Below are positions 1 to 50,973 of a stretch of DNA of 50,973 nucleotides, one piece after another. The number at the start of each line of letters is the position of its first letter. Positions within the stretch are counted from its first letter, which is position 1. Made by a program: the position numbers and the translations under genes. The notes beneath the pieces were generated by a model. That model had not been told where the DNA came from. It saw only the letters and a program-made list of their open reading frames with translations, and ran no database searches. This DNA comes from Candidatus Pelagibacter sp. (GTDB lineage Bacteria; Pseudomonadota; Alphaproteobacteria; Pelagibacterales; Pelagibacteraceae), in contig NZIO01000040.1 in assembly GCA_002689925.1 (NCBI GenBank), forward strand, positions 1 through 50,973, written 5' to 3'.

Positions 1-92
1 AATACCCGATCCCATTCCGAACTCGGAAGTCAAGCCCTTCAGCGCCGATGGTACTTTGTCTTAAGGCACGGGAGAGTAGGACATTGCCAGGC
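1..92 (+). rRNA. rrf: 5S ribosomal RNA, 3' portion (5' end outside window)
   Basis: The first 92 bases match the middle and 3' end of bacterial 5S rRNA. The conserved loop CCGAACTCGGAAGT lies near position 17, AGCGCCGATGGTA near position 41, GGGAGAGTAGG near position 70, and the closing strand TGCCAGGC ends about position 92. Roughly 25 bases of the 5' end are cut off by the window border. The sequence is much richer in GC than its surroundings, as expected for rRNA. A weak AT-only inverted repeat (ATTAAAAC/GTTTTAAT, 102-119) follows and could end or process the transcript. rpmJ begins 36 bases downstream. No 23S rRNA is visible. Confidence 0.93.
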
Positions 93-128
93 AGATTATT
101 AATTAAAACAAGTTTTAATAGAATATTT

Positions 129-254
129 ATGAAAGTTGTTAGCTCATTAAAATCATTAAAAAAAAGAGACTTAAATTCTAAATTAGTTAGAAGAAGAGGG
201 CGTATTTATATAATTAATAAAAAGAATCCAAAGTATAAAGCGCGTCAAGGTTAG
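129..254 (+). CDS. rpmJ: 50S ribosomal protein L36 (bL36)
   Basis: This 41-residue, very basic protein of the large ribosomal subunit has the pattern [20 protein letters not shown] and ends in KARQG. That is the alphaproteobacterial form of L36, which lacks the zinc-binding cysteines found in the E. coli type. The start is ATG at 129. An open reading frame extends upstream to 48, but that part lies inside the 5S rRNA and is not homologous. There is no clear Shine-Dalgarno sequence. It sits directly behind 5S rRNA and 41 bases before pntAA, so it may be read from the rRNA transcript. Confidence 0.93.
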
Positions 255-295
255 TAATTGAAAAATATTCCAATTTATAAGAATTTAATTAACTT

Positions 296-1384
296 ATGAT
301 TATTGGCTCTATAAAAGAAAATTTATCTTTAGAAAAAAGAATAGCCATCACACCAGATATTGCCAAAAAATACATTAACCTAGGTCTTGAAGTATTTTTA
401 CCTAAAAATTATGGTTCGTATTTAGGACACAAGGATAGTGAGTACAAAGAATTAGGTGTAAAAACTTCCCAAGATGAAAAAGAAATTTTAAGTCATGCAG
501 ATATTATGACTCAATTAGGATTATTATCAGAAGATAAAGTTTTATTAATGAAAGAAAACCAAACTTTAATTGGAGTTTTTAATCCATACGACAATAAAGA
601 AAAAATAAACAGTTTAGTTAAAAGGAAGATTAATGTTTTTTCTTTAGAATTATTGCCAAGGATAACTAGAGCTCAGTCTATGGATGTGCTTTCTTCTCAA
701 GCTAATCTTGCAGGGTATAAAGCTGTTATAGAATCGTTTGCAAATTTTGAAAAAGCTATACCTATGATGATGACCGCAGCAGGAACAATTCCTGCGGCAA
801 AAGTTTTAGTAATTGGCGCTGGTGTTGCGGGATTACAAGCAATTGCAACTGCAAAAAGAATGGGTGCAATTGTTTTTGCTACGGATGTAAGAATGGCCTC
901 TAAAGAACAAGTAGAAAGTTTAGGAGGAAAGTTTTTAACTATTGAGGGTACAGAAAATCTTGAAACAAAAAGTGGCTATGCAAAAGAGGGTTCAGAAGAT
1001 TTTAAAAAAAAACAAGAAGAATTGCTAAGTGAAACTTTAAAAAAAATTGATATTGTAATTTGTACCGCTTTGATTCCAGGGAAAAAAGCGCCAGTAATAA
1101 TTAAAGACAACATGATAAATAATATGCAGGCAGGTTCAATAATATATGACTTGGCTGCGGTACAAGGAGGCAATACTGCATTTAGTCAAGTAAACAAAGT
1201 AGTAGACAAAGGAGGAGTTAGAATTATGGGAGAAGCAAATATTCTTAATAAACTTCCAATCTCTGCATCAAGTTTATATGCAAAAAATATTTTTAATTTT
1301 GTTGCAAATTTATATGACAAAGAAAAAAAAACAATTAACATAAATTTAGAGGATGAGATAATAGAAAAAACCTTGATTAAATAA
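296..1384 (+). CDS. pntAA: NAD(P) transhydrogenase subunit alpha part 1 (PntAA)
   Basis: This is the NAD(H)-binding domain I of proton-translocating transhydrogenase, which uses the proton gradient to make NADPH from NADH. At 362 residues it is near the size of the separate PntAA subunit of other alphaproteobacteria. It shows the alanine dehydrogenase/PNT fold: PRITRAQSMDVLSSQANLAG (about 121-140), a Rossmann motif GAGVAG (174-179), and the tail element GEANILNKLP. No membrane segments are seen, consistent with a cytoplasmic peripheral subunit. It heads the three-gene set pntAA-pntAB-pntB, with 4 bases to the next gene. Confidence 0.95.
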   Translation: MIIGSIKENLSLEKRIAITPDIAKKYINLGLEVFLPKNYGSYLGHKDSEYKELGVKTSQDEKEILSHADIMTQLGLLSEDKVLLMKENQTLIGVFNPYDNKEKINSLVKRKINVFSLELLPRITRAQSMDVLSSQANLAGYKAVIESFANFEKAIPMMMTAAGTIPAAKVLVIGAGVAGLQAIATAKRMGAIVFATDVRMASKEQVESLGGKFLTIEGTENLETKSGYAKEGSEDFKKKQEELLSETLKKIDIVICTALIPGKKAPVIIKDNMINNMQAGSIIYDLAAVQGGNTAFSQVNKVVDKGGVRIMGEANILNKLPISASSLYAKNIFNFVANLYDKEKKTININLEDEIIEKTLIK

Positions 1385-1388
1385 GATT

Positions 1389-1697
1389 ATGGAAATAGAT
1401 CCTTTTATATTTAGACTAAGTATTTTTATCCTTTCAATTTTTGTTGGATATTATGTTGTATGGAGTGTAACACCTTCTTTGCATACACCTTTAATGTCTG
1501 TAACAAATGCAATTTCTTCTGTAATTATTGTAGGAGCCATCATAGCTGGATTAGCTGGAAATTCTGAAAGCATTTTTAATACTTCAAGTATTTTTGGATT
1601 TTTAGCAATATCTTTGGCAGCAATAAATATTTTTGGGGGATTTCTAGTCACTCAGAGAATGTTATCGATGTATAAAAAAAAAAAGAAAGATAAATAA
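1389..1697 (+). CDS. pntAB: NAD(P) transhydrogenase subunit alpha part 2 (PntAB)
   Basis: This short membrane subunit of 102 residues forms part of domain II (the proton channel) of the transhydrogenase. Three to four hydrophobic helices are visible, with the family signature VWSVTPSLHTPLMSVTNAIS at about residues 24-43. The C-terminus is lysine-rich (YKKKKKDK) and cytoplasmic. It overlaps pntB by one base (TAATG), implying translational coupling. A separate PntAB is the alphaproteobacterial arrangement; in E. coli it is fused to PntAA. Confidence 0.95.
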   Translation: MEIDPFIFRLSIFILSIFVGYYVVWSVTPSLHTPLMSVTNAISSVIIVGAIIAGLAGNSESIFNTSSIFGFLAISLAAINIFGGFLVTQRMLSMYKKKKKDK

Positions 1698-3097
1698 TGA
1701 TTTCAGCAAATTTATCAGCAATTTTTTATTTGATTTCAGGTGTTTTGTTTATTTTAGCACTTAGAGGATTATCATCTCCAGAAACATCTAGACAGGGTAA
1801 TTTTTTTGGTATTTTAGGAATGGCAATTGCAATAGCAGTTACATTTTTGTCTATAGGAAATTTTTCAAGTGGTTTTATTTATATTTTAATTTTCCTTTTA
1901 ATAGGTGGTTTAATGGGAGCTTTTATTGCTTATAAAATACCCATGACCGCTATGCCAGAACTTGTAGCTGGATTTCATAGTCTAGTAGGTCTTGCAGCAG
2001 TATTTGTTGCAATATCAGCTTTTTTAAATCCAGAAGCTTTTAATCTTGGCTCTCCTGGAGATATAAAGTTAGGAAGTTTAATCGAAATGTCAATTGGTGC
2101 TTCAGTTGGTGCAATAACATTTTCAGGTTCAATAATTGCTTTTTTAAAACTTCAAGGAATAATGTCTGGCTCTCCAATAACATTTAAAGGTCAACATCCT
2201 CTTAATGCTCTAATATTAATTTTTATAGTAGTGGTAGCTTATTTTTTGTGCTCAACTCAATCTTCAAATCTGTTTTGGATTTTACTAGCTATTTCTTTTT
2301 TAATTGGTTTTTTATTGATAATTCCGATTGGTGGTGCAGACATGCCAGTAGTTATATCAATGTTAAACTCATACTCTGGTTGGGCAGCTGCAGGAATTGG
2401 ATTTACATTAGAAAATATTGCATTAATAATTACAGGTGCTTTAGTTGGTTCTTCAGGTGCAATATTATCTTATATAATGTGTAAAGGTATGAACCGTTCT
2501 TTCTTTAGTGTAATTTTAGGAGGATTTGGAGCAACTGACCAATCATCATTTGAAAGAAACAAAGAGCAAAAACCTGTCAAAAGTGGCAATGCAGAAGATG
2601 CAGCATTTTTAATGAAGAATGCATCCTCTGTTATAATTGTTCCTGGTTACGGAATGGCAGTAGCCCAGGCTCAGCATGCATTAAGAGAAATGGTAGATAC
2701 TTTAAAAAGAAATGATATTAAAGTTTCTTATGCAATACATCCTGTTGCTGGAAGAATGCCTGGACATATGAATGTACTATTAGCTGAAGCCAACGTACCT
2801 TATGATGAAGTTTTTGAGTTAGAAGAGATAAATAATGATTTTGCAAATGCAGATGTTGCTTTTGTAATAGGTGCGAATGATGTAACAAACCCAGCAGCAA
2901 AAACTGATCCACAAAGTCCAATTTATGGTATGCCTGTATTAGATGTTGAAAAGTGCAAATCTGTATTGTTTGTAAAAAGAAGTTTATCACCAGGATATGC
3001 TGGAATTGACAATGACTTATTTTATAAAGAAAACACTTTAATGCTTTTTGCTGATGCAAAAAAAATGACCGAAGAAATAATAAAAAATATTGGTTAA
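1697..3097 (+). CDS. pntB: NAD(P) transhydrogenase subunit beta (PntB)
   Basis: This 466-residue subunit has about nine membrane helices in residues 1-270 (domain II), followed by a soluble NADP(H)-binding domain III. Visible markers are GGADMPVVISMLNSYSGWAA (about 212-231) in the membrane part, PGYGMAVAQAQH (about 316-327) at the nucleotide-binding turn, HPVAGRMPGHMNVLLAEA, and the terminal KRSLSPGYAGIDN-type segment. All are standard for PntB. It completes the complex with PntAA and PntAB in the inner membrane. It converges on typA with only 14 bases between stop codons and no convincing terminator. Confidence 0.96.
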   Translation: MISANLSAIFYLISGVLFILALRGLSSPETSRQGNFFGILGMAIAIAVTFLSIGNFSSGFIYILIFLLIGGLMGAFIAYKIPMTAMPELVAGFHSLVGLAAVFVAISAFLNPEAFNLGSPGDIKLGSLIEMSIGASVGAITFSGSIIAFLKLQGIMSGSPITFKGQHPLNALILIFIVVVAYFLCSTQSSNLFWILLAISFLIGFLLIIPIGGADMPVVISMLNSYSGWAAAGIGFTLENIALIITGALVGSSGAILSYIMCKGMNRSFFSVILGGFGATDQSSFERNKEQKPVKSGNAEDAAFLMKNASSVIIVPGYGMAVAQAQHALREMVDTLKRNDIKVSYAIHPVAGRMPGHMNVLLAEANVPYDEVFELEEINNDFANADVAFVIGANDVTNPAAKTDPQSPIYGMPVLDVEKCKSVLFVKRSLSPGYAGIDNDLFYKENTLMLFADAKKMTEEIIKNIG

Positions 3098-3111
3098 CTT
3101 TAAATTAATAT

Positions 3112-4926
3112 TTAAGACTTCGTTCTTCTCTTTCTTTCATGTGGATCTAGATATTTTTTTCTCAGTCTTAAGTTTTTAGGTGTTACTTCTAATACTTCAT
3201 CATCATTTATATAAGCCATTTTTTCCTCAAGACTCATTTGACGAGGAGGGGTTAAGACAACATTTTCATCTGTTCCTTGAGTTCTCATATTTGTTAGTTT
3301 TTTACCCTTTAAAAAATTTACCTCTAAATCATTATCTTTGTTATGTTCACCACAAATCATTCCTTTATAAACTTCAGTATTGTGTCCTATAAACATCTCA
3401 CCTCTTTCTTGTAAATTAAAGATTGCAAATGCAACTGCTGGACCAGTTTCCATTGAAATTAAAGTTCCATTGACTCTTCCAGTTATACCTTCTTTAAAAA
3501 GACCATAGGAATGAAAAGTTCTATTCATTACGCCAGTACCACGAGTTTGGGTCATAAATCTTGATTGATAACCAATTAGCCCACGTGAAGCAGCATGAAA
3601 TATTAGACGAGTTTTACCAGCTCCAGCATCAATCATATTAATCATTTCGGCTCTACGTTTATTCATATTATCTATAATTTTAGAAGAAAATTCAGCATCC
3701 AAATCTATAGTTACTTCTTCTATTGGCTCAGTTTTATTACCATCAGCATCTGTTTTAAAAATAACTTGTGGGCGAGAAACTGTAAGTTCAAATCCTTCTC
3801 TTCTCATTGTTTCTACTAATACGCCTAATTGTAATTCACCTCGTCCGCTAATTTGAAATGAATCTTTATTATTATTTTCTGAAAAGCTTATACCAACATT
3901 ATTTTCATCTTCATTAAGCAAACGTTCTCTAATTTGCGTAGAAGTTAATTTTGTACCATCTATCCCTGCTAGAGGTGAAGAATTTACACTTATGCTAATT
4001 GACATCGTGGGTGGGTCAATAGGAGTGCTTGGTAAAGGTTTTTCAACCGTAAGATCACAAATAGTGTCAGCAACTGTTGCTTTAGTTAATCCAGCAATGA
4101 TAACAATATCGCCCGCCACTACTTTTTCAACAGGAACCTTTTTTGTTCCTTCGAATCTTAAAAGCTTAGTAAGTCTACCCGCATCAACTTTTTGACCATC
4201 CAAGTTAATTGCTTTTACATTTTGATTTATTTGTGCAGTACCTTGTCCCACACGTCCAACTAAACACCTTCCTAAAAAACTATCTGCATAAAGAAGAGTA
4301 GAAAGCATAGCAAATGGTTTGTCAGCTTCTACTTTTGGAGCAGGAACATGATTTAATATTAAGTCTAATAAACTATGTAAATTTTCTTTAGGTTGATCTA
4401 ATTCTTTTACAGCCCAACCGTCACGTCCTGAGGCATAAAGAATTGGAAAATCTAATTGTTCATCTGAAGCCCCTAAAGCAACAAATAAATCAAAAACTTC
4501 ATCAATAATTTCTTTTGGTCTTGCATCTTTTCTATCAATCTTATTTATTATAACTATAGGCTTAAGTCCTTGTGCCAAGGCTTTTTTCATTACAAAGCTT
4601 GTTCCTGGTAGACACCCTTCTGCTGCATCAGTCAAGAGTATTACTCCATCTGCCATATCTAAAACCCTTTCTACTTCACTAGAAAAATCAGAGTGCCCTG
4701 GAGTATCAATTATATTAATTCTGGTTTCTTTCCATTTTATTGAAGCAGGTTTGGCAAGAATGGTTATTCCTCTTTCTTTTTCTAAATCCCCACTATCCAT
4801 TATCCTTTCTTCAATTTGTTGATTATCACGCCACAGACCACTTTGTTTCATGATGGAATCTATAAGGGTAGTTTTTCCATGATCTACATGAGCAACAATA
4901 GCTATATTTCTAATTTTTTGTGACAT
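3112..4926 (-). CDS. typA: Ribosome-associated translational GTPase TypA/BipA
   Basis: This 604-residue elongation-factor-like GTPase binds the ribosome and aids 50S assembly and stress or cold adaptation. The G1 motif AHVDHGKT is at residues 12-19. RGITI, DTPGHSDF and NKID follow, then the domain-III/V blocks and the BipA-specific C-terminal domain (GPAVAFAIFNLQERG, LTNMRTQGTDENV). The start is ATG at 4926 (MSQKIRNIAIVAH). A possible TTG at 4962 would add 12 residues that do not resemble the family. It lies 50 bases downstream of tRNA-fMet and rpsU on the same strand. Confidence 0.96.
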   Translation of the reverse strand: MSQKIRNIAIVAHVDHGKTTLIDSIMKQSGLWRDNQQIEERIMDSGDLEKERGITILAKPASIKWKETRINIIDTPGHSDFSSEVERVLDMADGVILLTDAAEGCLPGTSFVMKKALAQGLKPIVIINKIDRKDARPKEIIDEVFDLFVALGASDEQLDFPILYASGRDGWAVKELDQPKENLHSLLDLILNHVPAPKVEADKPFAMLSTLLYADSFLGRCLVGRVGQGTAQINQNVKAINLDGQKVDAGRLTKLLRFEGTKKVPVEKVVAGDIVIIAGLTKATVADTICDLTVEKPLPSTPIDPPTMSISISVNSSPLAGIDGTKLTSTQIRERLLNEDENNVGISFSENNNKDSFQISGRGELQLGVLVETMRREGFELTVSRPQVIFKTDADGNKTEPIEEVTIDLDAEFSSKIIDNMNKRRAEMINMIDAGAGKTRLIFHAASRGLIGYQSRFMTQTRGTGVMNRTFHSYGLFKEGITGRVNGTLISMETGPAVAFAIFNLQERGEMFIGHNTEVYKGMICGEHNKDNDLEVNFLKGKKLTNMRTQGTDENVVLTPPRQMSLEEKMAYINDDEVLEVTPKNLRLRKKYLDPHERKRRTKS

Positions 4927-4976
4927 ATCTATAAATATTTTTTTATTAATTTTAAAAAACAAATTCCAAACTTAAT

Positions 4977-5053
<77 letters not shown>

Positions 5054-5078
5054 ATAATTAAAATTTAGATAATATCGT

Positions 5079-5276
5079 TTAAAGACTTCTATTTCTAATT
5101 TTTTGAAGTTTTTTTGATCTTTTAATGTTTTCTGATTTAACTCTTTTTTTTCTTTCAGAAGGTTTTTCATAGTTACTTTTAAGTTTTATAACTTTAAAAA
5201 AACCATCCTTCTGAAGTTTTCTTTTGAGAATTCTCAGAGCTTGATCAACATTGTTATCTTTTACTTCTATCTTAAT
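5079..5276 (-). CDS. rpsU: 30S ribosomal protein S21 (bS21) with apparent ATT start codon
   Basis: This 65-residue basic protein sits on the 30S platform near the anti-Shine-Dalgarno. The sequence contains DNNVDQALRILKRKLQKDG followed by YEKPSERKKRVK, a clear match to the alphaproteobacterial S21 pattern. The frame has no ATG, GTG or TTG at its beginning. An in-frame TAG lies just upstream, and the only codons between it and the conserved body are GAG GTA ATT ATT. The second ATT (5276-5274) aligns with the usual first Met and lies 5 bases after a perfect AGGAGG (5287-5282). I take ATT as the start. A base error changing ATG to ATT is the alternative. Confidence 0.85.
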   Translation of the reverse strand: MKIEVKDNNVDQALRILKRKLQKDGFFKVIKLKSNYEKPSERKKRVKSENIKRSKKLQKIRNRSL

Positions 5277-5281
5277 AATTA

Positions 5282-5287
5282 CCTCCT
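5282..5287 (-). promoter_or_regulatory. Perfect Shine-Dalgarno AGGAGG of rpsU
   Basis: The minus strand reads GTAGGAGGTAATTATTAAG, so AGGAGG ends 5 bases before the ATT that aligns with the S21 first residue. Most gene starts in this window have weak or no visible Shine-Dalgarno, so a full six-base match here is conspicuous and decides the start. Strong ribosome binding paired with a poor start codon would suit autoregulation by S21 or by initiation factors. That is inference. Confidence 0.8.
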
Positions 5288-5339
5288 ACGGTGAGACTAC
5301 GTAACACTAATAAAAATAATTGTCCACCATGTTTAGTGG

Positions 5340-5831
5340 TTAATAAGGCTTTTTGGGTACTTTTTTTTCAAAATCTTTTCTATATTTGATTAATCTTTTT
5401 AATATGTTTGGATATCTAGTAGATAGTATTGAAACAGCTAATAAAGCAGCATTCACTGCCCCAGCTTTACCAATTGCAAGAGTTCCAACTGGTATTCCAC
5501 TTGGCATTTGAACTGTTGAAAGCAAGCTATCAAGACCTTTTAATTTACTTTCAGTAGGTACTCCTAGTACAGGTATGGTTGTTAAAGATGCTGTTACTCC
5601 TGCTAGGTGTGCTGACATTCCTGCGGCAGCAATTATTACTTCCATTTTATTTTTTTCAGCTTCTTTAAGAAATTTATGTAATCTTTTAGGTGTTCTGTGA
5701 GCAGAAATCACTCTTACATCATGTTTAACTCCAAATTGTTTTAAAGTAGCACTACAATGTTCCATAACATTAGCCCAGTCTGATTTACTACCCATTATAA
5801 TACCAACCAATTTAGAATTTTTATCTTTCAT
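5340..5831 (-). CDS. purE: N5-carboxyaminoimidazole ribonucleotide mutase (PurE)
   Basis: PurE interconverts N5-CAIR and CAIR in purine synthesis. The length of 163 residues is normal for class I PurE. GSKSD (14-18) is the substrate/phosphate loop, SAHRTP (about 43-48) carries the catalytic His45, and AAAGMSAHLAGVTAS and GVPTESKLKGLDSLLSTVQMP follow in the usual order. It lies 6 bases behind trcR. PurK, which makes its substrate, is not in the window. Confidence 0.95.
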   Translation of the reverse strand: MKDKNSKLVGIIMGSKSDWANVMEHCSATLKQFGVKHDVRVISAHRTPKRLHKFLKEAEKNKMEVIIAAAGMSAHLAGVTASLTTIPVLGVPTESKLKGLDSLLSTVQMPSGIPVGTLAIGKAGAVNAALLAVSILSTRYPNILKRLIKYRKDFEKKVPKKPY

Positions 5832-5837
5832 ATAATT

Positions 5838-6419
5838 TTATTGAAGTTTTTTATTATTTCTTTCTTCTTTTTCCTTTTTCTTTTTTTCTCTTTCTACTTT
5901 TCTATTAGCTTTATCTATAGCATTTTTAAGATCTAATTGAGAACAAAGATTAGAAATTACAGGATCTTTTGGTGTTAAACTAGAAAAGTTCCAATAACTT
6001 CTATTTCTAATTAGAGAGATTGTGTTCTTTGTAGTGCCCACTAATTTACTTATTTGTCCATCTAATAATTGAGGATAATTTTTTACCAACCAATATATTG
6101 CATTAGGTCTATCCTGTCTTTTAGAAAGGGGAGTATATTTTGGTCGCTTTTTTTCTTTTGATCTTATTTCAATAGTCTTTTTATTTAAAGTTAAAGGTCT
6201 ATTTTGATCTTCTGATGAAGCTTCAATTTCTTCTCTAGTAAGTTGACCTGCAAGAATGGGATTGTAAGCCCTTATTCCTTTTGCAACATCTCCATTAGCT
6301 ATTCCTTGAACTTCTAGCTCATGCAATTTACAAAAATCCGCAATTTGTTTAAATGAAATGTTTGTATTTTCAACTAACCAAACAGCAGTAGCTTTTGGCA
6401 TCAAAGGCGCTTGACTCAT
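5838..6419 (-). CDS. trcR: TrcR / DUF1013 family transcriptional regulator
   Basis: This 193-residue protein carries the DUF1013 signature of alphaproteobacteria: [20 protein letters not shown] near the N-terminus, then [20 protein letters not shown], and a second helix-turn-helix-like block around residues 105-140 ([25 protein letters not shown]). In Caulobacter the family member is TrcR, a cell-cycle transcription factor. The C-terminus is a run of Lys/Glu/Arg. Its ATG overlaps the rpmE stop (ATGA), so the two are translationally coupled. Family assignment is firm; its targets here are unknown. Confidence 0.85.
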
Positions 6420-6646
6420 TTAGATTTTATGGCTGTTAAATTTTTAAATTTTTTATTAAATTTGCTCACTCTACCTTTATCAAGGATTTTTTGTTTCCCA
6501 CCTGTCCAGGCTGCATGAGATTTAGGGTCAATATCTAGTTTAAGAGTTTCACCTTCTTTACCCCACGTAGACATAGTTTCAAAATGACTTCCATCAGTCA
6601 TTAAAACTTTTATTTTGTGATAATCAGGATGTATTTTTTTTTTCAT
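6416..6646 (-). CDS. rpmE: 50S ribosomal protein L31 (bL31)
   Basis: This 76-residue basic protein has [20 protein letters not shown] at the start and [15 protein letters not shown] in the centre, the alphaproteobacterial L31 form. It has no zinc-binding cysteines. It is the first gene of a likely rpmE-trcR-purE unit: it has a good promoter candidate 21 bases upstream, and its stop overlaps trcR by four bases. Confidence 0.93.
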
Positions 6647-6666
6647 ATAATTAATATTTTTTTGAT

Positions 6667-6694
6667 TTTATAGCAAAAAGAAGGAATAAAACAA
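6667..6694 (-). promoter_or_regulatory. Candidate sigma-70 promoter for rpmE-trcR-purE
   Basis: On the minus strand TTGTTT (6694-6689) is followed after 16 bases by TATAAA (6672-6667). The rpmE ATG is 20 bases further. The gap between suhB and rpmE is 66 bases, which fits a new transcription unit starting here. This rests on consensus match only. Confidence 0.45.
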
Positions 6695-6712
6695 TAAGAA
6701 ATACGCATGAAT

Positions 6713-7504
6713 TTATTTCTTTAAAACCTTTATTATTTCACTTCCAATTTTTGAATTAGTAGCGAGAATGGCTCTGTTAGCAATAAAATTTTCACCACCT
6801 TCAAAATCTGTAACAAACCCTCCAGCTTCTTTGACCAAAATAATGCCCGCAGCATAATCCCAGTAGTTTAAATTTCTTTGCCAATAACCATCACACCTGC
6901 CAGCTGCAACATATGCCATGTCTAGTGCTGCACTACCAAGAATTCTTATTGGGCAAAGTGTAATTTCATTAATCATACTAAATTCTTTAAGAGTTTTATC
7001 TTTTTCTAGTGAATTAAATTTAGGAAAGCCTGTAAAAATTAAAGAATTTTCTAATTTATTTCTTCCAGACACTCTCATTCTATAGTTGTTTAAATAAGAG
7101 CCTTCTCCTTTTTCTGCAGCGAACAATTCATCTTTGATTGGGTCGTAAATGACTCCAGCTATTATTTCTTTATTTTTTTCGAGCGCTACTGAAATACAAA
7201 AGTGAGGAACACCATGTAGAAAGTTAAAAGTTCCATCTATTGGATCTATTACCCATTTAAATTCACTTTCTTTTTTTTCAATAGCACCACTTTCTTCACT
7301 TAAAATTTGATAATTTGGTCTTGCTTTACTTAACTCATCAATTAAAATTTCCTCTACTTTTTTATCAGATGTTGTTACAAAGTCACCTGGACCTTTAAGA
7401 GAAACTTGCAACTTTTCTATTTCCCCAAAATCTCTAATTATTACTTTTGAAGCCTTTAAACAAGATTTAATCATTACGTTAATATTTGGAGAAGATAATT
7501 TCAT
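6713..7504 (-). CDS. suhB: Inositol monophosphatase family protein (SuhB)
   Basis: This Mg2+-dependent phosphatase has 263 residues. Metal-binding motifs are in place: SEESG (69-73), WVIDPIDGTFNFLHG (84-98, DPIDGT at 87-92), and the C-terminal NYWDYAAGIILVKEAGG. In bacteria SuhB dephosphorylates inositol phosphates and can also act on rRNA transcription complexes; which applies here cannot be seen. Its ATG overlaps the efp stop by one base (TAATG). It is the last gene of the tkt-to-suhB run. Confidence 0.92.
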   Translation of the reverse strand: MKLSSPNINVMIKSCLKASKVIIRDFGEIEKLQVSLKGPGDFVTTSDKKVEEILIDELSKARPNYQILSEESGAIEKKESEFKWVIDPIDGTFNFLHGVPHFCISVALEKNKEIIAGVIYDPIKDELFAAEKGEGSYLNNYRMRVSGRNKLENSLIFTGFPKFNSLEKDKTLKEFSMINEITLCPIRILGSAALDMAYVAAGRCDGYWQRNLNYWDYAAGIILVKEAGGFVTDFEGGENFIANRAILATNSKIGSEIIKVLKK

Positions 7505-8067
7505 TATTTAATTTTTTTTACATACTCAAGATTTCTAGTGTCTAAAATTATTTTATCACCTGAACTAATAAATGGTGGAACTCCTATATTGAGACCGTTA
7601 TCTAAAGTTGCTGGTTTATAAGAAGAAGATGCTGTTTGCCCTTTAATTGACGCATCAGTTTCCATCACGATTGCCTCAATTGTATGTGGAAGTTCAATAT
7701 TTAAAGGTTTATTTTCATATAGTTGAACAACAACTTCTAGATTTTCTTTTAGTAATTTACTTTTTTCACCTATTGCTGATTTTGAAATAGAAATTTGTTC
7801 AAAATCAATTTGATCCATAAAAAAACAATTTTCTTGATCTTCATATAAAAAATTAAATTTTTTTTCTTCTACAATCGCTCTTTCAATAGAATCATTTGAT
7901 CTAAATCTTTCATTGAGCTTCGTTCCTCTTTGTAAACTTTTTAGCTCAACTTGATTAAAAGCACCACCTTTACCAGGCTTAACATGCTGACACTTTAAAA
8001 CAGACCATAAATCGTCTTTATATTCAAGAATCATTCCAACTTTAATTTCGTTACCTAATATTTTCAT
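7504..8067 (-). CDS. efp: Elongation factor P
   Basis: EF-P has 187 residues and three beta-barrel domains, and relieves ribosome stalling at polyproline. The domain-I tip loop reads KPGKGGAF with the modifiable lysine at position 33, so the EpmA-type lysine is kept. The C-terminus contains GDKIILDTRNLEYVKK, typical of the last barrel. It lies between thiE (2 bases) and suhB (1-base overlap). No modification enzyme is present in the window. Confidence 0.95.
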   Translation of the reverse strand: MKILGNEIKVGMILEYKDDLWSVLKCQHVKPGKGGAFNQVELKSLQRGTKLNERFRSNDSIERAIVEEKKFNFLYEDQENCFFMDQIDFEQISISKSAIGEKSKLLKENLEVVVQLYENKPLNIELPHTIEAIVMETDASIKGQTASSSYKPATLDNGLNIGVPPFISSGDKIILDTRNLEYVKKIK

Positions 8068-8069
8068 TT

Positions 8070-8678
8070 TTATATTTTAAATTTTTTAATTGCCTCAAAA
8101 GGTTTAAGTTTTTTATTTTTCCAAACAAAACTCGAGCAAGCTATAAAATTTGAACCACTTAGTAAAATTTTTTTAAAATTAGATCCATTAATTCCACCGA
8201 TTGCAACGATCGGCATATTAATTTTTTTTTTCGCCCAACGCAACGTTGTTAAGTTGGCTTTAAAAGGGGATTTTTTAGTAGAAGATTTAAAAAAAGATCC
8301 AAAAGCAATATAATCTGCACCGTTATTTTTTGCTTCTAAAGCTAATTTTTTTGAATTATGACAAGTAATACCTATTATCTTTTTTTTTCCTAAAATTTTT
8401 CTACTAGTTTTATAATCCATATCTTTTTGGCCAATATGACAGCCGTCTGCATCAACTTTTTTGGCTAAAAGAGGATTATCATTTATAATAAATTTTACAT
8501 TATATTTTTTAAGAATCTTTTTAATTTTTTTTGATATTTTCACTAAATTAGAAATGTTTGTTTTTTTTAATCTTAATTGGAAATATTTAACTATATTTAC
8601 TTTAAGAGTTAGATCTAAATCTTTATAAAATTTATTATTTATTATTGGTGGTGAAAGCAAATATATAATTTTTTTCAA
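8070..8678 (-). CDS. thiE: Thiamine-phosphate synthase (ThiE)
   Basis: ThiE joins HMP-diphosphate and the thiazole phosphate to give thiamine phosphate. At 202 residues it is slightly short but complete. FQLRLK (about 34-39) starts the TIM barrel, KFIINDNPLLAKKVDADGCHIGQ is the pyrophosphate-binding segment, IGITCHN and GADYIAFGSFFKSSTK follow, and PIVAIGGING is the phosphate loop. It is embedded between fba and efp rather than in a thiamine operon, and I see no TPP riboswitch nearby. thiD is about 19 kb away on the other strand. Confidence 0.9.
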   Translation of the reverse strand: MKKIIYLLSPPIINNKFYKDLDLTLKVNIVKYFQLRLKKTNISNLVKISKKIKKILKKYNVKFIINDNPLLAKKVDADGCHIGQKDMDYKTSRKILGKKKIIGITCHNSKKLALEAKNNGADYIAFGSFFKSSTKKSPFKANLTTLRWAKKKINMPIVAIGGINGSNFKKILLSGSNFIACSSFVWKNKKLKPFEAIKKFKI

Positions 8679-8684
8679 TTTATT

Positions 8685-9704
8685 TTATACTGCAATATGT
8701 TTTTCTAAATCTATATTCCATCCGGCTTCAGTGGATAGGCTGTTCATCTTAGATCTATGATTAAAGATTTTTTGAGTATTGTCAGTATCTTTAATATCCT
8801 TTGACCAATTTTTTAGTGCACTTTGCTGCAATGCTCTTCCATAAGAAAAGCTGATTAAAAAATTAGTATCATTTATTTTATTAATTTCATTTAAATTTTG
8901 TGTAGCTTCAATTTCGGTTTGACCGCCTGATAAAAATGCTATTCCAGGTACTTCATGTGGAACATTTTCTTTTAAACATTTGAGTGTTTTTTTAGCTATT
9001 TCAGCAGATGTAGCTTTTTGATTTGATTTATTTCCTGGCAAAATCATATTTGGTTTTAATATTGTTCCTTTAAGATTAACATTATGTATAACTAATTCAT
9101 TATAACATTCTTTTAAAACTTTAGATGTAACCTCATAGCATTTATCAATGTTATGTTCTCCATCCATTAAAACCTCAGGTTCAACAATTGGTACCATGTT
9201 TGCTTCTTGAACTAATGAAGCATATCTTGCTAATGCGTGTGCATTTGATTTAATAGCTAACTCAGAGGGACACAGTTTTGAAATATTATATATAGCTCTC
9301 CACTTTGTAAATCTTGCTCCTAAATTATAGTATTCAGATAGTCTTTCTCTTAATCCATCTAAACCTTCTGTTATTTTTTCATCTTTAGAACCGGCTAATT
9401 TTTTTGCTCCAGCATCAACCTTAATACCTGGAATAGATCCATAGCTTTTAATCAAGTCTGGAATAGTTTTTCCAGAAGATGTTTTTTGTCTTATTGTTTC
9501 ATCGTATAATATTACACCACCTATAAAATTTTTCATTCCCATCGAAGAAAACAAAGTTTCTCTAAATTTTAATCTATTTTGAGATGTAGATTCTACACTT
9601 ACACTAGATAGTCTTTTAGTCATAGTTCCAGTGCTTTCATCAGCTGCTAAAATTCCTTTACCTTTAGCAACCATTTGTTTTGCGATTATTTCTATTTCAC
9701 TCAT
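8685..9704 (-). CDS. fba: Class I fructose-bisphosphate aldolase
   Basis: This Schiff-base (metal-free) aldolase splits or forms fructose 1,6-bisphosphate. The 339 residues follow the eukaryote-like class I pattern: KGILAADESTGTMTKRL (about 16-32), KVDAGA, RFTKWRA (131-137), EPEVLMDGEH, and the Schiff-base lysine in GTILKPNMILPG (Lys217). FLSGGQTE and SYGRALQQSALK complete the site. It is packed with pgk (4 bases) and thiE (6 bases). Confidence 0.94.
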   Translation of the reverse strand: MSEIEIIAKQMVAKGKGILAADESTGTMTKRLSSVSVESTSQNRLKFRETLFSSMGMKNFIGGVILYDETIRQKTSSGKTIPDLIKSYGSIPGIKVDAGAKKLAGSKDEKITEGLDGLRERLSEYYNLGARFTKWRAIYNISKLCPSELAIKSNAHALARYASLVQEANMVPIVEPEVLMDGEHNIDKCYEVTSKVLKECYNELVIHNVNLKGTILKPNMILPGNKSNQKATSAEIAKKTLKCLKENVPHEVPGIAFLSGGQTEIEATQNLNEINKINDTNFLISFSYGRALQQSALKNWSKDIKDTDNTQKIFNHRSKMNSLSTEAGWNIDLEKHIAV

Positions 9705-9708
9705 AAAA

Positions 9709-10905
9709 TTATTTTGTATTTATTTCTATAGCTTTTATACCAGGTAATTTTTTTCCTTCAAGGAATTCTAAAAAAGCTCCACCAGCAGTTGAAACAAACG
9801 TATAATTTTTTGAAAGTCCAAATTTGTTTATAGCTGCGACCGTATCTCCACCTCCAATAATTGAAAAAATTTTATCTTTTTTTGTTTTAATAGATATTGA
9901 TTTTGCTATTTGCTTAGTTCCATTTTCAAAATAAGAGCTTTCAAAATAACCAGCAGGCCCGTTCCACAAAATAGTATTAGAAGCATTAATCACATTATTT
10001 ATTACTTGAATAGTTTTAGGCCCAATATCTAAAATAATGTCTTCATTATTTAATTCTTGTAAATTTTTAATTTTTCCAGGATTTTTCATGTCTTTTGAGG
10101 TCACAACATCTACAGGGTACAATACTTTACAATTTAATTTTTTAGCATCTTCAAAAATATTTTTAACAATTTCTTTAGTATTTTTTTCATAAATTGACTT
10201 ACCAATATTGAAGCCATTTTCTTTGATTATATTATTCGCCATTCCTCCAACAATTATAATATTATTTATCTTTTTCTTAATTAGATTTGAAATAATATTA
10301 ATTTTGGTAGATATCTTAGATCCCCCAATTATACAGGAGACAGGCACCTTTATTTCTGAGGTTAATTTTTTTAATGCATTAATTTCTTCTGAGATCTGCA
10401 ATCCAAAATATGAAGGAATAAATTTAGTTATTGCCTCTATAGAAGCATGAGCTCTATGAGAACAAGAAAATGCATCATTAATATATATATCACCCAATTC
10501 TGAAATTTTTTTTGCAAAATCATTGTCATTATTTTCTTCACCTTCATAAAATCTAATATTTTCTAAAAGCATTACATCACCATCTTTCATCAAATTGATT
10601 TGATTTTTGGTAGAGGGGCTAATTGGCTCTGAGTGGAAAATTATTTTTTGATCTAAAAAATTTGAAAGTTTTATTGCAACATTTTTTAATGTTAGTTCTT
10701 TTATCCATTTTCCTTTTGGCCTTCCTATATGAGAGATTATTATAATTTTAGTTTTTTTGTTTTTTAACATTTTGATAGTAGGTATAATCTTTTCTATTCT
10801 AGAAGTTTCAGAAATTGCACCTTCAAAAACTGGAACATTTAAATCCAATCTTAGTAAAATTTTTTTACCAGTTATATTAAGATCTTTAGTTAGTTGGTTT
10901 GTCAT
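9709..10905 (-). CDS. pgk: Phosphoglycerate kinase
   Basis: PGK reversibly transfers phosphate between 1,3-bisphosphoglycerate and ADP. The length of 398 residues is normal. LRLDLNVPV (about 18-26) and IISHIGRPKG bind phosphoglycerate, LLENIRFYEGEE is conserved, and ILWNGPAGYFE plus SIIGGGDTVAAI form the nucleotide site. It lies 7 bases downstream of gap and 4 bases upstream of fba. Confidence 0.96.
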   Translation of the reverse strand: MTNQLTKDLNITGKKILLRLDLNVPVFEGAISETSRIEKIIPTIKMLKNKKTKIIIISHIGRPKGKWIKELTLKNVAIKLSNFLDQKIIFHSEPISPSTKNQINLMKDGDVMLLENIRFYEGEENNDNDFAKKISELGDIYINDAFSCSHRAHASIEAITKFIPSYFGLQISEEINALKKLTSEIKVPVSCIIGGSKISTKINIISNLIKKKINNIIIVGGMANNIIKENGFNIGKSIYEKNTKEIVKNIFEDAKKLNCKVLYPVDVVTSKDMKNPGKIKNLQELNNEDIILDIGPKTIQVINNVINASNTILWNGPAGYFESSYFENGTKQIAKSISIKTKKDKIFSIIGGGDTVAAINKFGLSKNYTFVSTAGGAFLEFLEGKKLPGIKAIEINTK

Positions 10906-10912
10906 TTTAAAC

Positions 10913-11911
10913 TTAGCTTATATATTCTGCTAAATCACACATTCTTGATGCAAAACCCCATTCATTATCATACCAAGCTGAAATCTTTCCCATATTATTT
11001 CCAACAACACTTGTCAAAGATAAATCTACGATTGCTGAGCTAGGGTTATGATTAAAATCTATTGAAACTAATTTTTCATTAGTTACGTTAAGAACATTTT
11101 TTAAATCTTTTTTTGATGCTTTTATAAAAGATTCATTAATTTTTTTAATAGATAAATTTTTTTTAGAATTAAAAACAAAATCTACTAAAGAAACATTGGG
11201 AGTAGGAACTCTCATTGCAAGGCCTTCGATTTTATCTTTAAGTTCTGGGATTATTTCACTTAAAGCTTTTGAAGCCCCTGTTGAGGTAGGAACTATTGAT
11301 TGCGAGGCTGATCTTGCTCGTCTTATATCTTTATGAGAATTGTCTAAAAGTCTTTGATCAGTTGTGTAAGAATGAATAGTAGTCATAAAACCTTTTTCTA
11401 TATTAAATTCCTTATTAATCACAAATGCTACTGGAGCTAGGCAGTTTGTTGTGCATGAAGCTGCAGAAATAATTTTATCATCACTAGTTATGGATTTATG
11501 ATTTACACCGTAAACGATAGTTTTGTCCGCATTTTTACAAGGAGCAGAAACAATTATTTTCTTTGCACCATTTTTAATGTGTGGAAGACATTTGTCTTTT
11601 GAATTAAATTTTCCAGTGCATTCTAAAACTATATCAACATTATGTTTTTTCCAATTAATATTTTTAATATCTGTTTCTTGTGAAAATGATATTTCTTTTT
11701 TATTAATAATTAATTTATCTTCTTTAAAACTTATGTCTGTATTAAATTTTCCATGAACAGAGTCGTATTTTAATAAACTTCTTGTAGTTTCTGAATTTGA
11801 TCTATTATTAATATGTTTAATTTCAATTTTTTTATTTTTACTTTCTGATAATGACCTAACAATCATTCTTCCAATTCTTCCCATTCCATTGATTCCAATT
11901 TTCACTGTCAT
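10913..11911 (-). CDS. gap: Glyceraldehyde-3-phosphate dehydrogenase, type I
   Basis: GAPDH has 332 residues, starting MTVKIGINGMGRIGRMIVRS. The catalytic Cys153 is in SAASCTTNCLAP. TTIHSYTTDQRLLDNSHKD, RRARSASQSIVPTSTGA and WYDNEWGFASRM follow as in the family. The cofactor loop after the second beta strand reads HINNRSNSET where NAD-dependent enzymes normally have an aspartate (INDL..). This may change NAD/NADP preference, which cannot be settled from sequence. It is 2 bases after tkt and 7 before pgk. Confidence 0.95.
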   Translation of the reverse strand: MTVKIGINGMGRIGRMIVRSLSESKNKKIEIKHINNRSNSETTRSLLKYDSVHGKFNTDISFKEDKLIINKKEISFSQETDIKNINWKKHNVDIVLECTGKFNSKDKCLPHIKNGAKKIIVSAPCKNADKTIVYGVNHKSITSDDKIISAASCTTNCLAPVAFVINKEFNIEKGFMTTIHSYTTDQRLLDNSHKDIRRARSASQSIVPTSTGASKALSEIIPELKDKIEGLAMRVPTPNVSLVDFVFNSKKNLSIKKINESFIKASKKDLKNVLNVTNEKLVSIDFNHNPSSAIVDLSLTSVVGNNMGKISAWYDNEWGFASRMCDLAEYIS

Positions 11912-11913
11912 AA

Positions 11914-13866
11914 TTAATTATTTATCATTTTTTTAACTTTACTCACAATATCATTAGTTGTTAAATTAAAGTGATCATATATTTTTTTGAAAGGAGCGCT
12001 TTTTCCAAAGCTATCTATTCCAAAATTTAACCCATCATCCCCAGTATATTTTTTCCATGAATCAGTTGATGCTGCTTCAATAGAAATTTTAAATTTTGTT
12101 TCATTTAAAATCTCTGATTTGTAGCTATTAGATTGTTTATCAAATAATTCTTGGCATGGCACAGATATAACTTTTGAATGAGTGTTTTCTGTGGCCAATT
12201 TATGACTAATTTCACAAGCTAAATTTACCTCAGAACCACTAGCAAATATAGTTAAATCAATTTTTTCATTAGTTCTTAAAATTTCGTAAGCTCCGTAAGA
12301 ACATTTATTTTTTTCAAAAAATTCTTTTCTTACTTGCTCAAGTTTTTGTCTAGTCAAAGCAATAACACTAGGAGTTCCAGAATTTTCTAAAGCTAATTGC
12401 CAACACTCTGCAGTTTCACTTGTATCTGCTGGTCTAAAAACATTTAAATTTGGTATAGATCTCAGTCCAGACAATTGTTCTATTGGTTGATGAGTTGGTC
12501 CATCCTCACCTAAGCCTATAGAATCATGTGTCATCACATAAATTACTCTTTGCTTCATAAGTGCGGCTAGGCGTATTGAAGGTTTACAATAATCTGAAAA
12601 AATAAGGAATGTACCTCCATAAGGAATTAAATTACTATGTAAAGCTATTCCATTCATTATTCCACACATTGCATGTTCTCTTACACCATAGTGAATATAA
12701 TTTCCTTTAAACTTTTCTGGTTTAATTACTTTATGATTAATTGTTTTTGTATTATTGGATCCAGCAAGATCAGCAGAGCCTCCAATAAGTAATGGCATTT
12801 CTTTTGTAAGAGCAGTTAATATTTTTTCTGAGGACTTTCTAGTGGCTATTGATACTAGATCTAGGCTGGCATTTCTTTTTTCAGTTTCAATAATTTTTGA
12901 TACTTTTTCATTAAAATTTGAAATTATAATTTTTTTCTTATTTTTATTTTCTAGTTTTTCTGCTTCTTTAGTTGCTTTAATTCCAATTTTTTTCCATGCC
13001 TCTAAAATTTCTTTTGGTATATCAAATGGACCATTTTTCCATTTTAATTTTTTTCTTACCAAATTTATCTCATCTTCACCCAATGGACTGCCATGCGCAG
13101 ATTCTTTCCCACTTTTATTTGGTGAACCAAAGCCAATAATTGTTTTGCAAGAAATAACACTAGGCCTTTTGGAATTTTGGGTTTTTTTTATTGCTTTAAA
13201 AATTTGTTTCTCATTATGACCATTAATTTTTATATAATTCCAACCATAACTTTTAAATCTTTGTTCATAATTATCTGAAACTGCAAGACTAGTTGGACCA
13301 TCAATTGATATTGAGTTGTTATCAAAAAACATAACTAAATTTTTTAATTTTAGATGACCTGCTAAACTTAATGCTTCATGACTAATCCCTTCCATGAGGC
13401 AGCCATCTCCTGCAATAACATAAGTTTTATGATCAATATTCTTTTTTCCAAATTGTGATTTTAAAATTTCTTCACTTATTGCAAAACCTACAGCGTTTGC
13501 AATTCCCTGCCCTAGTGGGCCAGTTGTTGTTTCAATCCCACTATTTGGAATGTACTCTGGGTGTCCAGCACAAATAGAATCTAGTTGTCTAAAATTTTTA
13601 ATATCATCTAAAGAAATGTTTTTATAACCAGTCAAAAATAAAAGTGAGTAGAGAAGCATTGATCCATGCCCTGCTGAAAGAATAAGTCTATCTCGGTTTA
13701 TCCAATTAGGATTTTCTGGATTAAACCTAAGGTAGTATTTAAACAATACTGTAGCGACATCAGCCATACCCATCGGCATACCAGGATGGCCAGAATTAGC
13801 TTTCTGAACTGCATCAATCGACAGAAATCTGATTGCGTTAGATAAATCTTTGAAAGTTGGACTCAC
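11914..13866 (-). CDS. tkt: Transketolase
   Basis: This thiamine-diphosphate enzyme of the non-oxidative pentose phosphate pathway has 650 residues. SGHPGMPMGMADV lies near the start, ETTTGPLGQGIANAVG follows, the ThDP/Mg motif is GDGCLMEG...FDNNSISIDG, and the pyrimidine domain has HYGVREHAMCGIMNG and HDSIGLGEDGPTHQPIEQL. The start is GTG at 13866 (MSPTFKDLSN). It is the first gene of the tkt-gap-pgk-fba-thiE-efp-suhB run, and only 60 bases separate it from the divergent coiled-coil gene. Confidence 0.96.
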   Translation of the reverse strand: MSPTFKDLSNAIRFLSIDAVQKANSGHPGMPMGMADVATVLFKYYLRFNPENPNWINRDRLILSAGHGSMLLYSLLFLTGYKNISLDDIKNFRQLDSICAGHPEYIPNSGIETTTGPLGQGIANAVGFAISEEILKSQFGKKNIDHKTYVIAGDGCLMEGISHEALSLAGHLKLKNLVMFFDNNSISIDGPTSLAVSDNYEQRFKSYGWNYIKINGHNEKQIFKAIKKTQNSKRPSVISCKTIIGFGSPNKSGKESAHGSPLGEDEINLVRKKLKWKNGPFDIPKEILEAWKKIGIKATKEAEKLENKNKKKIIISNFNEKVSKIIETEKRNASLDLVSIATRKSSEKILTALTKEMPLLIGGSADLAGSNNTKTINHKVIKPEKFKGNYIHYGVREHAMCGIMNGIALHSNLIPYGGTFLIFSDYCKPSIRLAALMKQRVIYVMTHDSIGLGEDGPTHQPIEQLSGLRSIPNLNVFRPADTSETAECWQLALENSGTPSVIALTRQKLEQVRKEFFEKNKCSYGAYEILRTNEKIDLTIFASGSEVNLACEISHKLATENTHSKVISVPCQELFDKQSNSYKSEILNETKFKISIEAASTDSWKKYTGDDGLNFGIDSFGKSAPFKKIYDHFNLTTNDIVSKVKKMINN

Positions 13867-13873
13867 TATAAAA

Positions 13874-13911
13874 CCTATATAGACTTGATCGACTCAAATC
13901 AATAATATGAT
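13874..13911. promoter_or_regulatory. Overlapping divergent promoters with inverted repeat TTGAT-N8-ATCAA
   Basis: The 60-base gap between tkt (-) and the coiled-coil gene (+) holds an inverted repeat, TTGAT (13885-13889) and ATCAA (13898-13902). On the plus strand TTGATC (13885-13890), 15 bases and TATGAT (13906-13911) resemble a promoter for the coiled-coil gene. On the minus strand TTGATT (13902-13897), 17 bases and TATAGG (13879-13874) resemble a tkt promoter whose transcript would start at or near the GTG. Both -35 elements lie in the repeat. Consensus match only. Confidence 0.4.
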
Positions 13912-13926
13912 TTTAAAATAAAAATA

Positions 13927-14250
13927 ATGAAAAATTATACAGAAAAAGAAAAAAAGTTAGACGAAGCTTTAAATAAATTGCAGCTAATGGCCTCAACTGA
14001 AATTAAATCAAACAAAGGGCTATCTGAATTAGAGCACCAAAAAAATCAATTAATAATTGAAAAAACAGATTTAGACGACAAATACAAGGAATTGTTAAAA
14101 GAAAATAAGATTTTAAAGTCTCAGCTTGAAAAAGTAAAAGTAGATATAAATGCTAAATTTGATAATAAAAATCAATTTAATCAAAAAGTAGATGAACTAA
14201 ATCAGGAAACCGAAAGTTTATTGGATGAAATAGAAAAATGGCAAATGTAA
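13927..14250 (+). CDS. Coiled-coil protein of the DUF4164 type, upstream of zapA
   Basis: This 107-residue protein is almost entirely charged coiled coil, with heptad-like Leu/Ile spacing from about residue 5 to the end. There is no signal peptide, membrane helix or catalytic motif. A small coiled-coil gene (DUF4164-like) precedes zapA in many alphaproteobacteria, and this one overlaps zapA by 13 bases, which supports a shared role in cell division. Family assignment rests on position and character rather than on a specific motif. Confidence 0.65.
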   Translation: MKNYTEKEKKLDEALNKLQLMASTEIKSNKGLSELEHQKNQLIIEKTDLDDKYKELLKENKILKSQLEKVKVDINAKFDNKNQFNQKVDELNQETESLLDEIEKWQM

Positions 14251-14684
14251 ATATTAAGTTTAATGGCAGAGATTATTTGTTGTCTTGTGATGATGGACAG
14301 GAAGAAGATTTAAAAAATTTAGCTCGCTATTTAGATAAAAGATTTTTAGAACTTAAAAAAGGCTTAGGCAGCATAGGAGAAAGCAAACTTATGTTGATCA
14401 CAACTATTAAAATTATTGATGAATTTTTTGAGTTAGAAAAAAAAATTAATTTAAATAAAAATGATTTTAATAAATTGTCATTAAAATTTAAAGAATTAAA
14501 ATCTTTAGCCATTAATTATAAAGATGAAAAAGAATTAGAAATAGAAAATTTAAAAAAAGAAATTACTCAATTTGAAAAAAAAATAGAAACAAATCATAAT
14601 TCCTATGAAAATATGCTCGATAAAGTTACTAAGTCAATAGAAGAATTTATTGATAATAGCGAGTCTTCAAACAATATTCAATAA
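14238..14684 (+). CDS. zapA: Cell division protein ZapA
   Basis: ZapA cross-links FtsZ filaments at the division ring. The N-terminal domain has VNIKFNGRDYLLSCDDGQEE and LKNLARYLDKRFLELKK, followed by SKLMLITTIKIIDEFFELEK, the usual ZapA globular head. Residues about 70-140 form a long coiled coil. At 148 residues it is longer than E. coli ZapA (109), mostly because of the coil. Its stop is adjacent to the next ATG (TAAATG), so the 6S RNA that often sits between zapA and the cyclo-ligase gene in other proteobacteria is not here. Confidence 0.85.
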   Translation: MANVNIKFNGRDYLLSCDDGQEEDLKNLARYLDKRFLELKKGLGSIGESKLMLITTIKIIDEFFELEKKINLNKNDFNKLSLKFKELKSLAINYKDEKELEIENLKKEITQFEKKIETNHNSYENMLDKVTKSIEEFIDNSESSNNIQ

Positions 14685-15233
14685 ATGGTTGATAAAAATT
14701 ATCTAAGAAAAAAATTTATTAATATAAGAAAAAAAAATTATTTATATGTTAAAGAATTTTCATTTGAGCAAATTATAAAAAAATTTTTTTTAAAAAGAAA
14801 ATTAAAAGTAGGTGGTTACTATCCATCCAATTATGAGGTTAATCTTTTAAGTTTATTAAAAAAAATTTCAAAAAAAAAATTAGAAATTTCATTACCAGTG
14901 ATTGAAAAAAATAATAATATGAGTTTTAAAATTTGGAAATTTAAAGATCCGCTAAATGTTAATAAATATGGGATTCTTGAGCCAAATAGATTAAATAAAA
15001 AAACAATTCCAGATATATTTTTTGTTCCATTGGTTGCTTATGATAAGGATTGTAATCGCTTAGGTTATGGTAAGGGATATTATGATAAATATTTATCTAG
15101 AATTAAAAAAATTAAGAAGAATATTCTCACTATAGGAATAGCATATTCTTTTCAAGAACATAAAGATGTATTGTCAAAAACATATGACTTCAAATTAGAT
15201 TATATCTATACAGAAAAAGGTTTATTAAATTAA
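14685..15233 (+). CDS. fau: 5-formyltetrahydrofolate cyclo-ligase
   Basis: This enzyme converts 5-formyl-THF to 5,10-methenyl-THF with ATP. The protein has 182 residues. The N-terminal LRKKFINIRKKN basic helix, VGGYYPSNYEVN, and the C-terminal block FFVPLVAYDKDCNRLGYGKGYYDKYL (roughly residues 110-136) are diagnostic, with GYGKGYYD as the nucleotide/phosphate loop. Lysine content is very high, in line with AT bias. The zapA neighbour is conserved across proteobacteria. Confidence 0.9.
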   Translation: MVDKNYLRKKFINIRKKNYLYVKEFSFEQIIKKFFLKRKLKVGGYYPSNYEVNLLSLLKKISKKKLEISLPVIEKNNNMSFKIWKFKDPLNVNKYGILEPNRLNKKTIPDIFFVPLVAYDKDCNRLGYGKGYYDKYLSRIKKIKKNILTIGIAYSFQEHKDVLSKTYDFKLDYIYTEKGLLN

Positions 15234-15246
15234 AATTATAATATTT

Positions 15247-16056
15247 ATGAATATATTATTATTAGGAGATATTTTTGGGTCACCTGGAACCCAGTCAGTG
15301 ATTAAAAATCTCCCTAAGATCATAGAAAATAAAAAGTTAGATTTTGTTGTTGTAAATGGTGAAAATGCAGCTGACCCTGGTGTTGGAATAACAAAAAGTA
15401 TTTCGGAGCAACTTTTTAATTGTGGTGTAGATGTAATCACAACTGGAAATCATGTTTGGGACCAAAAGGAAGCTATAGAATTTATCAAAAAAGAACATAG
15501 ACTTTTAAGACCAGAAAATTTATTTGAAGGATCGCCAGGCAATGGATATGGAATCTTTAAGACAAAAAAAAATAAAAAAGTAGCTGTTATTAATTTAATG
15601 GGAAACGTTTTTATGAAAAAATGTGATGATGTTTTTGAAAAAGCTAAAAAATTTAAACAAGATATTAAGCTTAAAAAAAATGCAGATTTTATTATTGTAG
15701 ATCTGCATGCTGAAATAACTAGTGAGAAGATGGCCATGGGACATTTTTTTGATGGCAAAGCAACAATAGTAGTAGGTACTCATACCCATGTTCCTACTAT
15801 GGATTTTAGAATTTTAACTAATGGAACCGCCTATCAAACAGATCTAGGTATGTGTGGAGACTACAATTCAGTAATTGGAATGAATAAAGAAAATTCTATT
15901 AAAAAATTTTTGAAGGATCCTTCTGCAAAAAAACATTTTCCAGCTGATGGAAAAGCAACATTGTTAGGTTTAATAGTTAACGCAAATGAAGAGACAGGTT
16001 TAGCAAATACAGTCATGCCTTTTATATTTGATGATCAACTAAAGGCTTCAATTTAA
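15247..16056 (+). CDS. YmdB-type (TIGR00282) metallophosphoesterase
   Basis: This 269-residue calcineurin-like phosphoesterase is of the YmdB family, some members of which hydrolyse cyclic nucleotides such as 2',3'-cAMP. Metal ligands appear in LLLGDIFGSPG (D8), VVNGENAADPGVG, TTGNHVWDQKE, DLHAEITSEK and VGTHTHVPT, all in family order. No signal peptide is seen, so it is cytoplasmic. It lies 13 bases after the cyclo-ligase gene and 2 before yebC. The physiological substrate is unknown. Confidence 0.9.
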   Translation: MNILLLGDIFGSPGTQSVIKNLPKIIENKKLDFVVVNGENAADPGVGITKSISEQLFNCGVDVITTGNHVWDQKEAIEFIKKEHRLLRPENLFEGSPGNGYGIFKTKKNKKVAVINLMGNVFMKKCDDVFEKAKKFKQDIKLKKNADFIIVDLHAEITSEKMAMGHFFDGKATIVVGTHTHVPTMDFRILTNGTAYQTDLGMCGDYNSVIGMNKENSIKKFLKDPSAKKHFPADGKATLLGLIVNANEETGLANTVMPFIFDDQLKASI

Positions 16057-16058
16057 TT

Positions 16059-16805
16059 ATGGCTGGTCATTCACACTGGGCGGGAATAAAACATAAAAAA
16101 GGAAAAGCAGATAAACAAAAATCTAAAATTTTTTCTAAATTATCTAAAGAAATAACAGTAGCCGCTAAATTGGGATCAAGAGATCCAGCAATGAACCCAA
16201 GGTTAAGATCAGCAATAGAGGCTGCTAAAGAAGCTAATATGCCAAAAGACAATATAGAAAGGGCAGTTAAAAAATCTGAAATGAACCCAAATTTAAATTA
16301 TAGCAATATTATTTATGAAGGTTTTGGCCCAGAAAAAGTGGCAGTTATTGTTGAAACCTTAACAGATAATAAAAACAGAACTGCATCTAATATTAGAACA
16401 TTATTTCAAAAAAATGGGGGAAGCTTAGGAGAATCTGGTGTGGCGGCACATCAATTCAAACAAGTTGGCGTTATCAGAATTGATATAAAACAAATATCAG
16501 AAAATGATATTCTAGATTTAGCAATAAATAGTGGAGCCGAAGATTGTATTTCTAAAAATGTACACCACGAAATTATAACTTTAAAAGAAAATTTTTATAA
16601 AGTTAAAACAGAAATTTCAAAAAAAATCAAAGAGTTCGTTTCATCTGGGATTGAATGGCTTCCTATTAACAAGATAACATTAAATGAAGAAAAAACTAAA
16701 TCAGTGTTAAATTTTCTTGAGACTTTAGAAGATGATGATGATGTGCAATATGTATATGCTAATTTAGATGCAGGTAATGACTTTTCTCCAAAGGAAATAA
16801 CATGA
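16059..16805 (+). CDS. yebC: YebC/PmpR family regulatory protein
   Basis: This 248-residue YebC-family protein starts MAGHSHWAGIKHKKGKADKQ, diagnostic for the family. NMPKDNIERAVKK, YEGFGPEKVAVIVETLTDNK and the DNDDD-like acidic stretch LEDDDDVQYVYANLD near the C-terminus are present. Members act as DNA-binding regulators and, in recent work, as translation factors for problematic sequences. Its stop overlaps the start of the RuvC-like gene by four bases. Confidence 0.95.
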   Translation: MAGHSHWAGIKHKKGKADKQKSKIFSKLSKEITVAAKLGSRDPAMNPRLRSAIEAAKEANMPKDNIERAVKKSEMNPNLNYSNIIYEGFGPEKVAVIVETLTDNKNRTASNIRTLFQKNGGSLGESGVAAHQFKQVGVIRIDIKQISENDILDLAINSGAEDCISKNVHHEIITLKENFYKVKTEISKKIKEFVSSGIEWLPINKITLNEEKTKSVLNFLETLEDDDDVQYVYANLDAGNDFSPKEIT

Positions 16806-17308
16806 TAATTATTGGTATAGATCCAGGAGTAAGTGGAGCAATAAGTATTTTAGAAAACAAAAAAATTATAGAAGTTCATGAAATGCCAACAATGATAGAT
16901 GGCAAAAAACATAAAAGACAGGTTAATGGAGCTCTTGTTACCCAGATTATAAAGAAACATTTGAAAAATAATAAAGAAATTGTTTTGGTAGTTGAACAAG
17001 TAGGTGCAATGCCAGGCCAGGGTGTTACCAGCATGTTTAATTTTGGTCAATCTTTTGGAATAATAAAAGGTATTTGTGCTGCTTTAATGTTGCCATTATA
17101 TCTAGTGAGACCAGTAAAATGGAAAAAACATTTTGAATTAATTAATTCTGAGAAAGACGCCAGTAGAACAAAAGCTATTCAAATTTACCCTGAATTTTCA
17201 GAATATCTTTCAAAAAAAAAGGATTCGAATAAAGCTGATTCAATTTTAATAGCAAGGTATTTTTATGATGCAAATAAAAGCTTTAAAGCTGATGAAATTA
17301 AAAATTAG
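16802..17308 (+). CDS. RuvC-like Holliday junction resolvase (phage/organelle-like subtype)
   Basis: This RNase H-fold nuclease has 168 residues. Acidic residues expected for the metal site are visible: Asp7 in GIDPGVSGA, Glu65 in VVEQVGAMPGQG, and Asp141/Asp146 in KKDSNKADSILIA. The body (MPTMIDGKKHKRQVN, VGAMPGQGVTSMFNFGQSFG, VRPVKWKKHF) resembles the RuvC-like proteins found in phages and some bacteria more than canonical RuvC. The position after yebC is where alphaproteobacterial ruvC normally sits, but ruvA, ruvB and ybgC do not follow; tolQ does. It probably resolves branched DNA. Substrate and partner helicase are unknown. Confidence 0.8.
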   Translation: MIIIGIDPGVSGAISILENKKIIEVHEMPTMIDGKKHKRQVNGALVTQIIKKHLKNNKEIVLVVEQVGAMPGQGVTSMFNFGQSFGIIKGICAALMLPLYLVRPVKWKKHFELINSEKDASRTKAIQIYPEFSEYLSKKKDSNKADSILIARYFYDANKSFKADEIKN

Positions 17309-17358
17309 TCTTTAAAAATGCCAAATTCATGACACAATTAAGTGTATCTTAGTCCTTA

Positions 17359-18039
17359 ATGGAACAAGAAATAGCAACCCAAGTTGTAGCGTTAGGCGGA
17401 TCTAACGATTTTACCTTAATAAGTTTATTTTTAAGGGCAGATTTTATAGTAAAAAGTGTAATTATTATACTTATAGCAGCTTCTATAACTTCATGGGCAA
17501 TTATATACGATAAGACTCGTTTATTTAAAAGAATAAATAAAACTACTCAAGAATTTGAAGAAAAGTTTTGGAAATCTAAATCTGCTGAAAGTGTTTATAA
17601 CAATTTATCAAATAAGAACAAAGATCCATTGATTAATATTTTTGATAAAGCAATGAGTGAATTAATCAAGACTAAATCAAAATCATCTACAGTACAAAAT
17701 ATAAGAGTCACAAGAGTTCTTGAAATTTCTACTGACAAAGAAATAAAAATAATAGAAAAATATTTTACTTTTCTTGCAACAGTAGGATCTACAGCGCCAT
17801 TTATAGGTTTATTTGGAACCGTATGGGGAATTATGAATTCATTTCAATCAATCGCAGTTTCGAGAAATACGAGTTTAGCAATTGTTGCCCCAGGAATAGC
17901 GGAAGCACTTTTTGCTACTGCCCTAGGTTTACTTGCTGCTATACCAGCGGTAATTGCATATAATAAATTTACGAATGATCTGAGAGAATATTCTTCTACA
18001 ATAGAAAATTTTTCAAAAAGATTTTTATCTATTATCTAA
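17359..18039 (+). CDS. tolQ: Tol-Pal system protein TolQ
   Basis: This inner-membrane proton-channel subunit of the Tol-Pal envelope constriction system has 226 residues. Three hydrophobic helices lie at about 33-52, 135-160 and 175-200, with [20 protein letters not shown] and the [23 protein letters not shown] block characteristic of TolQ/ExbB. It is followed after 6 bases by tolR. The 50-base gap upstream may hold a promoter, but no convincing one is seen. Confidence 0.94.
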
Positions 18040-18045
18040 AATTTT

Positions 18046-18459
18046 ATGAGTTTTAAAATCAATCGATCCTCAAAAAGTCCAATGAGTGAAATTAATGTAA
18101 CTCCTTTTGTAGATGTAATGTTGGTGCTGTTAATTATATTTATGGTAACAGCCCCACTTCTAACAGTAGGTGTACAAGTTGATTTACCCGAGTCTGCTGC
18201 AGACTCACTTCCTGAAGACCAAGAACCACTAGCTTTATCAATTAATTCAAAAGGTGAGGTATTTATTCAAGAACATAAAGTTGTTTATGAAAAAATAATT
18301 CCTAAAATTTTAGCAATTTCAAAAAATCGTACTGATACAAGAATATATGTTCGGGGCGATCAAACAATTAATTATGGAAGGGTGCTCGAAGTAATGGGGA
18401 TGTTATCTGGCGCAGGTTTTTCCAAAGTAGCTTTAGTTTCCGAACCTTACAAAGATTGA
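18046..18459 (+). CDS. tolR: Tol-Pal system protein TolR
   Basis: TolR is a 137-residue ExbD-like protein with one N-terminal membrane helix (about 22-42) preceded by SEINVTPFVDVMLVLLIIFM. Asp23 in that helix is the conserved proton-conducting residue. The periplasmic domain (about 60-137) has the family pattern ending GFSKVALVSEP. It works with TolQ to energise TolA. Its TGA overlaps a possible TTG start of the next gene. Confidence 0.94.
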   Translation: MSFKINRSSKSPMSEINVTPFVDVMLVLLIIFMVTAPLLTVGVQVDLPESAADSLPEDQEPLALSINSKGEVFIQEHKVVYEKIIPKILAISKNRTDTRIYVRGDQTINYGRVLEVMGMLSGAGFSKVALVSEPYKD

Positions 18460-18461
18460 AC

Positions 18462-19271
18462 ATGACGAGAGCTTTGTTTGTTTCAATTACCTTTCATCTT
18501 TTGATGATTGTTGCAACATTTTTCACTATGCCTTTATTAACAAAAAAAGCTATTGATCTACCTCCAATAGTTTCAGTTGAATTAATTCAAATTTCAGAAA
18601 AAACTAATCTTCCTTTTGCACCAAAAGCAAAAGAAATATTAGAAAAAGTAAAAAAAGAAGAAGAAAGAATTGTCTCTCAACAAGCCCCACCAGCAGAAGT
18701 TAAAAAAGAAAAACCTGACAAAATACCTTTACCTAACGAGACGAAAGAAGAAAAAAAAAAGATAGTTGAAAAAAAACAAAACCCTGAAGAAATAGATCTG
18801 GAAGTTAAACAGGTATCAGAATTTGAAAAAAAGGAATTATTCGATCCAGATCAAATAGCAGCACTAATTGATAAATCTAAAGAAGAAGTAGCTGAAACAA
18901 ATCAAAAAAATAAAAAAATATCTCAAAGTCAGGTTAAAAATTCTATTATTTCTGCTCTAACCCTTAGTCAAGAAGACGCTCTAAAAGCTCAAATTTTTGG
19001 CTGTTGGAGCATTCCCTTAGGACTTCCTTATAATCAAAATTTAATTGTAAGAATTAAACTTAAATTAAAGCCAGATGGTAATATTATTAAATCAGAGATT
19101 TTAGATCATGCTAGAATGAATCAACCTGGTCAAGGCTTTTATAAAGTTCTTGCAGAAAGTGCTTTAAGAGCTGTAAGATTGTGCCAACCGTTAAAGGTTC
19201 CTCCAACGGGTTATGAAAAATGGAAAGATTTACAACTTAACTTTGATGCCAATGAAATGCTAAAAGGATAA
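18462..19271 (+). CDS. tolA: TolA-like periplasm-spanning protein
   Basis: This TolA/TonB-like protein has one N-terminal membrane helix (about residues 4-27), a long charged Lys/Glu/Pro-rich linker to about residue 150, and a C-terminal globular domain (about 175-269, with QIFGCWSIPLGLPYNQN and ALRAVRLCQPLKVPP). Identification rests on this architecture and on the position between tolR and tolB; the linker is not alignable. I chose ATG at 18462. A TTG at 18456 would add two residues. Confidence 0.85.
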   Translation: MTRALFVSITFHLLMIVATFFTMPLLTKKAIDLPPIVSVELIQISEKTNLPFAPKAKEILEKVKKEEERIVSQQAPPAEVKKEKPDKIPLPNETKEEKKKIVEKKQNPEEIDLEVKQVSEFEKKELFDPDQIAALIDKSKEEVAETNQKNKKISQSQVKNSIISALTLSQEDALKAQIFGCWSIPLGLPYNQNLIVRIKLKLKPDGNIIKSEILDHARMNQPGQGFYKVLAESALRAVRLCQPLKVPPTGYEKWKDLQLNFDANEMLKG

Positions 19272-20618
19272 ATGAAAAAGATTATATTGTTAATAAATAT
19301 TTTTGTAATTATTTTTACCCAAAATTTATATGCTATAGTTAAAGTTGATGTCACTAGAGGTAATTTGAGCCCATTGCCAATAGCAATCTCACCTTTTTAT
19401 AACGATTCAAAAATCAAAAATATTAAATTAGAAGGAAAAGAAATAGAAAATATTGGTTATAAAATTTCAGAAGTTATCGAAAATAATTTAAAGAGATCTG
19501 GTTTGTTTAATCCATTAGATAAAGAATCTTTTGTTCAAAAACCTGATATAGCTCATTTAAAACCAAGGTTTGAAGATTGGAAACTTATAAAATCACAAGC
19601 TCTTGTGACAGGAAAAATTTCAATAAGTAGTGATAAGCTAAAGGTAGAATTTAGATTATGGGATGTTGTTGCAGCAAAAGAAATCACAGCCTTAAGTTTT
19701 ACAACAGTCCATTCAAATTGGAGAAGAATTTCTCACATTATCTCTGATAAAATTTATCAAAGATTAACTGGAGAGGATGGATATTTTGATACTAGAATTT
19801 TATATGTTTCTGAAACAGGCCCCAAAAATCAAAGAGTAAAAAAATTAGCTATCATGGATCAAGATGGAGCAAATATAAAATATTTAACTCTTGGTAATGA
19901 ACTTGTTTTGACTCCAAGATTTAGTCCAGGAAATCAATTAGTAACTTATTTATCTTATTTTAAAAATATGCCAAGAGTTTATTTATTAGATCTTGAAACT
20001 GGAACACAAGAAGTAGCTGGAGATTTTTCAGGTATGACTTTTGCGCCAAGATTTTCTTATGATGGACAAAAGATTATAATGAGTTTTGCAAAAGATGGAA
20101 ATTCAGATATTTATACTATGGATTTAGAATCAAGATTAGTTGAAAAATTGACAGAACATCCTTCGATAGATACTTCTCCTTCTTACTCACCAGATGGTAA
20201 ATTTGTTGTTTTTAATTCTGATAGAAGTGGTTTGCAGCAAATCTATGTAATGAGAAGTGACGGTTCTAATGTAAAAAGAATTACATTTGGGAAAGGCTTA
20301 TATGGAACTCCAGTATGGTCTCCACGTGGTGACTTAATAGCTTTTACTAAAGTGCACAAAGGTAGATTTTATATAGGAGTAATGAGGCCAGATGGATCGG
20401 GTGAAAGATTGTTGACTGAAAATTATTATCAAGAAGCGCCTTCCTGGTCCCCAAATGGAAGAGTGTTGATTTTTTATAGAGAGACGAAAACAGACTCAAA
20501 AGGTGAGGGGTTTTCAGCAAAATTGTGGTCAATAGATTTAACGGGTTATAATGAGAGAATGATCAATACTGAGACAGATGCTTCTGATCCAGCATGGTCA
20601 CCCCTGTTATCTAAATAG
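19272..20618 (+). CDS. tolB: Tol-Pal system beta-propeller protein TolB
   Basis: This periplasmic protein has 448 residues with a signal peptide (about 1-21, ending LYA). An N-terminal domain (about 25-165) is followed by a six-bladed beta propeller. Repeats such as [53 protein letters not shown] and [10 protein letters not shown] mark successive blades. It binds Pal and links it to TolA. The ATG follows the tolA stop directly. Confidence 0.96.
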
Positions 20619-20700
20619 TGAATTCAAGCAAAATTTACGCTTGCAAGTTGCAGATAATTTTGAAATTATAAGTTATTATAATTTAATTGGAGATTTAGAA

Positions 20701-21183
20701 ATGTATAATCAGAATTTAATAAGAAATTTCTTAGTTGCATCACTAATGGCCCTAGTGCTTTCAGCTTGTGCAACGCAGAAAAAAGCGGGTACGGGACAGC
20801 TTCAAGGTGACGTTTATACAGGAAAAGAAACTATAAAATTTTTAGCAAAGGGAGTACCGGATAGAGTTTTCTTTGCAACAAACAAAACTACTTTAACAAC
20901 AGCCTCTAGAGATACTTTAAGAAAGCAAGCAGCATGGTTAAGAAAGAATAAAAACATTTCAGTAACTGTTGAAGGGCATGCTGATGAAAGAGGAACTAGA
21001 GAATATAACTTGGCATTAGGTGAAAGAAGAGCTAATGCTGCCAGAGATTACCTAATGACCTATGGAATATCTGCTAAAAGAATAAATGTTATAAGCTACG
21101 GAAAAGAAAGACCTGTTAACAATGGTTCTACACCGTTAGCGTGGTCACAAAACAGAAGATCTGTAACAGTTAAAGCTAATTAA
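20701..21183 (+). CDS. pal: Peptidoglycan-associated lipoprotein Pal
   Basis: This outer-membrane lipoprotein has 160 residues. The signal peptide MYNQNLIRNFLVASLMALVL ends in the lipobox LSAC with Cys23. The OmpA-like peptidoglycan-binding domain covers about 55-160, with VEGHADERGTREYNLALGER and RVNVISYGKERP-like segments. The start is ATG at 20701, with GGAG upstream. An open frame reaches back to 20578 inside tolB, but the added 41 residues would destroy the lipoprotein signal. A strong terminator lies 14 bases after the stop. Confidence 0.95.
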   Translation: MYNQNLIRNFLVASLMALVLSACATQKKAGTGQLQGDVYTGKETIKFLAKGVPDRVFFATNKTTLTTASRDTLRKQAAWLRKNKNISVTVEGHADERGTREYNLALGERRANAARDYLMTYGISAKRINVISYGKERPVNNGSTPLAWSQNRRSVTVKAN

Positions 21184-21196
21184 TAAATATATAATG

Positions 21197-21234
21197 AAAA
21201 GACCCCCAAAATAAAATTTGGGGGTCTTTTTTTT
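21197..21234 (+). terminator. Rho-independent terminator after pal
   Basis: A perfect 10-bp stem, GACCCCCAAA (21201-21210) and TTTGGGGGTC (21217-21226), has a six-base loop ATAAAA and a run of eight T. Flanking A and T bases extend the pairing. It is the strongest intrinsic terminator I can see in the window and separates tolQRAB-pal from cpoB. Confidence 0.95.
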
Positions 21235-21260
21235 GCCATTTTTTTTATTAAAATCACAAT

Positions 21261-22229
21261 ATGTCAATTAATAGATTATTTATTTTTAAATATTTTTTAG
21301 TTTTTTTATTGATGTCTTTTGTTTTATCTTCAAAACTATCTTCGGAAGAAGAAAATACATCAGATATTACAAACCAGGTTCAACAAATTCGTGAAGATAT
21401 TAAAACTCTAGAAAAAGCTGTTTACTCTTCCAGTCTAACAAATACATCTGGAAATACTTCAGCTAATGAAGATATTCTTACAAGGCATTTATTAAAACTT
21501 TCCGAAATTGAAGAACAATTTCAAATGTTAACAAATAAATTTGAAGAAATTAATTTTAAGATAGATAAAATATCAAATAGAATTACAAAAATTCAATCAG
21601 ACAACCAATTAAGATTTCAAGAAATTGAAAAAGGAAATATAAATTATTCAGGATTAGATAATTCTTTAAAAGAAAAAAAACTCCCTGGTTCAAGTGAAGC
21701 ACAAGATCTGGGCTACGTAAGTGAAAATGATATAAATTCTTCTGAACAAGTTCAACAAACACAATCTATTGACTCTGCTGGAACAGTAACCACAGAAAAA
21801 GCAGAAAGAACCGAAAAGATTTTACCTGATAAATCTCCAGAAAAGCAATATGAATTTGCTCTTAATATTTTAAAGGTAGGAGATTATGAAACAGCAGAAT
21901 TAGCTTTGAGAGAATTTGTAGCAACTAATTCAGAACACAAATTAGCAGGAAATGCGCAGTACTGGTATGGTGAAACTTTTAGAATAAGACAACTTTATAC
22001 AGATGCAGCAACTGCTTATTTAGATGGATATCAAAAATATCCAAAGAGTTCTAAAGGACCAATTAACTTATTAAAGCTTGGAGTTACATTAGTTCAAATT
22101 GGAGAAAAAAAACAAGGATGTTCTATGATAACTGGTGTAAGCAAACAATATCCAAAAGCGAAACAGTCAGTACTTTTAAAAGCTGAATATGAAAAGAAAA
22201 AATACGAGTGCATCAAACAAAGTAGTTAG
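21261..22229 (+). CDS. cpoB: Cell division coordinator CpoB (YbgF)
   Basis: This periplasmic protein of 322 residues has an N-terminal signal peptide (about 1-28) and a coiled-coil region (about 35-115). A variable linker and a C-terminal TPR domain (about 190-320) follow, with PEKQYEFALNILKVGDYETA, NAQYWYGETFRIRQLYTDAA and PKSSKGPINLLKLG. CpoB connects peptidoglycan synthesis to Tol-Pal constriction. It lies behind the pal terminator, so it needs its own promoter or read-through. Its 3' end overlaps tilS by 41 bases. Confidence 0.9.
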   Translation: MSINRLFIFKYFLVFLLMSFVLSSKLSSEEENTSDITNQVQQIREDIKTLEKAVYSSSLTNTSGNTSANEDILTRHLLKLSEIEEQFQMLTNKFEEINFKIDKISNRITKIQSDNQLRFQEIEKGNINYSGLDNSLKEKKLPGSSEAQDLGYVSENDINSSEQVQQTQSIDSAGTVTTEKAERTEKILPDKSPEKQYEFALNILKVGDYETAELALREFVATNSEHKLAGNAQYWYGETFRIRQLYTDAATAYLDGYQKYPKSSKGPINLLKLGVTLVQIGEKKQGCSMITGVSKQYPKAKQSVLLKAEYEKKKYECIKQSS

Positions 22230-23214
22230 AAAAACTTTTGTCAAAAATATTAAGATTAATAAAATATATAAAGTTTTTAAATCTAAACTAAACAAACATA
22301 TTAAATTAAATAAGTTTGCAGTTGGAGTCTCAGGTGGATCTGACAGTTTGTCTTTAGCGTATTTTAGTGCAAAATATCAAAAAGAATTTAAGAATAAAGT
22401 ATTTTTTTTTATAGTTGATCATAAAATCAAAAAAGATTCTTCGAAAGAATCAACAAATGCTAAAAAAATTTTAAAAAAAAAAGGAATAAATGCAAAAATT
22501 TTAACTTGGAAAGGCTCTATTCCTTTTAGCAATATTCAATCTAAAGCAAGATTAATGAGATATTCATTAATTGAAAAAGAGTGCACAAAGAATAGAATAC
22601 CTTTTTTGCTAACCGCTCATCATCAAGATGATCAAATAGAAACTTTTTTAATTAGGCTAACCAGAGGAAGTGGTATTAATGGACTTTCTTCTATGTCTGA
22701 AGTTATTAGTTTTAATAATAATCTTAAAATTATTAGACCACTTTTAAAAGTAAATAAAGATGATTTAAAATATGTGGCATCTACTATATTTAAGGATTAT
22801 ATAAATGATCCAGCTAATGAAAATAAAAACTTTTTAAGAGTAAGAATTAGAAACTTAAGAAGATCATTAGAGCTCGATGGTTTTAAAATTAACAGAATAT
22901 TAAATACAATAAATAATCTTAAAAAAGCAAAAAAAGCATTAGAGTTTTATAAGAATTTGGCATTAAAAAAACATGTTAAATATATAAAAAATTATAGCTG
23001 CATTATTAGTATTAATTTAATTTTAGATGAATCTGAGGAGATTACATTTAGATGCTTTTCTGAAATATTTGTATCTGTAAGTGGAACTTATTACCCTCCT
23101 AGATCAACTAAAATTTCTAGATTAATTAATAGTCTAAAAAAGGTAAATTTTAAAAAAAGCTCCTTAGGAAATTGTCTAATTCAAAAAAAAACAAGATTTT
23201 ATAATTATTACTAA
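22189..23214 (+). CDS. tilS: tRNA(Ile)-lysidine synthase TilS
   Basis: TilS modifies C34 of the CAT-anticodon tRNA-Ile so that it reads AUA. This protein has 341 residues. The PP-loop VGVSGGSDSLSLAYF (about 44-58), LTAHHQDDQIETFLIRLTRGSG and a DPxNEN-type NDPANENKNFLRVRIRN segment are diagnostic. The C-terminal domains of the longer E. coli enzyme are reduced. The start at 22189 lies inside cpoB; no later start keeps the N-terminal region, so the overlap seems real. Confidence 0.9.
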   Translation: MKRKNTSASNKVVRKTFVKNIKINKIYKVFKSKLNKHIKLNKFAVGVSGGSDSLSLAYFSAKYQKEFKNKVFFFIVDHKIKKDSSKESTNAKKILKKKGINAKILTWKGSIPFSNIQSKARLMRYSLIEKECTKNRIPFLLTAHHQDDQIETFLIRLTRGSGINGLSSMSEVISFNNNLKIIRPLLKVNKDDLKYVASTIFKDYINDPANENKNFLRVRIRNLRRSLELDGFKINRILNTINNLKKAKKALEFYKNLALKKHVKYIKNYSCIISINLILDESEEITFRCFSEIFVSVSGTYYPPRSTKISRLINSLKKVNFKKSSLGNCLIQKKTRFYNYY

Positions 23215-23278
23215 AAATAAAAAAAATTAATGAGTAAATCATCCTAATTATTTAAAACTTTAGATAATTCAAGACCTT

Positions 23279-23323
23279 TTGACGCAAAAAGGACACTTGT
23301 TAATTTTTAAATAATCATTATCT
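23279..23323 (+). promoter_or_regulatory. Candidate ftsH promoter(s), including a sigma-32-like element
   Basis: The 124-base gap before ftsH holds TTGACG (23279-23284) and, after 16 bases, TAATTT (23301-23306), a plausible sigma-70 site. It also holds CTTG (23296-23299), 17 bases, then ATTATCT (23317-23323). The latter resembles the alphaproteobacterial heat-shock pattern CTTG-N17/18-CYTATNT. An inverted repeat CCTTTT/AAAAGG (23275-23280, 23287-23292) surrounds the first -35. Consensus matches only. Confidence 0.4.
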
Positions 23324-23338
23324 TAAATACATATATTT

Positions 23339-25240
23339 ATGAACTATAAAAATTTATTAATGTGGGCAGTTATAGTAGCCTTGGTTTTAGGTCTTTTTCA
23401 ACTATTTCAAAACCCAAAGAATGTAGCTACGAAAAATAAAATTTCTTTCTCTCAATTTATAGATGAAGTTGAGAACGGTAGAATTGTTCAAGTAGAAATT
23501 CAAGGAAAGAACTTAAGTGGTTTAAAGGCTAATGGAGAAACATTTACAACTTATGTTCCTGACGATCCTAACCTAGTACAAAGATTAACTGACAAAGGTG
23601 TAAGCATTACAGCTTCACCAGTGGAAGATAAAATGCCATCGTTGTTTGGAATACTGCTATCTTGGTTTCCAATGCTTTTATTAATTGCAGTCTGGATATT
23701 TTTTATGAGACAGATGCAAGGAGGAAAAGGTGGGGCAATGGGCTTTGGAAGATCTAAAGCAAAACTACTTTCAGAAGCTAGAGGAAAAGTTACATTCAAT
23801 GATGTCGCTGGGATAGATGAAGCGAAAGAAGAAGTAGAAGAAATAGTAGAATTTTTAAAAGATCCAAGAAAGTTTAGAAGACTTGGTGGAAAAATTCCAA
23901 GAGGTGCCCTTTTAATAGGACCTCCAGGAACTGGAAAAACTTTATTAGCAAGAGCTATAGCTGGTGAAGCAAATGTTCCTTTCTTTACAATATCTGGCTC
24001 AGACTTTGTTGAAATGTTTGTAGGAGTGGGAGCTTCTAGAGTAAGAGACATGATGGAACAAGGTAAAAAAAATGCACCTTGTATAATTTTTATTGATGAA
24101 ATTGATGCTGTTGGAAGAAGTAGGGGTGCTGGTTTGGGTGGTGGAAATGATGAAAGAGAACAAACATTAAATCAATTACTTGTTGAGATGGATGGTTTTG
24201 AGACAAACGAAGGTGTTATTGTAATAGCAGCTACTAACAGACCAGATGTATTAGACCCAGCTTTACTAAGACCTGGAAGGTTTGATAGACAAGTTGTTGT
24301 TTCAAATCCAGATATTATAGGAAGAGAAGCAATACTTAAGGTTCATGTAAAAAAAATCAAAATTGGACCTGACGTAAAATTAAGAACTATTGCAAGAGGA
24401 ACACCAGGTTTTTCTGGGGCAGATTTAGCAAATTTATGTAATGAGTCAGCGTTGCTGGCAGCAAGAAAAAATAAACGTATTGTAACAATGTCTGACATTG
24501 AAGAAGCTAAAGATAAAGTAATGATGGGGGCTGAAAGAAGATCAATGGTAATGACTGAAGATGAAAAGAAACTTATAGCATATCACGAAGGAGGTCATGC
24601 AATTGTTTCGTTTAATTTAGATCATTCTGACCCTATCCATAAAGCAACAATTATTCCAAGAGGCAGAGCTTTAGGTATGGTAATGAATCTTCCGGAAAAA
24701 GATAAACATGGTCATTCTATAAAAGAATTAAAAGCTAGAATGGCAGTTTGTTTTGGAGGCAGAGTAGGAGAAGAACTTATTTTTGGAAAAGACAATATAT
24801 CAACAGGAGCAGGAGGAGGCGCAGGCTCTGATATTAGTCAAGCCACTAAACTTGCTAGAGCTATGGTTACCCAGTACGGCATGAGTGAGGCTCTTGGACC
24901 AATGGAATATGGCGAAAATGAAGAAGAGATATTTCTTGGAAGATCAGTTGCTAGACATCAACACATGTCTGAGGAAACTGCAAAAAAAGTTGATGCCGAG
25001 ATAAAGAAAATTGTAGATGATGGCTACCAGAAAGCAAAAAAAATTCTTTCAGATAAAATAGATGATTTACACAAATTAGCTAAAGCTTTGCTTGTTTATG
25101 AAACTTTAAGCGGTGAGGAAATTAAAAATTTACTTGTAAATAATATACAACCGGTTAGAGCAAAAGATGATGATATTGATAAAGATTCTGACAGCTCTTC
25201 AGCTTTAGGCTCAATGGGTTTAAAACCTAAGCCAGCTTAA
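23339..25240 (+). CDS. ftsH: ATP-dependent zinc metalloprotease FtsH
   Basis: FtsH is a membrane-anchored AAA+ protease for membrane-protein quality control and turnover of regulators such as sigma-32. It has 633 residues. Membrane helices lie at about 8-24 and 104-123. Walker A is GPPGTGKT (194-201), the pore motif is [11 protein letters not shown], Walker B is CIIFIDEID, the second region of homology is [20 protein letters not shown], and the zinc site is HEGGH (416-420). The C-terminal tail is acidic. The tilS-ftsH order is conserved in alphaproteobacteria, and rpoH lies about 5 kb away. Confidence 0.97.
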
Positions 25241-25249
25241 AATTCTTAA

Positions 25250-26329
25250 ATGCGAACATATTACACAAGAGCGTGTAATTTTTTTTACGGTCTTCAAGCC
25301 AGAGCTTTAATTAAACAAAAAAAATGTTTACCTTTAAATGGTTTAAAAAATATAGGCTTTAATACAATTGAATTAATTCAAAGAAAAAATAGAGGCAAAA
25401 CCAAAAGAAAATATTTTAAAATCTCACAAATTAAAAATCTAGATAAGCAAATTAAAAAACAAATTAAGAAAGATTTAATACAATTAACCTCTAAAAAGAA
25501 AAAAATTTTATCATTAAATTTTAGTGAACCTTCAGTCATGGGGATACTTAATGTAACCCCAGATAGTTTCTCTGATGGAGGGCAATATTTTAATAAAATT
25601 GATGCTTACAAAAAAGCTCTTTTGATGACAAAAGAAGGTGCATCAATTATCGATATAGGAGGAGAATCTACAAGGCCAGGTTCAAAAGAAATTAATTCTA
25701 CTAAAGAATGGGGAAGAATTGGCCCAGTAATTAAAAAAATTAAGAAATATAGAAAAAAAATAATTTTATCTATTGATACTAGAAAATCACTGGTTATGAA
25801 AAATAGTATTAAACAAGGAGCAGATATAATTAACGATGTGTCAGGATTTAATTTTGATAAATCTTCTTATAAAATTATTTGTAAAAAGAAACCTTTTATA
25901 ATCATCAACCACTCACAAGGCAAACCCTCAGATATGCAAAAAAATCCAAAGTATAATGATGTATTATTAGATATTTATGATTATTTTGAAGAAAAGATTA
26001 ACTTTTTTTCAAAAAGAAAATTTAATAAAAAAAATATTATTTTAGACCCTGGTATTGGATTTGGAAAAAATTTAGAACATAATCTTAGATTGATTTCTAA
26101 AATTTCTCTATTTCATAGTTTGGGCTGTCCACTTTTATTAGGTACTTCAAGAAAAAGTTTTATAAAACATATAGTAACAAAATTTGATACCAATTTAAGA
26201 ACTGGAGGCACAATATCATCAGTAATTTATGGACTTTCTCAAGGAGTTCAGATATTTAGAGTTCACGATGTTAAAGAAGCAAAGCAAGGAATCTTAGTTT
26301 ATAAAAATTTTTTAAATATAATTGACTAA
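25250..26329 (+). CDS. folP: Dihydropteroate synthase with N-terminal extension
   Basis: FolP condenses p-aminobenzoate with the pterin diphosphate in folate synthesis. The catalytic TIM barrel begins at MGILNVTPDSFSDGG (about residue 97) and continues with IDIGGESTRPGS, LSIDTRKS, DIINDVSGF, ILDPGIGFGKN and GTSRKSFI. About 80 residues precede the region equivalent to the E. coli N-terminus (TRACNFFYGLQARALIKQKK and onward, Lys-rich). Extended forms occur in other alphaproteobacteria, so this is probably real rather than a misplaced start. It overlaps glmM by one base. Confidence 0.93.
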   Translation: MRTYYTRACNFFYGLQARALIKQKKCLPLNGLKNIGFNTIELIQRKNRGKTKRKYFKISQIKNLDKQIKKQIKKDLIQLTSKKKKILSLNFSEPSVMGILNVTPDSFSDGGQYFNKIDAYKKALLMTKEGASIIDIGGESTRPGSKEINSTKEWGRIGPVIKKIKKYRKKIILSIDTRKSLVMKNSIKQGADIINDVSGFNFDKSSYKIICKKKPFIIINHSQGKPSDMQKNPKYNDVLLDIYDYFEEKINFFSKRKFNKKNIILDPGIGFGKNLEHNLRLISKISLFHSLGCPLLLGTSRKSFIKHIVTKFDTNLRTGGTISSVIYGLSQGVQIFRVHDVKEAKQGILVYKNFLNIID

Positions 26330-27666
26330 TGAAAAATAAATATTTTGGAACAGACGGAATAAGAGGAAGAGTAAATAATAATAATATAACTGGTAATAGT
26401 TTTTTTAAATTTGGTTTAGCTGCTGGTGCTTATTTTAAAACTAAACAAAAAAAAAGAGCAGTTATAGCAAAAGACACACGACTATCTGGTTATATGTTGG
26501 AACCAGCTTTAGTATCAGGCCTAATATCAACAGGTATAAATGTTTTTCTTTTAGGGCCACTTCCTTCAAATGGTTTAGCTATGTTAACAAAATCAATGAA
26601 AGCCGATCTTGGAATTATGATTACGGCATCACATAACTTGCATTCTGATAATGGTATAAAACTTTTTGGACCTGATGGTCTAAAACTTTCTGACAATGTT
26701 GAGCAAAAAATTGAAAAACTTATTGATCAAAATTTAACAAAATATCTAGTAAAACCCGAGGAGCTTGGAAGAGCAAAAAGACTAGAAGATGCTAATGCGA
26801 GATATATAGAAATTTTAAAAGGTAATTTTACAGATAATTTTAATTTAAAGGGAATGAAGATAGTTTTAGATTGTGCAAATGGAGCAGGGTATAAAGCAGG
26901 TCCAAAATTATTTTCAGAGCTTGGGGCAGAAGTGGTTTCAATCGGTATATCTCCCAATGGTTTAAATGTTAATAAAGATTGTGGGTCAACAAAAACACAC
27001 AAAATGCAAAAAGCTGTTTTAGCTAATAAAGCTGATATAGGAATTGCACTTGATGGAGATGCTGACCGAATAATAATTTGTGATGAAAGAGGAAATATAG
27101 TTGATGGAGATCAGATTATTGCTTTTATAGCAAGCAGATGGAAATATAAAAAAATTTTAAAAGGAGGAGTTATATCCACACATATGTCTAACCTTGGTTT
27201 AGAAAATTTTATAAAAGAAAAAAATATAAGTTTTATTAGGACTAAAGTTGGAGATAGATACGTTAAAGAAAAAATGGGTAAACTAAAGTATAATTTAGGT
27301 GGAGAACAATCTGGACATATAATATTAGGAGATAAAGCAACGACAGGAGATGGAATTTTAGTTGCTTTGGAAGTTCTTTTTATTTTAAAAAAATTAAATA
27401 AAAAACCTAGTAAGGCCTTAAATTTATTTAAACCAGTTCCTCAAATTTTACTAAACCTTAATGTAAAAGATAAAGAAATTTTAAAAAATAAGATGATTCA
27501 AAAAATGATTAAATTAGCTGAAAAAAAAATCTCAAAACATGGAAGAATATTAGTTAGAAAATCTGGAACTGAACCCATAATTCGTATAATGGGTGAATCC
27601 AATAATTTAGATTTGTTAAAAAGCACAATTATTAATATTAAAAATATTATAAATAAATATTCGTAG
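26329..27666 (+). CDS. glmM: Phosphoglucosamine mutase GlmM
   Basis: GlmM makes glucosamine-1-phosphate for UDP-GlcNAc, feeding peptidoglycan and LPS synthesis. It has 445 residues. YFGTDGIRG is at the start. The phosphoserine loop is MITASHNLHSDNGIKLFG, with Ser101 as the phosphorylated residue. The metal loop is ALDGDADRIIICDERG, GGEQSGHI binds sugar, and RKSGTEPIIRIMGE holds the phosphate. It is translationally coupled to folP (TAATG), an order seen widely in proteobacteria. Confidence 0.96.
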   Translation: MKNKYFGTDGIRGRVNNNNITGNSFFKFGLAAGAYFKTKQKKRAVIAKDTRLSGYMLEPALVSGLISTGINVFLLGPLPSNGLAMLTKSMKADLGIMITASHNLHSDNGIKLFGPDGLKLSDNVEQKIEKLIDQNLTKYLVKPEELGRAKRLEDANARYIEILKGNFTDNFNLKGMKIVLDCANGAGYKAGPKLFSELGAEVVSIGISPNGLNVNKDCGSTKTHKMQKAVLANKADIGIALDGDADRIIICDERGNIVDGDQIIAFIASRWKYKKILKGGVISTHMSNLGLENFIKEKNISFIRTKVGDRYVKEKMGKLKYNLGGEQSGHIILGDKATTGDGILVALEVLFILKKLNKKPSKALNLFKPVPQILLNLNVKDKEILKNKMIQKMIKLAEKKISKHGRILVRKSGTEPIIRIMGESNNLDLLKSTIINIKNIINKYS

Positions 27667-27673
27667 GAAAAAA

Positions 27674-28486
27674 TTGAAACCAAAATCAAAAGTCTTAATA
27701 ATTGCTGGTTCAGATTCTTCAGGAGGGGCTGGCATACAAGCAGATATAAAAACTGTAACTGCCTTAGGCTCTTATGCCATGACTGCAATTACAGCTGTAA
27801 CTACTCAAAATACTACTGGGGTAAAATCTATCGTATCTATAAGTCCAAAGGAAATTTTTAGTCAAATTATATTTACCAGCAAAGATATAAAACCTGATGC
27901 TATTAAAATTGGCATGCTACATTCAATTAAAACAATTGAAGCAGTAACTCATTCATTAAACAAAATTAAAGTTTCTAAAATTGTATTAGATCCAGTAATG
28001 GTAGCAAAAGGTGGTGCAAAATTGATTGATAATAACGCAATAAAACTTATTAAAACAAAATTATTAAAAAAAGTTTTTTTAATTACTCCAAATATTCCTG
28101 AGGCAGAAATCCTATCAGGAACTAAAATTAATAACATTGAAGATATGATCTTTTCAGCTAATAAATTAATTAATTTTGGGGCAAAAAATGTTTTGATTAA
28201 AGGAGGTCATTTAAAATCTAAAATAATTAATGATGTTTTGGTCAATAAAAAAGAGATTAAAATTTTTAAAAATAAGAAATATACAACTAAAAATACGCAT
28301 GGAACTGGCTGTACTTTATCTAGCGCTATAGCTACTTATTTATCATGTGGAAAACTTTTAAAGAAATCCTGTGAGCTAGGAATTAAATATGTTAACCAGG
28401 CAATAGGATTTAACCTAAACTACGGTAAAGGCCATGGTCCAATAAACCATTTAAATTCAATAAAAATAAATAAAAAATTTAAATAA
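27674..28486 (+). CDS. thiD: Hydroxymethylpyrimidine/phosphomethylpyrimidine kinase ThiD
   Basis: ThiD phosphorylates HMP and HMP-P to the diphosphate used by ThiE. This ribokinase-fold protein has 270 residues. [19 protein letters not shown] is at about 9-27, followed by [52 protein letters not shown] and the anion-hole motif [14 protein letters not shown]. The start is TTG at 27674, 7 bases after glmM. Its stop overlaps purA by one base. With thiE it fits thiamine formation from imported pyrimidine. Confidence 0.93.
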
Positions 28487-29781
28487 TGAAAAACAATGTA
28501 GTGGTAGTGGGTTCTCAATGGGGGGATGAAGGTAAAGGCAAAATTGTTGATTGGCTTTCAAGGGAAGCAGATATTATTGTTCGATTCCAAGGAGGTCACA
28601 ATGCAGGGCATACTTTGGTTGTAGATGGAATTACTTATAAGTTAAGATTACTACCATCAGGTATAGTGAGAAAAAATAAAATTTCAGTAATAGGAAATGG
28701 TGTTGTAGTAGACCCATGGGCACTTCTCGAAGAGATAAAAGAAATAAAATCCAAAGGTATTGCTGTTGATGAGAATAATTTAATTTTAGCAGAAACTGCT
28801 AGTCTTATTCTCCCATTTCATCAAGAAATGGATGCTATCAGAGAAGACGCAGCTGGAAAATCTAAAATTGGAACTACTAGAAGGGGTATAGGACCCGCTT
28901 ATGAAGATAAAGTAGGAAGAAGGTCTATCAGAGTTATGGATTTAATATCAGAAAATAATTTAGATAGCAGATTAGAAGCTGCGCTTATCCATCATAATGC
29001 CATACGAAAAGGTTTAGGAAAAAAAATTTTTGAAAAAAATAAATTAAAAGAAGATTTATTAAAGATAGCACCTGAAATACTTAAGTATTCAAAACCAGTC
29101 TGGAAAAAAATAGATGAATTCAAATCTAAGAGAAAAAAAATATTATTTGAGGGTGCACAAGGAATTTTATTAGATGTTGATCATGGAACATATCCTTTTG
29201 TGACCTCTTCAAATACGGTAGCTTCTTCTGCTGCAACAGGCACTGGTTGTGGTCCCAATACAATAAATTATGTATTAGGGATCACAAAAGCTTATACTAC
29301 TAGAGTTGGTGAGGGCCCTTTTCCCACAGAGCTTAAAGATAAAATAGGTGAAATTTTAGGAGTGAGAGGGAAAGAATTTGGCACTGTTACGAGCAGAAAA
29401 AGAAGATGTGGTTGGTTTGATGGAGTATTAGTAAGACAAACTATAAAAATTTCTGGAATAGATGGAATAGCTCTTACAAAACTAGATGTTTTAGATGAGT
29501 TAGATGAAATTAAAATGTGTGTAAAGTATGAAGTTAATGGAGAAGAGGTGGATTACCTTCCTGCTGCGGTTGATGACCAATTAAAGGTCAAACCAATTTA
29601 TAAAAACTTTCCTGGGTGGAAGCAAAAAACTCAAGGAATTAGAAATATGCGAGATCTTCCAGATAATGCAAAAAATTATATTCACGCAATTGAAGATTTT
29701 ATTGGAGCTAAAATTTCTAGTATCTCTACTAGCCCTGAAAGAGATGATACAATTTTATTAGAAGACCCTTTTAATAAATAG
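28486..29781 (+). CDS. purA: Adenylosuccinate synthetase PurA
   Basis: PurA joins IMP and aspartate with GTP in AMP synthesis. The 431 residues match the normal length. The P-loop [14 protein letters not shown] is at 9-22, followed by [58 protein letters not shown] and [16 protein letters not shown]. It ends the long plus-strand run and converges with rpoH, 20 bases between stops. No clear terminator is seen there. Confidence 0.97.
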
Positions 29782-29801
29782 AATTATAACAGATAAAATT
29801 A

Positions 29802-30698
29802 TTAATTTTTTGGAAGTAAATTTCTTGAGTTTGCTGCATTTAACATTGCTTTTTGTAATTTTTCAAAAGCCTTAATCTCTATTTGTCTAATTCTTTCTCT
29901 GCTTACTTTAAATTTTTTACTTAGATCATCAAGAGTAGCTGGTTCATCGTTTAATTTTCTTTCTTTTAAAATTTCTTTTTCTCTATCATTCAAAATATTC
30001 ATTGCATCTGTCATTAGATCTTTTCTTTCATCAAGTTCTTGTTGTTGAGCTAAACGAAGTTCTTGGTCTAATTCATCATTTGTAATCCAATCTTGCCACT
30101 CTGTATTACTATTATCGTATGTAACATTTAAAGATTTTTCATTTCCAGCCATTCTTCTGTTCATAGAAACAACTTCATCTTTTTTAACTTCTAGTCTTTT
30201 AGATATTTCATTTACTTGTTCTGGACTTAAATCCCCTTCACTAGTTGGAGCTAATTGATTTTTAATTTTTTTTAAATTAAAAAAAAGTTTTTTTTGGGCT
30301 GTAGTAGTTCCCATTTTTACCAAACTCCAAGATCTAAGCACATACTCTTGTATTGAAGCTTTAATCCACCACATGGCATAAGTAGCTAAGCGGAAACCCT
30401 TTTCAGGATCAAATTTTTTTACTGCTTTCATTAAACCAACATTTCCTTCAGAAACTAGTTCAGTTACTGGTAGTCCATAACCTCTATATCCCATTGCAAT
30501 CTTAGCAACCAATCTTAAGTGACTAGTTACTAATTTGTGAGCAGATTTTAAATCTCCTCTATCTTTCCAATTTTTTGCTAACTGATATTCTTCTTCAGCA
30601 TTAAGCATTGGAAATTTTTTAATTTGTATTAAGTATTTAGATAAACTTGCTTCATCTGAAATACTTGGCAAATTAGCATTAAATGTTTTAGTTGTCAT
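29802..30698 (-). CDS. rpoH: RNA polymerase heat-shock sigma factor RpoH (sigma-32)
   Basis: This 298-residue sigma factor has region 2 (AEEYQLAKNWKDRGDLKSAH, LVAKIAMGYRGYGLPVTELV, GFRLATYAMWWIKASIQEYV) and the RpoH-box area RSWSLVKMGTTTAQKKLFFN. Region 4 has LSKKFKVSRERIRQIEIKAF near the C-terminus. The absence of region 1.1 and the presence of the QKKLFFNL motif mark it as RpoH rather than RpoD. The rpoH position next to purA and rluD is conserved in many alphaproteobacteria. It probably has its own promoter in the 48-base gap to rluD. Confidence 0.95.
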   Translation of the reverse strand: MTTKTFNANLPSISDEASLSKYLIQIKKFPMLNAEEEYQLAKNWKDRGDLKSAHKLVTSHLRLVAKIAMGYRGYGLPVTELVSEGNVGLMKAVKKFDPEKGFRLATYAMWWIKASIQEYVLRSWSLVKMGTTTAQKKLFFNLKKIKNQLAPTSEGDLSPEQVNEISKRLEVKKDEVVSMNRRMAGNEKSLNVTYDNSNTEWQDWITNDELDQELRLAQQQELDERKDLMTDAMNILNDREKEILKERKLNDEPATLDDLSKKFKVSRERIRQIEIKAFEKLQKAMLNAANSRNLLPKN

Positions 30699-30746
30699 AA
30701 TCTGTATATTGGTATGTATTATCTAATTGCAGCAAAATCAAGACAG

Positions 30747-31730
30747 CTATTTACTGTATTTTTTAAGTTTTTTTAACAATATTTCAAAATCTTTAGGTCT
30801 TGAAACTGAAAAAAATAATTTTTTCCCATTTCTTGGATGTATAAAGCCTAAACTTTTTGCATGAAGGGCCTGTCTATTAAAATTTGATAAATTATTTTTT
30901 AAATCTAGATTTACATTTTTAGATACCTTTTTATTTTTACCATAAGATTTATCTCCAATTATTGGATTTCCTTTAAAAGACATGTGCACTCTTATTTGGT
31001 GTGTTCTTCCAGTTTCTAAATTACATTCTATATGACTTATAGTTGGAATATCTTTTTTTCTAAATACATTTATAGTTTTATAATTTGTAACTGCTCTTTT
31101 CCCTTTAGTTTGGGTTACCGTCATTAGTTGCCTATTTCTATTGCTTCTTGAAATTTTTTGATTAACAAAACCTTTTAAAGGTTTTAAATATCCCCATACT
31201 AAAGCTTCATATGTTCTATCAATTGAATGATCACTAAATTGTTTTGATAGGCTTATATGAGAAAAATCATTCTTAGCAACAATAAGTAATCCACTAGTAT
31301 CTTTATCAATTCTGTGGACAATTCCAGGTCTTAATTTTCCACCAATTTCTGATAAGTTTTTTTTACAATAATATAGAAGAGCATTAACAAGTGTTTTATT
31401 TTTATTTCCTGCACCTGGATGAACGACCATTCCTGAAGGTTTGTTAATTAAAATTACATCCTCATCTTCATAAATAATTTCAAGTGGGAGGTTGTAAGCT
31501 ATAATTTTTGTTTCTTGAGGTTTGGGAAAACTAACAGATAATTTATCTTTTTCTTTTACTTTTTTATCTGGGTCTAAAGTATTCTTCCCATTTAATTTTA
31601 TATTACCATTTATAATTAAATCTTTTAATTTAGTTCTACTAATTTTTTCAACAACTGATTTTAAATAAACATCTAATCTATAACCAGCATATTTTTTTGT
31701 TACTAAGAAATTTTGTGAATTATATTGCAT
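30747..31730 (-). CDS. rluD: 23S rRNA pseudouridine synthase, RluD-like
   Basis: This RluA-family pseudouridine synthase has 327 residues. An N-terminal S4 RNA-binding domain (about 16-65, YRLDVYLKSVVEKISRTKLK) precedes the catalytic domain. INKPSGMVVHPGAGN, RPGIVHRIDKDTSGLLIVAK (catalytic Asp in RIDKDT), LETGRTHQIRVHM and GDKSYG follow. By length and the S4 domain it is closest to RluD, which modifies helix 69 of 23S rRNA. RluC cannot be excluded. Confidence 0.88.
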   Translation of the reverse strand: MQYNSQNFLVTKKYAGYRLDVYLKSVVEKISRTKLKDLIINGNIKLNGKNTLDPDKKVKEKDKLSVSFPKPQETKIIAYNLPLEIIYEDEDVILINKPSGMVVHPGAGNKNKTLVNALLYYCKKNLSEIGGKLRPGIVHRIDKDTSGLLIVAKNDFSHISLSKQFSDHSIDRTYEALVWGYLKPLKGFVNQKISRSNRNRQLMTVTQTKGKRAVTNYKTINVFRKKDIPTISHIECNLETGRTHQIRVHMSFKGNPIIGDKSYGKNKKVSKNVNLDLKNNLSNFNRQALHAKSLGFIHPRNGKKLFFSVSRPKDFEILLKKLKKYSK

Positions 31731-31811
31731 TTTTAATTTTACCTACATTAAGTAGCAATTATTTTGCTAACTAGTTTGAATGATAAACTATATTTTATAT
31801 TAAATTAAAAT

Positions 31812-33254
31812 TTAGTTAGTAATTCCTAAATGAGTATATTTAATATTTAAATAATCTTTTATTCCCATTGAACCACCTTCTCTTCCATATCCACTTTGTT
31901 TAATGCCACCAAATGGTGTTTCAGCATTTGAAATAAAAGGTGTGTTTATAGCAACCATTCCAGTTTCTAATGATTCAGAAGTTTTAGTTGCTAGTTCTAT
32001 AGATCCAGTACAAACATAACTAGCTAAGCCAGCTACTTGGTCATTTGCTTTTTTAATAACTTCATCAAAATTTTTAAATTTTAGTATTGGGGTTAAGGGA
32101 CCAAATGGTTCTTCAGTCATAATTGTAAAGTTATCTTTAACATCATCAAAAACTGTAGGCTCATAAAAATAACCTTTATTAAATCCAGACGGTCTTTTTC
32201 CTCCACACAAAACTTTGGCACCTTCTTTTTTAGTTATTTCAACTAGCTTCTCTATTTCTTCAAGTCTTTTTTTTGTTGTAATAGGTCCTAATTGGACATT
32301 TGCGTCCATACCATTTCCTATCTTGAGTTTCAAAGTTTTGTCTACAAAAGATTTTACAAACTCATCTTTTTTGCTTTCATGTATGTAAAATCGACTTGGA
32401 GAAATACAAACTTGTCCATTATTCCTATACTTAGCTGCAATGGCAATATCTGTAGCTTTTTCAATATTAGCATCTTCATAAACAATAAATGGTGCATGAC
32501 CACTTAATTCCATAGTAACTCTTTGAATTTTTTCTGCTGCTTGTTTTAAAATTATTTTTCCAACTCTAGTAGAGCCTGTTAAAGAAATTTTTTTAATTAT
32601 ATCTGAAGAGATTAATTGAGATGCAATTGAAGCTGGATCACCAGATAATAAATTTACAGTTCCTGGGGGTACACCACATTGATTAACGATATCAACTAAT
32701 TCCATAACTGTACCAGGTGTTATAATATCTGGTTTACAAATTACTGAACATCCAGCCGCTAATGCGGTTGAAATTTTTCTAGCAGCTAGAATCAACGGAA
32801 AGTTCCATGGAGATAAAGCCGCAACCACACCAACTGGCTCATAATTTATTATAACTCTTGTATCATTAAATCTACTTTGTACAGTTTGACCATAAATTCT
32901 TTTTGTTTCTTCTGCATTCCATTCAAAAATATCTGCAGTACCACTTACTTCAGCTAAAGATTCTGACATAGGTTTGCCAGTTTCTAAAGTCATCCATTTT
33001 GCTAGTTTATCATTTTTTTTTCTTATCAAATCAGCAATTTTTTTAATAATATTTGCCCTTTCCCAAGGAGAAACTTTTTTCCAAAGCTCAAAACCATTCT
33101 TTGCAGATTTTAAAGCTTTCTCAACATCAACTGATGAAGCTTTGGATGCCTTACCTATTACTTCTTCAGTAGCAGGATTTATTACATCATAAGTTTCTTT
33201 TTTTTCTGAAGATTGCCACTTACCTTCTATAAATTGACCAAATTTGCTATACAT
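31812..33254 (-). CDS. NAD(P)-dependent aldehyde dehydrogenase (succinate-semialdehyde dehydrogenase-like)
   Basis: This 480-residue enzyme of the ALDH superfamily has SPWNFPLILAARKISTALAA, CKPDIITPGTVMEL, the glycine turn SLTGSTRVGKII and the base Glu in VTMELSGHAPFIVYEDA. The catalytic Cys is in NNGQVCISPSRFYI, with TEEPFGPLTP and AETPFGGIKQSGYGREGG at the C-terminus. The C-terminal block and length resemble the GabD/SSADH group, but the substrate is not certain. It stands alone, with rluD 81 bases downstream and tRNA-Arg 131 bases upstream on the other strand. Confidence 0.85.
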   Translation of the reverse strand: MYSKFGQFIEGKWQSSEKKETYDVINPATEEVIGKASKASSVDVEKALKSAKNGFELWKKVSPWERANIIKKIADLIRKKNDKLAKWMTLETGKPMSESLAEVSGTADIFEWNAEETKRIYGQTVQSRFNDTRVIINYEPVGVVAALSPWNFPLILAARKISTALAAGCSVICKPDIITPGTVMELVDIVNQCGVPPGTVNLLSGDPASIASQLISSDIIKKISLTGSTRVGKIILKQAAEKIQRVTMELSGHAPFIVYEDANIEKATDIAIAAKYRNNGQVCISPSRFYIHESKKDEFVKSFVDKTLKLKIGNGMDANVQLGPITTKKRLEEIEKLVEITKKEGAKVLCGGKRPSGFNKGYFYEPTVFDDVKDNFTIMTEEPFGPLTPILKFKNFDEVIKKANDQVAGLASYVCTGSIELATKTSESLETGMVAINTPFISNAETPFGGIKQSGYGREGGSMGIKDYLNIKYTHLGITN

Positions 33255-33385
33255 TTTTTAATTTTTATATCACAACAAGTATTTTAACAATAGCTTTTAT
33301 ACTGTTTAATTTAAGTTGTTTTTATTGTTTAAAATATTTTAAAATTAAATGAAATAGTTTAAAGTTGTTTTGTAGATTAATTATA

Positions 33386-33463
33386 GCGGCGTTAGCTTCA
33401 ATTGGATAGAGCGCTGCGCTTCGGACGCAGAGGTTGTGAGTTCGAGTCTTACACGCCGCACCA
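33386..33463 (+). tRNA. tRNA-Arg (TCG)
   Basis: A complete cloverleaf has acceptor GCGGCGT/ACGCCGC, D-arm sequence TAGCTTCAATTGGATAGAGC, anticodon stem CTGCG/CGCAG with loop CTTCGGA (anticodon TCG), T-arm with GTTCGAGTC, and encoded CCA at 33461-33463. It is the only plus-strand gene between two minus-strand transcription units. No strong promoter or terminator is visible beside it. Confidence 0.93.
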
Positions 33464-33468
33464 TTAAT

Positions 33469-34260
33469 TTATTCTCCAACATTCATTAAAGTACCTTTTT
33501 TCCTTGCTTCAGAAAAAGCAGAATAAAACACAAAAATAGATAAAGTAAAATAAGTTAAATTAAGTATTAAAGCTGACGCTATATTTTTATAATTTACTAT
33601 ATTATTTAATAAAATCGATCTTACTTCCTCAAAAATATAAACCAAAGGTAAAGCTTTAGCTAAAACTTGTAGCCAATCAGGCAATATAGAAAGTGGATAA
33701 TAAATACACCCAAGTGGAGCTAAAAGAAATAATGATGACCAAGCTACATTTTCAAAAGCTGGCCCATATCTAAGTAGCCCTGATACCACAAGTAATCCCA
33801 ATGTAATTCCAAACATATAAAGGCTAAATAAAAGTAGACCTAAAGTTGGTCCTAGATTTAGCAAGGAAACTCCAAAAAAAGGGAACACAAGTAAAACGGC
33901 TGGAATTATTCCAATTAAAGTTCTAATTAAAGCTGTTGCTGTTAGAGAGGTTATAATTTCACTAACTTTTAGAGGCGCAATAAACAAGTTTGTAAAATTT
34001 CTACTCCAAATTTCTTCTAAAAATAACATATTAAAACTTATGCTAGATCTAAATAAAAAATCATAAAGTATAGCTGCGCTTAAAATTATACCAGCAGTGT
34101 GATTATAAAAGTCACTATGCATAGTAAAAAACTTTGAAATGAAACCCCAAAGTATAATTTGAATAGTTGGCCAATAGATTAAATCTAATAATCTTGGAAA
34201 AGAGCTTTTAATAAGATATAAGTGCCTTAGAAATAAAGCGTAAATTCTATAAAATTTCAT
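33469..34260 (-). CDS. ABC-2 type transporter permease
   Basis: This membrane protein of about 263 residues has about six helices (for example IIPAVLLVFPFFGVSLLNLG, LGLLLFSLYMFGITLGLLVV, VAWSSLFLLAPLGCIYYP), typical of ABC-2 exporters. PLSILPDWLQVLAKALPLVY is a family-like segment between the last helices. ATG at 34260 (MKFYRIYALFLRH) has GGGA upstream; a TTG at 34275 is less likely. It overlaps the ATPase gene by 14 bases. The exported substrate is unknown. Confidence 0.85.
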   Translation of the reverse strand: MKFYRIYALFLRHLYLIKSSFPRLLDLIYWPTIQIILWGFISKFFTMHSDFYNHTAGIILSAAILYDFLFRSSISFNMLFLEEIWSRNFTNLFIAPLKVSEIITSLTATALIRTLIGIIPAVLLVFPFFGVSLLNLGPTLGLLLFSLYMFGITLGLLVVSGLLRYGPAFENVAWSSLFLLAPLGCIYYPLSILPDWLQVLAKALPLVYIFEEVRSILLNNIVNYKNIASALILNLTYFTLSIFVFYSAFSEARKKGTLMNVGE

Positions 34261-34987
34261 TTTTTTCCCTAACAATTTTTAAAAATACTTCTTCTAAATT
34301 TTCTCTTCCATGTTTAATAATTAAATCTTTACTTTTTCCTCTATCAATTATCTCTCCATTTTTCATCATCATCACCTCACTGCACAATCTTTCAACTTCA
34401 TTCATATTATGAGAAGCAATTAAAATAGTTTTTTTATTATTAGATGCAAAGTTTTCGATAACACTTCTAACATAATCACCTACATCAGGATCAAGACTTG
34501 CAGTAGGCTCATCTAACAAAAGTATTTCAGGATCATTAATTAGAGCCTTAGCTAAAGAAACTCTATTTTTTTGACCTGATGACAACTCTCCAGTTTTTCT
34601 TTTTTTTAAATCAATTAAATTTAGCTTCTCCATTATTTCAATAATCTTTTCTTTTAAATTTTGTATACCGTACATTCTTCCAAATACTTGAAGATTTTCC
34701 TCAATAGTTAATTTTTTTGGTAATTCAATATATGGAGAAATAAAATTCATTTTTTGTAATAAATCTGTTCTGTTATATTCAATATTTTGATTGTGTATTA
34801 TTACATTTCCTGAAGAAGGTTTTATTAGACCAAGCATCATGCCAATCGTAGTTGATTTCCCACAACCGTTAGGACCCAAGAGGCCAATTATAGATCCTTT
34901 ATTAATCTTAAAATTAATATTTTTTACTGCTAAAGTATTTTTATATTTTTTACTTAGATTATTTATATCAATGGCTATATTATTCAT
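34247..34987 (-). CDS. ABC transporter ATP-binding protein
   Basis: This 246-residue ATPase of the DrrA/CcmA/NodI-like exporter group has Walker A GPNGCGKST (38-46), the signature GELSSGQKNRVSLAKAL and Walker B ILLLDEPTASLDPD. The H-loop is ASHNMNEVERLC, followed by MMMKNGEIIDRG. Its start overlaps the tsaC stop (ATGA) and its end overlaps the permease gene, so all three are co-translated. One ATPase and one permease gene suggest homodimeric partners. Substrate unknown. Confidence 0.9.
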   Translation of the reverse strand: MNNIAIDINNLSKKYKNTLAVKNINFKINKGSIIGLLGPNGCGKSTTIGMMLGLIKPSSGNVIIHNQNIEYNRTDLLQKMNFISPYIELPKKLTIEENLQVFGRMYGIQNLKEKIIEIMEKLNLIDLKKRKTGELSSGQKNRVSLAKALINDPEILLLDEPTASLDPDVGDYVRSVIENFASNNKKTILIASHNMNEVERLCSEVMMMKNGEIIDRGKSKDLIIKHGRENLEEVFLKIVREKNEIL

Positions 34988-35940
34988 TTGTTAGCTGCTT
35001 TTTTTAACCTATCATTAATCGCAACACCCAAACCTGAGTTAGGTATCTTGCAAACTGATATTGATTTAAATTTTGATTTTTTAATAGTCCTCATAGTTTT
35101 GTATAAATTATTTGCTGCTTCTTTTAAGTTACTTTTTTTACTTAAATTAAAATAGTTACTACCATTTTTAAATTTTTTACCAAAAGTTATAAATGCCCCA
35201 CCTCTTTTTGGACTGATTTTGTTAACATAAACTGGTATTCCTGGAGAATAATGTAAATTTAATTGACCAGGGCTCTTGATAGTTTTGGGTTTTTTTTCTA
35301 CAAAAATTTTCTTACCCAGTATTTTGTATATTTTTTTAGCTGTTATAAAACCAGTTCTTAATATTTTAGGTTTATCAGTCAAGTCTATTATTGTTGACTC
35401 AATGCCAATTTTACATTTGCCTCCATCAAGAATAAATTTTAATTTATTTTTAAACTCATCAACAACATCTTCTGCTGAAGTGGGGCTTAATCTGGAAGCA
35501 ACATTTGCACTAGGTGCTGCTAAGGGAACTTTTATTTGTGAAAGTAAAGATCGTGTAATTTTGTGACTGGGAACTCTAATAGCAACAGTTTTTTTTCCTG
35601 AAGTAGCTATTTTGGAAATCTTTGAATTTTTTTTTTTCTTTAATATAAAAGTAATTGGACCTGGGCAAAAAACTTTATAAAGTTTTTTAAATTCCTTATT
35701 GATTATAATATCTTTTTTTATATCATGAATATCTTTGAAATGAATTATAAGTGGATTAAAATTAGGTCTTTTTTTTAATTTAAATATTTTCTTTATTGCT
35801 TTATCAGAATAAGCATTTCCTGCAAGCCCATAAACAGTTTCCGTTGGAATCCCAACTAAATTATTATTTTCGATGTTCTTTTTTGACCTTATAATATTCG
35901 CCATACTAGGTTTATATATATTTAAATAGATATTTTTCAT
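34984..35940 (-). CDS. tsaC: L-threonylcarbamoyladenylate synthase (TsaC/Sua5)
   Basis: This enzyme makes threonylcarbamoyl-AMP for the t6A37 modification of ANN-reading tRNAs. With the start at ATG 35940 it has 318 residues: a YrdC domain to about 195 (GIPTETVYGLAGNAYSDKA, KKRPNFNPLIIHF, CPGPITFIL, VAIRVPSH, PLAAPSANVASRLSPTSAEDV, STIIDLTDKPKILRTG). A SUA5 C-terminal domain (PGQLNLHYSPGIPVYV) makes it the long Sua5/TsaC2 form. The open frame reaches 36117, but that extension overlaps xseB antisense and is rejected. Confidence 0.93.
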   Translation of the reverse strand: MKNIYLNIYKPSMANIIRSKKNIENNNLVGIPTETVYGLAGNAYSDKAIKKIFKLKKRPNFNPLIIHFKDIHDIKKDIIINKEFKKLYKVFCPGPITFILKKKKNSKISKIATSGKKTVAIRVPSHKITRSLLSQIKVPLAAPSANVASRLSPTSAEDVVDEFKNKLKFILDGGKCKIGIESTIIDLTDKPKILRTGFITAKKIYKILGKKIFVEKKPKTIKSPGQLNLHYSPGIPVYVNKISPKRGGAFITFGKKFKNGSNYFNLSKKSNLKEAANNLYKTMRTIKKSKFKSISVCKIPNSGLGVAINDRLKKAANK

Positions 35941-35948
35941 AAATTTAT

Positions 35949-35966
35949 TAATATATGCATATATTA
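35949..35966. promoter_or_regulatory. 18-bp perfect palindrome in the tsaC/xseB divergent gap
   Basis: TAATATATGCATATATTA is identical to its reverse complement over all 18 bases. It fills most of the 25-base space between the divergent starts of tsaC (35940, -) and xseB (35966, +), and its last A is the A of the xseB ATG. It could be a symmetric -10 region or an operator. With such AT-rich DNA a chance palindrome is possible. Confidence 0.4.
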
Positions 35967-36211
35967 TGAAATCAAAAAAGATACCAGCTGATAAAGATAT
36001 TAAATCAATAAATGAAGCAAAAAAGGAAATTGAAAGTATAATAAATGAATTAGAGGACACCAAAACTAACCTCAAGGAATCAACAGACAAATATAACAAG
36101 ATGGTTGAATTGAACAATTATATTCAAAAAAGATTTAAAAAAACTGCTTCAGATATAAACAGTATAACTTTAGATAAAAACGGTAAAATTGTTTATGAAA
36201 ACAAGAAGTAA
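35966..36211 (+). CDS. xseB: Exodeoxyribonuclease VII small subunit XseB
   Basis: This small 81-residue helical subunit assembles around XseA to form the single-strand nuclease. The central block INEAKKEIESIINELEDTKT followed by NLKESTDKYNKMVELNNYIQKR is the XseB pattern, followed by a longer lysine-rich tail. The xseB-ispA-dxs order is a standard proteobacterial arrangement and supports the call. XseA is not in the window. Confidence 0.88.
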   Translation: MKSKKIPADKDIKSINEAKKEIESIINELEDTKTNLKESTDKYNKMVELNNYIQKRFKKTASDINSITLDKNGKIVYENKK

Positions 36212-37100
36212 TGAAAATAAAAAATATTTAAAAGATCTTAATAAAATTGCAAAAAAGGTTGATAAGTTTTTAAAAGCTTTTTTATCTTCACAGAAAAAAA
36301 ACTCTTATCTAATGAATCCCATAAGGTACGGTATATTTTCTGGTGGAAAAAGATTTAGAGCTGCAATAATATTTTATACTGGAAAGATATTTAATATTAA
36401 TCAAAAAGAATTAATCATGATTAGTGCAGCGGTAGAATGTATTCATGCATATTCATTAATACATGATGATTTGCCAGCTATGGATAACGATGAATTAAGA
36501 AGAGGAAAGCTAACTGTTCATAAAAAATTTAATGAGTTTACTGCTATACTGGCAGGTAACTCTTTGTTAACTCTTGCTTTTGAAATCTTATCTAGCAAAA
36601 ATTTAAAACTAAGCAATAATATCAAAGTGCAATTAATAAATTTATTATCTAACTGCTCGGGACATTCTGGTATAGCAGGAGGTCAGTTTTCAGACTTAAA
36701 TTTTGAAAATAAAAAAAAATCTTTCAAAAAAATTATAGATATGCAAAATAAAAAAACCGGTGAGTTATTTAGTTTTTGTTGTGAAAGCCCTACAATAATT
36801 AAACAAAAAGATAAAAAAACCAGAAATCTATTTAAAAAAATAGGATTAGATATTGGATTACTTTTTCAGTTAGCCGATGATTTATTAGATTATAAGGGTA
36901 ATACCAAAGTTTTAGGTAAACCCACAAAAAGCGATAAGAAAAAAGGCAAGGCAACTCTTATTAATTTAATGGGTTACTCAAAAACTCTCAACTTTGCAAA
37001 TGATTTGAAAAAAAATATAATAAATAGATTAAAAAAATATGGAATAAAATCCAATCATTTAGTAAGTTCGATTAATTTTATTTTAAATAGAGAATTTTAA
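36195..37100 (+). CDS. ispA: Polyprenyl (farnesyl/geranylgeranyl) diphosphate synthase IspA
   Basis: This all-helical prenyltransferase of about 301 residues makes C15 (or C20) diphosphate from IPP and DMAPP. GGKRFRA, the first aspartate-rich motif [30 protein letters not shown] and the second motif [13 protein letters not shown] are present. ATG at 36195 overlaps xseB by 17 bases; a TTG at 36189 is less likely. It is coupled to dxs by TAATG. Product chain length cannot be fixed by eye. Confidence 0.93.
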
Positions 37101-39019
37101 TGGAAATTAAAAATTTATTAGACAAAGTTAGATATCCTTCAGACCTTAGAAAGTTGAAACAGAAAGAACTGGGACAATTTTCTAAAGAACTAAGAGAAGA
37201 ATTGGTGGATGTCGTTTCTGTAACTGGTGGGCATTTAGGGGCAGGACTTGGTGTAGTTGAACTTACTGTAGCTCTTCATTATGTTTTTGATACCCCAAAA
37301 GATAAATTGGTTTGGGATGTAGGACATCAGGCTTATCCACATAAAATAATAACTGGAAGAAGAAATGAAATTAGAACCTTAAGAAAAGGCGGGGGACTCT
37401 CAGGTTTTACAAAAAGGTCTGAAAGTGAATACGATCCTTTTGGAGCAGCTCATAGCTCAACATCTATTTCATCTACACTAGGAATGTCAGTAGCAAAAAA
37501 ACTTTCTAAAGATTCAAATCATGTTATTGCAGTGATTGGAGATGGAGCAATGAGTGCTGGAATGGCCTATGAAGCGATGAATAATGCTGGGGCTATGAAA
37601 TCAAAATTAATTGTTATTTTAAATGATAATGATATGTCAATTTCTAGTCCGGTCGGGGCAATGAGCTCTTATTTGTCAAGATTATTATCTGGAAAAACTT
37701 CTTTTAGTTTTAGAGAAACTTTTAAATTAATTACATCTGCTTTTTTAAAAAGATTCAAAGATAAGGATACGAAGCCAGAAGATTTTTTTAGGGATAAAAT
37801 TTCTGGTGGTACATTGTTTAACCAGCTAGGTTTTAATTATATCGGGCCTATAGATGGGCACGATCTAGATAGTTTAATATCAGTTTTTAAAAATGTAAAA
37901 AACTCTAATTACAAAGGACCAATACTAATACATGCTTGCACAAAAAAAGGTAAAGGATATAAGCCTGCAGAAGATTCAGGTGATAAATATCATGGAGTAA
38001 CAAAATTTAATGTCATTACAGGTGAACAGTCAAAATCAAAATCAAGTACTTTGCCCTATACCAAAGTTTTTGCTAATACTTTAATTAAACATGCTGAAAA
38101 AGATACAAAAATTGTAGGAATTACTGGTGCTATGCCTTCAGGAACAGGCATGGATATATTTGGTAAAAATTTTCCTGACCGAATGTTTGATGTTGGTATT
38201 GCAGAACAACATGCGGTAACTTTTGCAGCTGGTATGGCAACAGAAGGATATAAACCATTTGCTGCGATTTATTCTACTTTTCTTCAAAGAGCATATGACC
38301 AAGTAGTTCATGACGTTGCTATACAATCCCTACCAGTTAGATTTGCGATCGATAGAGCAGGTTTAGTTGGAGCTGATGGACCAACTCATGCTGGTTCTTT
38401 TGATATTACTTACTTATCTACTTTGCCAAACTTTATAGTAATGGCAGCTAGTAATGAAGCTGAATTGGTTAAAATGATTAACACATCAGTAAGTATTAAT
38501 GATAGACCGTCTGCATTTAGGTATCCAAGAGGCAACGGAATTGGAGTAGAATTACCAAGCATTAGTGAAATTTTAGAAATAGGTAAAGGTGAAATTATTA
38601 AAGAAGGAAAAAAGGTTGCTTTATTAAGTTTTGGAGGAAGATTACAAGAATGCTTAAAAGCTGCAAAAGAACTGGATAATAAAGGTATTTCAACTACAGT
38701 CGTTGATGCTAAATTTGCAAAACCATTAGACCAAAAATTAATTATAGATATTTGTTTGAATCATGAAGTTTTAATAACAATTGAAGAAGGCTCTATAGGG
38801 GGGTTTGGCTCACATGTATTTCAGATGCTTTCAGAAAGAGGTATATTTGATAAAGGCTTAAAGATAAGATCAATGATTTTACCAGATCAATTTATTGATC
38901 AAGACACTCCTGAAAATATGTATAAGATTGCAGGTCTAGACGCAAAAACAATTGAACAAAAAGCTATTGATGCTCTAAAATCTAATATAGTGATACCAAT
39001 TAATAAAAAATTTAGCTAA
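37100..39019 (+). CDS. dxs: 1-deoxy-D-xylulose-5-phosphate synthase (Dxs)
   Basis: This is the first enzyme of the MEP isoprenoid pathway and is ThDP-dependent. It has 639 residues. [55 protein letters not shown], the ThDP motif [20 protein letters not shown] with LNDNDMSIS, and [18 protein letters not shown] plus [19 protein letters not shown] are all in order. It follows ispA with a 1-base overlap. Together with tkt it is the second large ThDP enzyme in the window. Confidence 0.97.
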
Positions 39020-39057
39020 CTATATTAATATTTAAAATAAAAAAGATTATTAAATTT

Positions 39058-39390
39058 ATGAATGCAACATCATCATATTTAATTTTAGTACTTGCAGTTA
39101 TTTTGGGGGTTACTTCAAATAGTTTTGCAAAAAGTTCAGATGGATTTACCCTAGCAATTCCTAGTGTAATTACAGCAATCACAATCGTTTTATGTATGTA
39201 CACTTTATCTTTAGTTATGAAGATTATCCCAATGGGAATTACATATGCTTCTTTTGCTGGACTGACTATCATAGTAACAGTTGTTGTTGGGATTATTAAA
39301 TACAATCAAATACCAAATCTTTATACAATAATTGGTTTATGTTTTATTGTTTTAGGAGTATTGATGGTAAATCTTTTAGGCAATTCTTAA
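39058..39390 (+). CDS. SMR-family-like four-helix membrane protein lacking the canonical glutamate
   Basis: This 110-residue protein has four hydrophobic helices and clear similarity to EmrE/QacE small multidrug transporters: KSSDGFT..IPSVIT (EmrE KFSEGFT..WPSVGT), [22 protein letters not shown] (EmrE IPTGIAYAIWSGVGIVLISL) and [13 protein letters not shown] (EmrE CAGVLIINLLSRS). The residue matching the essential EmrE Glu14 is Gly17, and the Trp63 equivalent is Phe. Proton-coupled drug export as in EmrE is therefore doubtful; other roles are possible. Its stop overlaps that of convergent aroC by four bases. Confidence 0.8.
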
Positions 39391-40469
39391 GAACACTGTG
39401 CTCGGTTTAACAGATAGTGATCTAATAAAACACAAGACATCATAGCTTCTCCGATTGGAACAGCTCTAATTCCAACACATGGGTCATGCCTCCCTTTAAC
39501 AGAAATTTTAGTATTTTTTCCTTTTTTGTCAATCGTCTCTCTGCTATTTAAAATTGAAGAAGTCGGTTTTACTGCAAAGGATACTATAATTTCTTGTCCT
39601 GAGGATATTCCACCAAGTATACCTCCAGCATTATTAGTTTTAAATTTTGCTTTACCGAGCACTCCTTTAATTTCATCAGAGTTTTCCTCTCCACTTAAAA
39701 AAGCAGCATTCATTCCGGCACCTATATTAACTCCCTTGACAGCATTAATACTCATTAATGCGTTTGCTATATCTGAATCTAATTTTGAGTAAATGGGGGC
39801 ACCCAAACCAGCGGGCACACCGTACGCTCTTAATTCAATTATTGCACCACACGATGATCCAGCTTTTCTAATTGAAAGTAAATATTTTTCCCAAAGTTTA
39901 ATAGATTTTTTATCAGGACAAAAAAAAGGATTTTTTTTGATTTCTTTTTCGTTCCAATAACTTTTATCACAACCTAAAATTCCAAGCTGAGTTACAGCAC
40001 CAATAATTTTGAATTTTTTTCCTATTAATTTATTTAAAGCTATTCTTGCTACTGAACCAGCGGCCACTCTTGCAGCAGTCTCTCTCGCAGATTGCCTTCC
40101 CCCACCTCTGTAATCCCTTATTCCATATTTTAAAAAATAAGTATAGTCAGCATGCCCAGGTCTAAATTTATTTTTAATACTTTCATAATCTCTAGATTTT
40201 GCATCTTCATTATAAATAATCATAGAAATTGGTGTTCCAGTTGTTTTACCCTCAAACACACCAGATAAGATTTTGACACTATCAGATTCTTTTCTTTGAG
40301 ATGTAAATTTGGATTTACCAGGTCTTCTCCTATTCATATCTACCATTATGTCTTTTTCAGATAGTGGAATATTGGGTGGACAGCCATCCACGACACAGCC
40401 TATAGCTGGACCATGAGATTCCCCCCATGTTGTAAATCGAAATATCTTTCCAAAAGTGTTAAATGACAT
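39387..40469 (-). CDS. aroC: Chorismate synthase AroC
   Basis: This FMN-dependent last step of the shikimate pathway has 360 residues. [20 protein letters not shown] at the start, [59 protein letters not shown] and [20 protein letters not shown] are the signature blocks. It converges with the SMR-like gene, overlapping by four bases inside the palindrome TTCTTAAGAA, and diverges from pdxH by 34 bases containing a TATAAT on its own strand. Confidence 0.96.
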
Positions 40470-40503
40470 TAGATTGTATTATATAGAATATTTTGACAAT
40501 TTT

Positions 40504-41127
40504 ATGAATAAAAAAAACTCAATAGGCTTAAGCCATATTTTTTTAGACTTAGAAAACCCTATAGATTTGTTTAAAATATGGATGTCTGAAGCTGAAAAAA
40601 ATGAGATTAATGATCCAAATGCGTTATCTTTGGCTACAGCAAACAAGGATAATGAACCTAGTGTTAGAATGGTTCTTTTAAAAGGATTAAGTCTAAAAGG
40701 TTTCGTGTTTTATACAAATTTAAATAGCCCTAAAAGTATTGACCTTAAAAACAATCCTAAAGCTGCTATGTGTTTTCATTGGAAAAGCCTACAGAGACAG
40801 GTAAGGATTTCAGGTAATATTAATCAGGTTAGCCATGAAGAGGCTGATAATTATTTTAATAGCAGACCTTATGAAAGTAGAATTGGAGCTTGGGCCTCTG
40901 ATCAATCTAAGGCCATGGATAAAAGAGAAGATTTTTTAAAAGATATTGAAAAATTTAAAAAAAAATATGAAAATGAAAAAAATTTACCAAGACCAAAACA
41001 TTGGTCTGGGTGGTGTTTAAATCCATCATCAATTGAATTTTGGTTAGGCGATCAGTATAGAATTCATGAAAGATTAAAATATAATAAAGTATCTAATAAT
41101 TGGAAAAAAGAAATTTTGTATCCTTAA
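40504..41127 (+). CDS. pdxH: Pyridoxamine 5'-phosphate oxidase PdxH
   Basis: This FMN enzyme forms pyridoxal 5'-phosphate from pyridoxine or pyridoxamine phosphate. It has 207 residues from ATG at 40504. NDPNALSLATANKDNEPSVR (substrate binding), RMVLLKGLSLKGFVFYTNLNS, AMCFHWKSLQRQVRISG, SRIGAWASDQS, and the C-terminal WSGWCLNPSSIEFWLGDQYR plus RIHERLKY are typical. The open frame begins at 40456, inside aroC, but the first 16 residues do not match the family. Its stop overlaps ispB by four bases, tail to tail. Confidence 0.95.
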   Translation: MNKKNSIGLSHIFLDLENPIDLFKIWMSEAEKNEINDPNALSLATANKDNEPSVRMVLLKGLSLKGFVFYTNLNSPKSIDLKNNPKAAMCFHWKSLQRQVRISGNINQVSHEEADNYFNSRPYESRIGAWASDQSKAMDKREDFLKDIEKFKKKYENEKNLPRPKHWSGWCLNPSSIEFWLGDQYRIHERLKYNKVSNNWKKEILYP

Positions 41128-42137
41128 AAAGATCTATTGAGACTAAATCCTGTTAAATTTTGTAAAATTTTTTTCTCTCTACTATCTTCAAATATTCCAA
41201 GAGCATCATGAGAAACATTTACAAAATACTCAGCTCTTTTAAAGCTTGCTTGAACTGCTTTGTATTTATTTATTAAAGCTAAAGTTTCACTAAAATCATC
41301 TTCATTTCTTTTTTCTTTTTTAAATATTTCTATAAGAAAATTTCTTTCTTCATTATTTGCTCTTTGAAAGATTATAATTAAAGGAAGTGTAGTTTTACCT
41401 TCATAAAAATCTTTTCCTATTTTTTTACCAAAAACTAATTTTGTAGAAAAATAATCTAATGCATCATCAGCAATTTGAAATGCTAGACCAAGATTTTTTC
41501 CATAAGACTCTAATGCATCTTTTTCTTTTTTACTTTTATTACCAAGACATGCACCAACTTTAGTAGCTGCTGAAAATAAAGCTGCTGTTTTCATATTTAT
41601 AATATTAAAATATGTTTCTTCTAGTAGATCGATCTCTCCCTTGTATTCTAATTGCAAAACTTCACCTTGTGCAATTCTTGAAGAAGTTGAAGATAATAGT
41701 TTCAATATTTCTTGAGACCCATCTTCTACCATCATTTCAAAACAGCGGCTTAATAAGTAATCACCAACCAATATAGAGGATTGATTTCCCCAAACTGAAT
41801 TAGCAGTTTTAATACCTCTTCTCAGATCACTGTCATCAATCACATCGTCGTGTAATAGCGTTGCACTATGTATCAATTCAACACAAGCAGCTAAGTTTAT
41901 ATCTCTATTTCCTTCTTCGTATCCACAAAGTTTTGCAGACCCAAGTGTAAGTAAAGCTCTAATTCTTTTCCCCCCAGAACTCATATGGTAGTCTGTCATT
42001 TTTTGAATAAGGTTTATTTCACTATTTAGTTTATGTTTTATTTGTTGAGTAACAGCATCTAATTTACTTCCGACAAGATTTTTTAGCTCCAAATATGAAT
42101 TATTTATTTCTTTTTTGAGAGGAATAACTGAGCCCAT
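41124..42137 (-). CDS. ispB: Long-chain polyprenyl diphosphate synthase (IspB-like)
   Basis: This 337-residue all-helical prenyltransferase probably makes the quinone side chain. GGKRIRALLTLGSAKL, the first aspartate motif LLHDDVIDDSDLRRG, KTAALFSAATKVGA and the second motif FQIADDALDYF are followed by GKDFYEGKTTLPLI. Small residues before the first DDxxD fit a long-chain (C35-C50) enzyme, but the exact length is unknown. It is the second isoprenoid synthase here beside ispA. The start faces the 152-base gap shared with the S49 peptidase gene. Confidence 0.92.
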   Translation of the reverse strand: MGSVIPLKKEINNSYLELKNLVGSKLDAVTQQIKHKLNSEINLIQKMTDYHMSSGGKRIRALLTLGSAKLCGYEEGNRDINLAACVELIHSATLLHDDVIDDSDLRRGIKTANSVWGNQSSILVGDYLLSRCFEMMVEDGSQEILKLLSSTSSRIAQGEVLQLEYKGEIDLLEETYFNIINMKTAALFSAATKVGACLGNKSKKEKDALESYGKNLGLAFQIADDALDYFSTKLVFGKKIGKDFYEGKTTLPLIIIFQRANNEERNFLIEIFKKEKRNEDDFSETLALINKYKAVQASFKRAEYFVNVSHDALGIFEDSREKKILQNLTGFSLNRSF

Positions 42138-42289
42138 AATTTTATAAGTATATAAAATTTAAAATATTAGTAGTTTTATTTTTTACATTAAAGTGTCGCA
42201 CCTGAAATATACAACCACAGGTAGCTAAATTTTTTATATATATTTTTTAAATAGAACAAAAAAAATATGATATTAAATAGCATCATTTT
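42138..42289. other. Divergent intergenic region with a GC-richer core and inverted repeat
   Basis: This is the longest gene-free stretch (152 bases). It lies between the divergent ispB and S49 peptidase genes and should carry both promoters. About 35 bases near 42193-42226 are far less AT-rich than the flanks and contain ACCTG (42200-42204) and CAGGT (42218-42222). TTTACA (42182-42187) with an AT-rich block after 17 bases is a weak plus-strand promoter candidate. No ORF or known RNA family is recognisable. Confidence 0.5.
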
Positions 42290-43099
42290 ATGTTCTGGAT
42301 TTTTAAAAAAAAAAATATTGTTGCTCATATAAGAATGAGCGGAGTCATTGGTAATGTAGGAAAATTTAAACAAGGTTTAGATTTTTCAGGACAAAAAGAT
42401 ATAATTAAAAAGGCTTTTTCTCTAAAAAAAATTAAAGCAGTTGCGATCTCAATTAATTCTCCAGGCGGATCACCTGTACAATCTCATTTAATTTATAGTT
42501 ACATAAGAAAACAAGCAAAAAAAAATAATACAAAAGTTTTTGTTTTTGCTGAAGACGTTGCGGCGTCAGGTGGATACTTGATAGCATGTGCAGGGGATGA
42601 AATTTACGCAAATTCTAGCTCAATTGTAGGTTCAATCGGAGTTATTTATGCTTCTTTTGGTCTTCAAGAATTGATTAAAAAAATTGGGATTCAAAGAAGA
42701 ATTTATACAGCAGGAAAAAATAAAAGCTCTTTAGATCCTTTTGTAGACGAAAAAAAGGAAGATATTGATAGACTTAAAAAAATACAATTAGATTTACATG
42801 ATGATTTTATAAAAGTAGTAGAAGACAGCAGGACATCAAAACTTAAAAAAGAACTAGGGATTGAAATATTTACAGGAGAGTTTTGGTCTGGAAAAAAAGC
42901 TAAAGAGCTTGGATTAGTAGATGGGATTGGAAATGTTGAAGAAATATTACAGCAAAAATATGGGGAAGACGTTATTATTAAAAAATTTGAAAAACAAAAA
43001 AGCTGGTTAGGAAAAAAATTATCTGGAAGTGCAAATCATTTTGAAAGTTTAGTTAATACGATAGAGGAAAAATCAATCTGGCAAAAATATGGTTTTTAA
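42290..43099 (+). CDS. sppA: S49 family serine peptidase (SppA/SohB-like)
   Basis: This 269-residue peptidase of the signal-peptide peptidase A type contains [18 protein letters not shown], the catalytic Ser block [20 protein letters not shown] and [13 protein letters not shown]. Later come KNKSSLDPF and [21 protein letters not shown], the usual catalytic-lysine and C-terminal regions. There is no obvious N-terminal membrane helix or signal peptide, unlike many SppA proteins, so it may be cytoplasmic or peripheral. It overlaps glyQ by one base, an order shared with other alphaproteobacteria. Confidence 0.9.
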
Positions 43100-44001
43100 T
43101 GTCAAAAAAAAATAAAACAAAAAAAACTAATAAAAGAAAATCAAAAACAACTCATATTAACTTTCAAGACGCTATACTTAATTTACAAAAATATTGGGCT
43201 AATTTTGGGTGTGTAGTTTTACAACCTTATGACATGGAAGTTGGAGCTGGAACATTTCATCCTGCCACGACTCTTCGTTCTTTAGGCCCAGAACCTTGGA
43301 AAGCAGCTTATGTGCAGCCATCAAGAAGACCAACTGATGGAAGATATGGAGAAAATCCAAATAGATTACAGCATTATTATCAATTTCAAGTTTTAATTAA
43401 ACCTTCACCAAAAAATATTAAAAATATTTTTTTGAAAAGTTTATTATCAGTTGGCATAGATTATAATTATCACGACATTAGATTTGTAGAAGATGATTGG
43501 GAAAGTCCTACACTTGGAGCTGCTGGACTAGGGTGGGAAGTTTGGTGTGATGGAATGGAAATAACTCAATTTACTTATTTCCAACAAATGGCAGGATTTG
43601 AATGCAATCCTGTATCAGTAGAATTAACCTATGGATTAGAAAGAATTTGTATGTTTACGCAAAGAAAAAAAAATGTTTTTGATTTAGATTGGAATAACGC
43701 AGGTATAAAATATAAAGATGTTTTTTTTCAAGCAGAAAAAGAATTTTCAGCATACAACTTTGAACATGCAAATACTGAATTTTTATTAAAAAATTTTCAA
43801 ATGGCAGAATTAGAATGTAAATCACTTCTTGAAAAAAACTTACCCCTTCCTGCTTATGATCAATGTCTAAAAGCTAGCCATGCATTTAATCTATTAGACT
43901 CAAGAGGTGTAATAGGCGTAGCTCAGCGTGCCGAATATATTTCTCGAATTAGAGAATTAGCAAAAGGCTCAGGAGATAGATGGCTTAAAAGTCAAAAATA
44001 A
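43099..44001 (+). CDS. glyQ: Glycyl-tRNA synthetase alpha subunit GlyQ
   Basis: This is the catalytic subunit of the bacterial alpha2beta2 glycyl-tRNA synthetase, with 300 residues. A lysine-rich N-terminal tail of about 20 residues precedes the conserved core: [79 protein letters not shown] and ITQFTYFQQ. The C-terminus has [20 protein letters not shown]. It is followed after 6 bases by glyS. Confidence 0.97.
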
Positions 44002-44007
44002 AAGATT

Positions 44008-46074
44008 ATGTCTGATTTTTTTTTAGAGTTACTGAGTGAGGAAATTCCTCCAAAGCTACAAATAAACGCTAGAACTAAAATAAAAGATTCTTTGGAGCAA
44101 AATTTATCTAAAAGAATGATAAAATTTAAGTCTAGCAAGGCATTTTCTACTCCTCAAAGACTTGTTTTCTTGATAACTGGGCTACCTGAAAAAATAGAGC
44201 AAGAAGGAAGATTGCTAAAAGGTCCGAAGGTAGGTGTGCCAAAAGCTGCTCTAGATGGTTTTTTAAAATCAAATAATCTGAAACTAAATGATGTATTTGA
44301 AAAACAAATAGATAAAGGTAATTTCTATTTTACTAAAACACAAAATCAAAAAATAAATGTTTTAGAGGAATTACAAATAATCTTACCGCAAATTTTAAAT
44401 GACTATTCTTGGGAAAAATCTATGCGCTGGTCAAACTTTGATCTTAAATGGGCAAGACCATTAAGATCTATATTATCAATATTTAATAAAAAAGTTTTAA
44501 AATTTAAATTTTTTCATATTCAGAGTGACTCATTCACATTTTATATTAAAAACTGTGAAGAAAAACACGTAAAGGTTAAAGATTTTAATTCTTATCTGAA
44601 ATTTCTTAAATCTAAAAAAATAATTTTAGACCAAGAAAAAAGAAAAAAAATTATAATAGATAAGTTTAATAAATTCTGTGAATCTAGAAATTTGCAAAAA
44701 AATTATAATCAAAGATTAATGGATGAAGTTACAAACTTAGTTGAAAATCCACATATAATAATAGGTCAATTTGATGAAAATTTTTTAAAAATACCAAGCG
44801 AAATATTGACTCTAACAATGGAAAGACATCAAAGATATTTTCCACTTTTTGATAAAAAAAATAAATTAACAAATCTTTTCTTTTTTGTATCAAATTTACA
44901 AGACAAAAAAGGTTTGATAAAATCTGGAAATGAAAGAGTTATCGAGGCCAGACTCGCTGATGCTAAATTCTTTTGGGAAAAAAATAAAACACAAAATCTC
45001 GTAAAACAAATAAGTAAATTACAAAATATATCTTTTTTTAATAAATTAGGTTCTTTGTATGACAAAAGTCAAAGAATGAGAAAACTAGGTTCTTTTGTAT
45101 CTGAAAATTTAAATTTAAATAAAGAAAAAATAGAAATAGCAGCATCTATATGCAAGGCTGATTTAAACTCAGATTTAGTTGGGGAATATCCAGAACTTCA
45201 AGGTGTTATGGGAGGATATTTTGCAAAATCACAAGGATTTGAAGATGATGTTTCTTTGGCAGTAAAAGAACATTACTTACCAATCGGAATTAATAGTCCT
45301 GTTCCCAAAAAGGCAATTAGTTATACCGTAGCTTTAGTTGATAAGCTAGATACGTTAGTTGGTTTTTTTGGAATAAAAGAAATTCCTACAAGTTCAAAAG
45401 ATCCTTTTGCGCTAAGAAGGTCTGCAATAGGATTACTAAGGATTATAATAGAAAACAATTTAAAAATAAAAATAAAAGATTATTTAAATTATTCAAAAAA
45501 TCTTTATCTTGAACAAGGTGTAAAGTTTTCCAACGAGGAAATGGAAAAAAATATTTTATTTTTCTTAAAAGAAAGAATTAAGAATATTTTTAAAGAAAAA
45601 AAAATAAGACAAGACATAATAGAAGCTGGAATTTCATCACATACAAGTGATAATTTTTTATCCTTATATAAAAAATGTTTTTTTATGAATAAGATTATAA
45701 ATAACCAAACTGGAGAAAACATTATAAGCACTTACAAGAGAGTTGCAAATATACTAGAACAAGAAACAAAAAATGAAGTAGAAAAAATAAGCGATCAACC
45801 AGATTCTATTTTATTTGTTAAAGCTGAAGAAAAATTACTTTTAGATAAAATAAATGAAATAAGAGTAAATTTTATATCTGCTTCAAAAGATGAAAATTAT
45901 GATAATTTCACTCAAGTTTTGTCTGATACAAAAGCTACAATAGATACTTTTTTTGAAAATGTAGTTGTAAATGATGAAGATATAAATATAAAAAAAAATC
46001 GTTTGAAACTATTGCAAATGTTTTGTAACACCTATGATAATTTTATTAATTTTTCAAAAATAGAGGGTTTGTAA
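44008..46074 (+). CDS. glyS: Glycyl-tRNA synthetase beta subunit GlyS
   Basis: This tRNA-binding subunit of glycyl-tRNA synthetase has 688 residues. LELLSEEIPPKLQINA at the N-terminus, TPQRLVFLI, GPKVGVPKAALDGFL, MRWSNFDLKWARPLRSILSI, ILTLTMERHQRYFPLFDK, and NERVIEARLADAKFFW are conserved. The HD-like region shows KADLNSDLVGEYPELQGVMG and the C-terminal domain resembles anticodon-binding helices. The ppdK TTG follows the stop codon directly. Confidence 0.97.
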   Translation: MSDFFLELLSEEIPPKLQINARTKIKDSLEQNLSKRMIKFKSSKAFSTPQRLVFLITGLPEKIEQEGRLLKGPKVGVPKAALDGFLKSNNLKLNDVFEKQIDKGNFYFTKTQNQKINVLEELQIILPQILNDYSWEKSMRWSNFDLKWARPLRSILSIFNKKVLKFKFFHIQSDSFTFYIKNCEEKHVKVKDFNSYLKFLKSKKIILDQEKRKKIIIDKFNKFCESRNLQKNYNQRLMDEVTNLVENPHIIIGQFDENFLKIPSEILTLTMERHQRYFPLFDKKNKLTNLFFFVSNLQDKKGLIKSGNERVIEARLADAKFFWEKNKTQNLVKQISKLQNISFFNKLGSLYDKSQRMRKLGSFVSENLNLNKEKIEIAASICKADLNSDLVGEYPELQGVMGGYFAKSQGFEDDVSLAVKEHYLPIGINSPVPKKAISYTVALVDKLDTLVGFFGIKEIPTSSKDPFALRRSAIGLLRIIIENNLKIKIKDYLNYSKNLYLEQGVKFSNEEMEKNILFFLKERIKNIFKEKKIRQDIIEAGISSHTSDNFLSLYKKCFFMNKIINNQTGENIISTYKRVANILEQETKNEVEKISDQPDSILFVKAEEKLLLDKINEIRVNFISASKDENYDNFTQVLSDTKATIDTFFENVVVNDEDINIKKNRLKLLQMFCNTYDNFINFSKIEGL

Positions 46075-48738
46075 TTGAAACGTTTAGTATTTAGATTTGA
46101 TGGCAAAAATTCTTTAAATTTTTCTAATAAGAAAAATATTCTTGGAGGAAAAGGAGCCAATCTTGCTGAAATGGGAAGATTGGGTTTACCTGTGCCACCA
46201 GGGTTTACAATATCAACAGAAGTATGTGATTTTTTTTATAAAAATAAAAAAAAGTTACCTAAAAAACTCATTAATCAAATTCTATCTGAAATAAAATATA
46301 TAGAAAAAAAAACAAAAAAAAAATTTGGCAATTTAGTTAATCCCCTATTGCTTTCGGTAAGATCGGGATCACGTATTTCTATGCCAGGAATGATGGATAC
46401 AATTTTAAATTTAGGATTAAATGATAAAACTGTAGAAGCACTAGCAAAAAAAACTTCTAACGCTAGGTTTGCTAAAGACAGTTATAGAAGATTTATTCAG
46501 ATGTATAGTAACGTTGTGTTAGGCGTAGAAGGGCATCTGTTTGAAGAAATGATTGATAATTATAAATTAACTAAAGGAGTTTTACTAGATACGGAATTAG
46601 ATGAAAATGACTGGGATGGACTAATTAATAATTTTAAAGAATTAGTTAAAAAAGAAAAAAAAATTGATTTTCCACAAGATGTAAGAACACAACTTGATGG
46701 AGCAATTAATGCTGTATTTTTATCTTGGGACAGTCAAAGAGCAAAAACTTATAGAAAATTAAATCAAATACCAAGTCATTGGGGCACAGCTGTTAATGTC
46801 CAAGCAATGGTTTTTGGCAATATGGGAAATGAATGCTCAACAGGTGTGGCATTTACTAGAAATCCTTCAACGGGAGAAAAGGAATTTTTTGGTGAATTTT
46901 TAATTAATGCTCAAGGTGAAGATGTTGTAGCTGGCACGAGAACACCCCAGTATATTACAAAAAAGGCTAAAAAGGATTCGAACTCTAAAGAACCTTCAAT
47001 GGAAGAAGCAATGCCTAAGGTTTATAAAGAATTAGCAAAAGTTTTTTTAAAACTAGAGAAACATTATTGTGATATGCAAGATATTGAGTTCACAGTAGAA
47101 AATAATAAACTTTGGATGCTTCAAACCAGATCTGGAAAAAGAACTGCCAAAGCTGCAATAAAAATTGCAGTAGACATGGTTAAAGAAAAATTAATTTCTA
47201 AAAAAGAAGCTATTTTAAGAATAGACCCAAACACTTTAGACACCTTACTTCACCCAACTTTAGATGAAAAAGTTGAAAAAACAATTATTGCAAATGGATT
47301 ACCTGCCTCTCCTGGAGCTGCTAGTGGGAAAGTAGTTTTTTCAGCAGATGAAGCTGAAAGACTAAATGGAATGATGCAAGATACTATATTGGTTAGACTT
47401 GAAACATCACCAGAAGATATACATGGAATGCATGCTGCTAGAGGAATTTTAACAGCCAGAGGAGGAATGACAAGTCACGCTGCTGTAGTTGCAAGAGGAA
47501 TGGGAAGACCATGTGTGTCTGGGTCTAGTGAAATAACAATAGATTATGAAAAAAAACAATTTAAAACTGTTGATGAAATAATTAGAGAAGGAGATATTAT
47601 CACTATTGATGGTGGAAGTGGAAAGGTAATGAAAGGTTTAGTTCCAACAGTTCAGCCAGAGATATCTGGATATTTTTCAACTGTAATGAAATGGTCAGAT
47701 CAGTATAGAAAACTAAAAGTAAGAACTAATGCAGAGACCAAAAGTGACAGTAACACTGCAAGAGAATTCGGCGCAGAGGGCATAGGCCTTTGTAGAACTG
47801 AACATATGTTTTTTGATGAAGAGAGAATTTTATCAGTTAGACAAATGATTTTATCCAAGTCTAAAGAGGATAGAAATAATGCGATTGCAAAACTTCTTCC
47901 TCATCAGAAAAATGATTTTGAAGAAATATTTAAAGTAATGTATGGTTTACCAGTAACAGTTAGACTTTTAGACCCCCCTTTACATGAATTTTTGCCTAAA
48001 ACAGAAAAAGATATAGAAGAACTAGCTAAATCTTTAGATTTAGGAGCTAAAGAAATCAAAGATAGAATAGCCGAACTACATGAGCAAAACCCTATGTTAG
48101 GTCACAGAGGGTGTAGACTAGGAATTTCTTTTCCTGAAATATATGAAATGCAATGTGAAGCAATTTTTGAAGCCTTGGCAGAATGTAAAAAAAATAAAAT
48201 AAAATTAGTTATTCCAGAAATAATGATACCCTTGGTTTCTACAGCTGCAGAAATTGAAATACTTAGAAAATTAGTTGATAAAATTGCTAAAGAAATTCAA
48301 AAAAAACATTCAGTAAAAATAAACTATTTTGTTGGAACTATGATTGAACTTCCCAGAGCTGCATTAAGAGCAAAAGATATTGCAAAGTTTGCAGATTTTT
48401 TTAGCTTTGGTACTAACGATTTGACACAAACTACCTTTGGTATTAGCAGGGATGATTCAGCCAAGTTTTTGAATGATTATGTTAATAATAAAATTTTTAA
48501 CAAAGATCCTTTTGTTAGTATAGATGAAAGGGGAGTGGGAGAGTTAATTAAAATTGCAACAGAGCGAGGAAGAGCACAAAAAAAATCTTTAAAATTAGGG
48601 ATATGTGGTGAACATGGTGGAGACCCTTCAAGTATAGAATTTTGTGAAAAATCAAAATTAAACTATGTTTCTTGTTCTCCTTACAGGGTCCCAATAGCAA
48701 GATTATCTGCCGCTCAAGCTTATTTAAAAAAGAAGTAA
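46075..48738 (+). CDS. ppdK: Pyruvate, phosphate dikinase
   Basis: PPDK interconverts pyruvate + ATP + Pi and PEP + AMP + PPi, so it can serve gluconeogenesis or PPi-linked glycolysis. It has 887 residues. The nucleotide domain has GGKGANLAEMGRLGLPVPPG and RSGSRISMPGMMDTILNLGL. The swivelling domain carries the phosphorylated His in ARGGMTSHAAVVARGMGRP, and the PEP barrel has EGIGLCRTEHMFF, LLDPPLHEFLP, GTNDLTQTTFG and the catalytic Cys in LGICGEHGGDP. The start is TTG, immediately after the glyS stop; no ATG fits. Confidence 0.97.
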   Translation: MKRLVFRFDGKNSLNFSNKKNILGGKGANLAEMGRLGLPVPPGFTISTEVCDFFYKNKKKLPKKLINQILSEIKYIEKKTKKKFGNLVNPLLLSVRSGSRISMPGMMDTILNLGLNDKTVEALAKKTSNARFAKDSYRRFIQMYSNVVLGVEGHLFEEMIDNYKLTKGVLLDTELDENDWDGLINNFKELVKKEKKIDFPQDVRTQLDGAINAVFLSWDSQRAKTYRKLNQIPSHWGTAVNVQAMVFGNMGNECSTGVAFTRNPSTGEKEFFGEFLINAQGEDVVAGTRTPQYITKKAKKDSNSKEPSMEEAMPKVYKELAKVFLKLEKHYCDMQDIEFTVENNKLWMLQTRSGKRTAKAAIKIAVDMVKEKLISKKEAILRIDPNTLDTLLHPTLDEKVEKTIIANGLPASPGAASGKVVFSADEAERLNGMMQDTILVRLETSPEDIHGMHAARGILTARGGMTSHAAVVARGMGRPCVSGSSEITIDYEKKQFKTVDEIIREGDIITIDGGSGKVMKGLVPTVQPEISGYFSTVMKWSDQYRKLKVRTNAETKSDSNTAREFGAEGIGLCRTEHMFFDEERILSVRQMILSKSKEDRNNAIAKLLPHQKNDFEEIFKVMYGLPVTVRLLDPPLHEFLPKTEKDIEELAKSLDLGAKEIKDRIAELHEQNPMLGHRGCRLGISFPEIYEMQCEAIFEALAECKKNKIKLVIPEIMIPLVSTAAEIEILRKLVDKIAKEIQKKHSVKINYFVGTMIELPRAALRAKDIAKFADFFSFGTNDLTQTTFGISRDDSAKFLNDYVNNKIFNKDPFVSIDERGVGELIKIATERGRAQKKSLKLGICGEHGGDPSSIEFCEKSKLNYVSCSPYRVPIARLSAAQAYLKKK

Positions 48739-48747
48739 ACTTTTAAT

Positions 48748-49575
48748 TTAAATTTCTAATTTAAAATCTATTATTGGAGCACTATGGGTTATTTCACCAA
48801 CAGATATTCTAGAAACACCAGTTGATGCAATTTTTTTTAGATTATTAAGAGAAATACCTCCAGAAGCTTCTGTTTCATAACGGTTACCAACTAACTTTAT
48901 TCCTTTTTTTAAATTTTTAATACTCATATTATCAAATAATATTCTGTGAAACTTTAAATCAAAAATATTTTTTAACTGACTAATTTTATCAATCTCTAGT
49001 GTTATCTTTTTATTTTTCTTAAGTGCTTTTAAAATTAACAATCTAATATTTTTGTTAGTGGCAATATGATTATCTTTAATTAAATATTCATCGCTAAGAT
49101 TGTATCTATGATTTAACCCACCACCTAAATTTACAGAGTATTTTTGCAATAGTCTCAAATTTGGTATAGTTTTGCGTGTACAACAAATCTTACATTTTTT
49201 TCCTTTTAATTCGTTTACAAATAAATTAGTTTTTGTTGCCACTCCAGAAGCCAATCCTAAAAAGTTTAATGCCACTCTTTCACTTTTAAATATTGATTGA
49301 GCGTTACCCATAATCAAAGCAATTATTTGTCCTTTTTTAATTTTTTTTCCATCTTTAAATCGAGATTTAAATAAAATTTTTTTATCTATAAGTTTGAATG
49401 CAGCTTTTGCAAAATCAATTCCAGCTAAAATACTTTTTTGATTAGAAACTATTTTTGCACTAATTTTTAAGTTTTTATTCAAAAGATTTGAAGTTATATC
49501 TCCACTTGGAAATAAATCTTCTTTTAGAGCATCTTTAACAACTTTATTGATATAATTTTTATTTACCTTTTGCAC
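48748..49575 (-). CDS. nadC: Nicotinate-nucleotide pyrophosphorylase (carboxylating), NadC
   Basis: NadC (quinolinate phosphoribosyltransferase) has 275 residues. DLFPSGDITSNLL is at the N-terminus, followed by ERVALNFLGLASGVATKTN, CCTRKTIPNLRLLQKYSVNL, GGGLNHRYNLSDEYLIKDNH, and TEASGGISLNNLKKIASTGV with RISVGEITHSAP. It makes nicotinate mononucleotide in de novo NAD synthesis, directly after NadA. It is 9 bases downstream of nadA. nadB, often in this cluster, is not present. Confidence 0.95.
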   Translation of the reverse strand: MQKVNKNYINKVVKDALKEDLFPSGDITSNLLNKNLKISAKIVSNQKSILAGIDFAKAAFKLIDKKILFKSRFKDGKKIKKGQIIALIMGNAQSIFKSERVALNFLGLASGVATKTNLFVNELKGKKCKICCTRKTIPNLRLLQKYSVNLGGGLNHRYNLSDEYLIKDNHIATNKNIRLLILKALKKNKKITLEIDKISQLKNIFDLKFHRILFDNMSIKNLKKGIKLVGNRYETEASGGISLNNLKKIASTGVSRISVGEITHSAPIIDFKLEI

Positions 49576-49584
49576 TGAAAATTA

Positions 49585-50574
49585 TTAACGACCAATTAAT
49601 GCCATTTTCTCAACAGATAATCTTGCTTTTGAAATTAAATTTTTTGGAATAATGATTTCATTATTTTCTTTTTCTAAGCAATCTAAAATTTTAGGCAATG
49701 TAATTTTTTTCATATAAGGGCAAAGGTTACATGGTTTTATAAATTGAACTTTAGGATTTTCTATTTGAATATTATCGCTCATAGAACACTCTGTTACCAT
49801 CATAACTTTTTTTGGCTGATTTTTTTTTACATATTCACTCATTCCAGTGGTAGATCCAGCAAAATCAGATGCATTAATTACATCTGGTGGACATTCAGGG
49901 TGAGCAATTACAACAATACCAGGATTTTGATTTTTAATCTCATTTATTTCATTAGCTGTAAACTGTTCATGAACAATACATGTACCTTTCCATGAAATAA
50001 TTTTAACTTTTGTGTTAGAAGCAACATATTTGGCTAAATATTCATCAGGTAAAAAAATAACCTCTTTAACACCAAGAGACTCCACAACTTTAACTGCATT
50101 AGCTGAAGTACAACACACATCAGTTTCAGCCTTTACATCTGCTGACGTATTTACATATGAAACAACTGGCACACCAGGGTATTTTTGTTTTAATAGCCTA
50201 ACATCTTTTCCACTAATAGATGACGCCAAAGAACATCCTGCTTTCATGTCGGGTAATAAAACCTTTTTGTTAGGACTCATTAATTTTGCAGTTTCTGCCA
50301 TAAAATGAACTCCACACATAACAATAATATCTGCTTTTGTTTTTGAAGCTTCAATTGCAAGAGCTAACGAGTCAGAAGCAAAGTCAGCTATGCCATGATA
50401 AATTTCGGGAGTTTGATAATTGTGAGCAAGTATAACGGCGTTTTTTTCTTTTTTTAGTTTATTAATTTTATGAATATATGGAGCGTGAAATGCCCACTCT
50501 ACATCAGGCACAACCTTTGAGATTTTTTGAAAAATTGGATCAGTTGTACTTTTTATTTCAGCTCTAATATCCAT
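49585..50574 (-). CDS. nadA: Quinolinate synthase NadA
   Basis: NadA is a [4Fe-4S] enzyme condensing iminoaspartate with DHAP. It has 329 residues. NAVILAHNYQTPEIYHGIAD, DIIVMCGVHFMAETAKLMSP (first cluster Cys), LPDMKAGCSLASSI, VSYVNTSADVKAETDVCCTS, AHPECPPDV (second Cys) and CNLCPYMKKITL (third Cys) are all in place. It is the first gene of a nadA-nadC unit, starting 59 bases from the divergent tRNA-Leu. Confidence 0.96.
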   Translation of the reverse strand: MDIRAEIKSTTDPIFQKISKVVPDVEWAFHAPYIHKINKLKKEKNAVILAHNYQTPEIYHGIADFASDSLALAIEASKTKADIIVMCGVHFMAETAKLMSPNKKVLLPDMKAGCSLASSISGKDVRLLKQKYPGVPVVSYVNTSADVKAETDVCCTSANAVKVVESLGVKEVIFLPDEYLAKYVASNTKVKIISWKGTCIVHEQFTANEINEIKNQNPGIVVIAHPECPPDVINASDFAGSTTGMSEYVKKNQPKKVMMVTECSMSDNIQIENPKVQFIKPCNLCPYMKKITLPKILDCLEKENNEIIIPKNLISKARLSVEKMALIGR

Positions 50575-50591
50575 ATAATAAATCTATCAAC

Positions 50592-50620
50592 TTGATAACA
50601 AATTGTCATTCATTTATTCT
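50592..50620 (+). promoter_or_regulatory. Candidate sigma-70 promoter of tRNA-Leu
   Basis: TTGATA (50592-50597) and TATTCT (50615-50620) are separated by exactly 17 bases, and the tRNA begins 13 bases after the -10 element. The position in the divergent nadA/tRNA gap supports it. Consensus match only. Confidence 0.5.
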
Positions 50621-50633
50621 GCCGCAGCATAAT

Positions 50634-50721
50634 GCGGTTATGCTGGAATTGGTAGACAGGCTTGGTTGAGGGCCAAGTGGGGTTATCCCCATTGAGAGTT
50701 CGAGTCTCTCTAACCGCACCA
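50634..50721 (+). tRNA. tRNA-Leu (GAG)
   Basis: This class II tRNA of 88 bases has acceptor GCGGTTA/TAACCGC, anticodon stem CTTGG/CCAAG with loop TTGAGGG (anticodon GAG), a long variable arm (GGGGTTATCCCC), T-arm with GTTCGAGTC and encoded CCA (50719-50721). The long variable arm and GAG anticodon fix it as leucine. Confidence 0.95.
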
Positions 50722-50739
50722 AATTATATTTTAAAAAGC

Positions 50740-50973
50740 TTAATTTTTGCCACTTCGGCGATGTTTTTTAAATTTAAATGAATATTTAGATTTCTTTCTA
50801 TTTTCATTTCTCGAATCATCAGATTTAAATCCAAATCTCTTTTTACCTCTTGATTGATCATTTCTTGAGTCATTAGATTTAAATCTAAATCTCTTTTTAC
50901 CTCTTGATTGATCATTTCTAGAACCATCAGATTTAAATCCAAATCTCTTTTTACCTCTTGATTGATCATTTCT
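50740..50973 (-). CDS. C-terminal part of a basic, repeat-tailed protein (RNA-binding type tail; identity unknown)
   Basis: The reading frame open to the window edge and ending at TAA 50742-50740 encodes 77 residues. It consists of three 18-residue repeats, RNDQSRGKKRFGFKSDGS and close variants, then RNENRKKSKYSFKFKKHRRS and GKN. Arg, Lys, Ser, Asn and Gly dominate and there are no hydrophobic segments, as in disordered tails of DEAD-box helicases or of RsuA/RluB-type pseudouridine synthases. Which protein it ends is not visible. Another frame over the same DNA is also open (Ile/Leu/Asn-rich) but lacks this familiar character. Confidence 0.6.
   Translation of the reverse strand, partial: RNDQSRGKKRFGFKSDGSRNDQSRGKKRFRFKSNDSRNDQSRGKKRFGFKSDDSRNENRKKSKYSFKFKKHRRSGKN
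50812..50973 (-). repeat. Three tandem 54-bp repeats inside the basic-tail gene
   Basis: Three consecutive 54-base units (50973-50920, 50919-50866, 50865-50812) are nearly identical, each containing GATCAATCAAGAGGTAAAAA on the minus strand. They keep the reading frame (18 codons) and continue beyond the window edge or start there. A fourth degenerate unit follows. The near identity at DNA level suggests recent slippage or duplication. Confidence 0.9.

Follow-up and report, generated by a model that had tools for sequence, protein, structure and literature searches.

What starts the gene for ribosomal protein bS21 in SAR11 bacteria, and why would a ribosomal protein gene open with a codon that ribosomes discriminate against? 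The question is raised by a stretch of Candidatus Pelagibacter DNA of 50,973 nucleotides (the whole of which is called the window here), in which rpsU, on the minus strand at 5079–5276, has 65 codons and a stop but no opening ATG, GTG or TTG. A list of open reading frames (ORFs) restricted to those three starts omits the gene, bearing out an earlier suggestion that gene callers would miss it; in practice they would either miss it or mis-start it. bS21 adjoins the tail of 16S rRNA, the part of the small subunit that recognizes the Shine–Dalgarno (SD) sequence.

The start codon of rpsU

The product is identified as bS21 by a PF01165 profile score of 58.2 bits versus a curated cut-off of 27. On the minus strand, the 5′ end of the gene reads TAG-GAG-GTA-ATT-ATT-AAG-ATA-GAA, with an in-frame TAG at 5288–5286, AGGAGG at 5287–5282, a 5-base spacer, ATT at 5276–5274 and, at the far end, the stop TAA at 5081–5079. 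The preceding codon is also ATT and lies only 2 nt from AGGAGG, but alignment of relatives sets the start at 5276. As a control for chance, a rule was applied that demanded GGAGG or AGGAG, a distance of 4–9 nt, a near-cognate codon, an ORF of at least 40 codons and no NUG nearby; it matched rpsU alone on both strands of the 51-kb window, and two further ORFs when 400 kb from a complete SAR11 genome were scanned.

For comparison, rpsU loci were gathered from complete genomes, metagenome-assembled genomes and single-cell genomes of the Pelagibacteraceae, the family that supplies the window's nearest named loci, many of them from single-cell genomes. After removal of identical loci, 206 remained, and the codon at the Met position was ATT in 191, ATG in seven, ACG in five and ATC in three, counts that come from loci sharing descent and are thus not independent trials. 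Two SAR11 genomes that are 95–99 % complete (G011 and G031) gave no rpsU match in a protein search, which may reflect loss, divergence or an assembly gap. ATA was found at the start position in none of the 206 loci, although it makes up 43 % of the Ile codons inside these genes (ATT 52 %, ATC 5 %) and occupies the adjacent Ile codon 3 in 147 of 156. Because ATA never occurs at the Met position despite being common internally, while ACG and ATG do occur there, the codon is read as a start rather than as isoleucine; every codon found at the position is AUG or one base away from it. Furthermore, the spacer between GGAGG and the start codon is 4, 5, 6 or 9 nt long, so the upstream frame is not kept and conservation of frame begins at this codon.

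A sequence-only reading of the window had proposed an ATT start behind a perfect SD, with an upstream stop and no NUG before the conserved body, and had named ATG in relatives as the sign of an assembly error. The start, the SD and the upstream stop are confirmed in the window, and that sign of error is not borne out: the alignment of SAR11 rpsU 5′ ends that the reading called for places ATT, ATC or ACG in 199 of 206 distinct loci, with the SD kept in every one of those 199. A true start elsewhere or a faulty sequence is hardly credible, since the TTG found 12 nt upstream in about half of SAR11 loci, inside TTTTTGGAGG, overlaps the SD and is missing from the remainder, dozens of loci (the window included) have an upstream stop and no upstream NUG, a downstream NUG is wholly absent from 48 of 149 loci, and some 200 loci from separate assemblies concur; both readings were discarded on these grounds. 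AUU is therefore read, from comparative evidence and with near certainty, as the start codon of SAR11 rpsU.

An extended Shine–Dalgarno in an SD-poor genome

The 3′ end of SAR11 16S rRNA, read in two complete relatives, is GGATTACCTCCTTTCT, with the antiSD intact. A search of SAR11 for GGATCACCTCCTT gave no match because the tail there reads GGATTACCTCC; the 16S was masked in two genomes. The extended SD of the window, AGGAGGTAAT (5278–5287, minus strand), is complementary over 10 nt to the 16S 3′ end ATTACCTCCT and forms a 10-bp duplex with the tail. At −13.3 kcal/mol, it is stronger than the best candidate start of any of the 49 ORFs of at least 100 aa in the window; in the relative G009, the SD of rpsU, also −13.3 kcal/mol, surpasses those of all 389 ORFs of at least 100 aa in 400 kb. 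Such signals are scarce in SAR11: −6 kcal/mol or lower is attained by 8–15 % of ORFs (in G009, by about 15 % of first-ATG starts), genome-wide figures that rest on mechanical ORF calls in the window and in 400 kb of one complete genome.

Strength of the SD and identity of the start codon change together. All 199 non-AUG SAR11 rpsU genes carry an SD, the weakest at −6.9 kcal/mol, and all seven AUG genes lack one, the best value among them being −3.3 kcal/mol; the median energies are −11.4 kcal/mol for ATT, −12.4 for ACG, −11.9 for ATC and +1.4 for ATG. On a tree of 123 loci, computed from some 1.7 kb of flanking sequence that they have in common (SD and start codon masked), ATG was gained twice, once from ATT (L018, L061, L062 and L237) and once within a grade of ACG starters (L019, L240 and L245). 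The starred branches of the tree force these two changes, and the SD is absent both times. Thus, the linkage holds without exception in 206 loci, but the independent events are few, namely two. Judged by this pattern, strong SD and poor codon would form one co-evolved module in SAR11 rpsU, which looks like a selected control setting.

Poor starts across the Alphaproteobacteria

A wider survey covered 128 genomes from 98 other alphaproteobacterial families, in which the rpsU start was scored as GTG in 65, TTG in 26, ATG in 17, ATC in 13, ATA in three and CTG in three, with one case left unscored. One ATC case (L158) was discounted for an ATG two codons upstream, and several other ATC or ATA cases have an in-frame NUG further upstream, often within the SD. 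Hence, about 15 alphaproteobacterial genomes appear to use AUC or AUA at rpsU, a reading drawn from alignment and SD position. The candidate AUC and AUA starts mostly precede GTN and come from about a dozen families outside SAR11 (L091–L190 and L301–L360). In the sister family of SAR11, the site reads AAGGAGGGCAGAACA-ATA-GTC. In the control gene rpsO, the aligned Met is encoded by ATG in 29 genomes out of 30, and the exception, L408, has ATG two codons upstream. On these predicted starts, poor initiation codons at rpsU are a trend of the whole class, and SAR11 is an extreme case of it. The trade-off with SD strength is established for SAR11 only, since across the class the SDs of AUC/AUA starters are not stronger than those of NUG starters (Mann–Whitney p = 0.86). 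Among alphaproteobacterial rpsU genes that do start with AUG, a very strong SD is frequent outside SAR11 (median −17 kcal/mol), and a strong SD with AUG is therefore not universally shunned.

Promoter, leader and the neighbouring initiator tRNA

Upstream of rpsU, on the minus strand, lie a −35 element, TGGACA (5321–5326), conserved as TRGACW in 206 of 206 SAR11 loci, and an extended −10 element, TG-T-TACGTA (5298–5306), whose TG-N-TA holds a fixed position in all 206. The full arrangement (TRGACW, 17 nt or in one locus 18, then TA with the TG extension) is common to every locus and was satisfied by one of 206 shuffled upstream sequences. This promoter (5298–5326) is stricter than expected of an ordinary sigma-70 promoter and may have regulation of its own. 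The median distance from promoter end to start codon in the 206 loci is 21 nt, from which we infer that transcription begins about 7 nt past the −10 element, leaving a leader of roughly 15 nt in which the SD sits close to the 5′ end. A leader of that length would leave little space for a riboswitch, and an Rfam scan of 4900–5500 returned a tRNA only, two other matches falling far below the gathering score.

That tRNA, found by ARAGORN at 4977–5053 on the minus strand, 25 nt downstream of rpsU, has a CAT anticodon and is taken here to be the initiator tRNA-Met on its resemblance to E. coli tRNA-fMet, including C1:A72. Of 187 SAR11 loci, 182 have an CTCATAAC anticodon loop no more than 400 nt downstream of rpsU, and the tRNA mostly begins 3–7 nt past the rpsU stop, a proximity that implies a shared transcript; rpsU and tRNA-fMet are probably co-transcribed. 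The same link was seen in one of 30 loci of the sister family and in none of 30 other alphaproteobacterial loci. As a separate observation, A29-U41 replaces the first of the three anticodon-stem G-C pairs in the SAR11 initiator (window 4977–5053 and 200 related loci), giving a stem-loop of TCAGG-CTCATAA-CCTGA or CAAGG-CTCATAA-CCTTG. These three pairs are tied to initiator selection.

bS21 genes of pelagiphages

A phage contig in the same bin (C47; 41,965 bp) carries an S21 gene, and an IMG/VR viral contig, also of 41,965 bp, encodes a near-identical protein. In C47 and its viral-contig relatives, AGGAGG or AGGGGG is followed by TAATTGTTATA, the conserved body is not preceded by any NUG, and the start is probably GTT or ATA. 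Viral contigs L416–L434, and L001 at 1447–1470, carry pelagiphage-like bS21 genes that lack a NUG start and whose SD, GGAGGTAATTGTTATA, resembles that of the host. Among cultured pelagiphages, Kolga and Mosig share AGGAGGTAAT with the host gene, just as the C47 type shares its lack of a NUG start, but unlike host rpsU they place it before ATG (Kolga) or TTG (Mosig), and HTVC008M bS21 starts with ATG and has no SD. The bin holds a third S21 gene (L003, on contig C51 of G000), which opens with an ordinary ATG, is longer by about 20 residues at the N-terminus and is possibly phage-borne.

How the start site may work

Two known systems frame the interpretation. In the Flavobacteriales, most genes lack an SD, whereas rpsU, which is autoregulated, carries an extended one, and in F. 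johnsoniae ribosomes without bS21 translate the extended-SD rpsU mRNA better (PMC9976891). SAR11 resembles this system in its unusually long SD, SD-poor genome and intact 16S antiSD, and differs in adding a near-cognate start and in that its autoregulation is putative. The parallel with Bacteroidetes rpsU drawn in the sequence-only reading holds for the anatomy of the site. Tyr54 of Bacteroidia bS21 stacks on A1534 and redirects, or helps to sequester, the 16S tail. With its position located by carrying the profile alignment on to 7jil, a comparison of bS21 alone, across eight diverse SAR11 proteins, found no aromatic residue at the corresponding C-terminal sites. This absence argues against an identical pocket for tail sequestration.

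The second system is infC, autoregulated through its AUU start in E. coli and starting with ATC in Streptomyces, where the underlying principle is that IF3 destabilizes initiation at near-cognate codons (PMC5472188). Like infC, SAR11 rpsU is a gene of the translation machinery with a lineage-conserved AUU or AUC start; unlike infC, it encodes bS21 rather than the discriminating factor, and it also uses ACG. A further precedent is Streptomyces sigR, which starts with GTC and is repressed by IF3 (PMC5472188). There too a near-cognate start limits output and is misannotated by gene callers, but the gene is unrelated and the purpose is the ratio of sigma to antisigma.

SAR11 rpsU is translated from a near-cognate AUU behind a strong SD. 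In the mechanism proposed here, this module would mean that rpsU, in contrast to most SAR11 genes, needs a free 16S tail for its translation and is affected by the way IF3 and initiator tRNA discriminate among start codons. 30S subunits lacking S21, with their accessible 16S tail and laxer initiation, would initiate best on rpsU, and S21 would be produced when subunits need it; the discrimination by IF3 and the feedback by S21 are the parts that we infer. We regard SD-dependent, start-codon-discriminated initiation, by which the output of S21 would follow the condition of the 30S subunit through such feedback, as the most probable account, with about an even chance of being right. Two SAR11 lineages have dropped the module for AUG without SD, and feedback through it must therefore be dispensable, a loss that fits a dosage set-point as well as it fits feedback.

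The set-point account, the chief competitor, which we consider possible though doubtful, does without feedback: AUU with a strong SD would yield roughly the moderate output of AUG without one, and selection would prevent over-production of S21. Ribosomal proteins are needed in fixed amounts, and both gains of ATG accompany loss of the SD, as they should if what counts is the overall strength of initiation; for this joint switch, a simple dosage set-point fits almost as well as coupling to 30S state. Nevertheless, it leaves unexplained why the strongest SD is paired family-wide with a near-cognate codon in an SD-poor genome where AUG without SD is the default, and why AUG is avoided at rpsU across the class.

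Homeostasis of IF3 as in infC, by which AUU would place rpsU in the IF3-repressed set and S21 would track the ratio of IF3 to 30S, gains from the use elsewhere of IF3-repressed AUU and AUC starts by infC (PMC5472188) and from the sister family, where an ATA or ATC preceded by an SD appears to open infC as well as rpsU. It is nonetheless unlikely, because infC in SAR11 starts with GTG or ATG, not AUU, and the defining loop of E. coli is not kept. The infC parallel in the sequence-only reading accordingly survives as to a real AUU start on rpsU, while a simple copy of infC control is disfavoured. With regard to infC itself (L191–L219), the SAR11 GTG sits directly after a stop codon, and the sister-family gene appears to start with ATA (ATC in L215) behind AAGGAG. 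A neutral leftover, i.e. an ancestral poor start buffered by its SD and free of selection, would account for inheritance of the state, as the sister family and other Alphaproteobacteria are also non-AUG, but is most improbable given that ATG is one mutation away and yet was gained only twice on the 123-locus tree, with none in the other sampled loci, and that the SD was lost both times.

Coupling to 30S state can be carried a step further, into a proposal that we put forward tentatively and think unlikely to hold in all its parts. Here, rpsU would be a state-sensing module that 30S subunits translate efficiently only when their antiSD is accessible and they are at the same time permissive at the start codon, such that bS21 would report its own occupancy together with initiation fidelity. 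It would share one transcript with tRNA-fMet, exist in an AUC/AUA version in many Alphaproteobacteria, and have its SD imitated by the bS21 genes of pelagiphages.

Significance

SAR11 bacteria are among the most abundant in the ocean, and their rpsU combines two known themes, the AUU of infC and the extended rpsU SD of the Flavobacteriales. No earlier report of a near-cognate start at SAR11 rpsU was found in the open-access literature. In practical terms, automatic annotation may miss or mis-start bS21 in many genomes, and the two natural switches to AUG without SD are ready-made test pairs. A conserved near-cognate start on a ribosomal protein gene would add a new example of control through the start codon, and control of initiation specific to rpsU would extend from the Bacteroidota to the Alphaproteobacteria.
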